NCBI RefSeq assembly: GCF_900163755.1 | Contig: NZ_FUKI01000108.1 | Location: 1-64,000 of the forward strand | Source of the DNA: Crenothrix polyspora | GTDB taxonomy: Bacteria; Pseudomonadota; Gammaproteobacteria; Methylococcales; Methylomonadaceae | DNA length: 64,000 nucleotides | Direction: 5' to 3' | Shown here: positions 1-64,000 of the stretch, piece by piece | Layout: the number at the start of each line of letters is the position of its first letter | Position numbering within the stretch: the stretch's first letter is position 1 | Translations under genes and position numbers: made by a program | Notes under the pieces: generated by a model | What the model was told of the DNA's origin: nothing | Database searches by the model: none | What the model saw: the letters and a program-made list of their open reading frames with translations, nothing else

Positions 1-51
1 GAGGATGCTCGGATAAAATTGAAAAAGCTTTATCCGACACTTAAAGAGTGA
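1..51 (+). pseudogene. Fragment of a small hypothetical protein, cut by a stop
   Basis: Frame 1 reads EDARIKLKKLYPTLKE and then a TGA at 49-51. The KLKKLYPTL stretch resembles, from memory, the start of small helical proteins that often sit beside toxin-antitoxin genes. The usual continuation is missing and the reading stops at once, so this looks like a remnant next to the truncated antitoxin. It may begin outside the window. The assignment is weak. Confidence 0.3.
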
Positions 52-55
52 CTAA

Positions 56-187
56 GTACTAGAATCTGGACGCATTATTCTTACACCCGTTAGAATTCAA
101 CAAGCCGATGCTGTCCGCGCTAAACTTGAAGCATTAGGTATTACAGAGCAAGATGTCAGTGATGCCATTAACTGGGCAAGGCAATAA
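56..187 (+). pseudogene. C-terminal remnant of an AbrB/MazE-type antitoxin
   Basis: The frame is open from just after a stop at 53-55 to a TAA at 185-187. It ends in GITEQDVSDAINWARQ, a C-terminus typical of AbrB/MazE/SpoVT-fold antitoxins paired with PIN toxins. There is no ATG, GTG or TTG in the open part, and the N-terminal DNA-binding swapped-hairpin half is absent. The antitoxin therefore appears truncated. It lies 5 nt upstream of the PIN toxin start, the normal antitoxin-toxin order. The family call rests on recalled C-terminal similarity. Confidence 0.6.
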
Positions 188-192
188 GCGTC

Positions 193-624
193 ATGACTCG
201 ACGTGTGGTACTCGACACTAACTGCATTATCTCGACGTTACTGTTTTCTCAACAAAAAATAGCGTGGCTGCGCCACAGTTGGCAAAATGGCAACCTAACC
301 CCTTTAGTCAGTAAAGCAACAGTAGGTGAGCTCATACGCGTACTCAGCTATCCTAAATTTAAACTCACACCCGCTGAGCAAACGTTACTTTTGGCTGATT
401 TTTTACCTTATGCCGAAACGGTTATCATCAACAATGTTCCAGATGACTTACCAATAATCCGTGACACAGCCGACCAAATGTTTTTAACACTTGCCGTAGT
501 CGGACAAGCAGAAATCTTAGTAACCGGTGATACCGATATTCTCGACATCCAATCCAGCTTTTACACACCGCCGATTATGACATTAGCTGAGTTTGAAAAC
601 TGGCTGGAATCTTCCCATAAATAA
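193..624 (+). CDS. PIN-family toxin (VapC-like putative ribonuclease)
   Basis: The 143-residue protein starts RRVVLDTNCIIS, the PIN signature with the first acidic metal ligand in LDTN. It also has a central E in VGELIRVLS and a C-terminal VTGDTDILD acidic cluster. These are the positions that bind Mg2+ in PIN ribonucleases. Length and layout fit the 'putative toxin-antitoxin system toxin component, PIN family' group. It follows an antitoxin remnant by 5 nt. With the antitoxin truncated the toxin may be orphaned or inactive, but the reading frame is intact and the catalytic positions are present. It converges with the haloperoxidase-like gene, leaving 5 nt between stops. Confidence 0.85.
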   Translation: MTRRVVLDTNCIISTLLFSQQKIAWLRHSWQNGNLTPLVSKATVGELIRVLSYPKFKLTPAEQTLLLADFLPYAETVIINNVPDDLPIIRDTADQMFLTLAVVGQAEILVTGDTDILDIQSSFYTPPIMTLAEFENWLESSHK

Positions 625-629
625 CACAG

Positions 630-2042
630 TTATTTTTTAATACCAAAATATTTCAGTGACTTAACCCACGCTTGACGTGCAACCAAACGGCCGATTTTTC
701 GACTTTGAAGATCGCCATCAACAAAATGAATGCCGCCATAAAGCCTTGACATGCCTGCCTCAGCCGCTGCCTCGCTAAACGTTGGCCAATACAGCATAAC
801 ATCTTGTGCCGGCACGACACCCGGCTCGACACGCGACCAGCCGCCAGCAATAACAACACTGTTACCAAAATAATCACTGCCCGTAAACAATCTTAACGTT
901 TCTGCACCTGCGCTGCTAAAAATACTGTGCCCGGAACCATACTCTGGAAAAGGCGGCGTTGGAAATGTGGAAACCTGATAAGGCTGCCAATCTGCCCCAT
1001 CGACAGCGCCATTCCAAGAATCCACAATTTGGCCTTTATACAGAAAATGAATGGCTGTTATTGGCCGCGCACAATCGTAAAAACGTTTGCCATCCCACGA
1101 AGCAATGCTGGCATCAAAAATGGCATTGGTAATGGCAAAAAACAGCTTCACGTCTTTGTCCAGCGTGTGATGGTCGCGCTCGGAAACGAATTGCGCGAAC
1201 AAATCCCAATGCCCCGGTGGTAATTCCGATTTGGGGCCGTCTGCCCAATATTCAGCAATGACTTTTTTTTCATCAGTCAAATGCGCGGTGTATTCCAGAA
1301 TTTGTTTAGCTTGTTCTTTGTAACGACGAGGACTTGTTTTGTAACTCGCCGGCATTAACATTGTGCCACGAAATTGCTTACCGGATGTTAAGGCATAAGG
1401 CTTAACCTTACCCCAGTGCGGGGTAACAAATTTTTGCACTTTGCCATTCACGAGCAGTGGCTGCCAATGGTCGGGATCGATTATTTTGGTCGGTGTATTA
1501 ACAGGTTTGTAACCGGTATAGTCACTGTAAGGCGTAGGATGTAAATCGCCCAATTGATTAGAGCCATCGTGATGACGAAAACTTAATACCGCAGCAGCAA
1601 CCGTTTTACCTATATTGATCGGATCAGTTTTAGCGGTTGGCTTATCGCTGGGGACATAACCCAAACTCTTTAGTAAGTTATTAAAGCTGGATTTTTGTGT
1701 AGGGAATAAATCAGTTAGACAAATACTTGCAGCAAAACTAATCGCCTTGGCTTTATTGGCAAGCGTTCGTTCGGCTAATGGACGACGTAAACGACCGCCA
1801 AAACGTGTACCAATCGCCTTGGCATCATAAGCTGCCCACGCATCGAACATACACGTATGTGTTATGGCCAGTGCTCTAGCAACTATCGGCGGTCCTGGTT
1901 TGGTGCTACGAATGGCTTGCAACGCTGCGTCATTCCAACGGGTTACCGTTGTTTCTGCTAAGGCCAATTCGGATTGAGCCAAAACCATCAGTCCTATCAA
2001 CACATTGGATAACAAAACACGTTTTAATACGGTGATACGCAT
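630..2042 (-). CDS. Secreted vanadium-dependent haloperoxidase-like / PAP2-fold phosphatase
   Basis: This 470-residue protein has a Sec signal peptide (hydrophobic LSNVLIGLMVLAQ, then ELALA). It shows the three motifs of the vanadium haloperoxidase/acid phosphatase superfamily: K-x6-RP in KRFYDCARP (about residue 324), GSGH in PEYGSGHSIF (about 370), and SR-x3-G-x-H-x3-D in SRLYGGIHFVDGD (about 435). In this fold they bind vanadate or phosphate. The family could oxidise halides or hydrolyse phosphate esters, and the sequence alone does not decide which. The start has a good GAGGAT ribosome site. Upstream DNA carries repeat A and a recurring ATATCACAC-type motif that is also found near the YcnI-like gene. 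Confidence 0.82.
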   Translation of the reverse strand: MRITVLKRVLLSNVLIGLMVLAQSELALAETTVTRWNDAALQAIRSTKPGPPIVARALAITHTCMFDAWAAYDAKAIGTRFGGRLRRPLAERTLANKAKAISFAASICLTDLFPTQKSSFNNLLKSLGYVPSDKPTAKTDPINIGKTVAAAVLSFRHHDGSNQLGDLHPTPYSDYTGYKPVNTPTKIIDPDHWQPLLVNGKVQKFVTPHWGKVKPYALTSGKQFRGTMLMPASYKTSPRRYKEQAKQILEYTAHLTDEKKVIAEYWADGPKSELPPGHWDLFAQFVSERDHHTLDKDVKLFFAITNAIFDASIASWDGKRFYDCARPITAIHFLYKGQIVDSWNGAVDGADWQPYQVSTFPTPPFPEYGSGHSIFSSAGAETLRLFTGSDYFGNSVVIAGGWSRVEPGVVPAQDVMLYWPTFSEAAAEAGMSRLYGGIHFVDGDLQSRKIGRLVARQAWVKSLKYFGIKK

Positions 2043-2155
2043 AAATTATCCTCATTAAATTTTAATTATTTTTATAACGCTCTAATTTTATTAGAATTAA
2101 TATACTAATGATTGATAAAATCTAATACCAATAGGCAACCACCTGAAACCATCTA

Positions 2156-2280
2156 CAGCGTTTTTAACTTAGGACAGTTACAGCCACCGTTCGTGCTGAG
2201 CTTGTCGAAGCATGAACGGCACACTTCGACAAGCTCAGTGCGAACGGTTACGCTGTAACTATTGAACTGTGAAAACGCTG
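2156..2280. repeat. Repeat A copy 1 (125-bp MITE-like element)
   Basis: Imperfect terminal inverted repeats begin CAGCGTTTT and end AAAACGCTG. The element is flanked by TA on both sides (2154-2155 and 2281-2282). The interior is a large palindrome built on a GTGCTGAGCTTGTCGAAG-type core. The same 125-bp length recurs at 19210-19334, and again at 32870-33096 once a nested insertion is subtracted. TA duplication is typical of IS630/Tc1-mariner-type mobilisation; no matching transposase is in the window. Confidence 0.85.
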
Positions 2281-2394
2281 TAAATGCTGTAAAAGCAACA
2301 ACTATAATCAATAGCAACTACAATGCCAATGTTATAACTAATTGATATTTAAATGATTAGTAAATATGTGCTGGCGTACCGTATAGAATAGCGC

Positions 2395-2526
2395 GTGATA
2401 TGACACAGTTAACTACGCCATATCACACACTGCTACTGACTAAAAGTAACTTACGATTGATTTTAAACAACAAAAATTTAAATTACCCACGATAAAAATT
2501 GATGAACTGCGTCATATCACACAGTT
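2395..2526. promoter_or_regulatory. Cluster of GTSATATVACACAGTT motifs
   Basis: Two 16-bp sites, 2395-2410 (GTGATATGACACAGTT) and 2511-2526 (GTCATATCACACAGTT), match at all but two positions. A partial inverted site at 2418-2429 forms a GTGATATG/CATATCAC inverted repeat with the first. A near-identical site lies upstream of the YcnI-like gene at 10163-10178, and a CGATAAAAAT string lies near the motif in both places (2490 and 10141). The sites lie about 350-480 bp upstream of the haloperoxidase start, with repeat A in between, and downstream of the SOD gene. An operator role is inference. Confidence 0.45.
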
Positions 2527-2582
2527 TAGTGGCACTAAAATTAGCGTTGAGGATAAGCGTGATAAGCACCAGAAGATACTTA

Positions 2583-2689
2583 GGAACGTGCATGAAATAA
2601 CTTGAACAACTTAAACGCCACAACGCCACCACCGTTCGTGCTGAGCCTGTCGAAGCATGAACTTGCTCAAGTTATTTCGTGCGCGTTCC
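2583..2689. repeat. Repeat B copy 1 (107-bp MITE-like element)
   Basis: Terminal inverted repeats of about 27 bp start GGAACGYGCAYGAAATAAC. The element is flanked by TTA on both sides (2580-2582 and 2690-2692), inside a CTTAG context. It is 8 bp longer than the other three copies because of an internal ACAACGCC duplication. A short open frame reading FVLSLSKHE crosses it and is only a by-product of the repeat core. Confidence 0.85.
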
Positions 2690-2786
2690 TTAGGAGGAAA
2701 CAGAGACATGATTGGCGCACTGACCTAAAAAGGGACACAATCCAAAAGACCGTGTCCCACCATTTTATGTTGCAACGCAGCCTCTA

Positions 2787-3569
2787 CTAATACTTTCTTT
2801 TGATATTTTGCGCGGCAAAATCCCAGTTAATCAGATTATCTAAAACACCGTTCAGATAATTAATGCGCACGTTCTGATAATCCAGATAATAGGCATGTTC
2901 CCAAACATCAATGACACACAAAGGTCTTAAGCCATCGGTAAACGGCACGTCAGCATTGCTGGTGGTTAAAATTTCAAGCTTACCTTTTTTATTGATAATC
3001 ACCCACGCCCAGCCACTGCCAAAAAGCCCCTTAGCAGCATCAAAATATTTTTGTTTAAAGCCAGGATTAATCCACACACCTTTGTCATCTTTGGCAGGAT
3101 CAGAAAAATGCCCAAAATCACGCTTGATTAACTTAAGTAACTGACCTGTCGGCAATACTTTGTCACCAGCACCGGGTTTTAAGCTATTCCAGTAAAACGT
3201 ATGATTCCAGGTTTGTGCGGCATTATTAAAAATCATTTTATCCAGCAAGCGCTTGCCTGCCGTGGCTTTAATGATTTTTTCCAGCGACATTCCTACGTAT
3301 TTAGTCCCTGCTATAAAATTATTAAGATTAGTGATGTAACCGGCATGATGCTTACCGTAATGAAAACCCACCGTCTTAGCGCTGATGACTGGCTCTAAAG
3401 CTGTTTCCAAATAAGGTAATGGCGGTAAAACTATTGTTGTTGCCGACGGTGTCACTGATGTTGCCAGCGCCTCGCCGCCTAATCCTGCTAAGGTGGCAGC
3501 GGTAACAGCGGTTATTGCACCACTAACGCGTAAAAAATCTCTACGATTGATCGAATGACCTAAACTCAT
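2787..3569 (-). CDS. sod: Tat-exported Fe/Mn superoxide dismutase
   Basis: This 260-residue protein opens with a twin-arginine signal (NRRDFLRVSG, then a hydrophobic stretch to about residue 36), so it is probably exported folded to the periplasm. The Fe/Mn SOD fold follows. Metal ligands are visible as H70 in FHYGKHH, H123 in AAQTWNHTFYW, and D221 and H225 in DVWEHAYYLDY. It dismutates superoxide to peroxide and oxygen. GSGWAWV and the ligand surroundings are of the Fe/Mn type; which metal is used cannot be told. An AAGGAT ribosome site supports the start. A Tat signal on this family is less common than cytoplasmic forms. It lies among other periplasmic redox genes. Confidence 0.92.
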   Translation of the reverse strand: MSLGHSINRRDFLRVSGAITAVTAATLAGLGGEALATSVTPSATTIVLPPLPYLETALEPVISAKTVGFHYGKHHAGYITNLNNFIAGTKYVGMSLEKIIKATAGKRLLDKMIFNNAAQTWNHTFYWNSLKPGAGDKVLPTGQLLKLIKRDFGHFSDPAKDDKGVWINPGFKQKYFDAAKGLFGSGWAWVIINKKGKLEILTTSNADVPFTDGLRPLCVIDVWEHAYYLDYQNVRINYLNGVLDNLINWDFAAQNIKRKY

Positions 3570-3832
3570 AACATTATCCTTACTATTTAGTTAAAAAATA
3601 TTACAAAATTATCTTTAAATCCTTGTGATATTACTGTAATTGTAAACCAAACTCAACTGCTCACTTTTATGGGGTTTTAAATTTTAAATAGGGCTTATGT
3701 GATCTCCAAGAAAGAATGCCCTTAATATAAAACCAAGGATGTTCACGAAAAGGTCGAGAAAGCTTTATATTTCTGGCTTTTCGTATTTTTCATGGACAAT
3801 TTTCTTGGTCTGTTTATTATTTTAAAATCAAG

Positions 3833-4729
3833 TTATTGCACACATACTTTAGGGTGCAATTTAACCGAACTGCTGGCATTTAAACCTTCGTATTCCAGCT
3901 TAATAATACACGGCACGTTGCTTGCCTTAAGGGGCACAGATTTTTTCCAGCTGCCACTTGCGTCCACCGTTAAATTTAACGCCGACCCCACAATTGCACC
4001 GCTGTTAGTTCGCATATTTAAATCAAGCGACTTTAGCGCAGCATTACGTTGTGCGGTCGTTAAACCGCTTTTAAAAATGACAGAGCCGGTAAGATTAAGA
4101 TGATTGTTATCCCACTGCGCTCGCTGTACTTTAAATTGGCTAATATTCGTAACCTGTTTTTGGCGTTTTGGCCACACGGTGATAGTTGTCGTCACTGTGT
4201 TTGATAATAACTTGCGTCCCGCACCTTTTTCTTGTGCAGTAAAATTAACGGTGTAGGTTTTATTAGCGTGGGCAGCCGTCGGTTGCCACTTAAAGTTAAC
4301 AACAGGTAAGTTACTTTGCGCATCACTCAATTCTTGCGATATAACGGCTCCCTTAACCGGCAGTCCGTTGGTCGGTGTAGCCACATTAATCGCAAAAATA
4401 TCGTATTCTGCATCAGAGACCAAAAGTGGAATTACCAACGGTAAACCGCCTACCGTAACATCCCAATGCTCATTGACGGGTAGTAAAACCGGCTTGGTAT
4501 CACCAACCTTAACAGGTGTTGGGTGTAAAAACTCTTTAAGCCCTGGCAATCCACCTTTAGCCGCGTCAAGAATACCGGGCTTAAAGCCTTCGCCTTCTAC
4601 CGTCAAATGGCAATCTGTACACCCCGATGCGCCTGTTGGCGCAACATATTCAGGAAATGCTAACGCAGTTGTCATAAACCCCATCGTGCTGGATAACAAC
4701 GCGGCGACACTCAATTTTTTTGTATTCAT
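3833..4729 (-). CDS. Secreted monohaem cytochrome c-like protein
   Basis: The start at 4729 is preferred over an in-frame ATG 18 nt upstream because GAGAGAAG lies just before it. The 298-residue product has a signal peptide ending near TTALA and one CxxCH haem site (CTDCH, residues 37-41). The rest of the protein looks beta-rich, with repeated Val/Thr strands and no second CxxCH. The large C-terminal part is unassigned; it may be an Ig-like or cohesin-like adhesion or partner-binding region. It is the last gene of a five-gene minus-strand run behind dsbD (26-nt gap), which suggests it receives or passes electrons in that pathway. Function is inferred from haem site and context only. Confidence 0.7.
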   Translation of the reverse strand: MNTKKLSVAALLSSTMGFMTTALAFPEYVAPTGASGCTDCHLTVEGEGFKPGILDAAKGGLPGLKEFLHPTPVKVGDTKPVLLPVNEHWDVTVGGLPLVIPLLVSDAEYDIFAINVATPTNGLPVKGAVISQELSDAQSNLPVVNFKWQPTAAHANKTYTVNFTAQEKGAGRKLLSNTVTTTITVWPKRQKQVTNISQFKVQRAQWDNNHLNLTGSVIFKSGLTTAQRNAALKSLDLNMRTNSGAIVGSALNLTVDASGSWKKSVPLKASNVPCIIKLEYEGLNASSSVKLHPKVCVQ

Positions 4730-4755
4730 GAAGCACTTCTCTCTCATAAGTAAGT

Positions 4756-6681
4756 TTAAACCGCACCACTGTCTAACACTGACACCATCTTCTCAGTCGC
4801 TTTGTAATCAGTCCCTGACCAAGTGACTTTGCCATCTGGACTTAAAATAGCAAAATACGGCAAGCCTACTTTCAGTGGGCGATGATTAGGATCGCTACGG
4901 AATTTCTCAAAATCCGGTTCTTTATCAATTAACTTGACCGCAATGGCTTTTTCGCGCAAGGCTTTATTTAAGCTATCATTACTGGCGGCTTCTTCTTTAA
5001 AGGCGGTACAGTTAGCGCACCAGCTGGCGTAAAAATCAATGAAGATCGGTTTACCGGTTTTTTGCGCTACTTTTTGCGCCTCAGCAAAATTTCTATACCA
5101 CGTAATACCGGCTTCTTCGTGTACTGCACCTTTACCGCCTGCTACAGCTACAACCTGTGCGCCATTGCTGGCTAATAATTCCGCTTGTACAGCCGCCATA
5201 AAAGGCAAATTCCCCATGCCAGATACTACCAGCCAACCACCAATCAACAAACTGACCACACCGCAATAATGGTGCATTTTTTCATTCGGCATAGCGTCAC
5301 GCGGCAACAAGCTCAAAACATGGCAATGCACCACAGCAATCCAAATAGCCACCATGCCAATCGCTAACGAGGCAGTGACAGAAGGGCTAACACCCAACAC
5401 CCCCATGCCTTTGGCAAAATAAACATAGGCAAAATATAAAATTGCAAAACCAAACGCATATTTTACGTTATTCATCCAGTAGCCGGCTTTAGGCAATTTT
5501 TTAAATTTAACCACGCTAATAATAAAAAACGGCAGGGCGACACCTAAACCAAAGCCACCCATCATTAAACCACCTTGGCCTGCTACGGCAAATTTATCCC
5601 AAAACCCCATCGCTTGATTAGCCAAGGCCATCGCATCGGATTTAGCCGCAATGTTGTCTGCCACTTGCAATAAAAGTGCAAAAACAATCGGCCCTACGCA
5701 CGGCGAAATCACCAAGCCAGCCACCGTACCCATTAACCACGTACCACCCAAACCATTAACACGCGTGGTTTTTTGATCCAAACCATGCACTTCGTTTTGC
5801 ATAAAGCTAAGTTCGTAAAAGCCTAATAACGCAATCGCAAAAAAGGCAAAAAATACAGCAAACACTAAATTAACAGTCGCCGATTGCATAAAGGTATTAA
5901 AGGCTCCGCCGGTCATCCCTGCTAATAACCCCAGCATCACGTAAGTGCCCACCATACCCACCATATACGCACCGGCATGTTGCTTTTCTTTGTCTTTGTT
6001 GCCATTCGCACGGTTAACAATAAACATAGACGTAATGGGCAACATAGGGTAAACACACGGGGTTGCTACCGATAACAAACCCGCCATCAGCATTAAACCA
6101 AACATGATAATGGCGTTATCTTTGTTGTCTTTAAACAGTGATAGTAATTTATCCGTGAAACTCAGTGAGGCTTCATCGGTATTATTAATAGCGGTTTTTG
6201 CTAGCGCGCCGCCAACCGGCAAGGGTATTTCGGCTTGGGTGTGTTGCGGACGAAAACACACATGGGTCACGTCGTTACACAGCTGGTAATCAATCGCCAC
6301 GCCTGTATTAGCGGCTGTCGCCACTTTACCGGTTTGCGCCAGGGTGACGATAAAATCACCTTGGTCACGCAACACATTGGCTTTCACTTCATCATCCTTA
6401 ACACCGAGCGGTTTTTCTAGTTTGCTAATTGCTATGCCTGCACTGGCTAATTTAGCATCCGTATCAAACGCCACCGGAATATAGATATTTTCCGCACCGG
6501 CATCCAAATACGCATGATGGTCTTTAGGGACGGTTAGGGTAATTTTGTATTGTGTTGGCCATGTGTTCGCATTAATAGCGGTAACACCCACCTGTACTTT
6601 AGGTGCTTGTGCAAACGCCATGTCTATCCACAGCAAGGCCAGTAAAAAAATTAAAATAATGGGTAAATTATTTTTTAGCAT
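4756..6681 (-). CDS. dsbD: Thiol:disulfide interchange protein DsbD
   Basis: The start at 6681 follows a TGAGGAT ribosome site and gives a signal peptide ending near MAFA. The order matches DsbD: an N-terminal alpha domain with its Cys pair (LCNDVTHVCF), an eight-helix-type membrane core with the two redox cysteines (ATPCVYPM and SPCVGPI), and a C-terminal thioredoxin gamma domain with WCANC near residue 553. DsbD moves electrons from cytoplasmic thioredoxin across the membrane to periplasmic thiol proteins. Here it sits in a run with a TlpA-like thioredoxin and a c-type cytochrome, likely clients. The gamma site is CANC where E. coli has CVAC. Confidence 0.93.
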   Translation of the reverse strand: MLKNNLPIILIFLLALLWIDMAFAQAPKVQVGVTAINANTWPTQYKITLTVPKDHHAYLDAGAENIYIPVAFDTDAKLASAGIAISKLEKPLGVKDDEVKANVLRDQGDFIVTLAQTGKVATAANTGVAIDYQLCNDVTHVCFRPQHTQAEIPLPVGGALAKTAINNTDEASLSFTDKLLSLFKDNKDNAIIMFGLMLMAGLLSVATPCVYPMLPITSMFIVNRANGNKDKEKQHAGAYMVGMVGTYVMLGLLAGMTGGAFNTFMQSATVNLVFAVFFAFFAIALLGFYELSFMQNEVHGLDQKTTRVNGLGGTWLMGTVAGLVISPCVGPIVFALLLQVADNIAAKSDAMALANQAMGFWDKFAVAGQGGLMMGGFGLGVALPFFIISVVKFKKLPKAGYWMNNVKYAFGFAILYFAYVYFAKGMGVLGVSPSVTASLAIGMVAIWIAVVHCHVLSLLPRDAMPNEKMHHYCGVVSLLIGGWLVVSGMGNLPFMAAVQAELLASNGAQVVAVAGGKGAVHEEAGITWYRNFAEAQKVAQKTGKPIFIDFYASWCANCTAFKEEAASNDSLNKALREKAIAVKLIDKEPDFEKFRSDPNHRPLKVGLPYFAILSPDGKVTWSGTDYKATEKMVSVLDSGAV

Positions 6682-6734
6682 GGTGCAATCCTCAGGGTAA
6701 AACTTTTTAAACACGCTACTGTGTTGCTGCGTAT

Positions 6735-8021
6735 TTAAAACCGCATGTTAAATGAGCCGGTAATCAAGAAATAATTAAAATCAGCAAAATTACTCGCGCT
6801 ATTACCCCCTAATTGCAAACCAGCACTGTGATTGTAATATTCGCCGCCTACTTGAAACTTTAAATGTGACAGCGGTTTTAATTCGGTAAATTCTTTACTG
6901 ACATGAATACCCGCCGTTACCGCACCAAAACCCGCTAACCGGTAATCACTGGAATAAACGCCTTTTTGTAAGGCATTGCCATCGCCTACCACGGTATAAA
7001 AATCAGCTTGATCTTGTGAATAATAACGCACGCGTGGAATAATTTGCCAGCCATCCCCCACCGGCTGATGCCAACTGGCCTCGGCAGTGTGAGCATTAAC
7101 CCCCCAGCTGTCGGTACTAAACCGATAATCAATGTGCAGCGCCGCATCATTCAATTCGCCAAAATGCCGTATATATTGGGTAAGCCAGGCAAATTGAAAT
7201 TTCTCGCGCGGGCGAGTATCGCGTCTAAAATCGAATGACCCATCGTCAAATGAAAAGTAAACCAATTTGTACGGATCAGACAGATAACCGGTGTTATAAC
7301 CGAACGTGACATTGCTCAGTATCAAACTGTCTTTGTTAATAATTTGAGAAACCCCCAGCAAATATTGCTGACTGGTTTTACTGCCTCTCAGTGTTGGACG
7401 ATTGGTGGGGTCAATTTCATCAAATGCCAGTGATACACCAAAGTTAGCAGTGGTCAGTTTTTTATTGAAGTCTTTGCTGATGGTTGTGCCCACATAGCGC
7501 GAGGTGTAATCATTTTCTCTGGAAAAACCACCGTTTAAATTAATTGAACCGCTGTCAAAAAAATACGTTAACGACGGACTGATGCCATCACGGCTATCGC
7601 AAATCGATTTACCGCATTGGCTATTAACAGGCGATGCGCCACTCACCAGCGCACCACTGACATTTTGACCGCTCAGCACTTGCCGCACGTTACCTTTGCT
7701 GTCGTAATCGTTATAACGCGGTGACGCACCCGCCACAATATCTTTAACCAGCGCGACCGATGCGGTCATAGATCGACCTATGGGAGCCGACAACGCCCCT
7801 TCGTAGGTATTGACATCAATCCGCGAGCTACTTTCAGAATAATGTCCGTATTGAAAATCCGCGTTATAGCTTTCTTCAGTACGTCCTGCTACCGCTGTTT
7901 GCATTAAGCCCGGCAATGCCAGCGCAGCAATGCTTAAACACGCCACAAAATTAGATTTTTCCTGATTACTCACACACAACCCCAACGATAAAAGCACCCT
8001 CAAACCCACACATAAACACAC
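6735..8021 (-). CDS. DUF3570 outer-membrane beta-barrel protein
   Basis: The protein has up to 428 residues. After a hydrophobic leader (SIAALALPGLMQTAVA) come alternating strands rich in Tyr, Asp and Ser, ending in FNMRF, a C-terminal Phe typical of outer-membrane barrels. Content and neighbours match the DUF3570 family, which is commonly found beside DUF4266 and TlpA-like genes. The start is uncertain: ATG at 8021 has no clear ribosome site, while a GTG at 7973 would give a cleaner signal peptide (SNQEKSNF...). It lies 8 nt after the DUF4266 gene. The role is unknown; a porin or secretion barrel for a redox or maturation pathway is inference. Confidence 0.72.
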   Translation of the reverse strand: MCLCVGLRVLLSLGLCVSNQEKSNFVACLSIAALALPGLMQTAVAGRTEESYNADFQYGHYSESSSRIDVNTYEGALSAPIGRSMTASVALVKDIVAGASPRYNDYDSKGNVRQVLSGQNVSGALVSGASPVNSQCGKSICDSRDGISPSLTYFFDSGSINLNGGFSRENDYTSRYVGTTISKDFNKKLTTANFGVSLAFDEIDPTNRPTLRGSKTSQQYLLGVSQIINKDSLILSNVTFGYNTGYLSDPYKLVYFSFDDGSFDFRRDTRPREKFQFAWLTQYIRHFGELNDAALHIDYRFSTDSWGVNAHTAEASWHQPVGDGWQIIPRVRYYSQDQADFYTVVGDGNALQKGVYSSDYRLAGFGAVTAGIHVSKEFTELKPLSHLKFQVGGEYYNHSAGLQLGGNSASNFADFNYFLITGSFNMRF

Positions 8022-8029
8022 CGTTATTG

Positions 8030-8242
8030 TTAATTACAACCACAACCACCCCCGCCGCCACCATAACCACCCGCCGCCGCTTCTTTACTGAATGCCGTAT
8101 GTTGTCTAAAGCCAAATTCTAAAGGATCAGGCGTAAAAGCCATTTGCGGCAGTGCCAATGCGCCGCGCTGTCTGGGCATCACTTCCGTACAACCGGTGAG
8201 TGTTAGCACAGCAATACATAATAATCCGTAATATGCTTTCAT
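8030..8242 (-). CDS. DUF4266 small lipoprotein with Gly/Cys tail
   Basis: The 70-residue protein has a lipobox LTGC (acylated Cys18) and a C-terminal tail of glycines ending GGCGCN. This matches the DUF4266 family, small lipoproteins encoded between a TlpA-like thioredoxin and a DUF3570 barrel. The two tail cysteines are obvious candidates for the partner thioredoxin. The gene is separated by 9 nt from the upstream gene and 8 nt from the downstream one, so co-transcription is likely. No biochemical role is established from sequence; it could anchor a metal or haem, or be a processed peptide. Confidence 0.78.
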   Translation of the reverse strand: MKAYYGLLCIAVLTLTGCTEVMPRQRGALALPQMAFTPDPLEFGFRQHTAFSKEAAAGGYGGGGGGCGCN

Positions 8243-8251
8243 AAATGACTC

Positions 8252-8755
8252 TTATTTCGCCAACAGTTCTGACACTTTTTTCTCTAACTCATCAATATCG
8301 GTGGCGGTAAAGCCGTGGTGTATGTGCTGTACCACACCTTTTTTGTCGATAATAAAAGAGGTGGGCATGGATTCGACCACATATTGATCCGCCCATTCGC
8401 CTTTGCTATCGTGTAATACCGTAAAACCCACCGGAATTTCTTGAATAAACTTTTCGGCTTTGGCTTTATCTTCATCCAAATTAACCGCGATGACTTCAAA
8501 GCCTTGCGCCTTTAATTTTTCGTGTAGTTTATTTAATAGCGGAAAAGACGTGCGACACGGCGCACACCAAGAGGCCCAAAAATCCAAATAAATGACCTTG
8601 CCCAGCTTTTCTTTTAATGCTGTAGGTTGGCCTTGTTGCAAAGTGGGTAAGGTAAATTGCGGCGCTGATTGGCCTATTTCGGTCGCATCAGCAGAGGTAG
8701 TGATTGCCAGCATAGCCAAAGCCAGCAAAGGCATTTTTTTAGTTTTTAGTTTCAT
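8252..8755 (-). CDS. Periplasmic TlpA/ResA-like thioredoxin
   Basis: The start at 8755 follows GGAAGAG and gives 167 residues with a signal peptide (LLALAMLAITTSADA). The thioredoxin fold carries WCAPC (CAPC at residues 64-67) and a later cis-Pro in SMPTSFIID. It is a TlpA/ResA-type reductase for periplasmic disulfides. It is the first gene of a minus-strand run with the DUF4266 lipoprotein, DUF3570 barrel, DsbD and cytochrome c. DsbD could keep it reduced and the Cys-tailed lipoprotein could be its substrate; both are inference. A longer upstream in-frame extension lacks a ribosome site and would bury the signal peptide. Confidence 0.85.
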   Translation of the reverse strand: MKLKTKKMPLLALAMLAITTSADATEIGQSAPQFTLPTLQQGQPTALKEKLGKVIYLDFWASWCAPCRTSFPLLNKLHEKLKAQGFEVIAVNLDEDKAKAEKFIQEIPVGFTVLHDSKGEWADQYVVESMPTSFIIDKKGVVQHIHHGFTATDIDELEKKVSELLAK

Positions 8756-8967
8756 AATCACTCTTCCAGTGTATCGATGTAAGCTTAAACGCACTTTAAG
8801 GCGCGTTATTAAATTAAAACAGTATGTTAAAAAGATCGGGCTACTCAATAGCCGCATTGCGCGGCTGTGTCCTCACCCCTGAGTTATGTAACCCGATTGA
8901 ATGGCAAATTACGTTAAGAAACATCATTGACTTTAGTCTTTGATGTTGTAAGGGCATCCATGCACTC

Positions 8968-9098
8968 AAAGAATGCTGAGTCACTTAGGAACGCGCACGA
9001 AATAACTTGAGCAAGTTCATGCTTCGACAGGCTCAGCACGAACGGTGGTGGCGTTTAAGTTGTTCAAGTTATTTCATGCACGTTCCTTAGCATTCTTT
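8968..9098. other. Hairpin split by repeat B
   Basis: AAAGAATGCT at 8968-8977 and AGCATTCTTT at 9089-9098 are perfect reverse complements. With the 99-bp repeat B and one TTA copy removed they would form a 10-bp stem with a loop of about 9 nt, flanked by A and T runs like a rho-independent terminator. The element therefore inserted in the loop of a pre-existing hairpin. Confidence 0.6.
8988..9086. repeat. Repeat B copy 2 (99 bp)
   Basis: Ends are GGAACG and CGTTCC, flanked by TTA at 8985-8987 and 9087-9089 within CTTAG. It is in the opposite orientation to copy 1 and carries the same internal core. It lies in the loop of the hairpin described at 8968-9098. Confidence 0.85.
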
Positions 9099-9100
9099 AA

Positions 9101-9125
9101 GCAGGGCGATAACTCCCTGCTTTTT
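9101..9125. terminator. Hairpin downstream of the YcnI-like gene
   Basis: GCAGGG (9101-9106) pairs with CCCTGC (9115-9120), followed on the plus strand by TTTTT. On the minus strand, where the adjacent gene ends at 9131, the trailing run is only TTAAAG. It probably stops transcripts leaving the YcnI-like gene and any plus-strand readthrough. Confidence 0.5.
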
Positions 9126-9130
9126 CCAAA

Positions 9131-10027
9131 TTAGCCGTGTGCAAATGAATGTTTGACGCGTTTACCGGGATAGCCCGTCGCTTTCAAATATTTATTAATT
9201 TGCATTACAGAAGGACTAACAATCACATCTAAACGTTTGGTCACATTTTTTGCACAAGAAGCTGGATAAGGGTTGCCAACTTCATTTCTAATAATTTTAA
9301 AGCTAGGGGCAAAATCGTTAACCCCTTTCAAGTTAGGATGCGCAGAAAACGAGGTATAGTCTTTTTTACCGCAAATTTGCCATACGGGCACATACACGGT
9401 TGCACTTTGTACACAGCCTCTCAATCTCGCTGTTGTCGCACGGAACTTCAGATCAGTGTAAAACTCATCCGTTAAATTAAAACCATGCCAGTGCAAGGCA
9501 CTCACAGAATCGGTTTGCTCACGGCCATGATGCGAAAAACCACCAATTTTTTCCCAGTACGATTTGGTTTTGGCACCAATTTCGTTGGTTGAAACACGTA
9601 AATTCACTACCGGCCCCGTATCATATTCAATAACTTTTCCAGTTACCGCATCGGTACGTTTTGAAAAAAATACATTTTCCATAATGGCCGCTTTCATAAT
9701 CCCTTTACCAGCGGCATCCAGCTTAGGTTTGCCTGCTGCATCCAATACCGGTGTAATAGTATCAAATTTTGCTTCTGGCGCACTGGGGGTAACCAGTAAC
9801 AAGCTGGTTGTGTTGGCTGCCTTATAAGGTAGGTATTCACAACCGTGCGCCACATACAAATTAAACTCATGTGATGCCCCTTCAACAAATTCTTTTACCG
9901 TAGCGCCAGCCGCATTTAACTTGTTAGGATCAGGACGCTCAAAACCGACAGCCCCAGCATTTTCAGCAACTAACAATGCGCTGGCGGCGATAGCTGTAGA
10001 CAGCAGTACAGTGGTTATTTTCTTCAT
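9131..10027 (-). CDS. Secreted YcnI-like (DUF1775-related) protein
   Basis: The 298-residue protein has a signal peptide ending near NAGA and a TATGGAG-type ribosome site. Two stretches recall the YcnI/DUF1775 fold: an early HGCEYLPYKAANTTSLLLV (as in the family's HGC...TT..L.V) and a late DEFYTDLKF...VYVPVWQIC (as in FYD.F...PVVQ.C). YcnI proteins bind copper and are membrane-associated or secreted. The N-terminal His that ligates Cu(II) in characterised YcnI is not visible after the predicted cleavage, but an HWH motif occurs in the middle, so metal binding would differ. Copper handling is inference. GTSATATVACACAGTT-type motifs lie 135-185 bp upstream. Confidence 0.5.
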   Translation of the reverse strand: MKKITTVLLSTAIAASALLVAENAGAVGFERPDPNKLNAAGATVKEFVEGASHEFNLYVAHGCEYLPYKAANTTSLLLVTPSAPEAKFDTITPVLDAAGKPKLDAAGKGIMKAAIMENVFFSKRTDAVTGKVIEYDTGPVVNLRVSTNEIGAKTKSYWEKIGGFSHHGREQTDSVSALHWHGFNLTDEFYTDLKFRATTARLRGCVQSATVYVPVWQICGKKDYTSFSAHPNLKGVNDFAPSFKIIRNEVGNPYPASCAKNVTKRLDVIVSPSVMQINKYLKATGYPGKRVKHSFAHG

Positions 10028-10162
10028 CTAATAGCTCCATAAGTGTATATTTAATAACTTTTAGCCGCAGTTAATGCACACAATGTGCAGTAAGTATAAA
10101 GCACTAACCATGCCAAAATAAAATACATTACAAATCAATGCGATAAAAATAGCCGCTTTTTA

Positions 10163-10212
10163 AACTGTGTTATATGACCTATTTTTTGATTTTTTGTGTG
10201 TCATATCACACA
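10163..10212. promoter_or_regulatory. Paired motif upstream of the YcnI-like gene
   Basis: The minus-strand site at 10163-10178 reads GTCATATAACACAGTT. The plus-strand site at 10199-10212 reads TGTCATATCACACA. The two face each other, 20 bp apart. Nearly identical 16-mers occur at 2395 and 2511. Position 135-185 bp upstream of the gene start fits an activator or repressor site, but no promoter core was assigned. Confidence 0.45.
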
Positions 10213-10292
10213 AAATTACCCTGTGCCAATACAGCCTATTTAAACTTTAAGACCTGTATGCCCGCACTGTAAGCATGACGCACTTCGGAATT

Positions 10293-10422
10293 ATGGCTAC
10301 CCGCTTAGACGGGACACAATAAAAAGTCGTTCGTGGTGAGTTTGTTAAACCATGAACCACAAGCCCTTCGACAAGCTCAGATATAAGGGCGAACGGATGC
10401 CCAACCTTAAGCGGGTAGCCAT
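10293..10422. repeat. Repeat C copy 1
   Basis: Inverted ends ATGGCTACCCGCTTA and TAAGCGGGTAGCCAT enclose a degenerate copy of the CGTTCGTGGTGAG/AAGCTCAG palindromic core. Similar ends bound 17980-18140 and 26799-27010. It abuts the transposase remnant and supplies in-frame ATGs to it. Confidence 0.65.
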
Positions 10423-10945
10423 CGATCCTGGTTTTGGTGATAAAACCACAACGGGGGAATTGGCACTGGGTGTGACAGAACGCTATTTAGCGAATGTGCG
10501 CTTATTTGGTAAAGAGAGTGTTATGACCAATGTCGGTATTTTGCATGAATCAGGACACTGGATTATTGCAATGGATTGCCTACCGACACGGACGACAGTG
10601 TTGGATTATGGTTCGCGTTAGGCGATTGAACCGAGCTTTTCTGATTTAAAGGCGGTGGCTTTGAACTGGAGGATTCGCAATTGAAACATGCAGATCGCTT
10701 GGAACGGTTGATATTGATTATGGTATTAGCGATGCATTGGTGTGTTCGCATTGGTCAGGACAATGCTTTTTATTACCCCAACGCCCCTGAAAAAAACGAA
10801 AAAACAAAGCGACCCACAGCACTGGAGTTTCAGAAAACTTAGCCGCAGTAGGGTTTCTTGGTTCACCCGTGGGCTGCGATATCTGAAACAATGTTTACAA
10901 AATAATCTGCCGCTACCAAAGTTCTTGGTTGTTTTGAGAAACTGA
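10421..10945 (+). pseudogene. IS4-type transposase C-terminal remnant
   Basis: Three frames in succession give a transposase-like C-terminus. The first (GHWIIAMDCLPTRTTVLDYGSR) is stopped by TAG at 10619 where a Trp is expected. The second continues AIEPSFSDFKGGGFELED and later RLERLILIMVLAMHW. The third ends FTRGLRYLKQ...FLVVLRN with a TGA at 10943. The E in the AIEPSFSD part and the later Y/K-poor helix suit an IS4-family DDE enzyme. One nonsense change, at least two frameshifts and no N-terminus mean it is dead. It directly follows repeat C copy 1. Confidence 0.7.
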
Positions 10946-10974
10946 TAAGTGGTGAGCTATCTTGAGTAACTGTA

Positions 10975-11009
10975 CAACCCTGCCAGGTTTTAAAAACTTG
11001 GCAGGGTTG
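10975..11009. repeat. Long palindromic hairpin
   Basis: CAACCCTGCCAGGTTTT pairs with AACTTGGCAGGGTTG across a short A-rich loop. It sits just downstream of the transposase remnant. It resembles dispersed palindromes rather than a terminator, since no T-run follows. Confidence 0.5.
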
Positions 11010-11034
11010 GGTAATTACGTTTTACTGTGGTGTG

Positions 11035-11163
11035 TTAATGTGAACGGTTAAGTCCACGGGCTGGATTTAGACCGCCGCTTTCACGCATCTTATCTAAATC
11101 TGAAACGTGGTATATAGCAGTACTTTTTCTGGCTTTCAATTTGTTAAACTCCTGCAATTCACC
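11035..11163 (-). pseudogene. Unidentified protein remnant
   Basis: A 42-codon open stretch reads GELQEFNKLKARKSTAIYHV and continues DLDKMRESGGLNPARGLNRSH before a TAA. Directly upstream, the same frame reads TFAKWLE then a stop, so the open frame looks interrupted once. No start codon with a ribosome site is present. The composition is protein-like, but I do not recognise the family. Confidence 0.35.
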
Positions 11164-11205
11164 TTACTCTAGCCATTTGGCGAAGGTATTGATTACAAGA
11201 TAACG

Positions 11206-11688
11206 TTAGTTTATGAAAGCTAATGAGAAAGAACAGGACGAGCTGATGCCTTGGTTAATAGCACATTTCCCTGATATTACTTCGCCAGCCCTTGCGTAAA
11301 TAGACGCTGTTGCTACGGCTGATCCACATTCATTTGCAAGATTCATAGCATCAGCAACCACATTTTTATTGAGATTAACGAAAGCGCTTACATAGTTTCT
11401 TGAGCCACTAATACACGTTTTTACAGTTGTTGTTGCAATGTAATTGCCAGAAATAGGTACGATAATGTCACTATTACTTGGAGAAACTGATAGTAAGGTA
11501 TTAGAGACTACAGAAGCAACTTTAAATGAAGAGGCCGTGGTATTAGTAAAGTTACCTGATGATTTTATAGTCAGAACTCCCTGAGGTATTGGTTCATCAG
11601 GGGGTGGTGCTGCTTGTGCATATATTGGAGTCAAAACAACAGCTTGTAAAAAAACGGTATGACAAAGTATTTTTAATGCATAGTTCAT
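11206..11688 (-). CDS. Secreted hypothetical protein, Ser/Thr/Asn-rich
   Basis: The 160-residue product has a signal peptide ending near YAQA and an AAGGAAA ribosome site. The mature part is beta-strand-like (VPISGNYIATTTVKTC, ISGSRNYVSAFVNLN) with four cysteines that could form disulfides. The G-x-Y-x-A pattern with alternating strands vaguely recalls C1q/TNF-like jelly rolls, a weak impression. It is followed downstream by the transposase debris, and the next gene upstream is another secreted unknown. No function can be assigned. Confidence 0.6.
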   Translation of the reverse strand: MNYALKILCHTVFLQAVVLTPIYAQAAPPPDEPIPQGVLTIKSSGNFTNTTASSFKVASVVSNTLLSVSPSNSDIIVPISGNYIATTTVKTCISGSRNYVSAFVNLNKNVVADAMNLANECGSAVATASIYARAGEVISGKCAINQGISSSCSFSLAFIN

Positions 11689-11860
11689 TTATTTTCCTTG
11701 GTAAGTAATGGTTATTTATTTTTGTTGAATGAGTGGCTCTCAGAAGAGAAGCATCTGAGAACGCCAAAATAACAAGCTGTCCGGCTGATTAGCAGCATCA
11801 GTGGGTATCCAAGCCAGTCCCGTTGATTTTACCGTTAGGTTGCTAAGTCATGCGCCGCTA

Positions 11861-12532
11861 CTAAATTGGTGTAGAACAGGTATACGACAGTTCCGCCTTT
11901 ACTACTGCTGAATCTTCAACTACACAAAAACTAAAACGATTTGTGTTATTCATAGCATCAAGTCCTGACTGAGGAATGGTATAACTTAATATTGGACTAT
12001 CTATTGAGCCACTAACAGGTATTGGAATTCCAGCTGAATTAGCGAGAGGAAGTGGTGTATTAAGCCATGGTATATTATCAACTAAGGGTCCAGTTGCATG
12101 TGCGCCTGAAAAGTCATATATAAAACCACCTATACTTGCTTGAGAGACGGTATCTCCAGCATCTAAACGATCGAACCCACTGGAATCTGTGAACCACCTC
12201 CATACAGCGCCAGCATCCTTTGTTCGTAATGTAAGACTAAGTTGTGCTTTAATAATTTTATCGCATGTTTGATTTATTGGAGTTGCTTTTTTCTTTAGAC
12301 TGGCAAACGTTTCAAAAAAAGATTTATTTGCTGTTAGGTCATTATATGCAGCTCTTAGTGGTGTAGTCTTGTGGCAGTTACCAACGAAATCGGCAGCTAC
12401 AGGACGTGCAGTTGCAGCAATTCCTTTAGTTATAGCTAAAGTAATGAATGAGCCAGGAGGGGAAGCTTGGGCACTTGTTGCATAAAAAATAAAAGTTAAT
12501 GTAGATAATGCTGTTTTTGAAATAATGCTCAT
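11861..12532 (-). CDS. Secreted hypothetical protein
   Basis: The 223-residue protein has a signal peptide ending near AQA. It contains four cysteines (NCHKTT, QTCDK, SFCVV, YTCST) likely paired in the periplasm or outside. A WRWFTDSSGFDRLDAGD segment and a Pro/Gly-rich middle suggest a folded extracellular domain, but I recognise no family. The ribosome site is weak (GAAAG). It lies 172 bp upstream of a second secreted unknown on the same strand, with a CTCAGA/TCTGAG hairpin between them, so they are probably separate transcripts. Confidence 0.6.
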   Translation of the reverse strand: MSIISKTALSTLTFIFYATSAQASPPGSFITLAITKGIAATARPVAADFVGNCHKTTPLRAAYNDLTANKSFFETFASLKKKATPINQTCDKIIKAQLSLTLRTKDAGAVWRWFTDSSGFDRLDAGDTVSQASIGGFIYDFSGAHATGPLVDNIPWLNTPLPLANSAGIPIPVSGSIDSPILSYTIPQSGLDAMNNTNRFSFCVVEDSAVVKAELSYTCSTPI

Positions 12533-12956
12533 AATTACTTTCGATTGTAGAATGTTGATGTAAAAAATGACATTTATTTAAATAAATTAATCATTTGCTT
12601 GTAAAAATTTACAGGCAGGTAAAGTGTGACAGGTATAAAATAATTTACAACGTGAATAGTTCACACGGTTTATGGCGTAAAACATGCTTATAATTAACCC
12701 AAAAACCAGAGATACTGTTTTTTTAAAAATAATATGTTGTTTGCAATTAATAAGGTATAGCGTGTGTTTTATAAAAAACACGCTGAGTTGCATTAAAATA
12801 TGACATCAATCGCGAGATAATATAATACTGAAAATAGTTTGCGGAAAAGCAAACTGCGGTAATTGGATTTTGTTTGAGAGGTATTAACAGCGTGTAACTT
12901 ACGTTATTGGATAACAGTTAATTTACAGTCACAGATTATTTTGAAACAATATTACG
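12533..12956. other. AT-rich intergenic stretch, no supported gene
   Basis: About 420 bp between the secreted unknown (minus) and the toxin gene (plus). A 68-codon minus-strand frame at 12587-12793 has biased composition (F, I, K, C), no ribosome site and no recognisable motif, so it is not called. The promoters for both divergent genes must lie here, but no clear -35/-10 pair was identified. Confidence 0.5.
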
Positions 12957-13340
12957 ATGGGAAAAATATTTAAAACACAACATTTTACCCGCTGGATGCA
13001 AAAAACCAACCTAACCGATGAACTACTTTGTATTGCTATTTGTGAAATGGCGCGTGGTTTAATAGATGCTGATTTAGGTGGTGGTGTTGTTAAAAAACGG
13101 ATTGCCTTACCAGGACGTGGTAAGCGATCAAGTGCCCGAACGCTGATAGCAACCAATAAAAAAGATCGATGGTTTTTTGTGTTCGGTTTTGAAAAAAATG
13201 AACGCTCAAATATCAGTCGTGCAGAGTTAAAAGCTTTGCAACAACTTGCTACTGATTTGTTAAACCTTACTAGCCAAGAAATCAACGTAGCCTTAAAAAA
13301 CAATTCCCTCGAGGAAATTTGCCATGACAACCCAAACTAA
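12957..13340 (+). CDS. RelE-like toxin of a toxin-antitoxin pair
   Basis: The 127-residue basic protein starts GKIFKTQHFTRWMQK and includes LGGGVVKKRIALPGRGKR and WFFVFGFEKNER. This is the pattern of RelE/HigB-type toxins of the 'RelE/ParE family, type II' group, where an F-[VL]-[FY]-GF-x-K strand is diagnostic. Such toxins cut mRNA on the ribosome. It overlaps the next gene by 17 bp, the toxin-first order of HigBA-like modules. The ribosome site is weak. Confidence 0.8.
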   Translation: MGKIFKTQHFTRWMQKTNLTDELLCIAICEMARGLIDADLGGGVVKKRIALPGRGKRSSARTLIATNKKDRWFFVFGFEKNERSNISRAELKALQQLATDLLNLTSQEINVALKNNSLEEICHDNPN

Positions 13341-13611
13341 AAAAAGTAGTCGTTTGTTGGAAGCTGTTTATAAAACCGCTAATGATTTTCATAACAGTGG
13401 TGTATTCAATCAAGAGAAAATGCAAAAATATAATGAATTATGTTTATCGCCCGTTATTATTGCTAATAAAATGCCTATTTATTTAGACAGCGACATTATT
13501 GAATACTTTAATGAAAAATGTCTTACCAAACAAGAAAGCTTGCAGACATTAGTTAATGATCTGTTACGCCAAGATATTGAGATTGCAAAACGGGTAGCTT
13601 TTGTAAGATAA
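13324..13611 (+). CDS. Antitoxin partner, mixed HigA-like/BrnA-like
   Basis: The 95-residue protein has a GAGGAAAT ribosome site inside the toxin gene. Its N-terminal half (LLEAVYKTANDFHNSGVFNQEKMQKYNELCL) resembles the leader helix of HTH antitoxins that accompany this toxin type. Where the HTH core is expected it instead continues IYLDSDIIEYFNEK and LVNDLLRQDIE, which resembles a ribbon-helix-helix BrnA-type end. It would bind DNA and the toxin to keep the module silent. The hybrid reading is inference from recalled patterns. Confidence 0.72.
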   Translation: MTTQTKKSSRLLEAVYKTANDFHNSGVFNQEKMQKYNELCLSPVIIANKMPIYLDSDIIEYFNEKCLTKQESLQTLVNDLLRQDIEIAKRVAFVR

Positions 13612-13801
13612 ATATATTAAAAATCGTTAATGCTTATGGCTGATAGTGTTTTTGTTTAGCGCTATCAAACCTTGTTTGAGGTATACGTTCGGGAGTCATA
13701 TAAGAAACATCGAGTTTGCTGAGGATTTTCTGAAATAATGATGTAAAACATGGCTATGAGGGCTATCATTTCCCTATCCGCAATAAAGACAAAACGCCGC
13801 T

Positions 13802-15748
13802 ATGAATCATCTTATCGACCAACTCAACTTTACTATGATTCAGATTGGAAGTTATCATTCTGATTTATTGACCAATGCATTTATACAGCATATCAATCGT
13901 GCTGCTGAAAATCTGCTGGGTTATTCTTCGGAAATGCTCATTAACCAACCGTTAGCACGCATCTTTACACCCAACCCCGATACTGTTGGAGCACTGCTTG
14001 ATACGGGTATTATGCCAGCTGATTTTTGTATCAAGGGTGAACTCATCACCCAAGATCAACGACGACTGCCGGTAATCTGTTCGACTTCGCCATTGTCTGG
14101 GCAACAAGGGCATAACACCAACACCGTTTTATTAATGTTACCGATTAATCCGGATAATATTCTGTTAAGCACGCTGCAAACGGATGACGCTGAGCCTAAA
14201 GACTGTATTGCCATTGAATCTGCCTTGGCAGAAAGTGAGCAACGCTTTCGGCAAATGGCCGAAATGACGGGTGAATGGCTATGGGAACAAGATCCTAATG
14301 GTTATTATCTGTACAGCAGTAACGCCGTGCAGCAAATTTTAGGCTACCCTCCAGCAGACATCATCGGCAGGCATTACACCGAGTTTTTAACACCCCAGGA
14401 CAAAGCCAACCAGCAAATTTTTTCGGCAAGCAACCGCGCTTTTTATGCGTTGATTAATCACTACCAGCATAAAAATGGCCAGTCGGTATTAACCGAATCC
14501 ACCGGCTTGCCGATTATCAATGCACAAGGAAAACTGCTGAAATGGCGCGGGGTTGATCGGGATATTACCGCTCGCATGCATTTTGAGAATGAATTGATAG
14601 AATCTGAGCAACGCATACGGCTGATTATTGAAAGCTCAATGAATGCGATTATTCTGATGGATTCTTACGGCATAATTACCGACTGGAATCCGCGTGCCGA
14701 AATCATGTTCGATTGGACACAACAACAAGCTATTGGCCAGCGTCTGGATGATTTAATCATTCCGCCTCGGTTTCGCAATGCCCATCGACAAGGCTTACAG
14801 GTATTTTTGCAAACCGGTGTGTCGCACATATTAAATCGGCAGACTGAGCAAATTGCCATGCGCAAAGACGGCACTGAGTTTCCGGTGGAGCTGAGCGTGT
14901 CACCTTTAAAAGTCGGCAATGCGTATATCTTCAGTGGTTTTATCCACGATATTTCTGGCCGAAAAGCTGCTGAACAACAAATCCACCAGTCACAAATTAA
15001 ACTGGCGATTGCCCAAAACGAAATCAGAATTGCTCAGCATATTCAAACCAGTTTATCGCCGTCAGCACCGCTTAAATCTGCCACTTTTGAAGTGATTGGT
15101 TTTTGTTTACCTGCTGACAAGGTGGGCGGCGATTATTTTGATTATTTTCTGCGTAATGAAAATCAGCTGGACATGGTGATTGCTGATGTTTCAGGGCATG
15201 CCATTGGCCCTGCACTGTTTATGGTGGAAACCCGCAGTGCGCTTAGAGCGCAGAGTAATGTGTTGGCAACGCCATCGGAAATACTGGGTGTGTTAAACAC
15301 TTTTTTGTTTAATGACCTAGATCGTTCGGATTATTTTATCAGCTTGTTTTATTTACAGGTTGATACCCATAACCAGAACATAAAATTTGCTAACGCGGGA
15401 CATCCACCGGCGTTGTTATTTAAGCGACTTGACAATACACTGACAGAACTGGATGCTGACGGTTTGATTTTAGGGGTTAGACAACAGCTTGTATTTGAAG
15501 AGAAAACATTAGCTCTAACACAGGGTGATACGATCTTATTTTATACCGATGGTTTAACCGAGGCGGAAAATTCCCAGCAGGAGTTTTTTGGTCTGGCGCG
15601 CGTTAAGACGGTGTTTTTGCAAAATATCCAGCAGCCGCCAGCGGTTATTATTGAGGCACTGCTGACGGCCTTGCGGCAGTTTTGCCAGCGAGAAATTTTT
15701 ACTGATGATATTACGTTGATGGTTTTTAAATACTTTGCAGTAGAGTAG
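13802..15748 (+). CDS. PAS-PAS-PAS-SpoIIE serine phosphatase
   Basis: The 648-residue protein has no transmembrane segment. It has PAS-like regions at about residues 10-110, 143-260 (SEQRFRQMAEMTGEWLWEQD) and 268-385 (SEQRIRLIIESSMNAIILMD), a short coiled linker, and a PP2C/SpoIIE domain from about 430. Metal-binding acids are visible in DKVGGDYFDYF, DVSGHAIGPALF, DGLTEAE and DDITLMV. Such RsbU-type phosphatases dephosphorylate anti-anti-sigma (STAS) proteins in response to signals sensed by PAS. No STAS or RsbW-like kinase gene is nearby. It converges with the CHASE2 cyclase gene, leaving 7 bp. Confidence 0.88.
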   Translation: MNHLIDQLNFTMIQIGSYHSDLLTNAFIQHINRAAENLLGYSSEMLINQPLARIFTPNPDTVGALLDTGIMPADFCIKGELITQDQRRLPVICSTSPLSGQQGHNTNTVLLMLPINPDNILLSTLQTDDAEPKDCIAIESALAESEQRFRQMAEMTGEWLWEQDPNGYYLYSSNAVQQILGYPPADIIGRHYTEFLTPQDKANQQIFSASNRAFYALINHYQHKNGQSVLTESTGLPIINAQGKLLKWRGVDRDITARMHFENELIESEQRIRLIIESSMNAIILMDSYGIITDWNPRAEIMFDWTQQQAIGQRLDDLIIPPRFRNAHRQGLQVFLQTGVSHILNRQTEQIAMRKDGTEFPVELSVSPLKVGNAYIFSGFIHDISGRKAAEQQIHQSQIKLAIAQNEIRIAQHIQTSLSPSAPLKSATFEVIGFCLPADKVGGDYFDYFLRNENQLDMVIADVSGHAIGPALFMVETRSALRAQSNVLATPSEILGVLNTFLFNDLDRSDYFISLFYLQVDTHNQNIKFANAGHPPALLFKRLDNTLTELDADGLILGVRQQLVFEEKTLALTQGDTILFYTDGLTEAENSQQEFFGLARVKTVFLQNIQQPPAVIIEALLTALRQFCQREIFTDDITLMVFKYFAVE

Positions 15749-15755
15749 CTGATTT

Positions 15756-17966
15756 TTACTTTTCGCCCAGTGTCACAATACCCTCCCAATACGCCGGTGG
15801 GTTTTTTTGATAAGCCAGCGCCAAATTTAAATAGAATTGGCTGGGGCCGTCTGTGTTATAGGTATCCAGTAATGCCTGAAAACTGTTAGCCGCAGCAGTC
15901 CACTGGCCTTGTTGAAACGCCATTAATCCCTTAGCGAATTGCTGGCCTAGCTTTATTTGAGTATCACTCATATTCGATTTTATGGCGACAATCTCTAAAA
16001 GCGCTAAAGGTTCTTCTCTGCCGACTAAGCGAAATAAGCCTACCGGTCTTGAGATAATATTGTTTACATTGGCGGCAAAGCTTGCGGAGGCTAAAATCTG
16101 CGTGCCTAAATATTTATTAACCCCTTGAATGCGTGATGCCGTATTTACTGTATCGCCGATAGCACGGTAATGGCTGCCTTCCCCCGCATTTATTTTACCC
16201 AGTGTCATTGCACCTTCGTGTAGACCGATGCGTGTAGGTAGACGACCCACGCGGGTCGCGTCATTAAATCGTTCCACTGCTAATGCCATCTCTAATGCAG
16301 CTAAACAGGCGGCAAGTCGCTGAGTTGCCACAGCACCATCAATCCATACCGCCATCATGGCATCGCCGGTCACATCAGCAATAATGCCTTGATGTTTTGT
16401 AACAGGATGGCTCAACACTTGGTAATACTCGTTTAACAATTCCCACATCTCATGTGGCGTATGTTGCGCCGCTACCGTGGTATAGCCTTCAATATCGGTA
16501 GCCAGACACAAGCCGTTGACATCGCGCTCAAATGCCAGTGCTTTTGCACTTTTCTCTGGATACCATTGCCCAGGTGAGGTGGCTACAAAGTGTATCCATT
16601 GTGGAAATATTTGCCGAACAAACATCAGTATGCGTTTTCTTTCTTTTAATAAATCTCGCCGTGACCACACCAGTGACATCAACCAGGCGCACGGTAATTG
16701 AATTAACAGCGGCACAGCAACCGGCAACCATGCACCGCTGCGTTTAAAATACCAAACCGTTAAACCCGCATAAACACCGCCCAGCAGCAAGCTTGCCGCA
16801 ATACCTAATAGCCCTGGAAATTGAGTGAGTAACCAGCCTATCCACAAGCCAAATAAAACATACCAGAGCGCGGGCGGGTACGGTGATGTCACAAAACGTC
16901 CCTCCAGTAAATTGGCAAATTGTGTGGCCATAATTTCTACCCCTGCCATTCTGCCACTGTGCGTGTCGGTGTAGGGTGTTTGAAAGAAGTCTGGTTTAGT
17001 GGGGGCAAACTGACGATTGGACATACCTACAAACACAACTTTGTCTTTTAAGTTACTTACTTTGCCGTCATAAACATCGCTGTAAGATTCCATTCTAAAA
17101 GTGTGTGGCGGGCCGTAAAAATCAAGATAGCGCGTATCTTGCAGGCAAATTATATTATCTAGTCGCTGTTGTAAGTCGATTTCTTTGGCTGATGCTGTTA
17201 ATGTTGGCTTAACGGGTAGTAAACATTGTCTGCGCTTGTTGGTTAACCAGGTAGAAAACAGGCTGTTGGGCTGGTTAATGCCATGTAATTGGCCGCTGTG
17301 TTGTAAATAATATAGCCACGTTAATACGGGTAATGTCGGCGCTTCGGCTAACGCATCCAGAAAAATCCAACCTTCTCGAACAATGGCATTTTCAGCATCA
17401 TCGGTGAGAAAAAATGGCGCATGATCTAATGCCGCTGCTTTAATAGTAGCCGCAGGTTCAATTTTACGCATGGCAATCAGTTGCTCAGACAGCGGCTGTT
17501 TTTGTTGGCCTTCTAATTGAACAAAAGGTTGTAGGTTATTTTTAGAGCAGGCTGAACGTCCGTAGAAATCCTCAACACCGCGCCGTAATTTTTGTACACA
17601 ATCGGTTACCAATACGTTACCTGCCTGTCGTATAGCTTCTGAAAATGCGGGGTCGTGTTCAGGATCAGCGGCGATAAATTGCAGATCAAACACAATTAAC
17701 GCTGCGCCTTGGCGGTGTAATTCTTGTATCAGTTTGGCATGAAAGCCACGCCAGAGGGTAAAATCTTGTCTCAGATTAAACCGTGTTTCCGAGACTTCAT
17801 CCATTGCTACGATAACCGCTTCAGCAGGTGGCGGTCGTGTGCCACGGATTTTAAACAGGGTGTCCAAACCCAATGATGTTTCTATATTGGTCAGCGCATC
17901 AATACCGCTACCCAGTAAAAAGCTGATGAGCGCGATGATAATGGCGCGTAAATAGGGTTGGTTCAT
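15756..17966 (-). CDS. CHASE2-domain adenylate/guanylate cyclase
   Basis: The 736-residue membrane protein has an N-terminal helix (residues 7-25), a periplasmic CHASE2 sensor (about 30-360), a cluster of transmembrane helices (about 360-430) and a class III cyclase domain (about 485-650). The two metal Asp are in CLATDIEGYT (near 494) and VTGDAMMAVW (near 535). GDTVNTASRIQ is the conserved C1-type helix start. A C-terminal TPR-like region follows (FQQGQWTAAANSFQALLDTY). It makes cAMP or cGMP; the substrate-specifying residues were not resolved. No ribosome site is evident at the chosen ATG. Confidence 0.88.
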   Translation of the reverse strand: MNQPYLRAIIIALISFLLGSGIDALTNIETSLGLDTLFKIRGTRPPPAEAVIVAMDEVSETRFNLRQDFTLWRGFHAKLIQELHRQGAALIVFDLQFIAADPEHDPAFSEAIRQAGNVLVTDCVQKLRRGVEDFYGRSACSKNNLQPFVQLEGQQKQPLSEQLIAMRKIEPAATIKAAALDHAPFFLTDDAENAIVREGWIFLDALAEAPTLPVLTWLYYLQHSGQLHGINQPNSLFSTWLTNKRRQCLLPVKPTLTASAKEIDLQQRLDNIICLQDTRYLDFYGPPHTFRMESYSDVYDGKVSNLKDKVVFVGMSNRQFAPTKPDFFQTPYTDTHSGRMAGVEIMATQFANLLEGRFVTSPYPPALWYVLFGLWIGWLLTQFPGLLGIAASLLLGGVYAGLTVWYFKRSGAWLPVAVPLLIQLPCAWLMSLVWSRRDLLKERKRILMFVRQIFPQWIHFVATSPGQWYPEKSAKALAFERDVNGLCLATDIEGYTTVAAQHTPHEMWELLNEYYQVLSHPVTKHQGIIADVTGDAMMAVWIDGAVATQRLAACLAALEMALAVERFNDATRVGRLPTRIGLHEGAMTLGKINAGEGSHYRAIGDTVNTASRIQGVNKYLGTQILASASFAANVNNIISRPVGLFRLVGREEPLALLEIVAIKSNMSDTQIKLGQQFAKGLMAFQQGQWTAAANSFQALLDTYNTDGPSQFYLNLALAYQKNPPAYWEGIVTLGEK

Positions 17967-17979
17967 GATTAGATTTTTT

Positions 17980-18140
17980 GGCTACCAGCTTAATAAGGGA
18001 CAAAATGTAGGTTGGGTTGAGCGTTTTTCTCAACCCAACATTTCCAACGTATTGTAAATGTTGGGTTACCAAACAGCAGGTAGCCCAACCCACTTGAATG
18101 TTATTATTTTTGTTCCGTGTTAGATATAAAGTTGGTAGCC
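17980..18140. repeat. Repeat C copy 2
   Basis: The inverted ends GGCTACCAGCTT and AAGTTGGTAGCC are 161 bp apart end to end. The right end AGATATAAAGTTGGTAGCC (19 bp) is identical at 26987-27005. The interior holds TTGGGTTGAG/CTCAACCCAAC palindromes rather than the core found in the other copies. Confidence 0.6.
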
Positions 18141-18169
18141 AATTTTTTTATCCAGCCGTGTAAATCTTA

Positions 18170-18268
18170 GGAACGCGCACGAAATAACTTGAGCAAGTTC
18201 ATGCTTCGACAGGCTCAGCACGAACGGTGGTGGCGTTTAAGTTGTTCAAGTTATTTCATGCACGTTCC
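18170..18268. repeat. Repeat B copy 3 (99 bp)
   Basis: GGAACG/CGTTCC ends are flanked by TTA at 18167-18169 and 18269-18271, again within CTTAG. Orientation and length are the same as copy 2, and the two are nearly identical. It lies between the cyclase and the FlgO-like gene. Confidence 0.85.
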
Positions 18269-18428
18269 TTAGGGGATTTTCATTTGAGTGCTGTGTGCAT
18301 ATTGCCAGGGAAACGTTCAGGGTTATCATCACTACGGCTCTATAAAAAACAGGTAGCTTTTGATTCTGGCAAATTTTGCCAAAATAATCCACAGAAAAGT
18401 TTAATCTCAGTTAATAAGGCGAGGTAAT

Positions 18429-19139
18429 TTAGCGCTGTTTAGTATTAGGCTGGTTGTCTTCTAACGGTATAGAATTTTGTTCTAAATTCGGTTGTAAAGC
18501 TTCTTCAAGCATAGGTGTGTTATCACTTTCTGATTGCATAGCGCCTTCTACGCTCATACCATTTTGTGTTGCCAGATTAGCAGATCGCACAAGAGCAGTA
18601 TGAAGATCTTTAGGTTTCATCATCATTTTGGCATCAGGCCCCATAGGCACTGAAAAATCGGTGGTGGCAATAATATTTTTACTGCTGATATCTACCATGC
18701 GTAACGAAACATAGCCGGTATGCTTGCCAGGTGCATAAACGCCTCCGACTAAAGTGCTGGCATGATAATGTCTTAGCATGGCTTTGGTTTCATCGGATAA
18801 ATGGAAGCGTCCGCCTTCTTTCATAATAAATAAGTCTATCGGCATTTCCATGCCCATCACTTGATAGCCCAAATTGCTAAATGCCGAGGCAATTTGATCC
18901 GAAATAATACGACCAAACGATGAGGTTTGGTTTAAATTATCAACATTCAACAAAGTACTGACGACAATTAAGCTGTTTTTGGGGATTTTATAACGGATTT
19001 TTTCTTGTAGATCATCGGTTGCGGCATAACTTTTTGCTACAAAATCAGCATCTCTATTGTCGAGAAAATGATGTATTCCACAGCCGCTTAAAAATGAACT
19101 CAATAAGACAGAAATAAGAGCTGTTGTTTTTTTTAACAT
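18429..19139 (-). CDS. FlgO-like outer-membrane lipoprotein
   Basis: The start at 19139 follows AAGGTGA and gives a 236-residue lipoprotein with a lipobox LSGC near residue 20. The body (SFGRIISDQIASAFSNLGYQV, RHYHASTLVGGVYAPG, VSLRMVDISSKNIIATTDFSVP) matches the FlgO domain, first known from Vibrio flagellar outer-membrane proteins but widespread without flagella. No flagellar gene is in the window. The C-terminal tail is acidic and Gln/Asn-rich. A general envelope role is likely; the specific function is unknown. Confidence 0.75.
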   Translation of the reverse strand: MLKKTTALISVLLSSFLSGCGIHHFLDNRDADFVAKSYAATDDLQEKIRYKIPKNSLIVVSTLLNVDNLNQTSSFGRIISDQIASAFSNLGYQVMGMEMPIDLFIMKEGGRFHLSDETKAMLRHYHASTLVGGVYAPGKHTGYVSLRMVDISSKNIIATTDFSVPMGPDAKMMMKPKDLHTALVRSANLATQNGMSVEGAMQSESDNTPMLEEALQPNLEQNSIPLEDNQPNTKQR

Positions 19140-19209
19140 GTATAAATCACCTTGCGTGAATTGATATAGGAAAACAGATAATAAAATACACAGCCACGCT
19201 AACAATATA

Positions 19210-19334
19210 CAGCTTTTTCAACTTAGGACAGTTACAGCTACCGTTCGTGCTGAGCTTGTCGAAGCATGAACGGCACACTTCGACAAGCTCAGTGCGAACG
19301 GTTACGCTGTAACTATTGAACTGTGAAAACGCTG
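19210..19334. repeat. Repeat A copy 2 (125 bp)
   Basis: The left end CAGCTTTTT (one change) and right end AAAACGCTG are flanked by TA at 19208-19209 and 19335-19336. It is nearly identical to copy 1 and in the same orientation. It lies upstream of the FlgO-like gene start and may carry or displace its promoter. Confidence 0.85.
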
Positions 19335-19480
19335 TAGCCCTAATATTAGTTTAAAAAATGCTATGTGTTCACTTCTCCCCTTGAAAAAGGGGGATTGAAT
19401 AATTACAACAAATGATAAGCGTCCAATGACTGCTGACAATATTTTTTGAGTAATGCCGAGTAAGGTGTAAATACAGTGGC

Positions 19481-20011
19481 TTAATGCAGAAGTAATTTAA
19501 AATATTCACTTTCTGCCATGATATCAGCAGTGCTTTCTACCCGGTCCAAATACACCATGCCGTTTAAATGATCGTATTCATGTTGAAATACTCTGGCTAC
19601 AAAATCTTGCGCGTGTAATATGATATTAACGCCGTATTGATTGGTGTAATGGATCATAATGTCGGTGTATCGGGGTACTAAGGCACGGATACCTGGAATA
19701 CTTAAACAGCCTTCCCAGTCTTTTGCTGTGTTGTCAGATAAAGTCTGAAAAGAGGGATTAATCATTACTGTTGGCGACATAGTTGGTGCTAAGGGATAGC
19801 GTTTAGTGGGGCGCGAGGCAATGATAACAAGTTGTTGTGACACGCCAATTTGCGGTGCCGCAAGACCTACACCTTCGCTAGACGATAAGACCGTGTGCAT
19901 GTCTTTTATCAGTTGTTGCACCGACGCATGATGCACATCGGGTACATGGGTTGCCAGTTGTCTAAGTACAACTGCGCCTAATTGGGCAATTTCACAGTGA
20001 GTTGATGTCAT
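19481..20011 (-). CDS. def: Peptide deformylase
   Basis: The 176-residue enzyme removes the formyl group from nascent protein N-termini. All three motifs are present: GVGLAAPQIG (residues 47-56), EGCLSIP (100-106, Cys metal ligand) and HEYDH (144-148, two His ligands and the catalytic Glu). It starts 2 nt after the ppk1 stop, so it is translationally close to ppk1. The usual partner fmt is not adjacent, so this may be a second def copy in the genome. Confidence 0.93.
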   Translation of the reverse strand: MTSTHCEIAQLGAVVLRQLATHVPDVHHASVQQLIKDMHTVLSSSEGVGLAAPQIGVSQQLVIIASRPTKRYPLAPTMSPTVMINPSFQTLSDNTAKDWEGCLSIPGIRALVPRYTDIMIHYTNQYGVNIILHAQDFVARVFQHEYDHLNGMVYLDRVESTADIMAESEYFKLLLH

Positions 20012-20013
20012 TA

Positions 20014-22122
20014 TCAGGCGTGTAATTCTTGTAAAAGTAAGTTTTGCGCTTGTATTGCCGGTTCAGCGTCGGTTTTTTGCACACGATGATAGTTGCCATC
20101 GGCGTGTAACAACCAGGCTTGTGTATTATCCTGCAAGTACAAATCCAGATCATGTAAGATGCGATTATGTAATTTTTTGCTTTCAATGGGAAAACATATT
20201 TCTACACGTTGAAATAAATTGCGGTTCATTAAGTCGGCACTGGAGGCGTAAACTTCTTGATTGCCGTTATTTGCAAAGGCATAAACACGGGTATGTTCTA
20301 AAAAACGGCCAATAATGGAGCGCACTTCGATATTATCAGAGACCCCTTTTATACCAGGTTTTAAACAACACATACCACGTACAATCAATTTAACCTGAAC
20401 GCCCGCTTGCGAAGCGCGATACAAGGCCTGAATAATAAGCTCATCAACAATAGCATTCACTTTAATAATAATTTTCGCCGGTTTGCCGTGTTGTGCATGG
20501 TCAATTTCGCGGTCAATTTTTTCTAATAAGCCACTGTATAAAGTAAACGGCGATTGCAGTAATTTGTTCAGCTTAATGACTTTACCCATGCTGGTTAACT
20601 GAGCAAATACCCGACGCACATCTTCGCCCAAGGCTTTGTCACACGAAAACAAACCGTAATCGGTGTACAGTAGCGCGGTTTTAGGGTGGTAATTACCGGT
20701 GCCTAAATGCACGTAATTGCGAAGTTCTGCGCCTTCGCGCTTTAACACCAAGCACATTTTAGCGTGGGTTTTATAACCGACTACGCCATACACCACATGC
20801 ACAGCAGCTTCTTGTAATTTGGCCGCTAAACCTATGTTATCTTTTTCATCAAAACGCGCCCGTAACTCAATTACCACTGTCACTTCTTTGCCTGCTCTGG
20901 CGGCTTTAATCAGCGCGTTAACAATCGGCGAATCTGCGCCGGTACGGTACAGTGTTTGTTTAATGGCGAGTACATCAGGCGCTAGTGCCGCTTGACGAAC
21001 AAATTCCACCACAGGTGCAAACGACTCAAACGGATGGTATAGTAAAATATCATGGCGTTTGATAGCGACAAAAATATCTTTTTTACCGGCCATTTGGGAA
21101 GGTATGGCGGGTTTAAATTCAGAAAATTTAAGATCGCTACGCGGCAGCAACGCGATAACGTCTTGCATTCTGGCCAAATTAACCGGGCCGTCCACCAAAA
21201 ATAAGCGATCCGAGAGCAGATTAAAGCGATCTAGCAGATAATAAATGGTTTCTTCGGGGCAATGTGCATCCACTTCCAAGCGGACTTCATCACCGTAATT
21301 ACGCATGGCTAACTCGCCTTGTACGGCCAGAAATAAATCATCAATCGCATCATCATCAACAAATAAATCACTGTTACGGGTGACTCTAAATTGATAGCAG
21401 CCTTTAATGGTCATGCCATTAAACAATTCGCCGACAAAAGCATGGATAATGGAAGATAGAAATACAAAATCATACGGGCCGCTGCCAGTTTCCAGTGCCG
21501 GTAATTGCACCACACGGGCTAAAGAACGCGGGGCTTGTAAGATAGCTTGGCCTCTGTTTCTGCCAAACGCATCTTTACCTAACAACGAGATAATAAAATT
21601 TAAACTTTTGTTGAGTATTCTAGGAAAAGGGTGGGCAGAATCAAGACCTACTGGTGTCAAAATGGGCAATAATTCTTCATTAAAATAATTTTCCAGCCAA
21701 GCGTGTTGTGCGGTCGTCCATTCATTACGTCGAACAAAGTGAATATTTTCTGTAGCCAATGCCGGAATCAATACGTCATTAAGAATCTGGTATTGTTCAC
21801 TGACCAGTTGATGCGCATCGGTGGCAATGGCATCGAGTTGTTCATTAATAGTTAAGCCATCTTGGCTTAAGGTTTTAGGGTCAATTTCAGCCATTTGTAT
21901 CAGGCTGGCCACGCGAACCTCGTAAAACTCATCTAAATTAGAACTGGAAATACACAGGTAATTAAGGCGTTCTAATAGTGGCACGCTGGTATCGCGGGCT
22001 TGCGCTAACACGCGCTTATTAAAGGCCAACAAACTTAATTCACGATTAATATAAAATTCAGATTTTTGCAGATCAATAGCGTCGTCTGCTTCGTTCAATA
22101 ACATCTTATTCTTTATGTCCAT
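20014..22122 (-). CDS. ppk1: Polyphosphate kinase 1
   Basis: The 702-residue protein makes polyphosphate from ATP. The N-terminal region FYINRELSLLAFNKRVL and the catalytic phospholipase-D-like regions with YKTHAKMCLVLKRE and HLGTGNYHPKTALLYTD are diagnostic of PPK1; the His residues there include the autophosphorylated one. Length fits the family. The ATG at 22122 overlaps the methyltransferase stop; an ATG six codons on has a slightly better A/G-rich leader, so the exact start is open. It is in one run with the methyltransferase upstream and def downstream. Confidence 0.95.
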   Translation of the reverse strand: MDIKNKMLLNEADDAIDLQKSEFYINRELSLLAFNKRVLAQARDTSVPLLERLNYLCISSSNLDEFYEVRVASLIQMAEIDPKTLSQDGLTINEQLDAIATDAHQLVSEQYQILNDVLIPALATENIHFVRRNEWTTAQHAWLENYFNEELLPILTPVGLDSAHPFPRILNKSLNFIISLLGKDAFGRNRGQAILQAPRSLARVVQLPALETGSGPYDFVFLSSIIHAFVGELFNGMTIKGCYQFRVTRNSDLFVDDDAIDDLFLAVQGELAMRNYGDEVRLEVDAHCPEETIYYLLDRFNLLSDRLFLVDGPVNLARMQDVIALLPRSDLKFSEFKPAIPSQMAGKKDIFVAIKRHDILLYHPFESFAPVVEFVRQAALAPDVLAIKQTLYRTGADSPIVNALIKAARAGKEVTVVIELRARFDEKDNIGLAAKLQEAAVHVVYGVVGYKTHAKMCLVLKREGAELRNYVHLGTGNYHPKTALLYTDYGLFSCDKALGEDVRRVFAQLTSMGKVIKLNKLLQSPFTLYSGLLEKIDREIDHAQHGKPAKIIIKVNAIVDELIIQALYRASQAGVQVKLIVRGMCCLKPGIKGVSDNIEVRSIIGRFLEHTRVYAFANNGNQEVYASSADLMNRNLFQRVEICFPIESKKLHNRILHDLDLYLQDNTQAWLLHADGNYHRVQKTDAEPAIQAQNLLLQELHA

Positions 22123-22796
22123 TTAGTAAAATATGCACCAGGGATAATCCCTGATATAAAAACATGCCGATCGCTGATTTGTTCAATTTCCAAATCCAAG
22201 CCAGCTTGTTTGAGTTGCTGTTTAATTTCTGGCACAGTAAATGCTGCCAACAGCGAGTTGTAAAAATCGTCTTGCAATATTTCAGGTTCGTTTTCCGCAT
22301 AGGTGTTAACTAACGCGTGTGCCGCTTCCGAGCTATCAGGTCGTAATAAATCCATAATAACGACATGTGTGCCAGGTTTGGCGTACTTTTTTATCACTTG
22401 CCATAAGGCTTGTGGGTCGTGCAAATGGTGCAATAAGCTATTGCTGAAAATCAGTTCGTAGCTGGATTGCGGCAGCATAACATCGGGCAACATGCCTAAA
22501 ATATAGCGTATGCGTCGATTGACATCATCAGGGGTTTGTTGTCTGGCCATAGTAATCATGGCTTCAGACCCATCGACGGCATGAACTTTACTGAGGGTAA
22601 AGTGTCTTGCAAAACGGCAACTTATGTCACCAGGGCCACAACCTAAGTCGAGAGCTACGCCGCTAAATGGCGCACCGTTAATAAAATGGCTTAACCGCGT
22701 TATAAATTGGCTATGCGGGGCATCAAAATTGGCTTGTGCGTAGCACTGCACTTGGCCTTCGTCTTCCATTAATTCCGGTTCTAACACTCTTTTCAT
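22113..22796 (-). CDS. Class I SAM-dependent methyltransferase
   Basis: The 227-residue protein has the Rossmann SAM motif LDLGCGPGDIS, an acidic VDGSEAM strand end and the FSNSLLHHLHDP post-motif typical of small-molecule methyltransferases. The substrate is unknown. Its ATG overlaps the stop of the PLP-enzyme gene by 4 bp (ATGA) and its own stop overlaps ppk1, so the three genes are translationally coupled. Confidence 0.85.
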   Translation of the reverse strand: MKRVLEPELMEDEGQVQCYAQANFDAPHSQFITRLSHFINGAPFSGVALDLGCGPGDISCRFARHFTLSKVHAVDGSEAMITMARQQTPDDVNRRIRYILGMLPDVMLPQSSYELIFSNSLLHHLHDPQALWQVIKKYAKPGTHVVIMDLLRPDSSEAAHALVNTYAENEPEILQDDFYNSLLAAFTVPEIKQQLKQAGLDLEIEQISDRHVFISGIIPGAYFTKWT

Positions 22797-23698
22797 GGTC
22801 TGTTCTGCCTTTTTCCCTGTAATCCACCGGTATGCACGGCAATAATGCGCTGGTCTGGTTTAAAGTAACCTTGTTGGATCAGCTCATAAAGCCCGTACAG
22901 CATTTTTCCGGTATAAACGGCTTCGAGAGGAATTTTAGTTTGTAATTCAAAATCTTCAATAAACGCCAGTAATGAAGCATTGGTTTTAGCATAACCACCA
23001 AAATGATACGCTTGATTTATTTGCCAATTATTACGCGGTTGCAACAATAATGTCGCCACATCAGCATACAAAAAATCAGCATTTTTTAACGCAGAAAAAC
23101 CCAGTACCGCAATATTATCATTCACCGCACTGGCAATACCCGCCAGTGTTGCACCCGTACCGCAAGGCACACACAGCGTATTGTAAGCCATATTGATTTC
23201 GTCGACTAACTCGGCCACACCTTGTAAGGCTAACGTGTGCGCCCCCCCTTCTGGTAGCCAATATTGTTGTGGCTTTAAGTCAGGAAAGCTGTCAAACGTT
23301 TTATATTGTCGTAATGCTCTGTATTCTGTGCGCGACACAAATTTTAGCACCATGCCCCAGTGTTGCGCGTCACGTAAAGTGGGCGTTAATACTGAAAGTG
23401 GTTCGCCGCGTATGATGCCGACTGTTTGCAAGCCTAATAATTTTCCCGCATATGCCAAGGCATGCAAGTGATTTGAATAAATGCCGCCCATGCTGATCAG
23501 CGTATTCATGTCTAAGGACAAAGCGTGTGCCAGACTGTATTTTAGTTTGCGCCATTTATTGCCAGAAATAATGGGGTGTAATAAATCATCACGCTTAATC
23601 CATAATTCGATACCCTGCCGATCAAAACAGGGATTATTGAGCTGGGTTAACGGCGATGATCTAAAGTTTTTTTCCAAACTATCAAGTTTCGGCGACAT
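22793..23698 (-). CDS. PLP-dependent ACC deaminase/D-cysteine desulfhydrase family enzyme
   Basis: The 301-residue fold-type II PLP enzyme has SGNKWRKL, where the Lys would form the Schiff base, then GGIYSNHLHALA and a phosphate-binding CGTGATLAG. These match the 1-aminocyclopropane-1-carboxylate deaminase/D-cysteine desulfhydrase family. In bacteria without ethylene biology the desulfhydrase-like activity is more likely. No clear ribosome site was found before the ATG. It is the first gene of the minus-strand run leading to def. Confidence 0.82.
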   Translation of the reverse strand: MSPKLDSLEKNFRSSPLTQLNNPCFDRQGIELWIKRDDLLHPIISGNKWRKLKYSLAHALSLDMNTLISMGGIYSNHLHALAYAGKLLGLQTVGIIRGEPLSVLTPTLRDAQHWGMVLKFVSRTEYRALRQYKTFDSFPDLKPQQYWLPEGGAHTLALQGVAELVDEINMAYNTLCVPCGTGATLAGIASAVNDNIAVLGFSALKNADFLYADVATLLLQPRNNWQINQAYHFGGYAKTNASLLAFIEDFELQTKIPLEAVYTGKMLYGLYELIQQGYFKPDQRIIAVHTGGLQGKRQNRP

Positions 23699-23773
23699 TA
23701 ATAATGGATTACTTTACAGGTATTTTATAAAAATAATTTCTTGGAGGCAGCATTTTTAGAGTGCAAAGCAGGG

Positions 23774-24658
23774 TTAGTGCAGTAAATAATCAATCATTAA
23801 GCCTAGAAATACCACCATACCAAAGTAATTGTTATTGAGAAAAGCTTTAAAGCACAAGGCTTTGTGGCGATTAAAAATCAATTTTTGCTGATAAACCGAT
23901 AAACCGGCCGCCACGACAAGCCCGGTATAGTAGGCCGCGCCCAAGTGCGCCATTTGGCCAACGCTTGTTAATAAGCCAATAATAATAATTTGCAATACAG
24001 CCATAATATGACGGTCATAAGCACCGAACAAAATAGCGGTTGATTTAACGCCAATTTTTAAATCATCATCTTTATCAATCATCGCATACATAGTGTCATA
24101 GACTAACGCCCACAGTACTACGGCACAATACATAACCCAAGCAAGTAGCGGAATACTATTGGTTTGCGCTGAAAATGCCATCGGTACTGCCCAGCCAAAA
24201 GCAATACCCAAATAGGCTTGGGGTAATTGGGTGTAGCGCTTCATAAACGGGTAACTGGCTGCCAAAAATGCGGCGACAAAAGACAATAAAATGGTATAAA
24301 TATTGAGCAATAAAACCAATGCAAACGCAGACAAACACAATGCAACAAAGACCCACAAGGCTTCTTTAGGGCTTACTTTGCCAGCGGCTATCGGGCGCTG
24401 TTTGGTGCGTTCTACGTGAGGGTCAAAATCGCGGTCTGCGTAATCATTAATGACACAGCCTGCTGCCCGCATTAATATCACACCCAAACAAATCACGGTT
24501 AATACCCGTATATCGGGCTTACCATTGCTGGCCACCCAAAGCGCCCATAATGACGGCCATAATAAAATAAGAGTACCAATAGGTCGGTCAAAACGCGCCA
24601 GCAGCCAATATTGTTTACAACGATCTGCAATGTGATCTTTTAATACAGTTGATACCAC
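23774..24658 (-). CDS. ubiA: 4-hydroxybenzoate polyprenyltransferase
   Basis: The 294-residue integral membrane enzyme attaches the polyprenyl chain to 4-hydroxybenzoate in ubiquinone synthesis. The two Asp-rich motifs are present: [19 protein letters not shown] and [13 protein letters not shown]. Several hydrophobic helices match the family. The start is a GTG at 24658 preceded by AAAGGT. No ubiC neighbour is seen. The upstream region is shared with the divergent arsC. Confidence 0.93.
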
Positions 24659-24736
24659 AGTTTTGTACCTTTTAAAAGCGTTTTTTTATTAAAAATGTTA
24701 CCATTATACCCATTAATTGTCATGGCCACTTGTCAT

Positions 24737-26045
<1,309 letters not shown>

Positions 26046-26753
26046 ATGGCCGAACAAATTCCACTGGATTTTGAATTTAGAGCGAACAAAACCTTTGCGG
26101 ATTTTTTTCCAGCGGCAAATCAAGAAATTGTCAGCCATTTACAGCGTTGTGTAGCCGGAACTGGCGAGCAACAAATTTTTTTATGGGGTTATCACGGTCA
26201 AGGTAAAAGTCATTTATTACAAGCGTGCTGCCATGAGATGCAAAAGCGAGGATTGCGATCATTTTATTATGACTTATTGCCTAAGAATCTCACAGATACT
26301 GACATTTTTACCGGTCTTGATGACTGTGATTTGGTTTGTCTTGACAACATTGAACACATTGCTGGTAAAGCTGATTGGGAATTGGCTTTTTTTAATTTTT
26401 TCAATCGACAGCGCGATTTAGACCGCAAGTTAATATTATCTGCCGCCAGTTTGCCGGCACACATCAATTTGTGTTTGCCGGATTTAAAAACCCGTATCAA
26501 CTGGGGGTTGACGCTAAAGTTGCAGCCTTTTTCTGACCCCGAACAAATTGCTGCATTGATTTTTAAAGCCGATAAGATGGGCTTTGATCTGTCCACAAGC
26601 GCAGGGCATTTCTTGTTGACGCATTACCACCGAGATTTAGAATCTTTATGGGCGCTGTTAGATACCTTGGATCGCGCCTCATTGATTGCTAAACGCAAAT
26701 TAACCCTGCCTTTTTTAAAGCAAATTTTGAATAACCAAACCGAGCTTGATTAA
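26046..26753 (+). CDS. hda: DnaA regulatory inactivator Hda
   Basis: This 235-residue DnaA-like AAA+ protein starts MAEQIPLDFEF, where QIPLDF resembles the clamp-binding motif near the Hda N-terminus. The P-loop is YHGQGKSHLL, Walker B is LVCLDNIEHI, and sensor regions follow. With the sliding clamp it stimulates DnaA-ATP hydrolysis to prevent re-initiation of replication. Length and the wrbA-DUF2069-hda order fit the family. It has no gap from the upstream gene. Confidence 0.93.
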   Translation: MAEQIPLDFEFRANKTFADFFPAANQEIVSHLQRCVAGTGEQQIFLWGYHGQGKSHLLQACCHEMQKRGLRSFYYDLLPKNLTDTDIFTGLDDCDLVCLDNIEHIAGKADWELAFFNFFNRQRDLDRKLILSAASLPAHINLCLPDLKTRINWGLTLKLQPFSDPEQIAALIFKADKMGFDLSTSAGHFLLTHYHRDLESLWALLDTLDRASLIAKRKLTLPFLKQILNNQTELD

Positions 26754-26798
26754 GGTTTTTAATAACGTGTTTGATTTTAGAATATTGCGACGAGTCAT

Positions 26799-27010
26799 TT
26801 AAAGCTAGTAACTTAAAACGGGACAACTTTAAATAAAACCGTTCGTGGTGAGCTTGTCGAACCATGAACCACAAGTCCTTCGACAAGCTCAGGACGAACG
26901 GATATCCCATCATAAGTTGGTAACGACTTCTCCGCCATCCCCCGATGATCAATCGGGGATTCTGGTTCTTTTAAGTTCCAGAATCAAGATATAAAGTTGG
27001 TAGCCTTTAA
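26799..27010. repeat. Repeat C copy 3
   Basis: The left end TTAAAGCTAGTAACTTA and right end AAGTTGGTAGCCTTTAA are imperfect inverted repeats. They enclose the palindromic core (CGTTCGTGGTGAGCTTG/CAAGCTCAGGACGAACG), a CCCCGATGATCAATCGGGG palindrome and an ATTCTGG/CCAGAAT hairpin. The right 19 bp equal those of copy 2. Confidence 0.6.
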
Positions 27011-27032
27011 AGCCAATAGCTCTGTCAGTTTT

Positions 27033-27072
27033 TCACATTAATTGTGACAAATTACCATCGGCTATTAATGTG
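27033..27072. promoter_or_regulatory. Inverted CACATTAAT repeats before the lipoprotein gene
   Basis: TCACATTAATTGTGA at 27033-27047 is a near-palindrome. The reverse complement of CACATTAAT recurs at 27064-27072. The pair lies 60-100 bp upstream of the lipoprotein hydrolase start, where an operator would be expected. No matching regulator is known from the sequence. Confidence 0.3.
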
Positions 27073-27131
27073 CGGAATAGACTTGTAAAATTCCAACGTC
27101 TTCTGCTTTTAATAGGTTACGGAGGTGTGAT

Positions 27132-28418
27132 ATGCGGTATTTTAATACTGGTGGGCATGGGCGGTTAATTTTAATACTTTCATTTTTAATCACCGGGTGT
27201 GCGGCTAATAGCATGTATCGAACGGCTTATGATACCTGTCAGCTAACCGCTAATGTAGACTGTAACACTCACTCCTTACAGCAGCACACTGACAAAGTAA
27301 ACGGCACCGAATACTTATTAGGCTTTGTGGAAATTGATGACCAAGGTCAGTGGCGTGATCGCAAACAAATGCAAGCGCTTATTGATACCCTGTATGCGAG
27401 CGCTGCCAAACAAAGTGTTTTGATCAATGTTTTTGTCCACGGATGGCATCATAATGCAGCGCCTGGTGACAGCAATATTGAAGGTTTTAAGCAGGTGTTG
27501 GCCAGAATCAGTCACGCTGAAAGCAAAAAAATAGACCATAAGCAACAACGCAAAGTGATAGGTGTTTATGTGGGTTGGCGAGGCGAGTCTATTCTTATTC
27601 CAGGGATTAAAAATTTGACGTTTTGGGATCGTAAAAATACCGCGCAGGATATTGGTTATTTAGGCATAACGGAATTATTACTAAAGCTGGAAGAAATCGC
27701 CAATGTTAGAAACGCCATTGCGCCACCCATAAAAAGCCGTTTGATTGTTATTGGTCATAGCTTTGGTGGTGCGGTGGTTTACAGCGCTACCTCGCAAATT
27801 TTAATGAGTCGCTTTGTTGATAGCCAGGCTAATAAAGGTTTTGTTGATACGGCAAAAGGCTTTGGTGATTTAGTTGTGCTACTCAATCCAGCCTTTGAGG
27901 CGCTGCGCTATGCCCCCGCCTTTGATTTAGCGCAATCCCGATGCAGTTTTTTTGAAAATCAAACACCAAAATTAGCCATTTTAACCTCCGAAACGGATAA
28001 TGCGACCGGCGTAGCGTTTCCATTAGGCAGAACACTCAACACTTTTTTTGAATCGCACAGTAAAGTTAATCGAAATGATTGTGGCTATGCCATGACCTTA
28101 GATGAAGGTGAGGCTGATCGAAATACCGTAGGGCATTACTTGCCCTTGGTGAGTCATACTTTAACGCCTTTGCGTGGTAAAAATATCGCGCACGTGGTGA
28201 GCAATGCCCCTATAAAAAATATTTGGAGCCAGCAAAAATCAGGCGGCTCAACTCAGTTTGGTCAAACAGTACTGACGCATTTGAAAAAAACAGTACCGCG
28301 CAGTCCGTATCTTAATATCCGTGTTGATAAGGCCTTAATGGACGGACATAACGACATATTTCGTCCCGAAGTTGATGGTTTTATTGATTTACTGATCCAG
28401 ATGTCAACTGTCGATTAA
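27132..28418 (+). CDS. Lipoprotein with alpha/beta-hydrolase fold
   Basis: The 428-residue protein begins with a lipoprotein signal (LITGC, Cys23) and a strong GGAGGTG ribosome site. NVFVHGWHHN is the oxyanion-side strand of an alpha/beta hydrolase. VIGHSFGGAVV carries the nucleophile elbow (Ser near 209), and H/D positions near the end (DGHND) could complete the triad. It is probably an envelope esterase or lipase-like enzyme; the substrate is unknown. It is followed by the SNF2 helicase gene 140 bp downstream, with no sign of coupling. Confidence 0.75.
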   Translation: MRYFNTGGHGRLILILSFLITGCAANSMYRTAYDTCQLTANVDCNTHSLQQHTDKVNGTEYLLGFVEIDDQGQWRDRKQMQALIDTLYASAAKQSVLINVFVHGWHHNAAPGDSNIEGFKQVLARISHAESKKIDHKQQRKVIGVYVGWRGESILIPGIKNLTFWDRKNTAQDIGYLGITELLLKLEEIANVRNAIAPPIKSRLIVIGHSFGGAVVYSATSQILMSRFVDSQANKGFVDTAKGFGDLVVLLNPAFEALRYAPAFDLAQSRCSFFENQTPKLAILTSETDNATGVAFPLGRTLNTFFESHSKVNRNDCGYAMTLDEGEADRNTVGHYLPLVSHTLTPLRGKNIAHVVSNAPIKNIWSQQKSGGSTQFGQTVLTHLKKTVPRSPYLNIRVDKALMDGHNDIFRPEVDGFIDLLIQMSTVD

Positions 28419-28558
28419 CTTGTCACAGCTGAAATAATTATGGGAATATTAGAATAATCCTTTTCAAATACCAAGAGTTAGCGCAGTGTTTGACCTGTTT
28501 GAGTAAAAATTATGGCAAAATACGCCAAATATACTTACTCTTCAGGCAAAAAATTTAA

Positions 28559-31500
28559 ATGAATAACAAATTAGTCGATGCTTTTAATGCGCGATCCCCC
28601 GAAGAACAACTGATTCTACACGCATTAGCGGTTATTTACGCACCAATAGGGCAAACCGCTCTGCAAACGTTGTTAAAAAAAGCCCTTGATTTAAAGCCTG
28701 CTATTACGGGTCTTATCGAAAAGAGTTTGCGCGAAAAATTGCTGAAAGCAGGTTTAATCCTCACCCCTTCGGATGGCTGGCAATGCCATCCAGAGATGTG
28801 CGAATATTTAATGAAGCGTGCGGTTTTGCAGCCCTGGTTTACGGCACTGGCAACTGCTTTGCTTTCTGAGAATAGATTTTATTATTACGCGGATCGTGAC
28901 ACACTTTTTTACCTTACCAAGCGCTTGCGATTGTTTTTATACCAAGGCAATAGCAAGGGCTTTATGGATGAAACCAGGCGTATTGCTGCCCTGAAGCCAC
29001 AAGAGTTACCTGTTCTTTTCGAAAGTCTTTTTTTTGCTAATTTTGATGCCGAATGGTTTGCCAGTATAAATAGCAGCATTAGATTCTGTGTGTTGTCTGG
29101 TTTTGTTGAAAGCAATATTTGGCTGTTTAACGATACCCGTAAGCACTATCAATTATTAGAAGAATTTTTTGCTGCTGAAAAGCCCGTTGCGTTAGCGGCG
29201 GCGCAAAGTATTATTAGTGAGCGTTTATTACGCGGCAATTTGGCTGATGCCGATGACTGGTTAACCGGTGATAATTCATCGGTAAGTTTGAAGCTATTAG
29301 CGACTACGCGCTTTTTACAAAACCGTAACGATGACGCTTTGCTGTTGTTTGAAGCCGCACACAAAGCACTTAAAAAAGAAGTCAGTAAGCGCAATGTCAG
29401 TTTTACCGGCTTGTATGGCTATTTTTATAGCCTGGCGTTATTTCGCAACCGCAGTGTAAGTAGCATCACACTCCTGAAACAAAATCTGCAAATTACCCTT
29501 AAAACAGGCGGCCAAGGTCGGTTTTATTTGCTCAATGTCATTTTGCAAGAAGCGGTTGATATTTATCAAGGCAAACTTCCTGTTGAAAGCAGTGTATATC
29601 TGTTTAAAAACAACAACTACGACTATGAGTGTCTGTTTCACGCCTTGCTATTGTATTGGCTGGGCGAAATGGAAACCATGACAGCGGCAAAAAAAGATTT
29701 TTTACCCAGTTTGGCCGGATTTTGTGAGCAAGCACACCAACTGGGTTTTGTTTGGTATGCCACAGTCAGTTCTGCGTTGTTACAGCGTTTAGGCTACGAA
29801 AGCCATGTGTGTCAAAAAATAGCGGCACAATATGCGGATTCGCCTTTTATTGCCATTCTTGATTTATTGCCGCGTGTAGAAAAATGGCAACGTGCCTTAG
29901 AGGCGTTAACCCAGTTAACGGGTGATGCAACTGTTAATAAAGCCCAACCAGAAGTGCGTATGATTTGGGCGTTGTCTTTGGTTAATAATTACATAGCACT
30001 GGAACCTAAAGAACAAAAACTGGGTAAAAATGGCCGCTGGAGCAAAGGTCGCCCCATTGCGTTAAAACGCTTATTCCATAATCTGGCTGATTTTGATTAT
30101 CTGTCCGAATACGATCGTCGTATTTGTGCCCATATTACTTTGGAAAAAGAACGTGATTACTATTATACGAAAGATATTTATGAAATTAGCAGTGAAGCAA
30201 TTTGGTCAGCTATTGGCCATCCGTATATTTTTTGGCTGAATCAAGAGATACTGGATGCGCCGGTGCAAATTACGACCGCTGAGCCGCAATTGCTGGTAAA
30301 AGAGCAAAAGAAAGCGCTGCATATTTCTATTGTCCCCAAAATTACCAGTCAAAAAATCATTGCTCAAAAAACCGCTGACAATGGTTTATTGTTATACAAA
30401 ATTAGCGACCAACACCGGCAAGTGGCCGAAATTTTAGGCAGTAACGGGTTAATTGTACCTGCCGCTGCACGTCAGCAAGTGATTGACTCCATTGCTTCGA
30501 TAGCGTCAATGCTGACCGTGCAATCTGATATTGGCGGTACGTCCAGCCATGCTATCAGTGTTGATGTTGACAGCCGTTTGCATATTCATTTACAACCGAT
30601 GGGCAATGGTTTGCAGATCGAAATTTTTGTGCAACCGTTTAGTGCGGGCGGGCCGTTGTATAAACCCGCTGCCGGTGGTGCCACGGTATTGGCAGAAATT
30701 GATGGTAAACAATTGCAAACCCACCGTGATTTTAAGCTGGAAAAAAACTACTTAAAGCGCGTATTGAATGAATGTTCAGAACTTTACGTCGATAAAGATT
30801 GCAAATGGCTGTTAGATGATGCTGAGTTTGCGCTAGAGGCTTTATTGCAATTACAAGCTTTAGGTGATTTTGCGGTATTGGAATGGCCGAAAGGCAAAAA
30901 AATACACATTAGCCGCGAAGCGGGTTTAAAGCAGGTACAGTTCTCGGTACGTAAAGAAAAAGACTGGTTCAGCATCGAAGGCAGTCTGGAAATTGCTGAG
31001 CAAGAAGTGCTGGATATGCAGCGTTTAATGGCGTTATTAAACGGTTCATCCAGCCGGTTTTTAAAATTGGAAGATGGCCAGATTATTGCCTTAACCCGCG
31101 AACTGCGTCAACGCCTGGATGATTTGGTCGGTTTGGGTGATGTGCAAAAAGACAAAGTACGTTTTCATCCGTTAGCAGCACAAGCGCTGGACGATATTAC
31201 CGCCGGTATGCGCATCAGTGCCAGCAAACCGTGGCAAGATCAGCTGAAACGTCTCAACGAAGTCGGTGATTTAAACCCTAAAATACCGTCTACTTTGCAA
31301 GGTGAACTGCGCGATTATCAACGTGAGGGTTTTCAGTGGATGACCCGCTTAGCGCATTGGGGTGCCGGCGCGTGTTTGGCGGATGACATGGGCTTAGGTA
31401 AAACCATACAAGCGCTGGCGCTGATATTATCGCGTGCGCCTAATGGACCAACGTTGATTATTGCCCCTACTTCGGTGTGCATTAATTGGTTAGAAGAATG

Positions 31501-32680
31501 CCAGCATTTTGCCCCAACGCTCAATGCGTATCAATTTGGCAGCGGCGATCGTCAAGCCATGCTGGATAATGCCGGCCCGTTTGATTTGGTGGTGTGCAGT
31601 TATGGTTTACTGCAATCTGAAGGCGAACGTTTGGCAGAAAAGCGCTGGCATACGCTGGTGGCTGATGAGGCACAAGCCATTAAAAATGCCCTGACCAAAC
31701 GTTCAAAAGCGGCAATGGCTTTGCAGGCTGATTTTAAGCTGGTGACTACCGGTACGCCGATAGAAAATCATCTGGGTGAGTTGTGGAATTTGTTTAATTT
31801 TATTAATCCTGGCCTGTTGGGTACGTTAACCAAATTCAATGAACGCTACGCGCAGGCTATCGAAAATAATCAAGATAAAGTGGTACAGCAACGTCTGAAA
31901 AAATTGCTGCGCCCGTTCATTTTACGGCGGCTTAAAAATGACGTGTTAAAAGAATTACCCCCGCGTACCGAGTTAACTTTGCACGTCGAACTCAGTCCAG
32001 AAGAACGGACACTGTACGAAGCTTTGCGCCGCAATGCCATGCAAACCATGATGGAACCCACCGGCCAGGCGGGGCATCAGCAGTTAAGAGTGCTGGCTGA
32101 AATCATGAAACTGCGCCGTGCCTGCTGTCATCCGCGTTTAGTCATGGAAGAAAGTACGATTGCCAGTTCTAAGCTTGAAGCGTTTGAAGAGCTGGTTGAC
32201 GAGTTGCTGGCCAATCGTCATAAGGCGTTGGTGTTTAGCCAATTTGTTGGGCATTTAACCTTGATACGTGAGCGTTTGGATAAAAAAGGTATTAGCTACC
32301 ATTATCTGGATGGTTCGACACCGGTGCCGCAACGCAAACTGGCGATGAATGCGTTTCAGGCCGGTGATGGTGATTTGTTTTTAATTAGTCTGAAAGCTGG
32401 GGGGACTGGTTTAAATTTAACGGCGGCTGATTATGTGATTCATATGGATCCGTGGTGGAATCCGGCGGTGGAAGATCAGGCTTCTGATCGAGCGCACCGT
32501 ATGGGGCAAAAACGCCCAGTCACTATTTACCGTTTAGTGGCTAAAGACACGATTGAAGACAAGATTGTCGAGTTGCACAAGCATAAACGCGATTTGGCCA
32601 ATAGCTTGCTGGAAGGCGGTGAGGTGAGTGGTAAGATGTCGGTTGAAGACATGATGGCGTTGATTAAAGATATTGATTAA
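28559..32680 (+). CDS. Large SNF2-family helicase/ATPase
   Basis: The 1373-residue protein has a C-terminal SNF2 engine from about residue 915: motif I DDMGLGKT (near 945), DEAQ (near 1035), TGTPIENHLGELW, VFSQFVGH, LKAGGTGLNLT and ASDRAHRMGQKRPV (near 1309). Residues of about 480-900 look like the bacterial SNF2-associated region (HISREAGLKQVQFSV). The first 480 are helical and repeat-like, with no CxC SWIM motif noticed. SNF2 enzymes translocate on duplex DNA to remodel protein-DNA complexes. The gene stands alone, so a restriction or defence role is not supported by context; a RapA-like or repair role is equally possible. Confidence 0.88.
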   Translation: MNNKLVDAFNARSPEEQLILHALAVIYAPIGQTALQTLLKKALDLKPAITGLIEKSLREKLLKAGLILTPSDGWQCHPEMCEYLMKRAVLQPWFTALATALLSENRFYYYADRDTLFYLTKRLRLFLYQGNSKGFMDETRRIAALKPQELPVLFESLFFANFDAEWFASINSSIRFCVLSGFVESNIWLFNDTRKHYQLLEEFFAAEKPVALAAAQSIISERLLRGNLADADDWLTGDNSSVSLKLLATTRFLQNRNDDALLLFEAAHKALKKEVSKRNVSFTGLYGYFYSLALFRNRSVSSITLLKQNLQITLKTGGQGRFYLLNVILQEAVDIYQGKLPVESSVYLFKNNNYDYECLFHALLLYWLGEMETMTAAKKDFLPSLAGFCEQAHQLGFVWYATVSSALLQRLGYESHVCQKIAAQYADSPFIAILDLLPRVEKWQRALEALTQLTGDATVNKAQPEVRMIWALSLVNNYIALEPKEQKLGKNGRWSKGRPIALKRLFHNLADFDYLSEYDRRICAHITLEKERDYYYTKDIYEISSEAIWSAIGHPYIFWLNQEILDAPVQITTAEPQLLVKEQKKALHISIVPKITSQKIIAQKTADNGLLLYKISDQHRQVAEILGSNGLIVPAAARQQVIDSIASIASMLTVQSDIGGTSSHAISVDVDSRLHIHLQPMGNGLQIEIFVQPFSAGGPLYKPAAGGATVLAEIDGKQLQTHRDFKLEKNYLKRVLNECSELYVDKDCKWLLDDAEFALEALLQLQALGDFAVLEWPKGKKIHISREAGLKQVQFSVRKEKDWFSIEGSLEIAEQEVLDMQRLMALLNGSSSRFLKLEDGQIIALTRELRQRLDDLVGLGDVQKDKVRFHPLAAQALDDITAGMRISASKPWQDQLKRLNEVGDLNPKIPSTLQGELRDYQREGFQWMTRLAHWGAGACLADDMGLGKTIQALALILSRAPNGPTLIIAPTSVCINWLEECQHFAPTLNAYQFGSGDRQAMLDNAGPFDLVVCSYGLLQSEGERLAEKRWHTLVADEAQAIKNALTKRSKAAMALQADFKLVTTGTPIENHLGELWNLFNFINPGLLGTLTKFNERYAQAIENNQDKVVQQRLKKLLRPFILRRLKNDVLKELPPRTELTLHVELSPEERTLYEALRRNAMQTMMEPTGQAGHQQLRVLAEIMKLRRACCHPRLVMEESTIASSKLEAFEELVDELLANRHKALVFSQFVGHLTLIRERLDKKGISYHYLDGSTPVPQRKLAMNAFQAGDGDLFLISLKAGGTGLNLTAADYVIHMDPWWNPAVEDQASDRAHRMGQKRPVTIYRLVAKDTIEDKIVELHKHKRDLANSLLEGGEVSGKMSVEDMMALIKDID

Positions 32681-32743
32681 CACCTTGCATTCAGCCCAAT
32701 TTCATATTGGTCAAAATATATTCGACCTATCTGAGGCGCGTAG

Positions 32744-32772
32744 GTCGGGCAACGGCTTTATCGTTGCCCGAC
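32744..32772. repeat. Palindromic hairpin after the SNF2 gene
   Basis: GTCGGGCAACG pairs with CGTTGCCCGAC around a 7-nt loop. It lies 64 bp beyond the helicase stop and may serve as terminator, though no T-run follows. TAGGTCGGGC-type hairpins resemble REP units, and GTCGGGCAT recurs at 32838. Confidence 0.55.
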
Positions 32773-32869
32773 AACCATGTGCGATGAGCAAACAATAAGT
32801 ACATCCAAAAGTCGCTATTGTATAAAAACACGTAAATGTCGGGCATAAAAAATATGTCCGATCTGCCTA

Positions 32870-33096
32870 CAGCGTTTTCACCGTTCAATAGTTACAGCGT
32901 AACCGTTCGCACTGAGGAACGTGCATGAAATAACTTGAACAACTTAAACGCCACCACCGTTCGTGCTGAGCCTGTCGAAGCATGAACTTGCTCAAGTTAT
33001 TTCGTGCGCGTTCCTGAGCTTGTCGAAGTGTGCCGTTCATGCTTCAACAAGCTCAGTACGAACGGTGGCTGTAACTGTCTTAAGTTGAAAACGCTG
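32870..33096. repeat. Repeat A copy 3, interrupted by repeat B
   Basis: CAGCGTTTT/AAAACGCTG ends are flanked by TA (32868-32869 and 33097-33098). The orientation is inverted relative to copies 1 and 2. The 227-bp length equals 125 bp of A plus 99 bp of B plus a 3-bp TGA duplication. The A sequence resumes exactly after the insertion (CACTGAG then CTTGTCGAAG). Confidence 0.88.
32916..33014. repeat. Repeat B copy 4, nested in repeat A
   Basis: GGAACG/CGTTCC ends are flanked by TGA at 32913-32915 and 33015-33017, in the context CTGAG. The uninterrupted copies of A have a single CTGAG or CTCAG at this point, so the empty site is visible in the same window. It has the same orientation as copy 1. 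Confidence 0.9.
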
Positions 33097-33106
33097 TAAC
33101 TCAAAT

Positions 33107-34015
33107 TTACGCTTTGTTTTCCCCGCCAAATAATTCTAATAAACGCGGTAAAAAATTAGCCAATTCCGCAGACATAATGGCAAAGTCAGTATCGAATTTT
33201 GCCGCCGCATCATCAGAATTACCATCGGCAACCTGGTCTTGAATTAAATCCAGAAAGCGTAAACGCTTAATAGATAAAATATCATCAATAACAAACGACA
33301 GTCGTTGATCCCAGCTGATGGCCAGTTTAATGACTTCTTTACCGGTATCTAAATGGTTTTTAATTTCCGGTACAAATAAATTATGGCGTTTACAGCGGAT
33401 ACTGCCACCTTCTTCTTCCGGTGAACGTAATTCGCATTCGTCTTCTATAGTAATGTCGTCTGGGAAGTGTTCACTGCTTAGCCATTCGGTCATCACAGCA
33501 GTGGGTTTATCAAGGGTGTTAAGTGGTACAGCGGGCAACGAGCCCAAACTTTTACGCAACAAGCTTAGTAAATCTTCGGCTTTTTTGGCAGAAGCACTGT
33601 CTACCACTAACCAGCCGCCTTTGGGATCAATATAAGCGTAGGTATTATTGGAGAAAGTGAAAGCTTTCGGTAACAATTCAAAAATCAGCTCATCTTTAAT
33701 CTCAGTGCGCTCTTTTTTGGATAATTTTCGACCCTCTTTTTCTTCTTTTTCGGCAATTTTATCGGCAGTCATTTCATTAATTACAGACGATGGTAAAACC
33801 CGTTCTTCTTTTTTGGCACACAACATGATAAAACCGTTGCTGCTGTGCTGCAGTTGTTGTGCCGATTTACCTAAGGGTGCAGTCCATCCCATGGCGGTTT
33901 CTTCGTGTGAGCCACAAGGGCGAAACGCCAGTGCTTCAAGTTTTTGTTCTAATTCTTCAGGGGTAAGAGTGAATGCTTCAGTCAGACGAAAAACGCTAAG
34001 ATTTTTAAACCACAT
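33107..34015 (-). CDS. rdgC: Recombination-associated protein RdgC
   Basis: The 302-residue protein starts MWFKNLSVFRLTE and continues with LEALAFRPCGSHE, GWTAPLG and ITIEDECELRS, the conserved RdgC pattern. RdgC forms a ring dimer on DNA and restrains RecA-mediated recombination. Length matches. No clear ribosome site is adjacent to the ATG. Downstream lies the nested repeat A/B pair, 11 bp from its stop. Confidence 0.93.
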   Translation of the reverse strand: MWFKNLSVFRLTEAFTLTPEELEQKLEALAFRPCGSHEETAMGWTAPLGKSAQQLQHSSNGFIMLCAKKEERVLPSSVINEMTADKIAEKEEKEGRKLSKKERTEIKDELIFELLPKAFTFSNNTYAYIDPKGGWLVVDSASAKKAEDLLSLLRKSLGSLPAVPLNTLDKPTAVMTEWLSSEHFPDDITIEDECELRSPEEEGGSIRCKRHNLFVPEIKNHLDTGKEVIKLAISWDQRLSFVIDDILSIKRLRFLDLIQDQVADGNSDDAAAKFDTDFAIMSAELANFLPRLLELFGGENKA

Positions 34016-34175
34016 GGTGTGTTGATACTCTCTGCAAATAAGGGTTGGTTATTATCGCAAATTTAGCATGGCAAGCCGGAAGTAAATTTACTCGATTTAA
34101 CTATAGCAAAACTTATAAATAACAACGCGTTTTATGGTCTATGGTAAAGTAGATTGTATTTTATGGGGGATGTCC

Positions 34176-34349
34176 ATGTGGCAAAATGTGTTGCTGGGCG
34201 CAATAGCGCTATTGATGATTTTCTGGGCAGGGCCTGGTATTAAACACTCGATAGCTCGCAGTAAGCAGGCAAAATCTGATTGGCCTGCGGCGTTATTGCC
34301 TTTAGCATTAGTGGTGATATTTGTGGTTTTTTTGATTGCGATGGTTTGA
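34176..34349 (+). CDS. Small inner-membrane protein
   Basis: The start at 34176 follows GGGGGA by 5 nt and gives 57 residues: one helix (NVLLGAIALLMIFWAG), a basic loop (KHSIARSKQAK) and a second helix (ALLPLALVVIFVVFLIAMV). It is a two-helix membrane protein of unknown function. It lies directly before darP, whose start region touches its stop codon, so the two are probably co-transcribed. Confidence 0.65.
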   Translation: MWQNVLLGAIALLMIFWAGPGIKHSIARSKQAKSDWPAALLPLALVVIFVVFLIAMV

Positions 34350-34353
34350 AGAG

Positions 34354-34962
34354 ATGATGGAACAAGAGTATCTGTACGAAGAGCAAGAAGATGAAGTGGA
34401 ATACTATGCCATTCGGCCAAATAAAACCCTGATTAAAAAAGAGATTGGCATACTTTTTAAATTGGGCGAGGAAATGTCTGCTTTATCGCCAGCACATTTA
34501 AAAAGTTTGGAGCTGCCAGAAAAAATTCATAAAGCGGTGGTTGAAGTGTCGGTTATGAAGCTGAATGGCGCACGCAAACGTTTGTTAAAGTTTATTGCCG
34601 GCCAGTTGCATAAAATAGACGTTGATCCTATTTTAGAGCGTTTGGCACGTATTAAAACGCAAAGCGCGCATGTGGTGCGCGAGCATCATATTACTGAGCG
34701 TTGGCGTGATCGTTTGATTAACGACGGTAACGATGCCATCACTGAATTAATGGATGATTATCCGCAAGCAGATCGGCAAAAATTGCGCCATTTGGTGCGT
34801 AACGCGCAAAAAGAAGCAGAGTTGGCTGCGCCGCCTAAATCATCGCGTTTAATTTATCAATATTTGAAAGAACTGTTCATTGGTTCAGAAGACGAGAATA
34901 ACGACGTTGGTTATGATGAGTTTGAAGAAGACGAGGGCAGTGAAGAGGAGTTAGAAGATTGA
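34354..34962 (+). CDS. darP: Ribosome biogenesis factor DarP (YjgA, DUF615)
   Basis: The protein of about 202 residues is charged and helical. ALSPAHLKSLELPEKIHKAV, RKRLLKFIAGQLHKID and ERWRDRLINDGNDAI are typical of the YjgA/DUF615 family, which associates with late 50S precursors. The acidic tail (EFEEDEGSEEELED) is long. The start is uncertain among ATGs at 34336, 34354 and 34357, because GAAGAG lies very close to the latter two. A clear terminator follows. Confidence 0.88.
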   Translation: MMEQEYLYEEQEDEVEYYAIRPNKTLIKKEIGILFKLGEEMSALSPAHLKSLELPEKIHKAVVEVSVMKLNGARKRLLKFIAGQLHKIDVDPILERLARIKTQSAHVVREHHITERWRDRLINDGNDAITELMDDYPQADRQKLRHLVRNAQKEAELAAPPKSSRLIYQYLKELFIGSEDENNDVGYDEFEEDEGSEEELED

Positions 34963-34968
34963 TATAGG

Positions 34969-34993
34969 GTGGGCAAATTTTTGCCCACTTTTT
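34969..34993 (+). terminator. Rho-independent terminator of darP
   Basis: GTGGGCAAA pairs with TTTGCCCAC around a 2-nt gap, followed by TTTTT. It begins 7 nt after the darP stop. Confidence 0.85.
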
Positions 34994-35020
34994 GCATTAA
35001 TACTATGCTTTGTTTTTGGG

Positions 35021-35623
35021 TTAAAAACCAAGACGTATACCGGCCATAACTTGATGTGCGCCAAGGCCAAATTCGGTTTTGTCGTCACTTAAATAATTGT
35101 ATTTAACATCAAAGCTTAATCTGTCGGTGTATTTATAATTTAATCCGGCACCGAGTTGATAGGTAAAATCAATGTTATTTTCATACTCGTAAGCATGGCC
35201 AAAATAATTTTCTTCAATTAGCCAATGAGAACCGCCCACCCCAGCCATAATAAATGGCGTAAACGGTGTCTGGTTTTTAAAGTCGTAATAGCCGTTTAAC
35301 AAAAACACAAATTGTTGTTGTGTGGCATTATATTTAACGCTGGGTGTTCCTGTCTCCCACCATGTAAAGTTACTGGTATAGTTAGCATCGTTAGATAAAT
35401 ATTTAAATTCGCCTTCCACACGAAACCGATCCGCTATACGGTAACCTAAAGCGGCACCAACGGTGACCCCCGGATCATAGTTCATAAAACTATTGCCCAT
35501 ATCAACAAAATAAGCACCGGCATTCAATTGCACATAAGCGTTGTGTTCATCGGCTAACACACCAGATGATAATAAATAACACAGTGGGAGTACGCCAAAA
35601 CAGGTTGGTTTTTTTAACAACAT
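35021..35623 (-). CDS. Small outer-membrane beta-barrel protein
   Basis: With the ATG at 35623 the product is 200 residues with a signal peptide (PLCYLLSSGVLA). Alternating strands follow (AYVQLNAGAYFVDMG, VGAALGYRIADRFRVEGEFKY, FTPFIMAGVGGSHW, GAGLNYKYTDRLSFDVKYNYLS), ending in AGIRLGF. This is the eight-strand OmpA-like/OprF-type 'outer membrane beta-barrel' pattern with a C-terminal Phe. The longer upstream extension lacks signal features. The role is unknown; such barrels often act in adhesion or stress. Confidence 0.75.
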   Translation of the reverse strand: MLLKKPTCFGVLPLCYLLSSGVLADEHNAYVQLNAGAYFVDMGNSFMNYDPGVTVGAALGYRIADRFRVEGEFKYLSNDANYTSNFTWWETGTPSVKYNATQQQFVFLLNGYYDFKNQTPFTPFIMAGVGGSHWLIEENYFGHAYEYENNIDFTYQLGAGLNYKYTDRLSFDVKYNYLSDDKTEFGLGAHQVMAGIRLGF

Positions 35624-35835
35624 GATAATAATCCCGAAAGCTAATAATAGTTTTTTGCTAGCTATTTTCGTGATGAATAATAGTGATAGCGCGGTATTAT
35701 TGCACTTGAAACTGAACGAAACCTGAATAAAAATAAAATAATTGAACAACTTTATTTTATTTTTTACAATTTTGTGTTCTGTGATGAAGCAAGTTATTGT
35801 TTCAGCACAGCAAGGCGATTGGCTGAAAGAACTAT

Positions 35836-35991
35836 GCGCTGACTTTATTTTTTAACACCATGTTACTCAAAGCAGGCAACACAATAAACCTTACACTATA
35901 ATTCAAAAATACCCATAGTAATAATCGCTTCGTGCTGGCAATGCCTTGAATAGGATCACGGTCAGGTTTTAACGCCGAAAAGGTTTGTGTT
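35836..35991 (-). pseudogene. Broken duplicate of the hpnN 3' end
   Basis: 35836-35949 aligns with the last ~115 bp of the RND gene (46526-46642), sharing GACTTTATTTTTTAACACCA and the following ~90 bp with scattered changes. 35948-35991 aligns with an internal part of the same gene (47424-47467, GGTCAGGTTTTAACGCCG). The intervening ~780 bp is missing, with the junction at a shared GAAT. Insertion-sequence debris begins immediately at 35992. Confidence 0.8.
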
Positions 35992-36785
35992 ACTCGATCT
36001 TCAAGTTTTTAAGCTTAGAAAAACGCCAAGAAACCGAGTAAGCTAATCAGTGATAGGATTCAACGTATTTCAGCACTATATTGATGTCCGAGCCGGCACA
36101 GTTTATAAAAACCTTTGTAACTGAATTAAATGAGGTATTAGGAAAGCTAAAATCCAATGCCAAACTGACGGAAATACAAAGTGACTGGTTAGGATTATGT
36201 TTAACTAGGATCTTGCTGACCAACACCGTGTGTTGGGCAAAGTTTCAGCGAGCGTGCTTAGGCACCTATAAAATTGCAGCACTTTCGTGGATGTTTCGTG
36301 ATGCCAAGATTGCTTGGGATTATATGCTGATGGCCAGTGTAACAATGGTTCTTGAACAACACGGGATCACTGAAGGGGTACTGGTTCTTGATGAATCCGA
36401 CCGAGCGCGTTCAAAGCGAACAAAGCGCCTTTATACTCGATCTTCAAGTTTTTAAATTTTAACTATCGAAAATCAGCCCGCAGTTCTGCACCGTAGGGAA
36501 GCTGTTGGTTGCATGCGGCCTAAATTTCGTCCAATCATATGTTTACCAGAAGGCATCAACTGAAAAACATCGCCAATCAGTTCCGCTAATTCCTTGAGTT
36601 TATCCGTTGGATTGTGGTGCTCCAGTATTGTCTTGATAAGCTCCAGCAGCACATCCATTTGAGATTTTCTTTGCAGACAGCCGGTTCGGACATCAACATA
36701 GTGCTGAAATACGTTGAATCCTATCACGGATTAGCTTACTCGGTTTCTTGGCTTTTTTCTAAGCTTAAAAACTTGAAGATCGAGT
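35992..36785. mobile_element. Insertion-sequence debris with inverted ~107-bp arms
   Basis: The left arm (35992-36098, starting ACTCGATCTTCAAGTTTTTA) is repeated in inverse orientation at the right (about 36665-36785) with only a few changes, through GATGTCCGARCCGGC. The DNA between does not form one intact transposase. The left side carries a truncated transposase gene, while the right side carries a different, unidentified minus-strand frame (about 36473-36727). Two or more partial copies seem to have been joined. Confidence 0.65.
36084..36455 (+). pseudogene. Truncated DDE transposase N-terminus
   Basis: The ~123-residue frame contains WLGLCLTRILLTNTVCWAKF, ALSWMFRDAKIAWDYMLMAS and VLVLDESDRARSKRTKR. 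The Asp in VLVLDESD looks like the first catalytic residue of an IS4/IS701-like DDE transposase. It breaks off right after KRLY, where ACTCGATCTTCAAGTTTTTA (36435-36454), the element's own end sequence, takes over. The catalytic core beyond is absent, so it is inactive. The exact IS family is not certain. Confidence 0.6.
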
Positions 36786-36837
36786 AAATAACAAGGAGGA
36801 GCGATGTGTTTAAGTTCAAAAATACGTCTTATTTGAT

Positions 36838-36862
36838 GCAGCGGCGCGAATAACGCCGCTGC
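36838..36862. terminator. Strong hairpin after the peroxidase fusion gene
   Basis: GCAGCGGCG (36838-36846) pairs perfectly with CGCCGCTGC (36854-36862) around a 7-nt loop. It lies 29 bp beyond the stop of the minus-strand gene. No T-run follows on either strand, so termination is likely but not certain. Confidence 0.55.
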
Positions 36863-36890
36863 AGGATACTTAGGCGACTGCCGCTATGTG

Positions 36891-39863
36891 TTAAGGCAGT
36901 ATGTCATAGAAGGTTTTGACGGGTGTGGGAAGCCCTGCTGAACCTACGGCCGGTATGTTCAAAACTTCATCTTGTGCCAAGGTTGGGTTGATGTTGTTGC
37001 CGGGCGACACAGACCAATCGTTACCTACATGGCCATTAGGTATCGTTAGGGATGGATGGTCAAACGGCGCTCTTTCATAGGCAACACGGTTGTCGGTCAG
37101 GGTTTTTAAGAAAGCCACTAAGGCTGATTTTTCAGCTGCGCTTAAGCCTAATGGTTTAATATCTGGATGTTTCTCCAGGTTATTAAAGTTGCCGCCACGG
37201 TTATAAAAATCAACCACTTGTTCCAGTGTTGACAGACTGCCGTTATGCATATAAGGGCCTGTTAAGGCGATATTACGCAAGGTAGGTGTCTTGAAAGAGC
37301 CAGCAACCGCCAGTGGATCATTTGATTTGAGTGATGAGTCTGAACAGGACAGCACAGAATAAGGTACTTCAAAGCGGCAAGAATTAGTATTGAACTTGTC
37401 GACAAAAATGCCCGATTTGTATTGCGCTGAGAATGACAGCGGGTTGTTCCAAGGATCTGTGCCGCCTAAGCCAATATCGTAGTTGGTGGGGACAACACCC
37501 AAATTATAAAATCCGATGTCATAAAGTGCAGTAGGGATGTTTTTCATGCTCATCCGTTCAATAAGCTGTGTGTTGTTCGTTAAATTAGCGGCACTGGTTA
37601 AAACAGGGCCTTTGTGGCATGTGGAACATTCGCCTTTGCCGTCAAAAACATCATGGCCGAGTTTTTCTTCCGATGTCAGAGACAAGCTACCTTCCTTCCA
37701 TTTATCAAATTTTGTGTCATCAGATACCAATGTTGCTTCATAAAGCTGTACTGCCAAGCCAAAGAACATGGGGAAATTGGCCTCCATTTGGGTGTAAGCT
37801 GTGCCGCCTTGAGCAGGTGTACCGCATGTGGTGCAGGTGGCGTTCCAATAGGCTGGGTTAAACGCACTTTGGACTAAATTGGCGTAAGTGGTGTTGGAGG
37901 CAATCAAGCTAGCTAATACACCGTCTTGGCTGTGGATGGTTTGGTTAGCCAATGGTTTTCTTGCCAACACTTTCCTGCCCACGCCAGCAAACTCACGTTG
38001 TGCGCAAGACATTTCCAGTGTGTTTAATACTGGCCCTACCGCTTGCGAAGCTAACGAGGAGTTGATCAAGTTAAGTGGCCGTTTGACGATGCCGCCGCTA
38101 TTGATGAATACGCCAGCTGATTTGTCACGCAAGCCAAAGGGAGATACGCCGTTGAACACGTTGTTGGCACGGCCATCCCAGAAATTGCGGAAGTTATACA
38201 CCGCGTTAATGGTGGTAGGAGTGTTGCGCGGTTCAACTAACCGAACAGGTACGCTACCGACATTGTTAAAGTCGTTATTGGCATTGGTTGTACAGGTGTC
38301 GTTGTTGCCAGATGAGAAACTGCTAAATGTACGGTCAAATACGCCGGATGAACTGACCGAGTCATCGTTAGATGGGTTGAACGGAAAATCAGCCCTCTTT
38401 AATGTGTAGTTGGGGCCGCTTCTCGGTGCGCCTGATGCTGTTGGCTCAAAGGTAAAGTTGCTATGGGTAAAGCCTGGGTTAACCATATTCTTTATACGGA
38501 AATCCACACCGGCATGGAAATGGCAACTGGCGCATGACATGCCGTCACTGCCGATGGCCTGATCCCAGAACAGGGCTTTACCTAACTTAATGGCCTCTGA
38601 TTTGTTGACAACCACCGGCGTGATAATATCGTTGCGGGAACTGTCCGAAGTTAACAAACCCGGCACTTTTGGCGAGCTTACACCTTTAAGTGATGTTGGC
38701 GAATCGAATTCAAGATACCATTTTTGGTTATCTCCACCCCAGTATCCCCATTGATGTATCTTTCCACCTGATTGGGTACTGAGTCCACTAACATCTATTA
38801 CTTTACCGCTGTGTTCGGCAAAAAATGCGTAGCTACCATTTCCGGTATCAACGACTTTAAATTGCTGGCTTAACGAACCATTACATTGGTATTGGTTAAT
38901 TTGAGCGCCATCGGCGGTGGAGTTTGCGTAACTCGATGTCGTTGTCGTGGTAGGTACCCAAAATAATCCTAACAATCCACCCCAACCCCAAGTTGTGGTT
39001 GTGGTAGTAACTAATTTACCATCCACATCCAAGCACTTATTGCTCACACCAACAACTAAGTTGTAAGTATCGGGTTTGCCCGCAACAGGATTAAAATTAA
39101 GCTCTTGCGCTGGAGTGCCAGTGCATTGGTTTTGTTGCATCGGGTTGCTATTGGCTGTTGAACTGTTTTGATTGGTTAAACATAAGCCACTGTGTACAGC
39201 GCGTAATACGGCCTTAAAATTGCCATTGGGTAAAGCGCCGGGTATTTCTAACCGGACATTGTCTATCATACCGCCAAAGCTGTCATCATCACCTGCTTGT
39301 TCACGGAATTCCAGGCGGTCACTACCGCCAGAACCTTGCACTTCAAATGTATGCTTTGTAAAAGTGGTGGATGCAGGGTCTATGGTGGCAATGCGTGCCC
39401 CCCGCCACCATACTTCCACGGTGTTGGAGGCTAAAGATATGCCGCTACGCGCTGCAACATCAACTGATAACAGGTAATTTTGTTGGGCGGCTGTCGCCAC
39501 CATCTGGTAAAAGCCGGTATTAACACCTCGCACATTGCTATCTAGTTCAACAACTTGTGCGTTGGTTGCGCCATTCACACCAAAAGTAGATGGATTGCCT
39601 ATCTCGATCTGGTCACCGACACCCGTCCAGCCTGTAATGTTGGTAAAAAAGTACCCTCCCGCTGCACCATTTATGGAAGGGGCTTCAAAACTACCATTAA
39701 CAATTAAGTTGGCTGCATACCCTATGTTAGTTGTGGCATATAGAAATACGGCCAGTAATTTATGTTTCGGTAAAGTAACTATTTTGGTTGGGTTAGCCGT
39801 TTTCTTATGTATTTTTGCTCTATTAATAACCGCGAGTTGTTTTTTTAAAGTATCTGTTTTCAT
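36891..39863 (-). CDS. Secreted lectin/di-haem cytochrome c peroxidase (MauG-like) fusion
   Basis: The 990-residue protein has a basic leader with a hydrophobic signal (LLAVFLYATTNIGYA). Next is a DUF642/CBM-like beta-sandwich (NLIVNGSFEAP to DNVRLE, about 53-205), then a ricin-B-type trefoil (about 212-395, with repeated Q-x-W-like turns such as NQKWYLEF and QQFKV). Last is a bacterial cytochrome c peroxidase/MauG domain with two haem sites, CASCH (444-448) and CSTCH (near 746). LGKALFWDQAIGSDGMSC and FKTPTLRNIALTGPYMHNGS are hallmark stretches of the family. Ordinary members are about 350 residues, so the carbohydrate-binding front is unusual. Peroxide reduction or oxidation of a surface substrate is inferred. 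Confidence 0.85.
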   Translation of the reverse strand: MKTDTLKKQLAVINRAKIHKKTANPTKIVTLPKHKLLAVFLYATTNIGYAANLIVNGSFEAPSINGAAGGYFFTNITGWTGVGDQIEIGNPSTFGVNGATNAQVVELDSNVRGVNTGFYQMVATAAQQNYLLSVDVAARSGISLASNTVEVWWRGARIATIDPASTTFTKHTFEVQGSGGSDRLEFREQAGDDDSFGGMIDNVRLEIPGALPNGNFKAVLRAVHSGLCLTNQNSSTANSNPMQQNQCTGTPAQELNFNPVAGKPDTYNLVVGVSNKCLDVDGKLVTTTTTTWGWGGLLGLFWVPTTTTTSSYANSTADGAQINQYQCNGSLSQQFKVVDTGNGSYAFFAEHSGKVIDVSGLSTQSGGKIHQWGYWGGDNQKWYLEFDSPTSLKGVSSPKVPGLLTSDSSRNDIITPVVVNKSEAIKLGKALFWDQAIGSDGMSCASCHFHAGVDFRIKNMVNPGFTHSNFTFEPTASGAPRSGPNYTLKRADFPFNPSNDDSVSSSGVFDRTFSSFSSGNNDTCTTNANNDFNNVGSVPVRLVEPRNTPTTINAVYNFRNFWDGRANNVFNGVSPFGLRDKSAGVFINSGGIVKRPLNLINSSLASQAVGPVLNTLEMSCAQREFAGVGRKVLARKPLANQTIHSQDGVLASLIASNTTYANLVQSAFNPAYWNATCTTCGTPAQGGTAYTQMEANFPMFFGLAVQLYEATLVSDDTKFDKWKEGSLSLTSEEKLGHDVFDGKGECSTCHKGPVLTSAANLTNNTQLIERMSMKNIPTALYDIGFYNLGVVPTNYDIGLGGTDPWNNPLSFSAQYKSGIFVDKFNTNSCRFEVPYSVLSCSDSSLKSNDPLAVAGSFKTPTLRNIALTGPYMHNGSLSTLEQVVDFYNRGGNFNNLEKHPDIKPLGLSAAEKSALVAFLKTLTDNRVAYERAPFDHPSLTIPNGHVGNDWSVSPGNNINPTLAQDEVLNIPAVGSAGLPTPVKTFYDILP

Positions 39864-41263
39864 GGGTATAATCCATTTATCTATTTTTTAGGCGCAGCAA
39901 TGCACAACAAGCTGGTTGTTATCAGCTCGTTCCATGTAGTGCTAGATGCCCGGGCTTGGTTTATGGGGCGGCAGCCTGGCTAAAGGCAATAGTTGGGCTA
40001 TTGCCGTACCGGCATTGTGAATAGTTAGGTTTTCATGGTGGCTCTCTGTATTGGGTTAAATAACAACAACACGGACTACACTGATAAGGCGGATTGGCTT
40101 TTTTAGGATGGGCTAGATTTGAATTGGCAATGGCTTTGCCAACAAATTATATTCCCGCCTCCAATGCGGTTTTTCAGTGACATCCGTGTTTTCACAGCAA
40201 ATAACTAGCATTTAACATGCCATTAGTTATATTAATATTTTTTTTATGTAACCAACTGATTTGGTATTAAAAATAATTTTCTCGCGGCTTGTTTTTTTGG
40301 GATGCTAAGTGGGAATTTCTAAGATATTCCCCTTGTAGTACGGAAAAATGTCACGATTTGTCAAAACAAGTCATAACGAAGAAAGATAGGCGGACTTTAA
40401 GTCGGCTAAATCCATTTTTTTCAATTAATTGATTATTAATGGTTTAATTTCTTATGGTGCAGGAAAATACCGGTGGTTTAGATGAGGACAAGGCGGTGCA
40501 ATAAATATTTACAAGAGTTGGATAAGCTTTTTTCCATTTTATGGAATGAACAAGCGCGTTTTTTCGTAAGCCTCATGTTGTAAATAAAGCTGGCTGCAAT
40601 TTTCTTTGTCTAGCAAAGCTAACAAGTTGTTACTTATACTTATATGCGAGGGAGAGTTATCAAAATACAGAAAAGTTTACTTAAAAATTAGGAGGCCTAA
40701 TGGTGCTTGCAAAAAAAATTGAGGCAATGGTAAAGCATTGCTTATTTTCTAATTAATTCTACCTGTTGCCCCTGTAAACAGCGGCTGATAATTAAAGTAA
40801 AAAAAAATGACGCTAATTAATCATAGGTAAACCCCCAGCTCTGCTGGGTGACTCACAAAGTTTGACAATTACGGGAATCAATTGAGAATTACGTTATAGG
40901 CGAAATGTTTAAGACGCTGCGAGACAGGAGTTGAGTAGTCCCCAGAAGCGATAGGTGCATGTGTTTTCACGAAGCGAAGCGTAGCGTGGTGAAAATGCAG
41001 GCTTTCCGACATCGCGTCGAGTCATTTGCGTACCAAAGTTTTAGACCCGCTTTTTAGGGTCTAAAACGAGAGAAACGAGGACGACTGGGACAGCCGAAGG
41101 CATTAGTAGTCGCGTAATTTTTGCTGATTTTTCGAGCAGGATCCCTGAAAAATCTTTCGCAAAAATAGCGACTCCCTTCCTCGGTTTCTTGGCGTTTTTC
41201 TAAGCTTAAAAACTTGAAGATCGAGTTAATATCAACCAAAAAACGATACGACTGGAAACGGGA
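39864..41263. other. Long intergenic region with hairpins and an IS end
   Basis: There is no supported gene in 1.4 kb. Near the peroxidase start, a GC-rich block contains a perfect hairpin GGCAATAG/CTATTGCC (39985-40005) and a CCCGGGC segment, possibly a structured leader of the minus-strand mRNA. At 40831-40853 ACCCCCAGCTCTGCTGGGTG forms a hairpin like those at some IS ends. A TTTAGACCC/GGGTCTAAA hairpin lies at 41039-41064. At 41184-41226 a solo copy of the CTTGAAGATCGAGT end sequence of the 36-kb insertion element appears. Confidence 0.5.
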
Positions 41264-42328
41264 CTAACATTTCAATTGCTTAGAAGCCATCCCAGTACCG
41301 ATAACCCTGGCTTTAATCTTGGCGAAAGCGGTGTCCCGTCCCGTGGAGGTGTCATCCTCAAACGGTGAAAACCCACAGTCATCCGTTGTTCCTAATTGAT
41401 CAACAGGGATATACTCTGCCGCCATCAGGATACGGTCGCGCACTTGTTCCGGCTCTTCCACGTCAGGGTTAATCACGTCAATCACACCGACATAAATCCG
41501 TTGCCCCGGTTTGATATGGTTTTTGATAACAGCTAACACCCGCTCAGGCTGTTTTTCGCTGGCCAATTGCATGTAAAAATTTGCCGCGTTCAGCTGGAAC
41601 AAATCGGGTATCAGGTCGGCATAATCGACATCGGCACTGTGGGTGGAATCGTGATCGCCGCCGGGGCAGGTATGCACCCCGATGCGTTGACGTTCATCCG
41701 GTGTAAAATGTGCCAATACCCGATTGTTTAACTGAATAAAATGCTGGAGTAAGGCTTTGCTGTTATCCAGTTTGACCGACAAACGGCCTTCAGTGAAATC
41801 AATCTGGACACGGTAAGCGCCGGCATCAAAGCAGCTACGGATATCCGAGACAGTCTCGCTGACCAAGTCATCCAAAAACTGGGTTTGTGAATAATCAGGC
41901 ATGCCTTCGGCCGGATATAAAAGGCTGAGTGCCGATGCTGAAATCACCGCTTGTTTAATCGGGTTATGGGCATAACGCTTGGCGGCTTTGACGTAAGTGC
42001 CGGCATGGATGCCATATTTAAACGGGCCGCTAGTTAATTTCGGCAATTGGCGGGTGTGGCCATCTTCAAAAGGAATGCTAATTCCATCCGCTGCAATATT
42101 GTTAAGATTAACCAGCGGATAGGTAGCAAAACTGGATTTGGTTTGTTCGCCGTCTGAAATAACTGGTGAACCGGTCGCTTCCAGGCGGGCAATGGTATCC
42201 TTAAGTGCTGCGTCATAATAGCCATCAAGCTGGTCTTGGGATAGCTTGCCTGAGCGAAATTGCTCAATGGCTGTCAATAATTCAGGAGGACGGGGAATGC
42301 TGCCGATAGTTTCCGTGGGTAATGTCAT
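41264..42328 (-). CDS. MetE C-terminal-like (cobalamin-independent methionine synthase family) protein
   Basis: The 354-residue protein matches only the catalytic C-terminal barrel of MetE. TETIGSIPRP, a Zn-binding VHTCPGGDH (His and Cys) and a late DCGFSPF (Cys) are present. Stand-alone proteins of this family transfer methyl groups from a donor other than methyltetrahydrofolate triglutamate, or act in methylthiol metabolism. The donor here is unknown. It is divergently paired with a MerR-type regulator 163 bp away, which may control it. Confidence 0.8.
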   Translation of the reverse strand: MTLPTETIGSIPRPPELLTAIEQFRSGKLSQDQLDGYYDAALKDTIARLEATGSPVISDGEQTKSSFATYPLVNLNNIAADGISIPFEDGHTRQLPKLTSGPFKYGIHAGTYVKAAKRYAHNPIKQAVISASALSLLYPAEGMPDYSQTQFLDDLVSETVSDIRSCFDAGAYRVQIDFTEGRLSVKLDNSKALLQHFIQLNNRVLAHFTPDERQRIGVHTCPGGDHDSTHSADVDYADLIPDLFQLNAANFYMQLASEKQPERVLAVIKNHIKPGQRIYVGVIDVINPDVEEPEQVRDRILMAAEYIPVDQLGTTDDCGFSPFEDDTSTGRDTAFAKIKARVIGTGMASKQLKC

Positions 42329-42491
42329 GTCGTTGTCCTGTCTGTATTGTTCTAAAGGATATTGGTGGCTATACGGGTAAAATATCTTTCATCAATGTTA
42401 ATTTATTTACGTTAAAATAGGCGTATGTCACCGAAATTTTTGCTGAATATGGCAAACCTATTTTTTAATAATCTTACATTAATGTCATATA

Positions 42492-42998
42492 ATGTCAACT
42501 CGTGAGCGGCTCCCGAAAAAATCTGAGCGTGAAGTTTTGAAAATTGGCGAAATGGCCGAAGAGCTTGGCACGACAGCCAGGACTATCCGCCTCTATGAGG
42601 AATTGGGGTTGATAGCGCCTGAACGCACCGAAGGCGGCACCCGACTGTATGCCAAGAAAGACTTAAAACGCATGGCAACGGCCTTGCAATTAAGTCGGGT
42701 GGGCATTGATTTGGATTCCATCCAAAAGCTGGCCCAGACACGAGCCTGTTATCCATCAGGCCAGGCGGCTTGTGCGGCTATGTCCCCTTTATTAAATCAA
42801 CTAAAGGGGCGTATCAGCAGTTTAATGGGTGATTTGGAAAAATTGGAACTCGACCTGGAACGCGCCGACATGCTGATCCGTCAATGCAACGATTGCCCCA
42901 ATCGGCCAAACCGAACCGATTGCCCCCATTGTCCTGTGGAAAAAAACGTCGATTTATCTGACATTGCGCGTTTGGTTTGGGATCCAAAGACCCCCTAA
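42492..42998 (+). CDS. MerR-family regulator with Cys-rich tail
   Basis: The 168-residue protein has the MerR winged helix (LKIGEMAEELGTTARTIRLYEELGLI, then RLYAKKDLKRM), a dimerisation helix and a C-terminal cluster CNDCPNRPNRTDCPHC. That cluster can bind a metal in a C-x2-C ... C-x2-C arrangement. A further Cys pair is in RACYPSGQAAC. MerR proteins sense metals, thiols or oxidants through such cysteines. It is transcribed away from the MetE-like gene, so that gene is the natural target. Confidence 0.85.
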   Translation: MSTRERLPKKSEREVLKIGEMAEELGTTARTIRLYEELGLIAPERTEGGTRLYAKKDLKRMATALQLSRVGIDLDSIQKLAQTRACYPSGQAACAAMSPLLNQLKGRISSLMGDLEKLELDLERADMLIRQCNDCPNRPNRTDCPHCPVEKNVDLSDIARLVWDPKTP

Positions 42999-43027
42999 AA
43001 TCCTGTTTACTTTGTAAGGACTACTGG

Positions 43028-43615
43028 CTAACCCATTGGGTCATTATGAACGATGGCATTTTCAATAGCATGAGCAATGTCGTTGGCTAGAGCTTCACTT
43101 TTAACCGCACGCGCCAAAGTAACACCACCTATCAGCATAGCCAGGTTAGCCAGTGTTTTTTCATGGGTGTTATGGCCAGTGGTCTGCCCAGAATTTTGAT
43201 TAGCGATATCCAGAACCTTGAGTAATTCGGCTTCAAATACGCCGCGAATAGCTTCATCAGAACGCCCCACTTCCGGTGTCAAGGTTTGTAAGGGACAGCT
43301 TTCTGACAGGTCACAGTTACGCATCTGGTTCATATAAACGTTGGCGAATGCTTGCCACCAGCTTTCGCCGTATTGCTGTTGTAAACCGCTGATAGCCAAG
43401 CGTGCGTCATTTAAGCCAGCCACTATCGCCGCTTCGAAAGCCGCTTGTTTGGAAGCAAAATGCCCATAAAAAGCCCCTGAGGTGACCCCCGCTTCTTTGG
43501 CTAAGCCATCCACACCAATGCCACTGTAACCGTCTTTTTTAAAACAGCGCCCCGCCGCCGCGATAATTTTTTCGCGTGTCTGTTCTTTTTGGTCTTGCTT
43601 GTATCTCACCATCAC
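43028..43615 (-). CDS. TetR/AcrR-family repressor
   Basis: The 195-residue protein has an N-terminal TetR HTH (TREKIIAAAGRCFKKDGY, then GVDGLAKEAGVTSGAFYGHFASKQAAF) and a helical ligand-binding part containing QMRNCDLSESCPLQ. It is divergent from the DUF1993 gene. The shared upstream region carries three ATAACGNTCGTTAT-type palindromes, one of them between the DUF1993 promoter elements. It should repress that gene and itself. Confidence 0.9.
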   Translation of the reverse strand: MMVRYKQDQKEQTREKIIAAAGRCFKKDGYSGIGVDGLAKEAGVTSGAFYGHFASKQAAFEAAIVAGLNDARLAISGLQQQYGESWWQAFANVYMNQMRNCDLSESCPLQTLTPEVGRSDEAIRGVFEAELLKVLDIANQNSGQTTGHNTHEKTLANLAMLIGGVTLARAVKSEALANDIAHAIENAIVHNDPMG

Positions 43616-43654
43616 TTCACCTCGCTGCCCCTATACAAAGCATTATATCAAAAA

Positions 43655-43714
43655 ATAACGCTCGTTATGCTTGACAATATAACGATCGTTATGTAAATAT
43701 ATCACGGTCGTTAT
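43655..43714. promoter_or_regulatory. DUF1993 promoter with three TetR-type operators
   Basis: Palindromes at 43655-43668 (ATAACGCTCGTTAT), 43679-43692 (ATAACGATCGTTAT) and 43701-43714 (ATCACGGTCGTTAT) are spaced 24 and 22 bp apart. A -35 TTGACA (43671-43676) and a 17-bp spacer leading to TAAATA (43694-43699) make a plus-strand promoter, with the second operator lying in the spacer. A bound repressor would block polymerase directly. Confidence 0.8.
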
Positions 43715-43789
43715 ATAAAGAGCTATCTACTTTTCCAGTATTTAACTTCAACCCATTAAAAATAATATTTTTTTCACAGGAGTAACCTT

Positions 43790-44293
43790 ATGTCATTAAC
43801 TATGTACCAAGCCTCAATCCCTTCTTTTGTGCGACTGCTGGGTAATTTATCCACCATACTCGATAAAGCTGCGGTCCATGCCGAAGCCAAAAAAATTGAT
43901 CCGGCCATCTTTGTCAACGCACGTTTGGCAGCGGATATGTATCCTTTAAGCCGTCAAATACAAATTGCCACCGATATCGTCAAAGGTTGCGCCGCCCGTT
44001 TGGCAGGTATTGAAGTACCCAGCTATGCCGATAACGAAACCACGTTTGCCGAGTTGCAGACACGTATCGCCAAAACCGTGGCCTTTTTGCACAGTGTCAG
44101 TGCTGCACAAATCGATGGCAGTGAAGAGCGCAAAATCACCCTGAAATTGGGCAGCCGTGAAGTCAGCTTTTTAGGCCAGGCGTATTTGCTGGATTTTGTG
44201 TACCCTAATTTCTATTTTCACATTACCACCACCTATGCCATCTTGCGACATAATGGTGTGGAAATAGGCAAAATGGATTTTTTAGGCGGCTAA
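43790..44293 (+). CDS. DUF1993 family protein
   Basis: The 167-residue protein has an ACAGGAG ribosome site. MYQASIPSFVRLLGNLSTIL, LAADMYPLSRQIQIATD and FYFHITTTYAILRHNGVEIGKMDFLG match the DUF1993 family, a four-helix DinB-like fold. The His-rich FHITTTYAILRH could bind a metal as in DinB proteins. Promoter and operators upstream show control by the divergent TetR protein. The substrate or stress handled is unknown. Confidence 0.85.
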   Translation: MSLTMYQASIPSFVRLLGNLSTILDKAAVHAEAKKIDPAIFVNARLAADMYPLSRQIQIATDIVKGCAARLAGIEVPSYADNETTFAELQTRIAKTVAFLHSVSAAQIDGSEERKITLKLGSREVSFLGQAYLLDFVYPNFYFHITTTYAILRHNGVEIGKMDFLGG

Positions 44294-44593
44294 TAAGTTC
44301 ACTGCTATTAAGTTAAGGATTCCGATTACCAAACGGTAGAATCAAGAATAAGGGTGGGCACATGTTTTTTGTGCCCACGCGGGGCAATATAGTAATAAAT
44401 ACTCGATGTTCAAGTTTTTAGCCAGGTAGGGTGGGCAACGCTTTTTTGCCCACCCAATGTATTTGCAGAAACGGAGAATGATATTTTTTGTATCCACGCG
44501 GAACATTCGTGGCTTTTATGGTTTGTATTCTGCGACTGTCAATCAGCAAGGTAGCCTGGATGAAGTTTGCGGAATCCAGGCTTTTGACTGGGC
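44294..44593. repeat. Repeat cluster between DUF1993 and a toxin gene
   Basis: This stretch contains a GGGTGGGCACATG/GTGCCCAC hairpin (44351-44379) and a degenerate ACTCGATGTTCAAGTTTTTA insertion-sequence end (44401-44420). A GGTGGGCAACG/TTGCCCACCC hairpin (about 44430-44457) follows. A ~115-bp segment (44429-44545) containing ATCCACGCGGAACATTCGTG recurs at 45470-45585. A GTAGCCTGGATG...CGGAATCCAGG palindrome lies at 44552-44581. Confidence 0.65.
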
Positions 44594-44923
44594 TTATTTT
44601 TTACCATAAGTACTATCGTGATCGGGTGCAATGGTTAACAAGCGCAGAAAATCACCTTCACGATAAGCCGTTGCCCTGCGGCTCTTGGTAATGCGCAACG
44701 AATACAATGCGTTGATGCCTTCGGGTGGATTAACGCTAACAATTTTTTCCCACTTAATACCATTGTCCCGATAAACCTGGTGCCAAGTGAGTTGCCTTAA
44801 TTTGTTTAAGGTATCCAGAACAGCAAGCCGCTCTGTTTTTTGCAAAGCAAACAAGTTTTCTTGAAAAACAGGATTATTGAGATCAAGGCGCACCTTGTTT
44901 TCGTCGCGTGTACCGGTTTTCAT
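44594..44923 (-). CDS. RelE-like toxin
   Basis: The 109-residue basic protein ends with SLRITKSRRATAYREGDFLRLLTIAPDHDSTYGKK, a pattern of ParE/RelE-type toxins in which an Arg-containing strand and a late DHDSTY tail are common. It overlaps the upstream antitoxin-like gene by 4 bp, a typical antitoxin-toxin coupling. It would act as an mRNA interferase; the activity is inferred. Confidence 0.65.
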   Translation of the reverse strand: MKTGTRDENKVRLDLNNPVFQENLFALQKTERLAVLDTLNKLRQLTWHQVYRDNGIKWEKIVSVNPPEGINALYSLRITKSRRATAYREGDFLRLLTIAPDHDSTYGKK

Positions 44924-45189
44924 TTGAGCTGTTCTAATACAGCGTCCAAGTCGGTATCACTGGCCGGATTGGCTTGCGCCCAGTTCAGTGCTTGCTGCAA
45001 ATCTGCTGCTGATTTAGGTTGTTGCAACCAGCGCTCATTGTCCGGAATAACCGTTGCGGTACGAATCAGCCAAACGCCTTGTTCTTGTTCTTCGACTAAT
45101 ACCTGCTTTCCTGCATATTGCTTGCCTAAGGATATTTGCCCATTGGCCCCAATGGTTTTGATGTTCGGTTGCGATACAGTTGTCGCCAT
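44920..45189 (-). CDS. AbrB-like antitoxin partner
   Basis: The ATG at 45189 follows GGGGAT and gives 89 residues. The N-terminal part (IKTIGANGQISLGKQYAGKQVLVEE) looks like a short swapped-hairpin AbrB domain, and the C-terminus (QALNWAQANPASDTDLD) is a flexible toxin-binding tail. It overlaps the toxin start as ATGA. It would neutralise the toxin and autoregulate. Confidence 0.65.
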   Translation of the reverse strand: MATTVSQPNIKTIGANGQISLGKQYAGKQVLVEEQEQGVWLIRTATVIPDNERWLQQPKSAADLQQALNWAQANPASDTDLDAVLEQLK

Positions 45190-45715
45190 AGTAATCCCCA
45201 TACGGATAAACGCACTACTGCACTATAGCACTATTTTATTAAAGTGAGCAAGGTAGCTTGGATGGGGCTGTTGGGAGCCAGGTAGCCAGGTAGGGTGGGC
45301 ACATGCTGTTCGTGCCCACGCGGAACAATGCGGTGATGCTTTTGGTGGGAAAAATTGCCTGCCCACCCTACATTTGACGGCTTTTGTTATAATCAAAATC
45401 CGTCTTGGCTGATCAATTTTGATATGTCACGTTATCGACGCGCCGATATTCCGGGTGCAGCCCAGTAGAGTGGGCAACGCTTTTTTGCCCACCCAATGCA
45501 TCGACAAAAACTGGGGATGGTATTTTTTGTATCCACGCGGAACATTCGTGGCTTTTATGGTTTGTATTATACTGCTGTCAATCAGGCTCGGCCAAAATTG
45601 ACCGGATTGTCTCTATTGTTGTCAGCGAGGTAGCCTGAATGGAGCTTGCGAAATCTATACACCTAATTGCAGAAAATAAGTGTATTATAGCGACAAGTAA
45701 ACATCGGAGAACGTT
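45190..45715. repeat. Repeat-rich spacer between two toxin-antitoxin modules
   Basis: No gene is supported in 526 bp. Present are GTAGCTTGGATGGGG-type and GGTGGGCACATG/CGTGCCCACGC palindromes (about 45245-45330) and the second copy of the ~115-bp direct repeat (45470-45585; GGTATTTTTTGTATCCACGC is shared but for one base). An AGCGAGGTAGCCTGAATGG unit lies at 45629-45647, just before the vapB leader. Confidence 0.65.
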
Positions 45716-45925
45716 ATGGACACTACTTGCATTCGTACCAATATTGTATTGGATAAACAACTGTTGGATGCTGCCTTGCAATCTACCGGCATAAAAACAC
45801 GCCGTGAACTCATTGAATATGCGTTACGTGAACTGGTGCGCCACAAACAGCAACGTAGATTATTGAGCCTTAAAGGCACTATTCAATGGGACGGTGACTT
45901 GGATACACTGCGAGCAGCAGAATGA
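45716..45925 (+). CDS. vapB: VapB-type ribbon-helix-helix antitoxin
   Basis: The 69-residue protein starts with CIRTNIVLDKQLLDAALQ and continues KTRRELIEYALRELV, a ribbon-helix-helix domain of the VapB/DUF2191 type. The C-terminal RLLSLKGTIQWDGDLDTLR is the toxin-wrapping tail. A CGGAGAAC ribosome site is present. It overlaps the PIN toxin as ATGA. Confidence 0.88.
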   Translation: MDTTCIRTNIVLDKQLLDAALQSTGIKTRRELIEYALRELVRHKQQRRLLSLKGTIQWDGDLDTLRAAE

Positions 45926-46326
45926 CACTTGTTGATACCAGTGTGTGGATTGATTTCTTTGGGGGGCGTGAGTTGCCACATGTGCAAATACTAGAGCATC
46001 TGCTGCAAACCGATGCGGATTTAGCCTTATGTGGCATTGTGCTGACCGAAGTATTGCAGGGCATCTCCAACGACAAACAGCACAAAACCGTTAAAGACTA
46101 CCTAGCTCCGTTGATTCAACTAGACATTCACGAAGCCATTTGGCTGTCTGCGGCGGATATTTACCGCAGCTTGCGAAAACAAGGCATTACCATCCGCAAA
46201 ACCAATGATTGTGTTATTGCCGCCACTGCCTTGTATTATCAGTGTTATTTACTACACAACGATAAGGATTTTGACGCTATTCAACAACATTACCCACTGC
46301 AAACGCAGTGCTTGCCCTCGCATTGA
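45922..46326 (+). CDS. vapC: VapC-type PIN ribonuclease toxin
   Basis: The 134-residue PIN protein has the first acid in LVDTSVWIDFF, a Glu in LTEVLQGI, and the later acids in KTNDCVIAATAL and DKDFD. This is the full VapC set. It cleaves tRNA or rRNA when freed from VapB. It is coupled to vapB by a 4-bp overlap and seems complete. Confidence 0.9.
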   Translation: MTLVDTSVWIDFFGGRELPHVQILEHLLQTDADLALCGIVLTEVLQGISNDKQHKTVKDYLAPLIQLDIHEAIWLSAADIYRSLRKQGITIRKTNDCVIAATALYYQCYLLHNDKDFDAIQQHYPLQTQCLPSH

Positions 46327-46334
46327 TGAAACTT

Positions 46335-46370
46335 GTAGCGAGGTAGCCTGGATGGAGCTTGCGGAATCCA
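46335..46370. repeat. GTAGCCTGGATG palindrome
   Basis: AGGTAGCCTGGATGGAGCTT followed by GCGGAATCCAGG repeats units at 44552, 45245 and 45629. The central CTGGAT/ATCCAG arms form a hairpin. It is one of a family of short dispersed palindromes around the toxin-antitoxin modules. Confidence 0.6.
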
Positions 46371-46521
46371 GGTTTATTTTTATAACAGCTAATTTTGCTA
46401 CAAAATAAAATTGTACTCATTAGTTGAATCCACCATTCTATTTTTATCAGAAATTTTTACAATTTCTGACGTAGTAAGACAAGTAACTATTTTGTCATGA
46501 GAAAGAAGATAGACGGGTAAT

Positions 46522-49179
46522 TTACGCGTTGACTTTATTTTTTAACACCACTTTACTCAAAGCCGGCAACACAATAAACGTACACACCATAATCCAAAAA
46601 ATACCCATAGTAATAATCAGCCCCATGCTGGCAATACCTTGATGCGGCGAAAATGCCAAACCGGCAAAGCTGGATGCGGTGGTTAATGCGCCATAAAACA
46701 TCGCTCTGGCGGTGCTGGATTGATAAATATTTTGTGTATCGGACAGCGAATGATGCAGTTTTTCCACCATATGAATGCCATTATCAACGCCTAACCCTAA
46801 TAATAACGGTAGCGCAATAATATTGGCGAAGTTAATCGGGGTATGCGTGAGTACCGTACTGGCCATCGTTAATAAACCTGCTAATAATAACGGTGTCATC
46901 ACTAACAGCGTATCAATTACATTGCGACGAATTACATACAACAGCAACGCAATGGTTACTAATGCAATGACAATGGCTTGTTGAAATGCGGCTATCACTT
47001 CTTTCATCGACTCCCAATACATAATCGGTAAATCCGTGGTTTCGGGCGCGATTGCTTGTACATCGGTAATAAATTGCTGAAGATTGCTTAGGTCATTTAA
47101 ATCTTTTTTAGGAAATATCTGAATTCGATACCAACCTTCCTTGCTTAACCAGCGGTCTTTAATATCCAGTGGTAAATCGTTTAATGTCACTTCACTGGCT
47201 TTAAAGCTGGTAAAAAGATCATTCATCACGTTAGGTAGCGTACCTAATAAAGCCGTTTGTATATTTTCAATGAAATCACGACGACTGGGTTCTTGGCGTG
47301 TGTCCAGTTCCAGCAGCATATCTTGTAATTCTTTTTTAAATGTACTGAAAGATTGTATTTCGCGGGCATCGGTTTTCGTGGGTAATGCCAGTTCAATGGC
47401 TTTTATTAAATGGGTAATACCCGGAATAGGATCAAGGTCAGGTTTTAACGCCGGAAAGGTTTGTGTTGTGCCCAAAGTTAGCGTCATGTCTTCAATAGTT
47501 AATAACTTGTTTTCTTGATCGGTAGGTATAAAATCAAACAGACTGATGGTTTTGTCCACGGATGCAATCGTCGCTAATTGCTGCTGTAAGGCTTTGGCTT
47601 TGGCTTCATTTTTTGCCAAAATGGTTAACGTCATCGGGGTGGTTTCTTTGTCTTTGGTTAGCTCTTTGAAGGCGATGACGGATTCGGTATTGGGATCGCG
47701 TAAATTAATGGGGTTAAAGTCAGTTTGCACTTTAAACACCAAAGCGATAGATATGGCTGCGACAGTTGCGGTGATAATGACTATCGGTTTAGCGTAATGC
47801 AATGTTGCTGTGGCGATTTTTTCGGCTAATGTGCTAATCAGGGCTTTATCGGTAAGCGTTTGTACGGGCATGGCCATAGGAATAACTTTTAATAAAGCCG
47901 GTAACACGATGAGAGTAACTAACAGGCAAATAAACAGGCTGGTACCTGCCAGTAAGCCTAATTCAGATACGCCTTTGTAATCGGTTGGAATAAACGCATA
48001 CAAGCCAATAGCGGTAGTACCCGCGCATAAAATTAAAGACGGACTGGTAGACATTAAGGTGCTGTAAACTGCTCGGCTTCGATCGACATGGTGGTTTAGG
48101 TTGTCACGGTAGCGCAGGCAAAAATGGATGGCGTATTCTACGCCTAGTCCCATATTGGAGACCGCAAAAGCGACTGAGATTAAATTTAATTCCTTAACAG
48201 AAAATGCCGCAAACGCACCACAAAACACCATGCCTAAAGCCAAAGTCAGTAAAGTGGCAATGGTAAATATAATGGATTTATAGGCGATTAATAAAATAAT
48301 GCATACCAAGACAATTGAGAAGATACTGGCCGTAAACGTACCGGCACTCATGCCAGATAGTTCATCGTCTTCAAGGCCTACTTCGCCAGTAATCCAGACT
48401 TTGACATTGGGTAAACTGGGATCCTGTATTTGTGCAATCGATTGCCGAATGGAGTTAATCGCCAGCTCAGCAGGGCGAATTTGCGTGTAATCAAAAGTGG
48501 GTAAAATAATAATAAAGCCCTTGGTAGAGAGCGGTGTTTTGAGTTTTTTCTCGGCAATTAATGCCTGCCAAGACAATAAGCTGGTGTGGCCATTGACTGA
48601 TTTATGCAGTACCGAAGAGACTTTATCAACCAAGGCCGCTAAATCGGTTGGTAAATTTTGGTTCTTATCGGTAGAGGTGAGTGCATCTTCAAAAATAGAA
48701 AAAAAGCCGGTTAAATTAGGCTGTTGGGTAATGCGACCAATAAAGGGTTGCGCCTGTGATAAGTTGCTGGCAATGGTTTGTAAATCGTCGTTGTCTAGGT
48801 AAAGTAGGCCGTTTTGGTTGAAAAATGCATTGTCGTTAGGAATGTAAACACTTTGAATAGTGTGTTTGTCGGTACTGAGTAAGCGACCTAGTCGTTTGGT
48901 GGCGGCTTTGGTTAATTCCGGCGTGTCCGATTCCACTACCAGCAATAAAGTGTGCATGTCTTGCGAAAAAGCTTTTTCAAAATTACGTCGGTTTTGTTGA
49001 AACGGTGCATCAGGGGCGATGAGTTCAGCGGTGTCGGTATTAATACTTAAATTATTGGCCGTGTACTGTATCGCAAAAAAAGTCAGCAGCGCCATTATCA
49101 GCAGTACAACGACTGGACTACGGAGCATCCAGTTTACCCATAAGGAAAGTAGCGTGCGAAAGTCAGTTTTTAGCGGCAT
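46522..49179 (-). CDS. hpnN: Hopanoid-type RND transporter HpnN
   Basis: The 885-residue MMPL-type RND protein has two halves, each with an N-terminal helix, a large periplasmic loop and a helix bundle. SINTDTAELIAPDAPFQQNRRNFEKAF and GLGVEYAIHFCLRYRD, with a later LGLGVDNGIHMVEKLHHS, are close to HpnN, which moves hopanoids to the outer membrane. Its presence suggests a hopanoid-making bacterium. No other hpn gene is adjacent. A broken partial copy of this gene lies at 35836-35991. No clear ribosome site was found. Confidence 0.85.
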   Translation of the reverse strand: MPLKTDFRTLLSLWVNWMLRSPVVVLLIMALLTFFAIQYTANNLSINTDTAELIAPDAPFQQNRRNFEKAFSQDMHTLLLVVESDTPELTKAATKRLGRLLSTDKHTIQSVYIPNDNAFFNQNGLLYLDNDDLQTIASNLSQAQPFIGRITQQPNLTGFFSIFEDALTSTDKNQNLPTDLAALVDKVSSVLHKSVNGHTSLLSWQALIAEKKLKTPLSTKGFIIILPTFDYTQIRPAELAINSIRQSIAQIQDPSLPNVKVWITGEVGLEDDELSGMSAGTFTASIFSIVLVCIILLIAYKSIIFTIATLLTLALGMVFCGAFAAFSVKELNLISVAFAVSNMGLGVEYAIHFCLRYRDNLNHHVDRSRAVYSTLMSTSPSLILCAGTTAIGLYAFIPTDYKGVSELGLLAGTSLFICLLVTLIVLPALLKVIPMAMPVQTLTDKALISTLAEKIATATLHYAKPIVIITATVAAISIALVFKVQTDFNPINLRDPNTESVIAFKELTKDKETTPMTLTILAKNEAKAKALQQQLATIASVDKTISLFDFIPTDQENKLLTIEDMTLTLGTTQTFPALKPDLDPIPGITHLIKAIELALPTKTDAREIQSFSTFKKELQDMLLELDTRQEPSRRDFIENIQTALLGTLPNVMNDLFTSFKASEVTLNDLPLDIKDRWLSKEGWYRIQIFPKKDLNDLSNLQQFITDVQAIAPETTDLPIMYWESMKEVIAAFQQAIVIALVTIALLLYVIRRNVIDTLLVMTPLLLAGLLTMASTVLTHTPINFANIIALPLLLGLGVDNGIHMVEKLHHSLSDTQNIYQSSTARAMFYGALTTASSFAGLAFSPHQGIASMGLIITMGIFWIMVCTFIVLPALSKVVLKNKVNA

Positions 49180-49372
49180 AGCGTATGTTCACTTGATGAA
49201 AGAGTAAAATTATAAACAGGGGAGGGCGCAAGAGTTATTTATCAAAATAACTCATCACCTAACGGCACTGTAATGGAATTAAGCCATGATCTTAGGCCAT
49301 TTGGCAATCAGCGAGTTGAGCCTTAATGGCATTAGGGTATTTGTTAGCATCGGGCAGGAAATCACGCTGTGT

Positions 49373-50590
49373 TTATTTTCGAGTACAGGATTTTAACAAT
49401 ACAGCGGCAGTTTTTCCCTGTAACTTTAATTGTTTTACCGCAGTGCCATCTATTGTGTGCAAATCGCCTTCAAGGGTGACGGTTTTTTCAGGCAATTGAG
49501 GTTGATTCAGTAATACTTGGCCACATTCAAAATCTCGACGCAATAGACCTTGCCACGAGTAACGTGGCTTCAGTGCTTTGCCTAAGTTTAGTGCATAACC
49601 TGGCCACCAATGGTCTGGTGTTGTCCAGTCGGGGTGATTGCTGCTAATGAAATCATTACCGTTACTGATCAATAGCGCGGTAGCAAGACCGTATTCGCGT
49701 TCAGTGGCCGTTGTGCCAAAATCCATTAAAATGCTACCAGCACCTTGTTGGTGTACGTAATCTAGGTAGTGCAAAAATGTTTCGTAACCCCACCTGTCGT
49801 TACCTGCTGTTAAGCCGCTGTCATTACCAGCACGTTCAATGTTAATATAGTCGGCTGCTTTTATTTGACGGTTGATAAAAGGATTTTCTGTGGTCATGGT
49901 ATCGGCATACCAAATGGCGTTATGGGCGATTTTAGCAGATGGGAAAGCACGACGAATTTCCTCCATAAATTCTGTAAAATAACGCTGCCAATCGGTCAGT
50001 GTCATGGGTTTATTCGTTAGTCTATCCATAGGTATGCGATGTATTTCATTGTTATCACTTACGCGCCATGTTAAATTAACATCATCTATCCAAACACCTT
50101 GATAACCTTTTGCTAAGGCAGTGCGAATTTCTTCGATTTTATATTTTTTAAAGTCAGGATTACTGAAGTCTCCCACAAATTGCTCACATTTTCCATGACA
50201 TTCCCACGGGATATAGAGCCTATTTTTTTGGGCATCTTGCATAATCCATTCAGGGTGTTTTTGAGCGATGTCACTGTTGACGTAAATGGCGTAGCTGTCG
50301 ATATAAAACCAGGCGTTAGGATACCAAGATAGTCGGGTATCAAAGTACGGTGTGTACGTTAATATGCCTTGATAGTGGCTTTGCATCCATTGCTGCTGCT
50401 TGGCATCAGGCTTTGTTGTATAGCTGTCAAATGCAGTATTGGCATGTTTAAAAAATCCGACTTTACCCGCGATAGCATGTGTATCTTCGTAGGAACATGC
50501 GCTGCTGCCAAACAAAAATAATACGCATAAAAAATACGGCGAAATACGCAAATATTTTTTTACGGAGAGTGGCAAAAAATTTATTTTCAT
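49373..50590 (-). CDS. GHL15-type putative glycoside hydrolase, likely lipoprotein
   Basis: The 405-residue protein has a hydrophobic leader with a Cys at 32 in GSSAC, a non-ideal lipobox. YQGVWIDDVNL places two Asp at the end of a barrel strand, as in the hypothetical glycosyl hydrolase family 15 (GHL15). AHNAIWYAD, ADYINIERAGND and GSILMDFGTT supply further acidic positions. It probably trims or processes a polysaccharide in the envelope. It is divergent from the Wzc-like kinase gene across a 775-bp gap, suggesting a role in the same exopolysaccharide. Confidence 0.7.
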   Translation of the reverse strand: MKINFLPLSVKKYLRISPYFLCVLFLFGSSACSYEDTHAIAGKVGFFKHANTAFDSYTTKPDAKQQQWMQSHYQGILTYTPYFDTRLSWYPNAWFYIDSYAIYVNSDIAQKHPEWIMQDAQKNRLYIPWECHGKCEQFVGDFSNPDFKKYKIEEIRTALAKGYQGVWIDDVNLTWRVSDNNEIHRIPMDRLTNKPMTLTDWQRYFTEFMEEIRRAFPSAKIAHNAIWYADTMTTENPFINRQIKAADYINIERAGNDSGLTAGNDRWGYETFLHYLDYVHQQGAGSILMDFGTTATEREYGLATALLISNGNDFISSNHPDWTTPDHWWPGYALNLGKALKPRYSWQGLLRRDFECGQVLLNQPQLPEKTVTLEGDLHTIDGTAVKQLKLQGKTAAVLLKSCTRK

Positions 50591-51365
50591 GACGATGGGT
50601 AGACTAATAATGTAGCGTTTTTATTAAGAATGCCTTTGGTTTTTACAGTGGAAACCCCGAAAAAACACACAGCATTACAATAGCCAAATCTCTTTAATAT
50701 CATAGGTGATTATACCTATTGATAGGATACTATAAATTGATTAGTCTACTACCGAAGCTTGATAAAACTATGTGAATTTTTAAAAAGAGATGTTCGATTA
50801 AGCACACTAAATGCGGTTAAGCTTAAGCGAATTTATGGGGACACATTACTGTTTTTTGTTTCAATGTCTTTCAATGAAAAAAATTGGAAATTATTGCAAC
50901 AAGGCTTTATGCTTACACTATTAAACATTTTTTTAGTTAAAAATAACGCTAAAATACTTAAAAATATGACGTATAGCAATGTAAAGTAAAGTAATATTTG
51001 GTAATATGATTAATTAATAAGAAATGTGGTAAAAAAACAATATAGTCGAGTTTTTTTTTACAGTCTAAAGTGTTGGCTGGTTACATGGCTTTGCTGTTGT
51101 TTTTGCCGCTGACTTAGGATGTTTATATCTTTTAATAGGGTTTAATACAGTTTTGCTGTCTTAGTTATCTAAGTGGTTTTAAAACGACAGCACTGTTCTT
51201 TCGGCTTAAATGCGCGTGCATGCCGAATAAAAATGGTTTTAATTTCAAAATATTACGTTTACGATAATGATCAGTAAGGTTACACACATTGATTGAATGC
51301 GGTATTTGCATTTACTGGATATGCATAAACTAATAACAACGAATTCAGAATTTAGGAGTTTTTAA
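50591..51365. other. AT-rich divergent promoter region
   Basis: No supported gene; a 76-codon plus-strand frame at 50759-50989 has no ribosome site and only biased composition. An ATAGGT/ACCTAT inverted repeat (50702-50719) with a further AGGATACTAT beside it may be an operator for the hydrolase gene. The last 60 bp carry the TAGGAG ribosome site of the kinase gene. Confidence 0.4.
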
Positions 51366-53666
51366 ATGAATAATGAGTCAGTGCAATCTGAATCAATCAA
51401 TGTAAGAAGTTTCTTCGCTACCCCGTCGGCTTCTGACGGTATTAGTATTCGGCAAATTTTTGCTGTGATATGGCGTAGAAAATGGCTAATTTTAGCTATT
51501 GTTTTGGGATTAAGCACCTTAGTTGCAGCAATCCTTTGGAATATTGCGCCGCTTTATACGGGGGAGGCGCAAATGATGATTGAAAATCGAGGGCGTAACA
51601 TCACCAAAATGGATGCCAGCGTACCGACCTTATCAGCAGATGCGGAAACCATTGCCGGTGAAATACAGATTCTTCGGTCACCGGATTTGGCGCGTGAAGT
51701 TATCAGAGAGCTTAATCTTGATCAGGATCCTGAATTTAACAAAATATCTGTTGATGATGACGATGACGGCGCTCAAGATGTCACACTGTCTAGCACGGTT
51801 AGTAGAAATGAAGAAAATAGCGGCAAACTGTTTGCGCCAGAGGAAAAAATTCTTGAAAATATTGTTGATTCTTCAGGGGTATCTGAAAAACAGTACCAAT
51901 CTGAATTACGTTGGACACAAATTATTGACAATTTTTTAAAACACTTAGATGTACAGCAACAAAAAGAATCGCGTGTTGTTACTATCAAATTTACGTCACA
52001 AAATAGAATTACTGCGTCGCGTGTGACCAATACCATTGTTAGTCAGTATATAAAAAGACAATTAGATTCTAAGTTTGAAGCAACAAAAATGGCTTCTTCA
52101 TGGTTAAATCAACAAGTTACTTCAGCGCAAAAACAGGTCAAAATATCAGAAGATGCTGTTGAATTGTATCGAAAAAATTCGGGGCTGTTGAATGGTAAGG
52201 ATGGTACGCTTATTCAACAACAAATTTCTGAGGTCAATTCGCAATTAATTGTTGCTAAAGCCGACAGGTCATTAGCGTCTGCACGTATGCGTCAAGCAGA
52301 GAATCTTTTAAACTCACACGGCGACATAGAATCCGCCAGTGAGGTCTTACAGTCTAGTTTAATTCAGGGCTTGCGTACTCAAGAGTCTGAGTTACAAAGA
52401 AAAGTTGCTGAGCTTTCTACTGATTACGGTCCTAAACACCCTAAGTTAGTGAATTTTGTTGCCGAACTTAACTCACTGCAAGATAAGATTGAAATAGAAA
52501 TCAGAAAAATTGTGAACGGCTTGACCAATGAATTGCAAATTACTGACTCCAGAATTGCCACACTCCAAGACAATATGGATGTACTTAAGGGGCAATTGGC
52601 CAAAGACAATACCGATAAAGTACAACTGGATGCGTTAAATCGTGATGCTGAAGCGAATCGTATGTTGCTTAATACGTTTGTTTCACGATTTAAAGAAATA
52701 AGCGCACAGGAAAATATGGAGGTTCAGCAAGCCGATGCTACCGTTATTTCGCGTGCTGGGGCTTTATCTGAGCCGACTTTCCCGAAAAAGAAACCTATTT
52801 TAGCTTTAGCTATTGTTGCATCGAGTATTTTAGGCATTATGTTAGCATTCCTAATGGAATACTTAATTCCTGGCTATCGTAGTGGCGAACAGATTGAGCG
52901 TACTACTGGACTGCCTTCCTTAGGCTTCGTACCGTTATTAAAAGGTGCAGGTAAAGTGGCGGGTATGTCTTTGGATAATTACATTGTGCAGTACCCACGT
53001 TCGGCTTTAGCGCATTCAATTAATGCGCTACGCTGGAATATTGATATCTCTGGCAAAGGTAAAGCACCTAAAACTATCTTAATAACATCGACAAAACCCA
53101 AAGAGGGCAAAACCACCGCTGCTGTCTGTTTAGCAAGAATGTATGCGATGGCTGGCAAACGTGTGTTACTTGTTGATGGCGATTCTTATCGTCCTGGTGT
53201 TATAAAAGTTTTTCAATTGTCGGATGCGCCAGGTTTGGCCGAAGTACTCTTAGAAGAACAGAGTTTAGAAAATGTTGTTTGGACAGAAAAATCAACAGGT
53301 CTCGATGTATTGCGTAGCGGTAAGCAAGTTACCGATTTAACCAGTATTTTTGCTTCTCCTCAATTTGATGTGTTTTTAAGATCTTTAGACAGCGCTTATG
53401 ATGCGGTTATTATTGATTCACCACCGATTGCTGCACGGGCTGATGCGCTTATTTTATCGCAAAAAGTTGATGCAACCATATTTGTTGTGCGCTGGGCGGT
53501 GACTAAACAAGAAGCTGTTAACTGGGGTATTAAAAAGTTAACTCAAGCGAATGGCAATGTTGCAGGGGCTTTATTATCAATGGTTGATGCCCAAGAATAC
53601 TCCAGCTACGGCTACGGTGATTCCGGTATGTATTTAAGACAATTCGACAATTATTACACTGAATAA
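51366..53666 (+). CDS. Wzc-like chain-length/tyrosine autokinase
   Basis: The 766-residue protein has two membrane helices (LILAIVLGLSTLVAAILW near 40 and ILALAIVASSILGIMLAFL near 480). They flank a periplasmic Wzz/GNVR coiled-coil, and a cytoplasmic BY-kinase follows. Walker A (TSTKPKEGKTTAAV, near 575), Walker A' (LLVDGDSYRP, near 602) and Walker B (AVIIDSPP, near 680) are intact, and the tail is Tyr-rich (EYSSYGYGD, NYYTE). Such proteins control polymerisation and export of capsular or exopolysaccharide. No Wza or Wzx gene is in the window; only the GHL15 hydrolase is nearby. Confidence 0.9.
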   Translation: MNNESVQSESINVRSFFATPSASDGISIRQIFAVIWRRKWLILAIVLGLSTLVAAILWNIAPLYTGEAQMMIENRGRNITKMDASVPTLSADAETIAGEIQILRSPDLAREVIRELNLDQDPEFNKISVDDDDDGAQDVTLSSTVSRNEENSGKLFAPEEKILENIVDSSGVSEKQYQSELRWTQIIDNFLKHLDVQQQKESRVVTIKFTSQNRITASRVTNTIVSQYIKRQLDSKFEATKMASSWLNQQVTSAQKQVKISEDAVELYRKNSGLLNGKDGTLIQQQISEVNSQLIVAKADRSLASARMRQAENLLNSHGDIESASEVLQSSLIQGLRTQESELQRKVAELSTDYGPKHPKLVNFVAELNSLQDKIEIEIRKIVNGLTNELQITDSRIATLQDNMDVLKGQLAKDNTDKVQLDALNRDAEANRMLLNTFVSRFKEISAQENMEVQQADATVISRAGALSEPTFPKKKPILALAIVASSILGIMLAFLMEYLIPGYRSGEQIERTTGLPSLGFVPLLKGAGKVAGMSLDNYIVQYPRSALAHSINALRWNIDISGKGKAPKTILITSTKPKEGKTTAAVCLARMYAMAGKRVLLVDGDSYRPGVIKVFQLSDAPGLAEVLLEEQSLENVVWTEKSTGLDVLRSGKQVTDLTSIFASPQFDVFLRSLDSAYDAVIIDSPPIAARADALILSQKVDATIFVVRWAVTKQEAVNWGIKKLTQANGNVAGALLSMVDAQEYSSYGYGDSGMYLRQFDNYYTE

Positions 53667-53685
53667 ACTGTCGTTTTTATTGCAA

Positions 53686-53719
53686 CCCCCTATGCACATA
53701 TTCACATGCACATAGGGGG
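53686..53719. terminator. Hairpin between convergent genes
   Basis: CCCCCTATG (53686-53694) pairs with CATAGGGGG (53711-53719). It lies between the kinase stop and the DUF2130 stop and can act on both transcripts, but lacks a T-run on either side. Confidence 0.5.
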
Positions 53720-53745
53720 ATATGTTACTTTGGCATCAGCCAATA

Positions 53746-55803
53746 CTACCGACTGTTATCGTCAATACTATCATCCAAGTCTAATGCCTTCATCTCCAAG
53801 CCCTCAATCTCATGCAACGATTTCCCCGCAATGCCTTGTAAATCGCCGTACATGCCAATAGTGGCGTTCATCACTCGCTCAATCTGCGATTGCCGTTTTG
53901 CCCATTGCTTCATAATGACTTTACGCTCTTTGTCCAAATCTTCCTGCATGGTAGAGAAAGCTTCAACGATGGCTTCCACTCTTTGCCTAAAGCGTGGCCC
54001 AGTCAGATATTGATAGACCATTTCCGTTTTACTGTGTTGGCCTTCAGCAGACATTCTGGCCAGCCCAATTTGCAACAAACTGTCACGTAAAATAGTCGCT
54101 ACTGGCAAGGCCGCACGCGGACTGGTAATCCATATACCATCAATCACATCAAACGTATCAATGCCTTTAGGCAGCGTCTGGCTGACTAATACTGCAATAT
54201 CCGCCTTGGCATTACGCTGATCTTCGCGTAGTTTAACTAACCAGCCATCACTCCAGTTTTTGGTGCGTTTGGACTCCCACAATATAGTGCCACCGGTATT
54301 GCCAGTAGAGCTGATAACGCGCTGCACAGTATCGCCGCCAAATTCGCCTTTGGCCACTGGCTCTATCGAATCAAACGGAAACTTGAGCCGGAGCATATTT
54401 TCCAATTCCAGCTCTTGTACTTCGCCTTGTAACTGTTGCGAACCCTGCTCGGCTTTTTGTTTTAGCTCCTCAATTTTTTGCTGCATAGAAGCCATCTGCT
54501 GGTCTTTTTCCATTAGCTTGAGTTTTATGCTGTCTTCCACTTCACGCTTGGCTTGGCTACGCACATCGCTTAAACCATCTTGCACACGTTTTTCTACCGT
54601 AAGTTCCAACTCGCGTTTTTCATCGTCTAATTCACGTTGTTTTTTAATCAATTCAGCTTGCGCTTGCTGGGCTTCGGCAAGCTTTGCATCACGCACTTTT
54701 AACACTGCTTGCAGATCATCCAATTCACGGGCTTTGTTATCCAATTCAGCGGCAACCGCTAATTTGGCTTTTTGGCTTTCTTCACCGATTACCCGCAAAC
54801 GCTCGTTCTTCAACTGTTCCAGCAATTGTGCTTCTTTATTGCGCAGCCCTTGTTCACGTTGCGCCATAGTCTGATCTTTTTCGGCTAACTGTTGTTCAAA
54901 CTGCTGGCGTACCGCATTGGCTTCCTGTTTGGCCTGAGTACGCGCTTCGGTAATACTGTCTTGTACGCGCTTTTCTACGGTGAGTTCCAGCTCGCGTTTT
55001 TCATCGTCTAGCTGGCGTTGTTTTTTAATCAACTCGGCTTGGGCTTGCTGCGCTTCGGCCAATTTAGCATCGCGGGTTTTCAGTACGTCTTGCAGATCGT
55101 TTAATTCGCGTGCTTTATGGCTCAACTCTGCTGCAACCGACTGCTTGGCTTTCTGACTTTCTTCGACAATAACCCGCTCACGCTCCCGTTTTAATTGCTC
55201 GGTCATTTGCTGTTCTTTAGCCAGTAAACCTTGCTCACGCTGCGCCACTGCCCGATCTTTTTGTGCCAATTGCTGCTCAAACTGCTGGCGAATCGTATCG
55301 GCTTCTTGTTTGGCCTGAGTACGCGCTTCGGTAATGCTGTCTTGCACGCGCTTTTCTACCGTGAGTTCCAGCTCGCGTTTTTCATCATCTAATTGACGTT
55401 GTTTTTTAATTAACTCGGCTTGGGCTTGCTGCGCTTCGGCCAATTTAGCATCGCGGGTTTTTAGCACGTCGTGCATATCGGCCAGCTCACGCGCTTTGCT
55501 GTTTAGCTCTGCGGCAGCGGCTTGCCTGGCTTTTTTGCTTTCTTCAGCCATAATGCGTTCACGTTCGGCGTGTACTTGCTTGCCGACTTGCTCTGCCACT
55601 TGGGCTTCTACAGCGCGTTGCGCGTCCAGTAATTGTTTTTGCTGGTCACGTACTGCTTGCTCGCGTTGAGCGATGTCTTGGTCTTTTTGCTGTAATTGCT
55701 GCTCAAACTGTTTGCGGGTTGCCGCTAATAGAGGAGCGGCCAGCGATTCAGTCAAACGGTTTTCTGTACCACATTTAGTACAGATGATGGTAGCTTCGGT
55801 CAT
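53746..55803 (-). CDS. DUF2130 coiled-coil protein
   Basis: The ATG at 55803 is preferred because it starts MTEATIICTKCGTENRL, a short CxxC head typical of the family. The 685-residue protein has a long coiled coil (about 30-430) made of three tandem ~127-residue repeats. The C-terminal DUF2130 domain (LRLKFPFDSIEPVAKGEFGGD, ILWESKRTKNWSDGWLVKLR, GIDTFDVIDGIWI) has an E-x-K and Asp pattern reminiscent of restriction-fold nucleases. DUF2130 proteins have no established function. The N-terminal extension upstream of 55803 lacks conservation signals. Confidence 0.82.
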   Translation of the reverse strand: MTEATIICTKCGTENRLTESLAAPLLAATRKQFEQQLQQKDQDIAQREQAVRDQQKQLLDAQRAVEAQVAEQVGKQVHAERERIMAEESKKARQAAAAELNSKARELADMHDVLKTRDAKLAEAQQAQAELIKKQRQLDDEKRELELTVEKRVQDSITEARTQAKQEADTIRQQFEQQLAQKDRAVAQREQGLLAKEQQMTEQLKRERERVIVEESQKAKQSVAAELSHKARELNDLQDVLKTRDAKLAEAQQAQAELIKKQRQLDDEKRELELTVEKRVQDSITEARTQAKQEANAVRQQFEQQLAEKDQTMAQREQGLRNKEAQLLEQLKNERLRVIGEESQKAKLAVAAELDNKARELDDLQAVLKVRDAKLAEAQQAQAELIKKQRELDDEKRELELTVEKRVQDGLSDVRSQAKREVEDSIKLKLMEKDQQMASMQQKIEELKQKAEQGSQQLQGEVQELELENMLRLKFPFDSIEPVAKGEFGGDTVQRVISSTGNTGGTILWESKRTKNWSDGWLVKLREDQRNAKADIAVLVSQTLPKGIDTFDVIDGIWITSPRAALPVATILRDSLLQIGLARMSAEGQHSKTEMVYQYLTGPRFRQRVEAIVEAFSTMQEDLDKERKVIMKQWAKRQSQIERVMNATIGMYGDLQGIAGKSLHEIEGLEMKALDLDDSIDDNSR
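54510..55680 (-). repeat. Three in-gene tandem repeats, period 381 bp
   Basis: The string ATCAACTCGGCTTGGGCTTG (and close variants) recurs at 54646, 55027 and 55408, exactly 381 bp apart, or 127 codons. The protein repeat core is AKLAEAQQAQAELIKKQR followed by LDDEKRELELTVEKRVQD, nearly unchanged in all three units. The outer units diverge more at their far ends. The exact borders are approximate. Confidence 0.85.
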
Positions 55804-56163
55804 GGTTGGAGTTCCAATTTTAAAAAAGGTCAATCTCGGTGAATAAGGTTTAACTAATCCAGCAGTTGGGAGAGCTGTCAATACCACGCTGGCAATAAAA
55901 TACTGAATCTGCGAGCGCGTATTGTGCCTATCCACCAAAGATAACGCTAATGGTATTCCACAAATGGCGAAAACGCTTACGGTTGTTCAATTTCCCTGTA
56001 AAACCTTGTCGTTTTTAAGTTTGAATTTATGTTCGACCGTTATAGTGCCTCACTGCGCTCATATCGGAAACCTAATGCGGATGTGTAACTCTTGTCTAGT
56101 GGACGAGGCTGCACATTCGCTGGTGGTTTTTGAATACCACTGTATTTTTGGGAAAAAATAATA

Positions 56164-58503
56164 ATGAAGAAAAATTCAACTCAGAAAAAAGCCCGTCTTA
56201 TTAGCAAGGCTTTGTCGCTATGTATAGCAAGCTCTTGTTTAGTAAGCGTTGCTTATGCCGGTGAACAAGTCGATGAACGTACCCAAATAAATAGAAGTCA
56301 ACCAACAGCGACCGACGAAAAAACCGATTCAACCGCTATCGCATTACCGGATCTCGAAATCACGGATACCGGCAGCACCAGTATTGCCGTTTCTGGTTCC
56401 AGCACCGTGTTGAACAAAGAAACCTTGTTTAGGGATCATGTTGCCAACGTTAACGAAGCACTGCGTAAAGCCCCCGGTGTTTATGTACGTGACGAAGAAG
56501 GCATGGGCATTCGCCCCAACATCGGCATACGCGGCATGAACCCGTTCCGCTCCACTAAAATCCTGTTTATGGAAGATGGTCTACCGTTCAACTTTGCGCC
56601 GTATGGCGACAATGACATTTACTATCATCCGCCGGTTGAGCGTTACGACGGCATCGAAATTTTTAAAGGTGCCGACCTTACTCAGTTTGGTCCGCAAACC
56701 ATCAGTGGCGCAATCAACTACTTGACTCCCAAAATTCCCACCAAACCTGGCGGTTTTGCCAGTTTTACTGGCGGTAACCGCGACTACTTAAATGGTCACT
56801 TGCGTTATGGTGGCATGGCCAAAAATGTCAAGGGTGTTGATGGAGTCGGTGGTCTGATCGATTTTATCCATAAAGAAGGCAGCGGCGCCCGTGACAACAC
56901 CTTTGCCCAGCTCGACGATGTCAATCTCAAAGGTGTTATTAACATTAATGCCCAAAACACGCTGACGGTGCGCGGCGACTATTATCGGGAAGATTCGCAG
57001 TCAACCTTTGGTATCACCCAGAAGGAATATGAAAACTTTGGCCAGTTTTACAATCCCTTCAAGAACGACCACTACACGACCGAACGCTTTGGAACCTCGG
57101 CAACGCATGAATTTCGCTTTAATGACGATGTGACCTTATCGACCAGTTTTTACTGGTCAAAATTTAGCCGCGATTGGTGGCGGCAAATGAACCAGCAGCC
57201 GACCGATCCCTCACAAAGGCCTGATGGTAGTTTTTCGGCGGGCGAACAATGTGGCACGGCTTTTCGTGATGCGCGTTTAGCGGGTCAGCGGGTCGATGTT
57301 GACACTTGTAATTTCACCCGTGGCCGGTTGCGCGATTATGAAACCTGGGGATTTACCCAAAACCTGCACGCCAAACACCAGCTGTTTGGTATCGACAGTG
57401 AGTTCGATGCGGGTTACCGCGCCCATTTTGAAACCCAAAACCGATTAACAGTGGACGGTAACAGTCCGACTGCCCGCACCGGCAATACCATAGAAAATAA
57501 TGACCGTTTCGCAGATGCCTATTCAGGATTTGCCCAAAACCGATTTTTATGGGGCGATTGGACAGTTACACCCGGTGTGCGGGTCGAATCGGTCAGCTAC
57601 CAGCGTAGAAATAATTTACCTGGCGGCAAGCAAGGCCAATCTTCACTCACCGAAGTGTTGCCATCGTTTGCGATGACTTACACGCCCATCGATGAAGCGA
57701 TTTTGTTTTTTGACATGCACCGTGGGTTTGCACCGCCGCGCGTTGAGGATAGCGTTTATGCTAATGGCCAAAGTGTAGAAATTGGCGCAGAAAAAAGCTG
57801 GAACTATGAGCTCGGTGTACGCAGTCAACCGATGGCTGGCATGAAAACCGAACTGACTTATTTCCGTAATGATTTCGATGCGTTAACGGTACTAGGTACT
57901 GTGGGTGGTAATGATACGCCTGTAGCGCAAGGTTCGGCATTGTTTGAAGGCATTGAGTTTATGAACCGTATTGATGCGGGTGAAATGTTTAACTGGGAGC
58001 ATAATCCGTATTTGCAAATTGCCTATACCTGGTTGCCGACCGCGCAAAGCACTTCGCCTTTCCAGTGTATGCCGTTGTCTGATGGCACGATGTCGCCTGC
58101 TTGCCCTGGCGGTAATGTGGCAGGTTCAGAATCGGGTAAACGCTTGCCTTATACACCGGAGCATTTGCTGACCGCTACGCTGGGTTATTCGCATCCTAAT
58201 GGCTTTGATGCCCATTTTGAAACGGTTTTTGTCGCTGACCAGTTTGCTGATTTTAGAAGTTTGAACAGCGGTGCAGATCATCCGAACGGTGCCAATAGCC
58301 CTGCCGCCCTGTCGGGTCAATATGGTAAAATCAACGACTATGTGGTGGTCAATTTTTCTGCATCTTATAAGGTTCAAAAGGATCTGACCTTGTACGTGTC
58401 ACTGAAAAACATGCTCGACAACACCTATGTCGTCGACCGTGTCCGTGGTATCTTGCCGGGTTCGCCACGTCTTGTGCAGGCGGGTTTTAAATACGATTTT
58501 TAA
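56164..58503 (+). CDS. TonB-dependent outer-membrane receptor (FecA-like)
   Basis: The 779-residue protein has a signal peptide (LCIASSCLVSVAYA), a possible TonB box region (IALPDLEITDTG), a plug (VNEALRKAPGVYVRDEEG, RPNIGIRGMNP, IEIFKGADLTQFGPQTISGAINY) and a beta-barrel ending QAGFKYDF. The plug is of the FecA/iron-chelate type. It is followed by two unknown membrane proteins, TonB, ExbB, ExbD and a two-component pair. No Fur-like palindrome was seen upstream, so the substrate may not be iron; another metal or a chelator is possible. Confidence 0.88.
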   Translation: MKKNSTQKKARLISKALSLCIASSCLVSVAYAGEQVDERTQINRSQPTATDEKTDSTAIALPDLEITDTGSTSIAVSGSSTVLNKETLFRDHVANVNEALRKAPGVYVRDEEGMGIRPNIGIRGMNPFRSTKILFMEDGLPFNFAPYGDNDIYYHPPVERYDGIEIFKGADLTQFGPQTISGAINYLTPKIPTKPGGFASFTGGNRDYLNGHLRYGGMAKNVKGVDGVGGLIDFIHKEGSGARDNTFAQLDDVNLKGVININAQNTLTVRGDYYREDSQSTFGITQKEYENFGQFYNPFKNDHYTTERFGTSATHEFRFNDDVTLSTSFYWSKFSRDWWRQMNQQPTDPSQRPDGSFSAGEQCGTAFRDARLAGQRVDVDTCNFTRGRLRDYETWGFTQNLHAKHQLFGIDSEFDAGYRAHFETQNRLTVDGNSPTARTGNTIENNDRFADAYSGFAQNRFLWGDWTVTPGVRVESVSYQRRNNLPGGKQGQSSLTEVLPSFAMTYTPIDEAILFFDMHRGFAPPRVEDSVYANGQSVEIGAEKSWNYELGVRSQPMAGMKTELTYFRNDFDALTVLGTVGGNDTPVAQGSALFEGIEFMNRIDAGEMFNWEHNPYLQIAYTWLPTAQSTSPFQCMPLSDGTMSPACPGGNVAGSESGKRLPYTPEHLLTATLGYSHPNGFDAHFETVFVADQFADFRSLNSGADHPNGANSPAALSGQYGKINDYVVVNFSASYKVQKDLTLYVSLKNMLDNTYVVDRVRGILPGSPRLVQAGFKYDF

Positions 58504-58552
58504 CGGCCATAATGCTAACGCCTAATCAGACTAATTTAAGATAGGTAACGAT

Positions 58553-59131
58553 ATGACGAATCCGATGATTGATTCTCATCAATTAACCAAGTTTTTAATA
58601 CGTTTTCAGGCTATTTGTGCCTTAGTGTTGCTGATTATGATCAGCGGCCTGGATTTGTTTTTTCCAACCCAGTACGCCTTAAAAGCCGCCGTACATGGTA
58701 TTAGTGCCATTTCAGCATTGGTTGTAGCTACCTACATGACGCACCGTGCCTATTTTTTGTTGCGCGGTGGTAGAATCCATTACGAATCATTAAGAAATTG
58801 GGCATTAGGAGCAACCGTACTTAATTTTTTGGGCGCTGTCAGCGGTAACTGGATATACATGCGTTACCGTGGCCAAGACGGCCCCAGGGACTGGATACTG
58901 CAAAATGTGCCTAATTTCCATAACGTGTTGATGGAATTTAAGGAGTTCATATCCCTGTTCCCTTTTCCATTGATGGTGATAGCCACTTTTACTCTATTTT
59001 ATTACAAAGATCGTATTAATTTACGTCACGACATGAAGCAATTTATGGCCATTCTTATGATGGCCGCCTGGTTCTTTTTAATGCTGGGTTTTATGTCGGG
59101 GTTAATTTTGGCAAAACTACGCTTTGTTTAA
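58553..59131 (+). CDS. Four-helix membrane protein of unknown function
   Basis: The 192-residue protein has about four helices (CALVLLIMISGLDLFF, ISAISALVVATYM, FPFPLMVIATFTLFYY, FMAILMMAAWFFLMLGFMSG) and several His in or near them (AAVHGIS, MTHRAY, NFHNVL). These could bind haem or a metal, as in cytochrome b-like proteins; that is inference. It has an AGGTAACG ribosome site and lies 49 nt after the receptor gene and 11 nt before another membrane protein, so it belongs to the uptake locus. Confidence 0.65.
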   Translation: MTNPMIDSHQLTKFLIRFQAICALVLLIMISGLDLFFPTQYALKAAVHGISAISALVVATYMTHRAYFLLRGGRIHYESLRNWALGATVLNFLGAVSGNWIYMRYRGQDGPRDWILQNVPNFHNVLMEFKEFISLFPFPLMVIATFTLFYYKDRINLRHDMKQFMAILMMAAWFFLMLGFMSGLILAKLRFV

Positions 59132-59142
59132 AGGAAAATACG

Positions 59143-59586
59143 ATGAAGACGAACACATCAAACACAAAAAAATGGGATACGCTCGAACAAGATGGTATAC
59201 CGATTTATTCAGGCCCTATTGTTGCGGCAGCCTTGTCGGTATTATTGGGTTTATTGACTTTGGTGGTGACACACCATATCTCACGTTTAACAAAAGGCTT
59301 GGATCAAATGATTCATTCCTACGGTTACTGGATACCGGGTTCTACCGGTACCGGTCCTGACGGCAGCATTGGTTCTTACAGTGGCAAAGAAACATTAGCA
59401 TTACTTGTTTGGGGCGTACTCTGGCCGCTGCTCCATTATTTATGGCGCAAACAGGATTTTTCGCTCAGTGCGCTGATTCCGCTAGTTATCTGGGCTTTGA
59501 TTTTTTTAATGCTAGGTTTATTTCACCCCCTCATTGATCCTGTTGTGTTATTTATTGCGGGTTTTTTTGGCTATGCCGTGCCTTAA
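59143..59586 (+). CDS. Membrane protein of unknown function
   Basis: The 147-residue protein has an AAGGAAAA ribosome site. It has one helix near the N-terminus (IVAAALSVLLGLLTLVV, then THHISRL) and two or three more at the C-terminal side (LLVWGVLWPLLHYLW, LIPLVIWALIFLMLGL, PVVLFIAGFFGYAV). A Gly-rich SYGYWIPGSTGTGPDGSIGSYSG loop would face the periplasm. I recognise no family. A terminator follows, separating it from tonB. Confidence 0.6.
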   Translation: MKTNTSNTKKWDTLEQDGIPIYSGPIVAAALSVLLGLLTLVVTHHISRLTKGLDQMIHSYGYWIPGSTGTGPDGSIGSYSGKETLALLVWGVLWPLLHYLWRKQDFSLSALIPLVIWALIFLMLGLFHPLIDPVVLFIAGFFGYAVP

Positions 59587-59611
59587 CAATTAATAACAAC
59601 CGCCAAATACT

Positions 59612-59634
59612 AAGCCCATACGTTGGGCTTTTTT
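59612..59634 (+). terminator. Rho-independent terminator upstream of tonB
   Basis: AAGCCCA (59612-59618) pairs with TGGGCTT (59624-59630) and is followed by TTTT. It would reduce readthrough from the receptor and membrane-protein genes into tonB. Confidence 0.8.
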
Positions 59635-59665
59635 GCCATCGGACCAACGTATTTGCTGAATTTTA

Positions 59666-60544
59666 ATGACATCTGCCACAAAAAATGTAAAACAAGCCTC
59701 GTTATTGACAGTATTGGCCAGCGAGGTAAATCATCGCTCCCTGCTTGGCCTATTGGCTATTTTGGTGCTGCTGCTTCATATCATCGGTATGATTTGGTTA
59801 TTGCAACCCACGGATACCGTCAAGCCAGCCAAGGCAATCAAGATTGTGGAAGTGATATTAGCGCCAAAGCCCAAAATAGAACCTAAGCCAGAGCCGAAAC
59901 CAAAGCCAAAAGTTGTACAACCTGCACCGCCTAAAAAAATCCCACCCAAAAAGAAAGCAGGTAAACCGCCTGTTAAAGAGAAAACGCCGGTTGTACAAAA
60001 ACAAATTGAACAACCCAAGCCGAAACCGGTGCAAAAACCCATCGAGCGCCCTAAACCGCAAGCCGTTGTCCACAAGTCGGTAGAGCCGCCGCGACCACAA
60101 CCCGTATTGACCCGTAAACCGACAATGGCACCGGCTCCTACAACCTTTGCCAGTTCTACTAAAAAATGGACTCCACCGGTTTATGCCCCAACTTCCTCTT
60201 CTTCGGCATCAAAATCGGCGGTCAGACAGTCCGCTGAAAAAACGGGTAATAATGGCCATGACAGCAATAATGTCTCTTCCGGTGTGGTTGAATTGGCGCA
60301 GGCAAAACCCAGTTACCCGATGCGGGCAAAAAGTCGGAATATTGAGGGCTGGGTCAAAATAGAATTCACTGTGACAGCATCAGGGGCAGTCACTAATGCC
60401 CATGTTGTGGGTGCTTCGCCGTCTGGCATATTTGACGATGCCGCCTTGGCGGCTATCCAACGATTTAGGTTTAAAGCCAAGATGGTCAATGGTAAAGCCA
60501 TCAATGGCATAGCCACGAAAAAATTTAACTTTACCTTACATTAA
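59666..60544 (+). CDS. tonB: Energy transducer TonB
   Basis: The 292-residue protein has an N-terminal membrane anchor (LLAILVLLLHIIGMIWLL) and a long Pro/Lys-rich periplasmic linker (EPKPEPKPKPK, RPKPQAVVHK). The C-terminal TonB domain contains YPMRAKSRNIEGWVKIEFTV and FDDAALAAIQRFRF. It couples the ExbB-ExbD proton channel to the outer-membrane receptor. No good ribosome site was found. It is followed by exbB and exbD. Confidence 0.92.
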   Translation: MTSATKNVKQASLLTVLASEVNHRSLLGLLAILVLLLHIIGMIWLLQPTDTVKPAKAIKIVEVILAPKPKIEPKPEPKPKPKVVQPAPPKKIPPKKKAGKPPVKEKTPVVQKQIEQPKPKPVQKPIERPKPQAVVHKSVEPPRPQPVLTRKPTMAPAPTTFASSTKKWTPPVYAPTSSSSASKSAVRQSAEKTGNNGHDSNNVSSGVVELAQAKPSYPMRAKSRNIEGWVKIEFTVTASGAVTNAHVVGASPSGIFDDAALAAIQRFRFKAKMVNGKAINGIATKKFNFTLH

Positions 60545-60590
60545 ACGTGTCAAGCACCTAACATCCTTAACAAAAGAAGGTTATTTTTTA

Positions 60591-61256
60591 ATGTTTCAAA
60601 ATATTACTCCCACCCTTATCATCGATGGAACTTTGTACGCTTTACTGGTTTTTTCGGTAGTGACCTGGACATTGGTTGTTTTTAAATCCTGGCAATTCTG
60701 GAAAAATAGTGCCTGGAATAGCCGTTTTAACGAGGTATTTTGGAATACGGCTTCCTTGACAGAGGCCAGCGCCTTGCCTGAAAACAGCTTCAGAGGGCCG
60801 CAAGCGCGTATCGCCAGACAAGGGTTAACCTGGTTGGCAGAGCGTCGAAACTCATCTGGCAAGCAACTTAAATTTCATGGCTCGCCTAGCGAGTTGTTGG
60901 AACAGTCCATGCTCGTGCAGATGCAAAAAGAAGAACACCTGATGGAAAGCGGCCTGACCATGTTAGCCAGCATCAGCAGTACTGCCCCGTTTGTCGGTTT
61001 GTTCGGCACGGTATTGGGCATTATGCACGCCATGCACCAAATTACCGCCAGTGGTTCAACAAGCCTGGATGTGGTGGCAGGTCCTATCGGTGATGCTCTT
61101 ATTGCTACCGCCGTGGGTATAGCCGTCGCTGTACCCGCTGTGTTGGCCTATAACTTTTTCGTGCGTCGTGCCAAATTGCACCGCGTCGGGCTGGAAAATT
61201 TTTTGGTTAGCTTTATGCACGCGGCCTTAAGTTCTGAACTCCAAACCAAGGAATAA
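60591..61256 (+). CDS. exbB: ExbB/TolQ proton-channel protein
   Basis: The 221-residue protein has three helices: LYALLVFSVVTWTLVVF near 15, then LASISSTAPFVGLFGTVLGIMHAM and DALIATAVGIAVAVPAVLAYNFF, which are ExbB/TolQ hallmarks. A GAAGG ribosome site is present. It works with ExbD and TonB. It lies 2 nt before exbD. Confidence 0.92.
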   Translation: MFQNITPTLIIDGTLYALLVFSVVTWTLVVFKSWQFWKNSAWNSRFNEVFWNTASLTEASALPENSFRGPQARIARQGLTWLAERRNSSGKQLKFHGSPSELLEQSMLVQMQKEEHLMESGLTMLASISSTAPFVGLFGTVLGIMHAMHQITASGSTSLDVVAGPIGDALIATAVGIAVAVPAVLAYNFFVRRAKLHRVGLENFLVSFMHAALSSELQTKE

Positions 61257-61258
61257 TC

Positions 61259-61669
61259 ATGGCTTTTAAACCACGATCAGACAGTGATGGTGCTATGAGC
61301 GAGATCAACGTCACGCCGCTGGTTGATGTGATGTTGGTATTGGTGATTATTTTACTGGTCACCGCACCCTTATTGACACAATCCGTTCATGTCACCTTAC
61401 CGAAAACATCCGAAACCACGCCGAATATAGATGCACAACCGTTGCAACTTGGCATCGACGTGCAAGGCGGCATAATCTTGAACAAACAGCCGGTTGAAAG
61501 TTTGGCCGCATTGGAAACAATTTTAACGGCGGAGTTCGTCAAAAATAAGGAAGTAGCCGTCCATTTGTATGCCGACCAAGGCGTGGTGTATAAAAAAGTT
61601 GCCGAAGTCATGGCCACTGTGCAACAAGCCGGTATCGCTAAAATCGCTTTCGTAACAGTTGAAGAGTAG
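61259..61669 (+). CDS. exbD: ExbD biopolymer transport protein
   Basis: The 136-residue protein has one N-terminal helix with the essential Asp (SEINVTPLVDVMLVLVIILLV) and a periplasmic tail (GVVYKKVAEVMATVQQAGIAKIAFV) of the ExbD/TolR type. It carries the proton-translocating Asp of the channel. An AAGGAATAATC leader precedes the ATG, overlapping the end of exbB. Confidence 0.93.
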   Translation: MAFKPRSDSDGAMSEINVTPLVDVMLVLVIILLVTAPLLTQSVHVTLPKTSETTPNIDAQPLQLGIDVQGGIILNKQPVESLAALETILTAEFVKNKEVAVHLYADQGVVYKKVAEVMATVQQAGIAKIAFVTVEE

Positions 61670-61682
61670 GTAACTGGATTAG

Positions 61683-62345
61683 ATGCGTTTGTTACTGGTT
61701 GAGGATGATTTTACCTTATCAACGTCCTTAAAAACTGATTTGGTCAATGCCGGTTACGCCGTGGATATCGCCAACGATGGCGAACGTGGCGAGTTTTTAG
61801 GGATGACGGAAAATTACGATATTGTCATCCTCGATTTAGGGCTACCCAAGATGTCCGGTTTAGAGGTGCTACAAAAATGGCGTGCCGCTAACAATAATGT
61901 GCCGGTGATTGTATTAACCGCACGGGATGCGTGGCACGAAAAAGTCGATGGCTTTAAGGCCGGTGCAGATGATTATTTAGGCAAACCCTTTCATCTTCAG
62001 GAGCTGTTAGTTCGGTTGCAAGCCTTGTTAAAACGTACGTACAACCAGAATCAAAGCGGTTTACAAGCAGAAGGTTTAAGCTTAAATGAAGAGCAACAAA
62101 CCGTCATTGTTAATGGCGAAACAGTTAATTTAACGGCGATTGAATACCGGCTATTACGTTATTTTATGCTGCATTCGGGGAAGGTACTCAGTAAAGCCCA
62201 CTTGGGTGAGCATATTTATGACTATGACAGCGACCCTGACAGCAATGTGATTGAAGTTTACATCAATCGGCTGCGCCGTATTGTTGGCAATGAGTTGATT
62301 CAAACGCGCCGTGGCCAAGGGTATGTGTTTGGCCAAAAACCATGA
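61683..62345 (+). CDS. OmpR/PhoB-type response regulator
   Basis: The 220-residue protein has a receiver domain with the phosphorylated Asp51 in VILDLGLPKMSG and the Lys of LGKPFHLQEL. The C-terminal winged helix contains LTAIEYRLLRYFM and VIEVYINRLRRIVG. It begins 13 nt after exbD, and its stop overlaps the kinase start. It resembles the PmrA/QseB-like group. It likely controls this uptake locus. Confidence 0.92.
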   Translation: MRLLLVEDDFTLSTSLKTDLVNAGYAVDIANDGERGEFLGMTENYDIVILDLGLPKMSGLEVLQKWRAANNNVPVIVLTARDAWHEKVDGFKAGADDYLGKPFHLQELLVRLQALLKRTYNQNQSGLQAEGLSLNEEQQTVIVNGETVNLTAIEYRLLRYFMLHSGKVLSKAHLGEHIYDYDSDPDSNVIEVYINRLRRIVGNELIQTRRGQGYVFGQKP

Positions 62346-63712
62346 TGTCATTGCGGCGGCGACTCAATGTTGGCTTGGTGTCCATTCTGTGTGTTGTTTT
62401 TGTTATCCATTGGCTGGCGGCTGATTGGGTGATTCGTTCGGTTGCTGAAAAACAAATGGCGACCCGGTTAAGAGAGGATGGCGAATCGATATTCGAGACC
62501 ATGACGCTTGATGACAATGGCCAGTTGAACTTGAACAGCGTTTACATTGCGTCCGTCTATAACCATAAAATCTCAGGGCATTATTATTCCATACAATTTA
62601 ATAACCAACGTTATGATTCAAACTCCTTACACCATCGCCCCATAACCATTAAAGCGCCACTGCCTGAACCTGGCCAGTTACAGCTTTATCATCTGAGCAA
62701 AGGCCCTGAGCAGTTACCCATTTTGGCGTTGGTTCAGGTAGTTGAAAAATTTGGCTATCTTGTCACCATTACTACGGCAGAAGAACTGTCTTCTGTTGAC
62801 CATGATATTACCTTTATCCGGCTGTCTTATTTCGGTTTATCCTTAACCGTACTGATTTGCGCCATTGTGTTGCAAAGCATTGATGTCCGGCGCTCCCTAA
62901 AGCCAATAGTCAACGTGCGGCAAGAGCTGGAACAGGTTACCAAGGGCTATCAACAGCAGATTGATGTAGCTGTACCGTCTGAAATTAAACCGCTGGTTAA
63001 GGAAATTAACCGTTTATTGGCGTTGGTGGTGCGACGGCTGCAACAATCTCGCACTGCGATTGGTAACCTTGCCCATGCCTTAAAACCGCCGTTAGCACTG
63101 TTGTTCAAAGTGGCCGAACATCCTGCTTTTAATGACCATCCTGAACTTAAACACCTGTTACAAACGCAGACCGATGCCATGCACCGGAGTATTGAACGGG
63201 AATTAAAGCGGGCACGGATTGCTGGTAATCAACAGGCCAGTATTGCCTTCAATCCTTACCTGGAATTGATGACACTGGCAAAATTACTCAAGACCATTTA
63301 CGCCGAAAAACAGTTGGTAATTAACGTCATTGCTCCTGATTTACTCGTACATTTTGATCGGGAGGATATGCTGGAAATGATCGGCAATCTGCTCGACAAT
63401 GCCTGTAAATGGGCGAAACATGACATTAATGTTGAGATCATTTTTTCACAAACGCTAACCATTGCAATCGCAGATGATGGTCCTGGCTGCGATGCGCTTA
63501 ATGCACAGTTGCTGACGCAACGCGGATTGCGTTTGGATGAATCCATTCAAGGCCACGGCTTGGGCTTAGCTATCGTGCTTGATATTGTTAACTGTTATGA
63601 AGGTGTTTTGGAGATTGGTCGCAGCAAAACATTAGGAGGCGTTCTTGCTACGGTATATTTACCTTTAAATGTAGAGGTCAAAGGTAAGCAGATTAAAAAA
63701 AAGTCCGACTAA
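62342..63712 (+). CDS. Sensor histidine kinase
   Basis: The 456-residue protein has two membrane helices (SILCVVFVIHWLAADWVI near 20 and FGLSLTVLICAIVL near 170) flanking a periplasmic sensor. A HAMP-like segment leads to the H-box IGNLAHALKPPLALL, with the phosphorylated His245. The N-box MIGNLLDNACKWAK and the G-boxes IADDGPGCD and GHGLGLAIVLD are present. HALKPP instead of HELRTP is the PhoQ-type variant. It overlaps the response regulator by 4 bp. Confidence 0.9.
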   Translation: MMSLRRRLNVGLVSILCVVFVIHWLAADWVIRSVAEKQMATRLREDGESIFETMTLDDNGQLNLNSVYIASVYNHKISGHYYSIQFNNQRYDSNSLHHRPITIKAPLPEPGQLQLYHLSKGPEQLPILALVQVVEKFGYLVTITTAEELSSVDHDITFIRLSYFGLSLTVLICAIVLQSIDVRRSLKPIVNVRQELEQVTKGYQQQIDVAVPSEIKPLVKEINRLLALVVRRLQQSRTAIGNLAHALKPPLALLFKVAEHPAFNDHPELKHLLQTQTDAMHRSIERELKRARIAGNQQASIAFNPYLELMTLAKLLKTIYAEKQLVINVIAPDLLVHFDREDMLEMIGNLLDNACKWAKHDINVEIIFSQTLTIAIADDGPGCDALNAQLLTQRGLRLDESIQGHGLGLAIVLDIVNCYEGVLEIGRSKTLGGVLATVYLPLNVEVKGKQIKKKSD

Positions 63713-63725
63713 GTCGGCCTTTTTG
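63694..63725 (+). terminator. Terminator overlapping the sensor-kinase stop
   Basis: CCGAC/GTCGG with a TAA loop, the loop being the kinase stop codon, is preceded by A8 and followed by TTTTT. It ends the uptake-regulation transcript. Confidence 0.75.
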
Positions 63726-63749
63726 TATACGTGAAATTACAGCATTTGC

Positions 63750-63878
63750 TTAGTGCAACAAGCCATTTAACTTATGAATAAACGCCGCCGGATCATCCAA
63801 CTGCCCGCCTTCGCTTAAAATAGCCTGGTCAAACAAGATATGCGTCAAGTCGGCAAAACGGTAATCGTCATTTTCTAC
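63750..63878 (-). pseudogene. htpG: C-terminal remnant of HtpG
   Basis: The frame reads [20 protein letters not shown] and then [20 protein letters not shown] before its stop. This matches the last ~40 residues of HtpG (Hsp90; in E. coli LLLDQALLAERGTLEDP...). It stops matching at about 63878, where a TAG precedes it and the ParE-like frame takes over. The rest of HtpG is not contiguous, so this is a tail fragment. Confidence 0.75.
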
Positions 63879-64000
63879 CTAAACCAAAACCAGGGTGTCT
63901 ACGCTGATGCTTTACAAGCGTTACGCGCAGTACATCGCTTTCCAAAACTCGATAATAAATAACGTAAGGAAAACGCTGCATTAACGCTCGCCGTATATCA
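63868..64000 (-). CDS. ParE/RelE-like toxin, C-terminal part (runs off the window)
   Basis: The 43 residues seen end [19 protein letters not shown] and then [15 protein letters not shown], the C-terminal strand pattern of ParE/RelE toxins (PYVIYY.V...V.V..V.H.RR.P). The gene starts beyond position 64000. Its last codons overlap the htpG remnant by 11 bp, so it appears to have displaced the body of htpG. Confidence 0.7.

Follow-up and report, generated by a model that had tools for sequence, protein, structure and literature searches.

In the 64,000-nucleotide stretch of Crenothrix polyspora DNA that was analysed as a whole (the window), a nested repeat lies just beyond the 3′ end of rdgC (33107–34015, − strand). 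On its other side it adjoins a large gene for an SNF2-type helicase (28559–32680, 1373 aa), for which all NCBIfam matches were under their cut-offs. The nested element spans 32868–33098 on the − strand and consists of a repeat, A, with flanking TA duplications, interrupted by a second repeat, B. The part of A that contains its right end occupies 32870–32915 and ends in the first copy of a TGA target duplication (32913–32915); B, a 99-bp MITE with ISAzo13-type ends, follows at 32916–33014, the second TGA at 33015–33017, and the remaining part of A, with its left end, at 33018–33096. Both parts of A and the inserted B are on the − strand. Uninterrupted copies of A with TA on both sides are located on the + strand at 2156–2280, which represents the pre-insertion form, and at 19210–19334.

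A preliminary description had read 32870–33096 as an insertion of B into A, on the argument that its 227 bp exceed the 125 bp of an uninterrupted A by one B and one duplicated triplet. The arithmetic is exact, the excess of 102 bp being B (99 bp) plus the second TGA. Joining the flanks without B and with a single TGA gave 125 bp, with five differences from the A at 2156 and four (G17A, G40A, C51T and T113G) from a consensus built on 17 uninterrupted copies of A. The halves flanking B match the uninterrupted copies, in which the pre-insertion site was seen as claimed, and the mismatch of halves that the description had named as a danger was not observed. That A is itself bounded by TA is a point we add. 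B in the composite is identical to the B at 18170–18268, whereas the A parts carry four substitutions; B is therefore younger than its host A here, in keeping with the earlier statement that B moved after A. Neither repeat had been linked to a transposase in the window, and none was found in contig C96 for the four transposase families searched genome-wide. The check for the same composite in relatives was answered in part. An rdgC orthologue is present in both other genomes of the genus that were compared, and the sequence downstream of it gave no alignment to the window in either, so that neither A nor B is located there; a strict empty site was not seen. This absence agrees with insertion, without constituting a clean empty site. 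Overall, sequence comparison supports the earlier interpretation of a B insertion into A, which did not extend to the parent families, to the repeated occurrence of the nesting or to a shared core.

Other B copies in the window are located at 8988–9086 (+ strand, TTA duplication), at 18170–18268 (+ strand, TTA duplication; the reference copy) and at 2583–2689 (− strand; a 107-bp variant with a TTA duplication on the + strand). Across the genome (3.92 Mb) the B terminus was matched 97 + 95 times with up to three mismatches, compared with 0 for a reversed control, so chance is not an issue for B. The 40 scored among 252 B candidates were all full or near-full copies (99–100%). A survey was assembled of 65 distinct copies with both ends: 39 were identical to the reference, 16 had one difference, six had two, one had eleven, and three were length variants, and the proportion identical to the reference is to be taken as an upper estimate, since the source match lists favour perfect ends. 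Exact 3-bp duplications flanked 61 of the 65 (in B's own orientation, TTA 33, TAA 24, TGA 2, CTA 1 and TCA 1), with no exact duplication at the other four, which bears out the description of B as mobile and non-autonomous. The target consensus is YTNAR, and exact CTNAG was present at 35 of the 65 copies. B's termini are complementary at 27 of 34 positions, forming terminal inverted repeats, and the element folds as a long hairpin (z-score −5.1). Terminal inverted repeats, a duplication at most copies and ends common to autonomous IS place B among MITEs. Bacterial MITEs include Nezha, NEMIS and ERIC according to the accessible part of PMC3733652, and B resembles bacterial MITEs in being short and non-coding, in its terminal inverted repeats and target duplications, in its many copies and in having IS ends. 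An IS5-type origin, suggested by the TNA duplication, was rejected, as no B end (up to three mismatches) was found near the PF01609 loci, of which the genome has seven matches.

The B terminus (up to two mismatches) was present in 89 of 201 genomes of the window's family, and a match to PF07592 in 72 of the 201 (67 over the cut-off), the window's own genome being included in both counts. The accessible text of PMC9208149 reports the ISAzo13 family in only three gammaproteobacterial genomes, compared with the 72 of 201 carrying PF07592 here. Thirty PF07592 loci from the search of the 201 genomes were examined. Five had both B-type ends (at least 20 of 23 positions) with exact 3-bp duplications (L209, L210, L211, L215 and L220; 1326–1327 bp, with open frames of 405–414 codons), six had one such end (at least 19 of 23 positions; L207, L212, L217, L221, L222 and L229), and 19 had neither at that threshold, which limits the candidate parents to one subgroup of the ISAzo13 family. 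The product of L209 is an intact 404-aa ISAzo13 transposase (NF033519, 479 bits, cut-off 200), and the left/right asymmetry of the parent ends is kept in B. An exact-pattern scan of other genomes, with own-genome records possibly left out, returned at least 78 B-type stretches; among the matches listed, at least 55 were of Methylococcales type, at least 13 were from Nitrosomonas and at least 10 were others, including Thiotrichales. Broken ISAzo13 transposases between B-type ends with a TTA duplication were found in a methanotrophic symbiont of Bathymodiolus japonicus (L124, 1615 bp) and in Parabeggiatoa (L175, 1585 bp).

The preliminary description had proposed a genome search for a full-length IS; one with B-type ends was found intact in relatives, while the window's own genome yielded no intact ISAzo13 transposase and only a 28-position relic (C65:3460–3543). 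Because this relic is all that was found, the transposase responsible for moving B was not observed where it would have acted; the assembly, in 180 contigs of which several end inside B, leaves room for a collapsed ISAzo13 copy. B itself carries no transposase gene, for which 99 bp is too short, and is accordingly a derivative and not a full member of the family. It shares with the ISAzo13 family (PF07592, NF033519) the two ends and the TNA duplication, with intact transposases in relatives, and differs in lacking a transposase and in having only a relic in its own genome. In the accessible literature on ISAzo13 and MITEs, no description of an ISAzo13-type MITE was found.

Duplication of TA is a trait of IS630/Tc1-mariner elements. 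Among 19 A copies with both ends, TA flanked the element on either side in 18, the nineteenth being truncated where the analysed stretch stops; a further copy (L042) has no recognisable right end. The genome contains 239 A ends, from which some 120 copies of A are estimated. With up to three mismatches allowed, A-like ends were present in 18 of the 201 family genomes, the window's included, and a short element with paired A-like ends was found at 17 of 27 loci from relatives. At one of the other loci (L243, 494–1530, 1037 bp) A-like ends enclose an intact 316-aa IS630 transposase; the ends of this single element follow A for the first dozen bases, agree with it loosely beyond that, and are similar rather than identical. 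A resembles IS630/Tc1-mariner elements in its TA duplication and in the IS630 transposase of the element with A-like ends, and differs in being non-autonomous and 125 bp long. On these sequence similarities A is most likely an IS630-type MITE, its parent family being less firm than that of B; A and B are two unrelated MITEs. An IS630 relic on contig C99 was rejected as A's parent, since the adjoining A-like end points the wrong way.

We conclude, with a probability of about 0.93, that B is an ISAzo13-family MITE inserted, probably in trans, into A, an older MITE for which an IS630 type is the most likely. Sequence comparison shows the anatomy of the composite, its duplications, B's parent family and the empty sites, which uninterrupted A copies represent. 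In the sequence of events proposed, A would have inserted first, at TA, as a MITE most likely of IS630 type. B would consist of two distinct ISAzo13 IS ends around a short filler, with ends recognised in trans by an ISAzo13-type transposase that would since have been lost from the genome or be missing from the assembly. Insertion would have taken place at a CTNAG palindrome inside A, with duplication of the central TNA (TGA on the + strand here). As an event, the insertion of one MITE into another is ordinary; this example is unusually clear, and in it the parent family of B is identified and that of A likely. Both the relative age of an ISAzo13-type MITE and its exact target rule can be read from the nested pair.

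Such nesting is recurrent. When 64 B copies were tested against A, 10 were inside an A, the window copy included; an eleventh (L044) interrupts a truncated A and has no exact duplication, and incomplete B copies beside A-like flanks (L058, L061 and L078) were left out of the count. Chance would give 0.9 nested copies (binomial P ~1e-7), an expectation that was based on 32 B copies in CTTAG/CTAAG sites and about 2.7% of such sites being within A, and that takes the site density of the window, the estimated 120 A copies and independence as its inputs; independence may be violated by composites that share the substitution A19G. The existence of nine other composites, plus the one in a truncated A, is also what would be expected if A with B were an old unit copied whole, with no recent B insertion recorded. 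A19G is common to L018, L020 and the truncated L044 and is absent from the 17 uninterrupted A copies, so some composites may descend from one event. In the nine others, however, B occupies the CTTAG at A position 13, in one orientation in five and in the other in four, while the window B alone uses position 79. In addition, the outer flanks all differ where they can be read, three composites (L015, L016 and L018) reaching a contig end on one side. The five same-orientation composites had 14 substitutions in 503 bases of A and 0 in 495 bases of B (Fisher p = 0.0001; p = 0.027 without L020), which places B later than the divergence of A. Opposite-orientation composites provided no clear age contrast, as copying of an old unit would allow: A had 1, 2 and 2 substitutions in L036, L051 and L071, and B had no differences, a length of 106 bp and two differences, respectively. 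The composite at L046, with a truncated A end, allowed no comparison. We consider it very improbable that the window composite is an old unit of this kind. In its A the favoured CTTAG has become CTTAA through G17A, and this loss, a single case, fits the use of another site by B.

Inside its ends, B has a stretch that matches the inner half of A at 33 of 34 positions, and the fillers of the two elements are nearly the same REP-like palindrome, the unit of which we call S. Homologous recombination between these cores could have made the junction in place of transposition, and loci of the kind that it predicts exist, in which S is bordered by a B end and, on its opposite side, by an A end (L287 and L299:13477–13537). 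Exchange at the core yields one-sided hybrids, however, whereas the composite retains both full B ends, with the 3-bp duplication at B's exact termini, and recombination as the source of the junction is so improbable as to be nearly negligible. A short-read assembly artefact within the repeats could also account for the junction, and several contigs do end inside B or inside composites. Against this, the composite lies inside a contig that is 64 kb or longer, and its B occupies a site of A that none of the other ten uses; its substitutions G17A and C51T occur in none of the other composites (G40A was seen in L020 and T113G in L044); and a false join would need both exact termini and the matching duplication. 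We give an artefact only a slim chance, and retain insertion of B into A, probably in trans, as the origin of the composite.

The 15-base core of S occurs exactly 420 times in this genome. Its surroundings were surveyed in a 464-kb sample (the window and 20 stretches chosen by position), in which inverted flanks scored above the 99th percentile at 25 of 33 S loci. The control was 2000 random places of the same sample (99th percentile 28, maximum 62), and the survey sites 33043 and 32957 belong to one composite. At least two frames besides A and B were recognised around S, one with GGCTACC-type ends and one of AGTACTYAGTCA type. The GGCTACC frame was found in 18 rows, some of them alternative pairings of one locus, 15 with S; duplications of at least 8 bp were present in eight of the 18 (L034, L036, L272, L273, L274, L275, L286 and L296), seven of these with S. 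The AGTACTYAGTCA frame contained S in four of seven rows, and no duplication was recognised in the seven. The share of rows with S is biased upwards, since many loci were chosen for holding S (L268–L287) or B (L012–L091); the rows allow four errors. In the window, a C/D-type frame (GGCTACC... ends) with an S core and no exact 8-bp duplication is located at 10295–10420 (+ strand), and an S-core pair at 26839–26901 (+ strand) has no frame recognised by the inverted-flank test. Lenient patterns for C, D and E frames were dropped for counting, having left 22 of 56 loci frameless, most of which resembled chance matches (13-base core, two mismatches), and were replaced by the inverted-flank test. 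An origin of S from RAYT (IS200-like) genes was also rejected, with no S (up to two mismatches) in four loci around PF01797 hits. L274:236–380 holds a GGCTACC frame without S; its 8-bp duplication, TTATTTCA, coincides with the expected position of a degenerate B's right end, and a B has probably been invaded here by a MITE of a third kind.

Cores were also compared in relatives. None of 48 B-type elements with duplications from relatives contained S (up to two mismatches in 15). ISAzo13-type and IS630-type MITEs of relatives (L092–L121 and L232–L260) carry other palindromes, among them GGAGTGCA, CCCTCTCC/GGAGAGGG, GTAGGGGC and CCATGAAG; the core-class patterns are short, so that isolated hits, such as those of S in L109 and L240, may have arisen by chance. 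An S-like core within an A-type frame was found in L246, which comes from another genus. The GGAGTGCA palindrome was present in five of 16 paired B-type elements of family genomes and in eight of 17 paired A-type elements, all in genus g15 (five of 12 and eight of 10 there, respectively). Four g15 genomes were sampled for both end-types. G015 has the GGAGTGCA core in both, and the B-type element sampled in G096, G119 and G128 had another core or none recognised; with one B-type locus sampled per genome, core sharing in these three is neither proved nor excluded. S-like matches were also found in 18 plasmid records (Moraxella 13, Sphingobium 2, Comamonas 2 and Novosphingobium 1). The three plasmid S regions that were examined lie between annotated genes, the plasmid gene table being incomplete, and their inverted flanks scored 32, 28 and 16, over flanks slightly longer than in the genome survey. 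S is dispersed as an extragenic palindrome, other organisms included, as REP/REPIN repeats are.

In this one genome the same core is thus carried by an IS630-type frame (TA), an ISAzo13-type frame (TNA), the GGCTACC frame (8-bp duplications) and a fourth. One core across frames of different transposases is less ordinary than the nesting itself. The centre of a MITE may be an exchangeable cassette, such that frames of unrelated transposases carry one REP-like core, and REP-like palindromes lacking a transposase would spread as cargo of DDE-type MITEs, passing between families by capture or conversion at the dyad centre. We give this idea a little under even odds; it is weakened by the different cores sampled in three of the four g15 genomes. 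An abundant palindrome could be captured when a MITE forms by internal deletion, a palindrome could insert into the centre of existing MITEs, or conversion could take place between cores already present. These routes are not separable on the present data, and the near-identical cores and the hybrid loci lead us to favour conversion for the A/B pair. The shared core bears on how REP-like palindromes move when they have no dedicated transposase, an open point in the accessible part of PMC3733652, where CGTC REPs are described as being without a known transposase; if the idea is true, such palindromes ride in MITEs and pass between them.

The accessible text of that article also describes insertions of REP dimers or elements into longer palindromes in A. 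variabilis, T. roseum and H. neapolitanus. These palindromes are not identified there as IS ends, and the text does not show a single genome with the same core in several unrelated frames; the REP dimers in palindromes of its section 7 may be the same thing, with the ends unnamed. Within the accessible literature on methanotroph MITEs, nested MITEs and MITEs with REPs, nothing that describes the arrangement was found beyond that section 7 note; the portions of PMC4853749, PMC9208149 and PMC10045372 available do not describe a nested or shared-core arrangement, and the nested-MITE literature found, as far as accessible, concerns rice. Searches of the literature with three strings from the S core did not retrieve the sequence.

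Other repeats were observed in the window. Three direct repeats of about 300 nt, with 381-nt spacing, are located at 54540–55601 within a long open frame (53746–55938). A direct 127-nt repeat, 87% identical, is present at 44420–44546 and 45459–45585, 1 kb apart. An inverted 108-nt pair (35990–36097 and 36680–36787), 96% complementary and 582 nt apart, has a related copy at 41176–41235 and is possibly another mobile or regulatory repeat.
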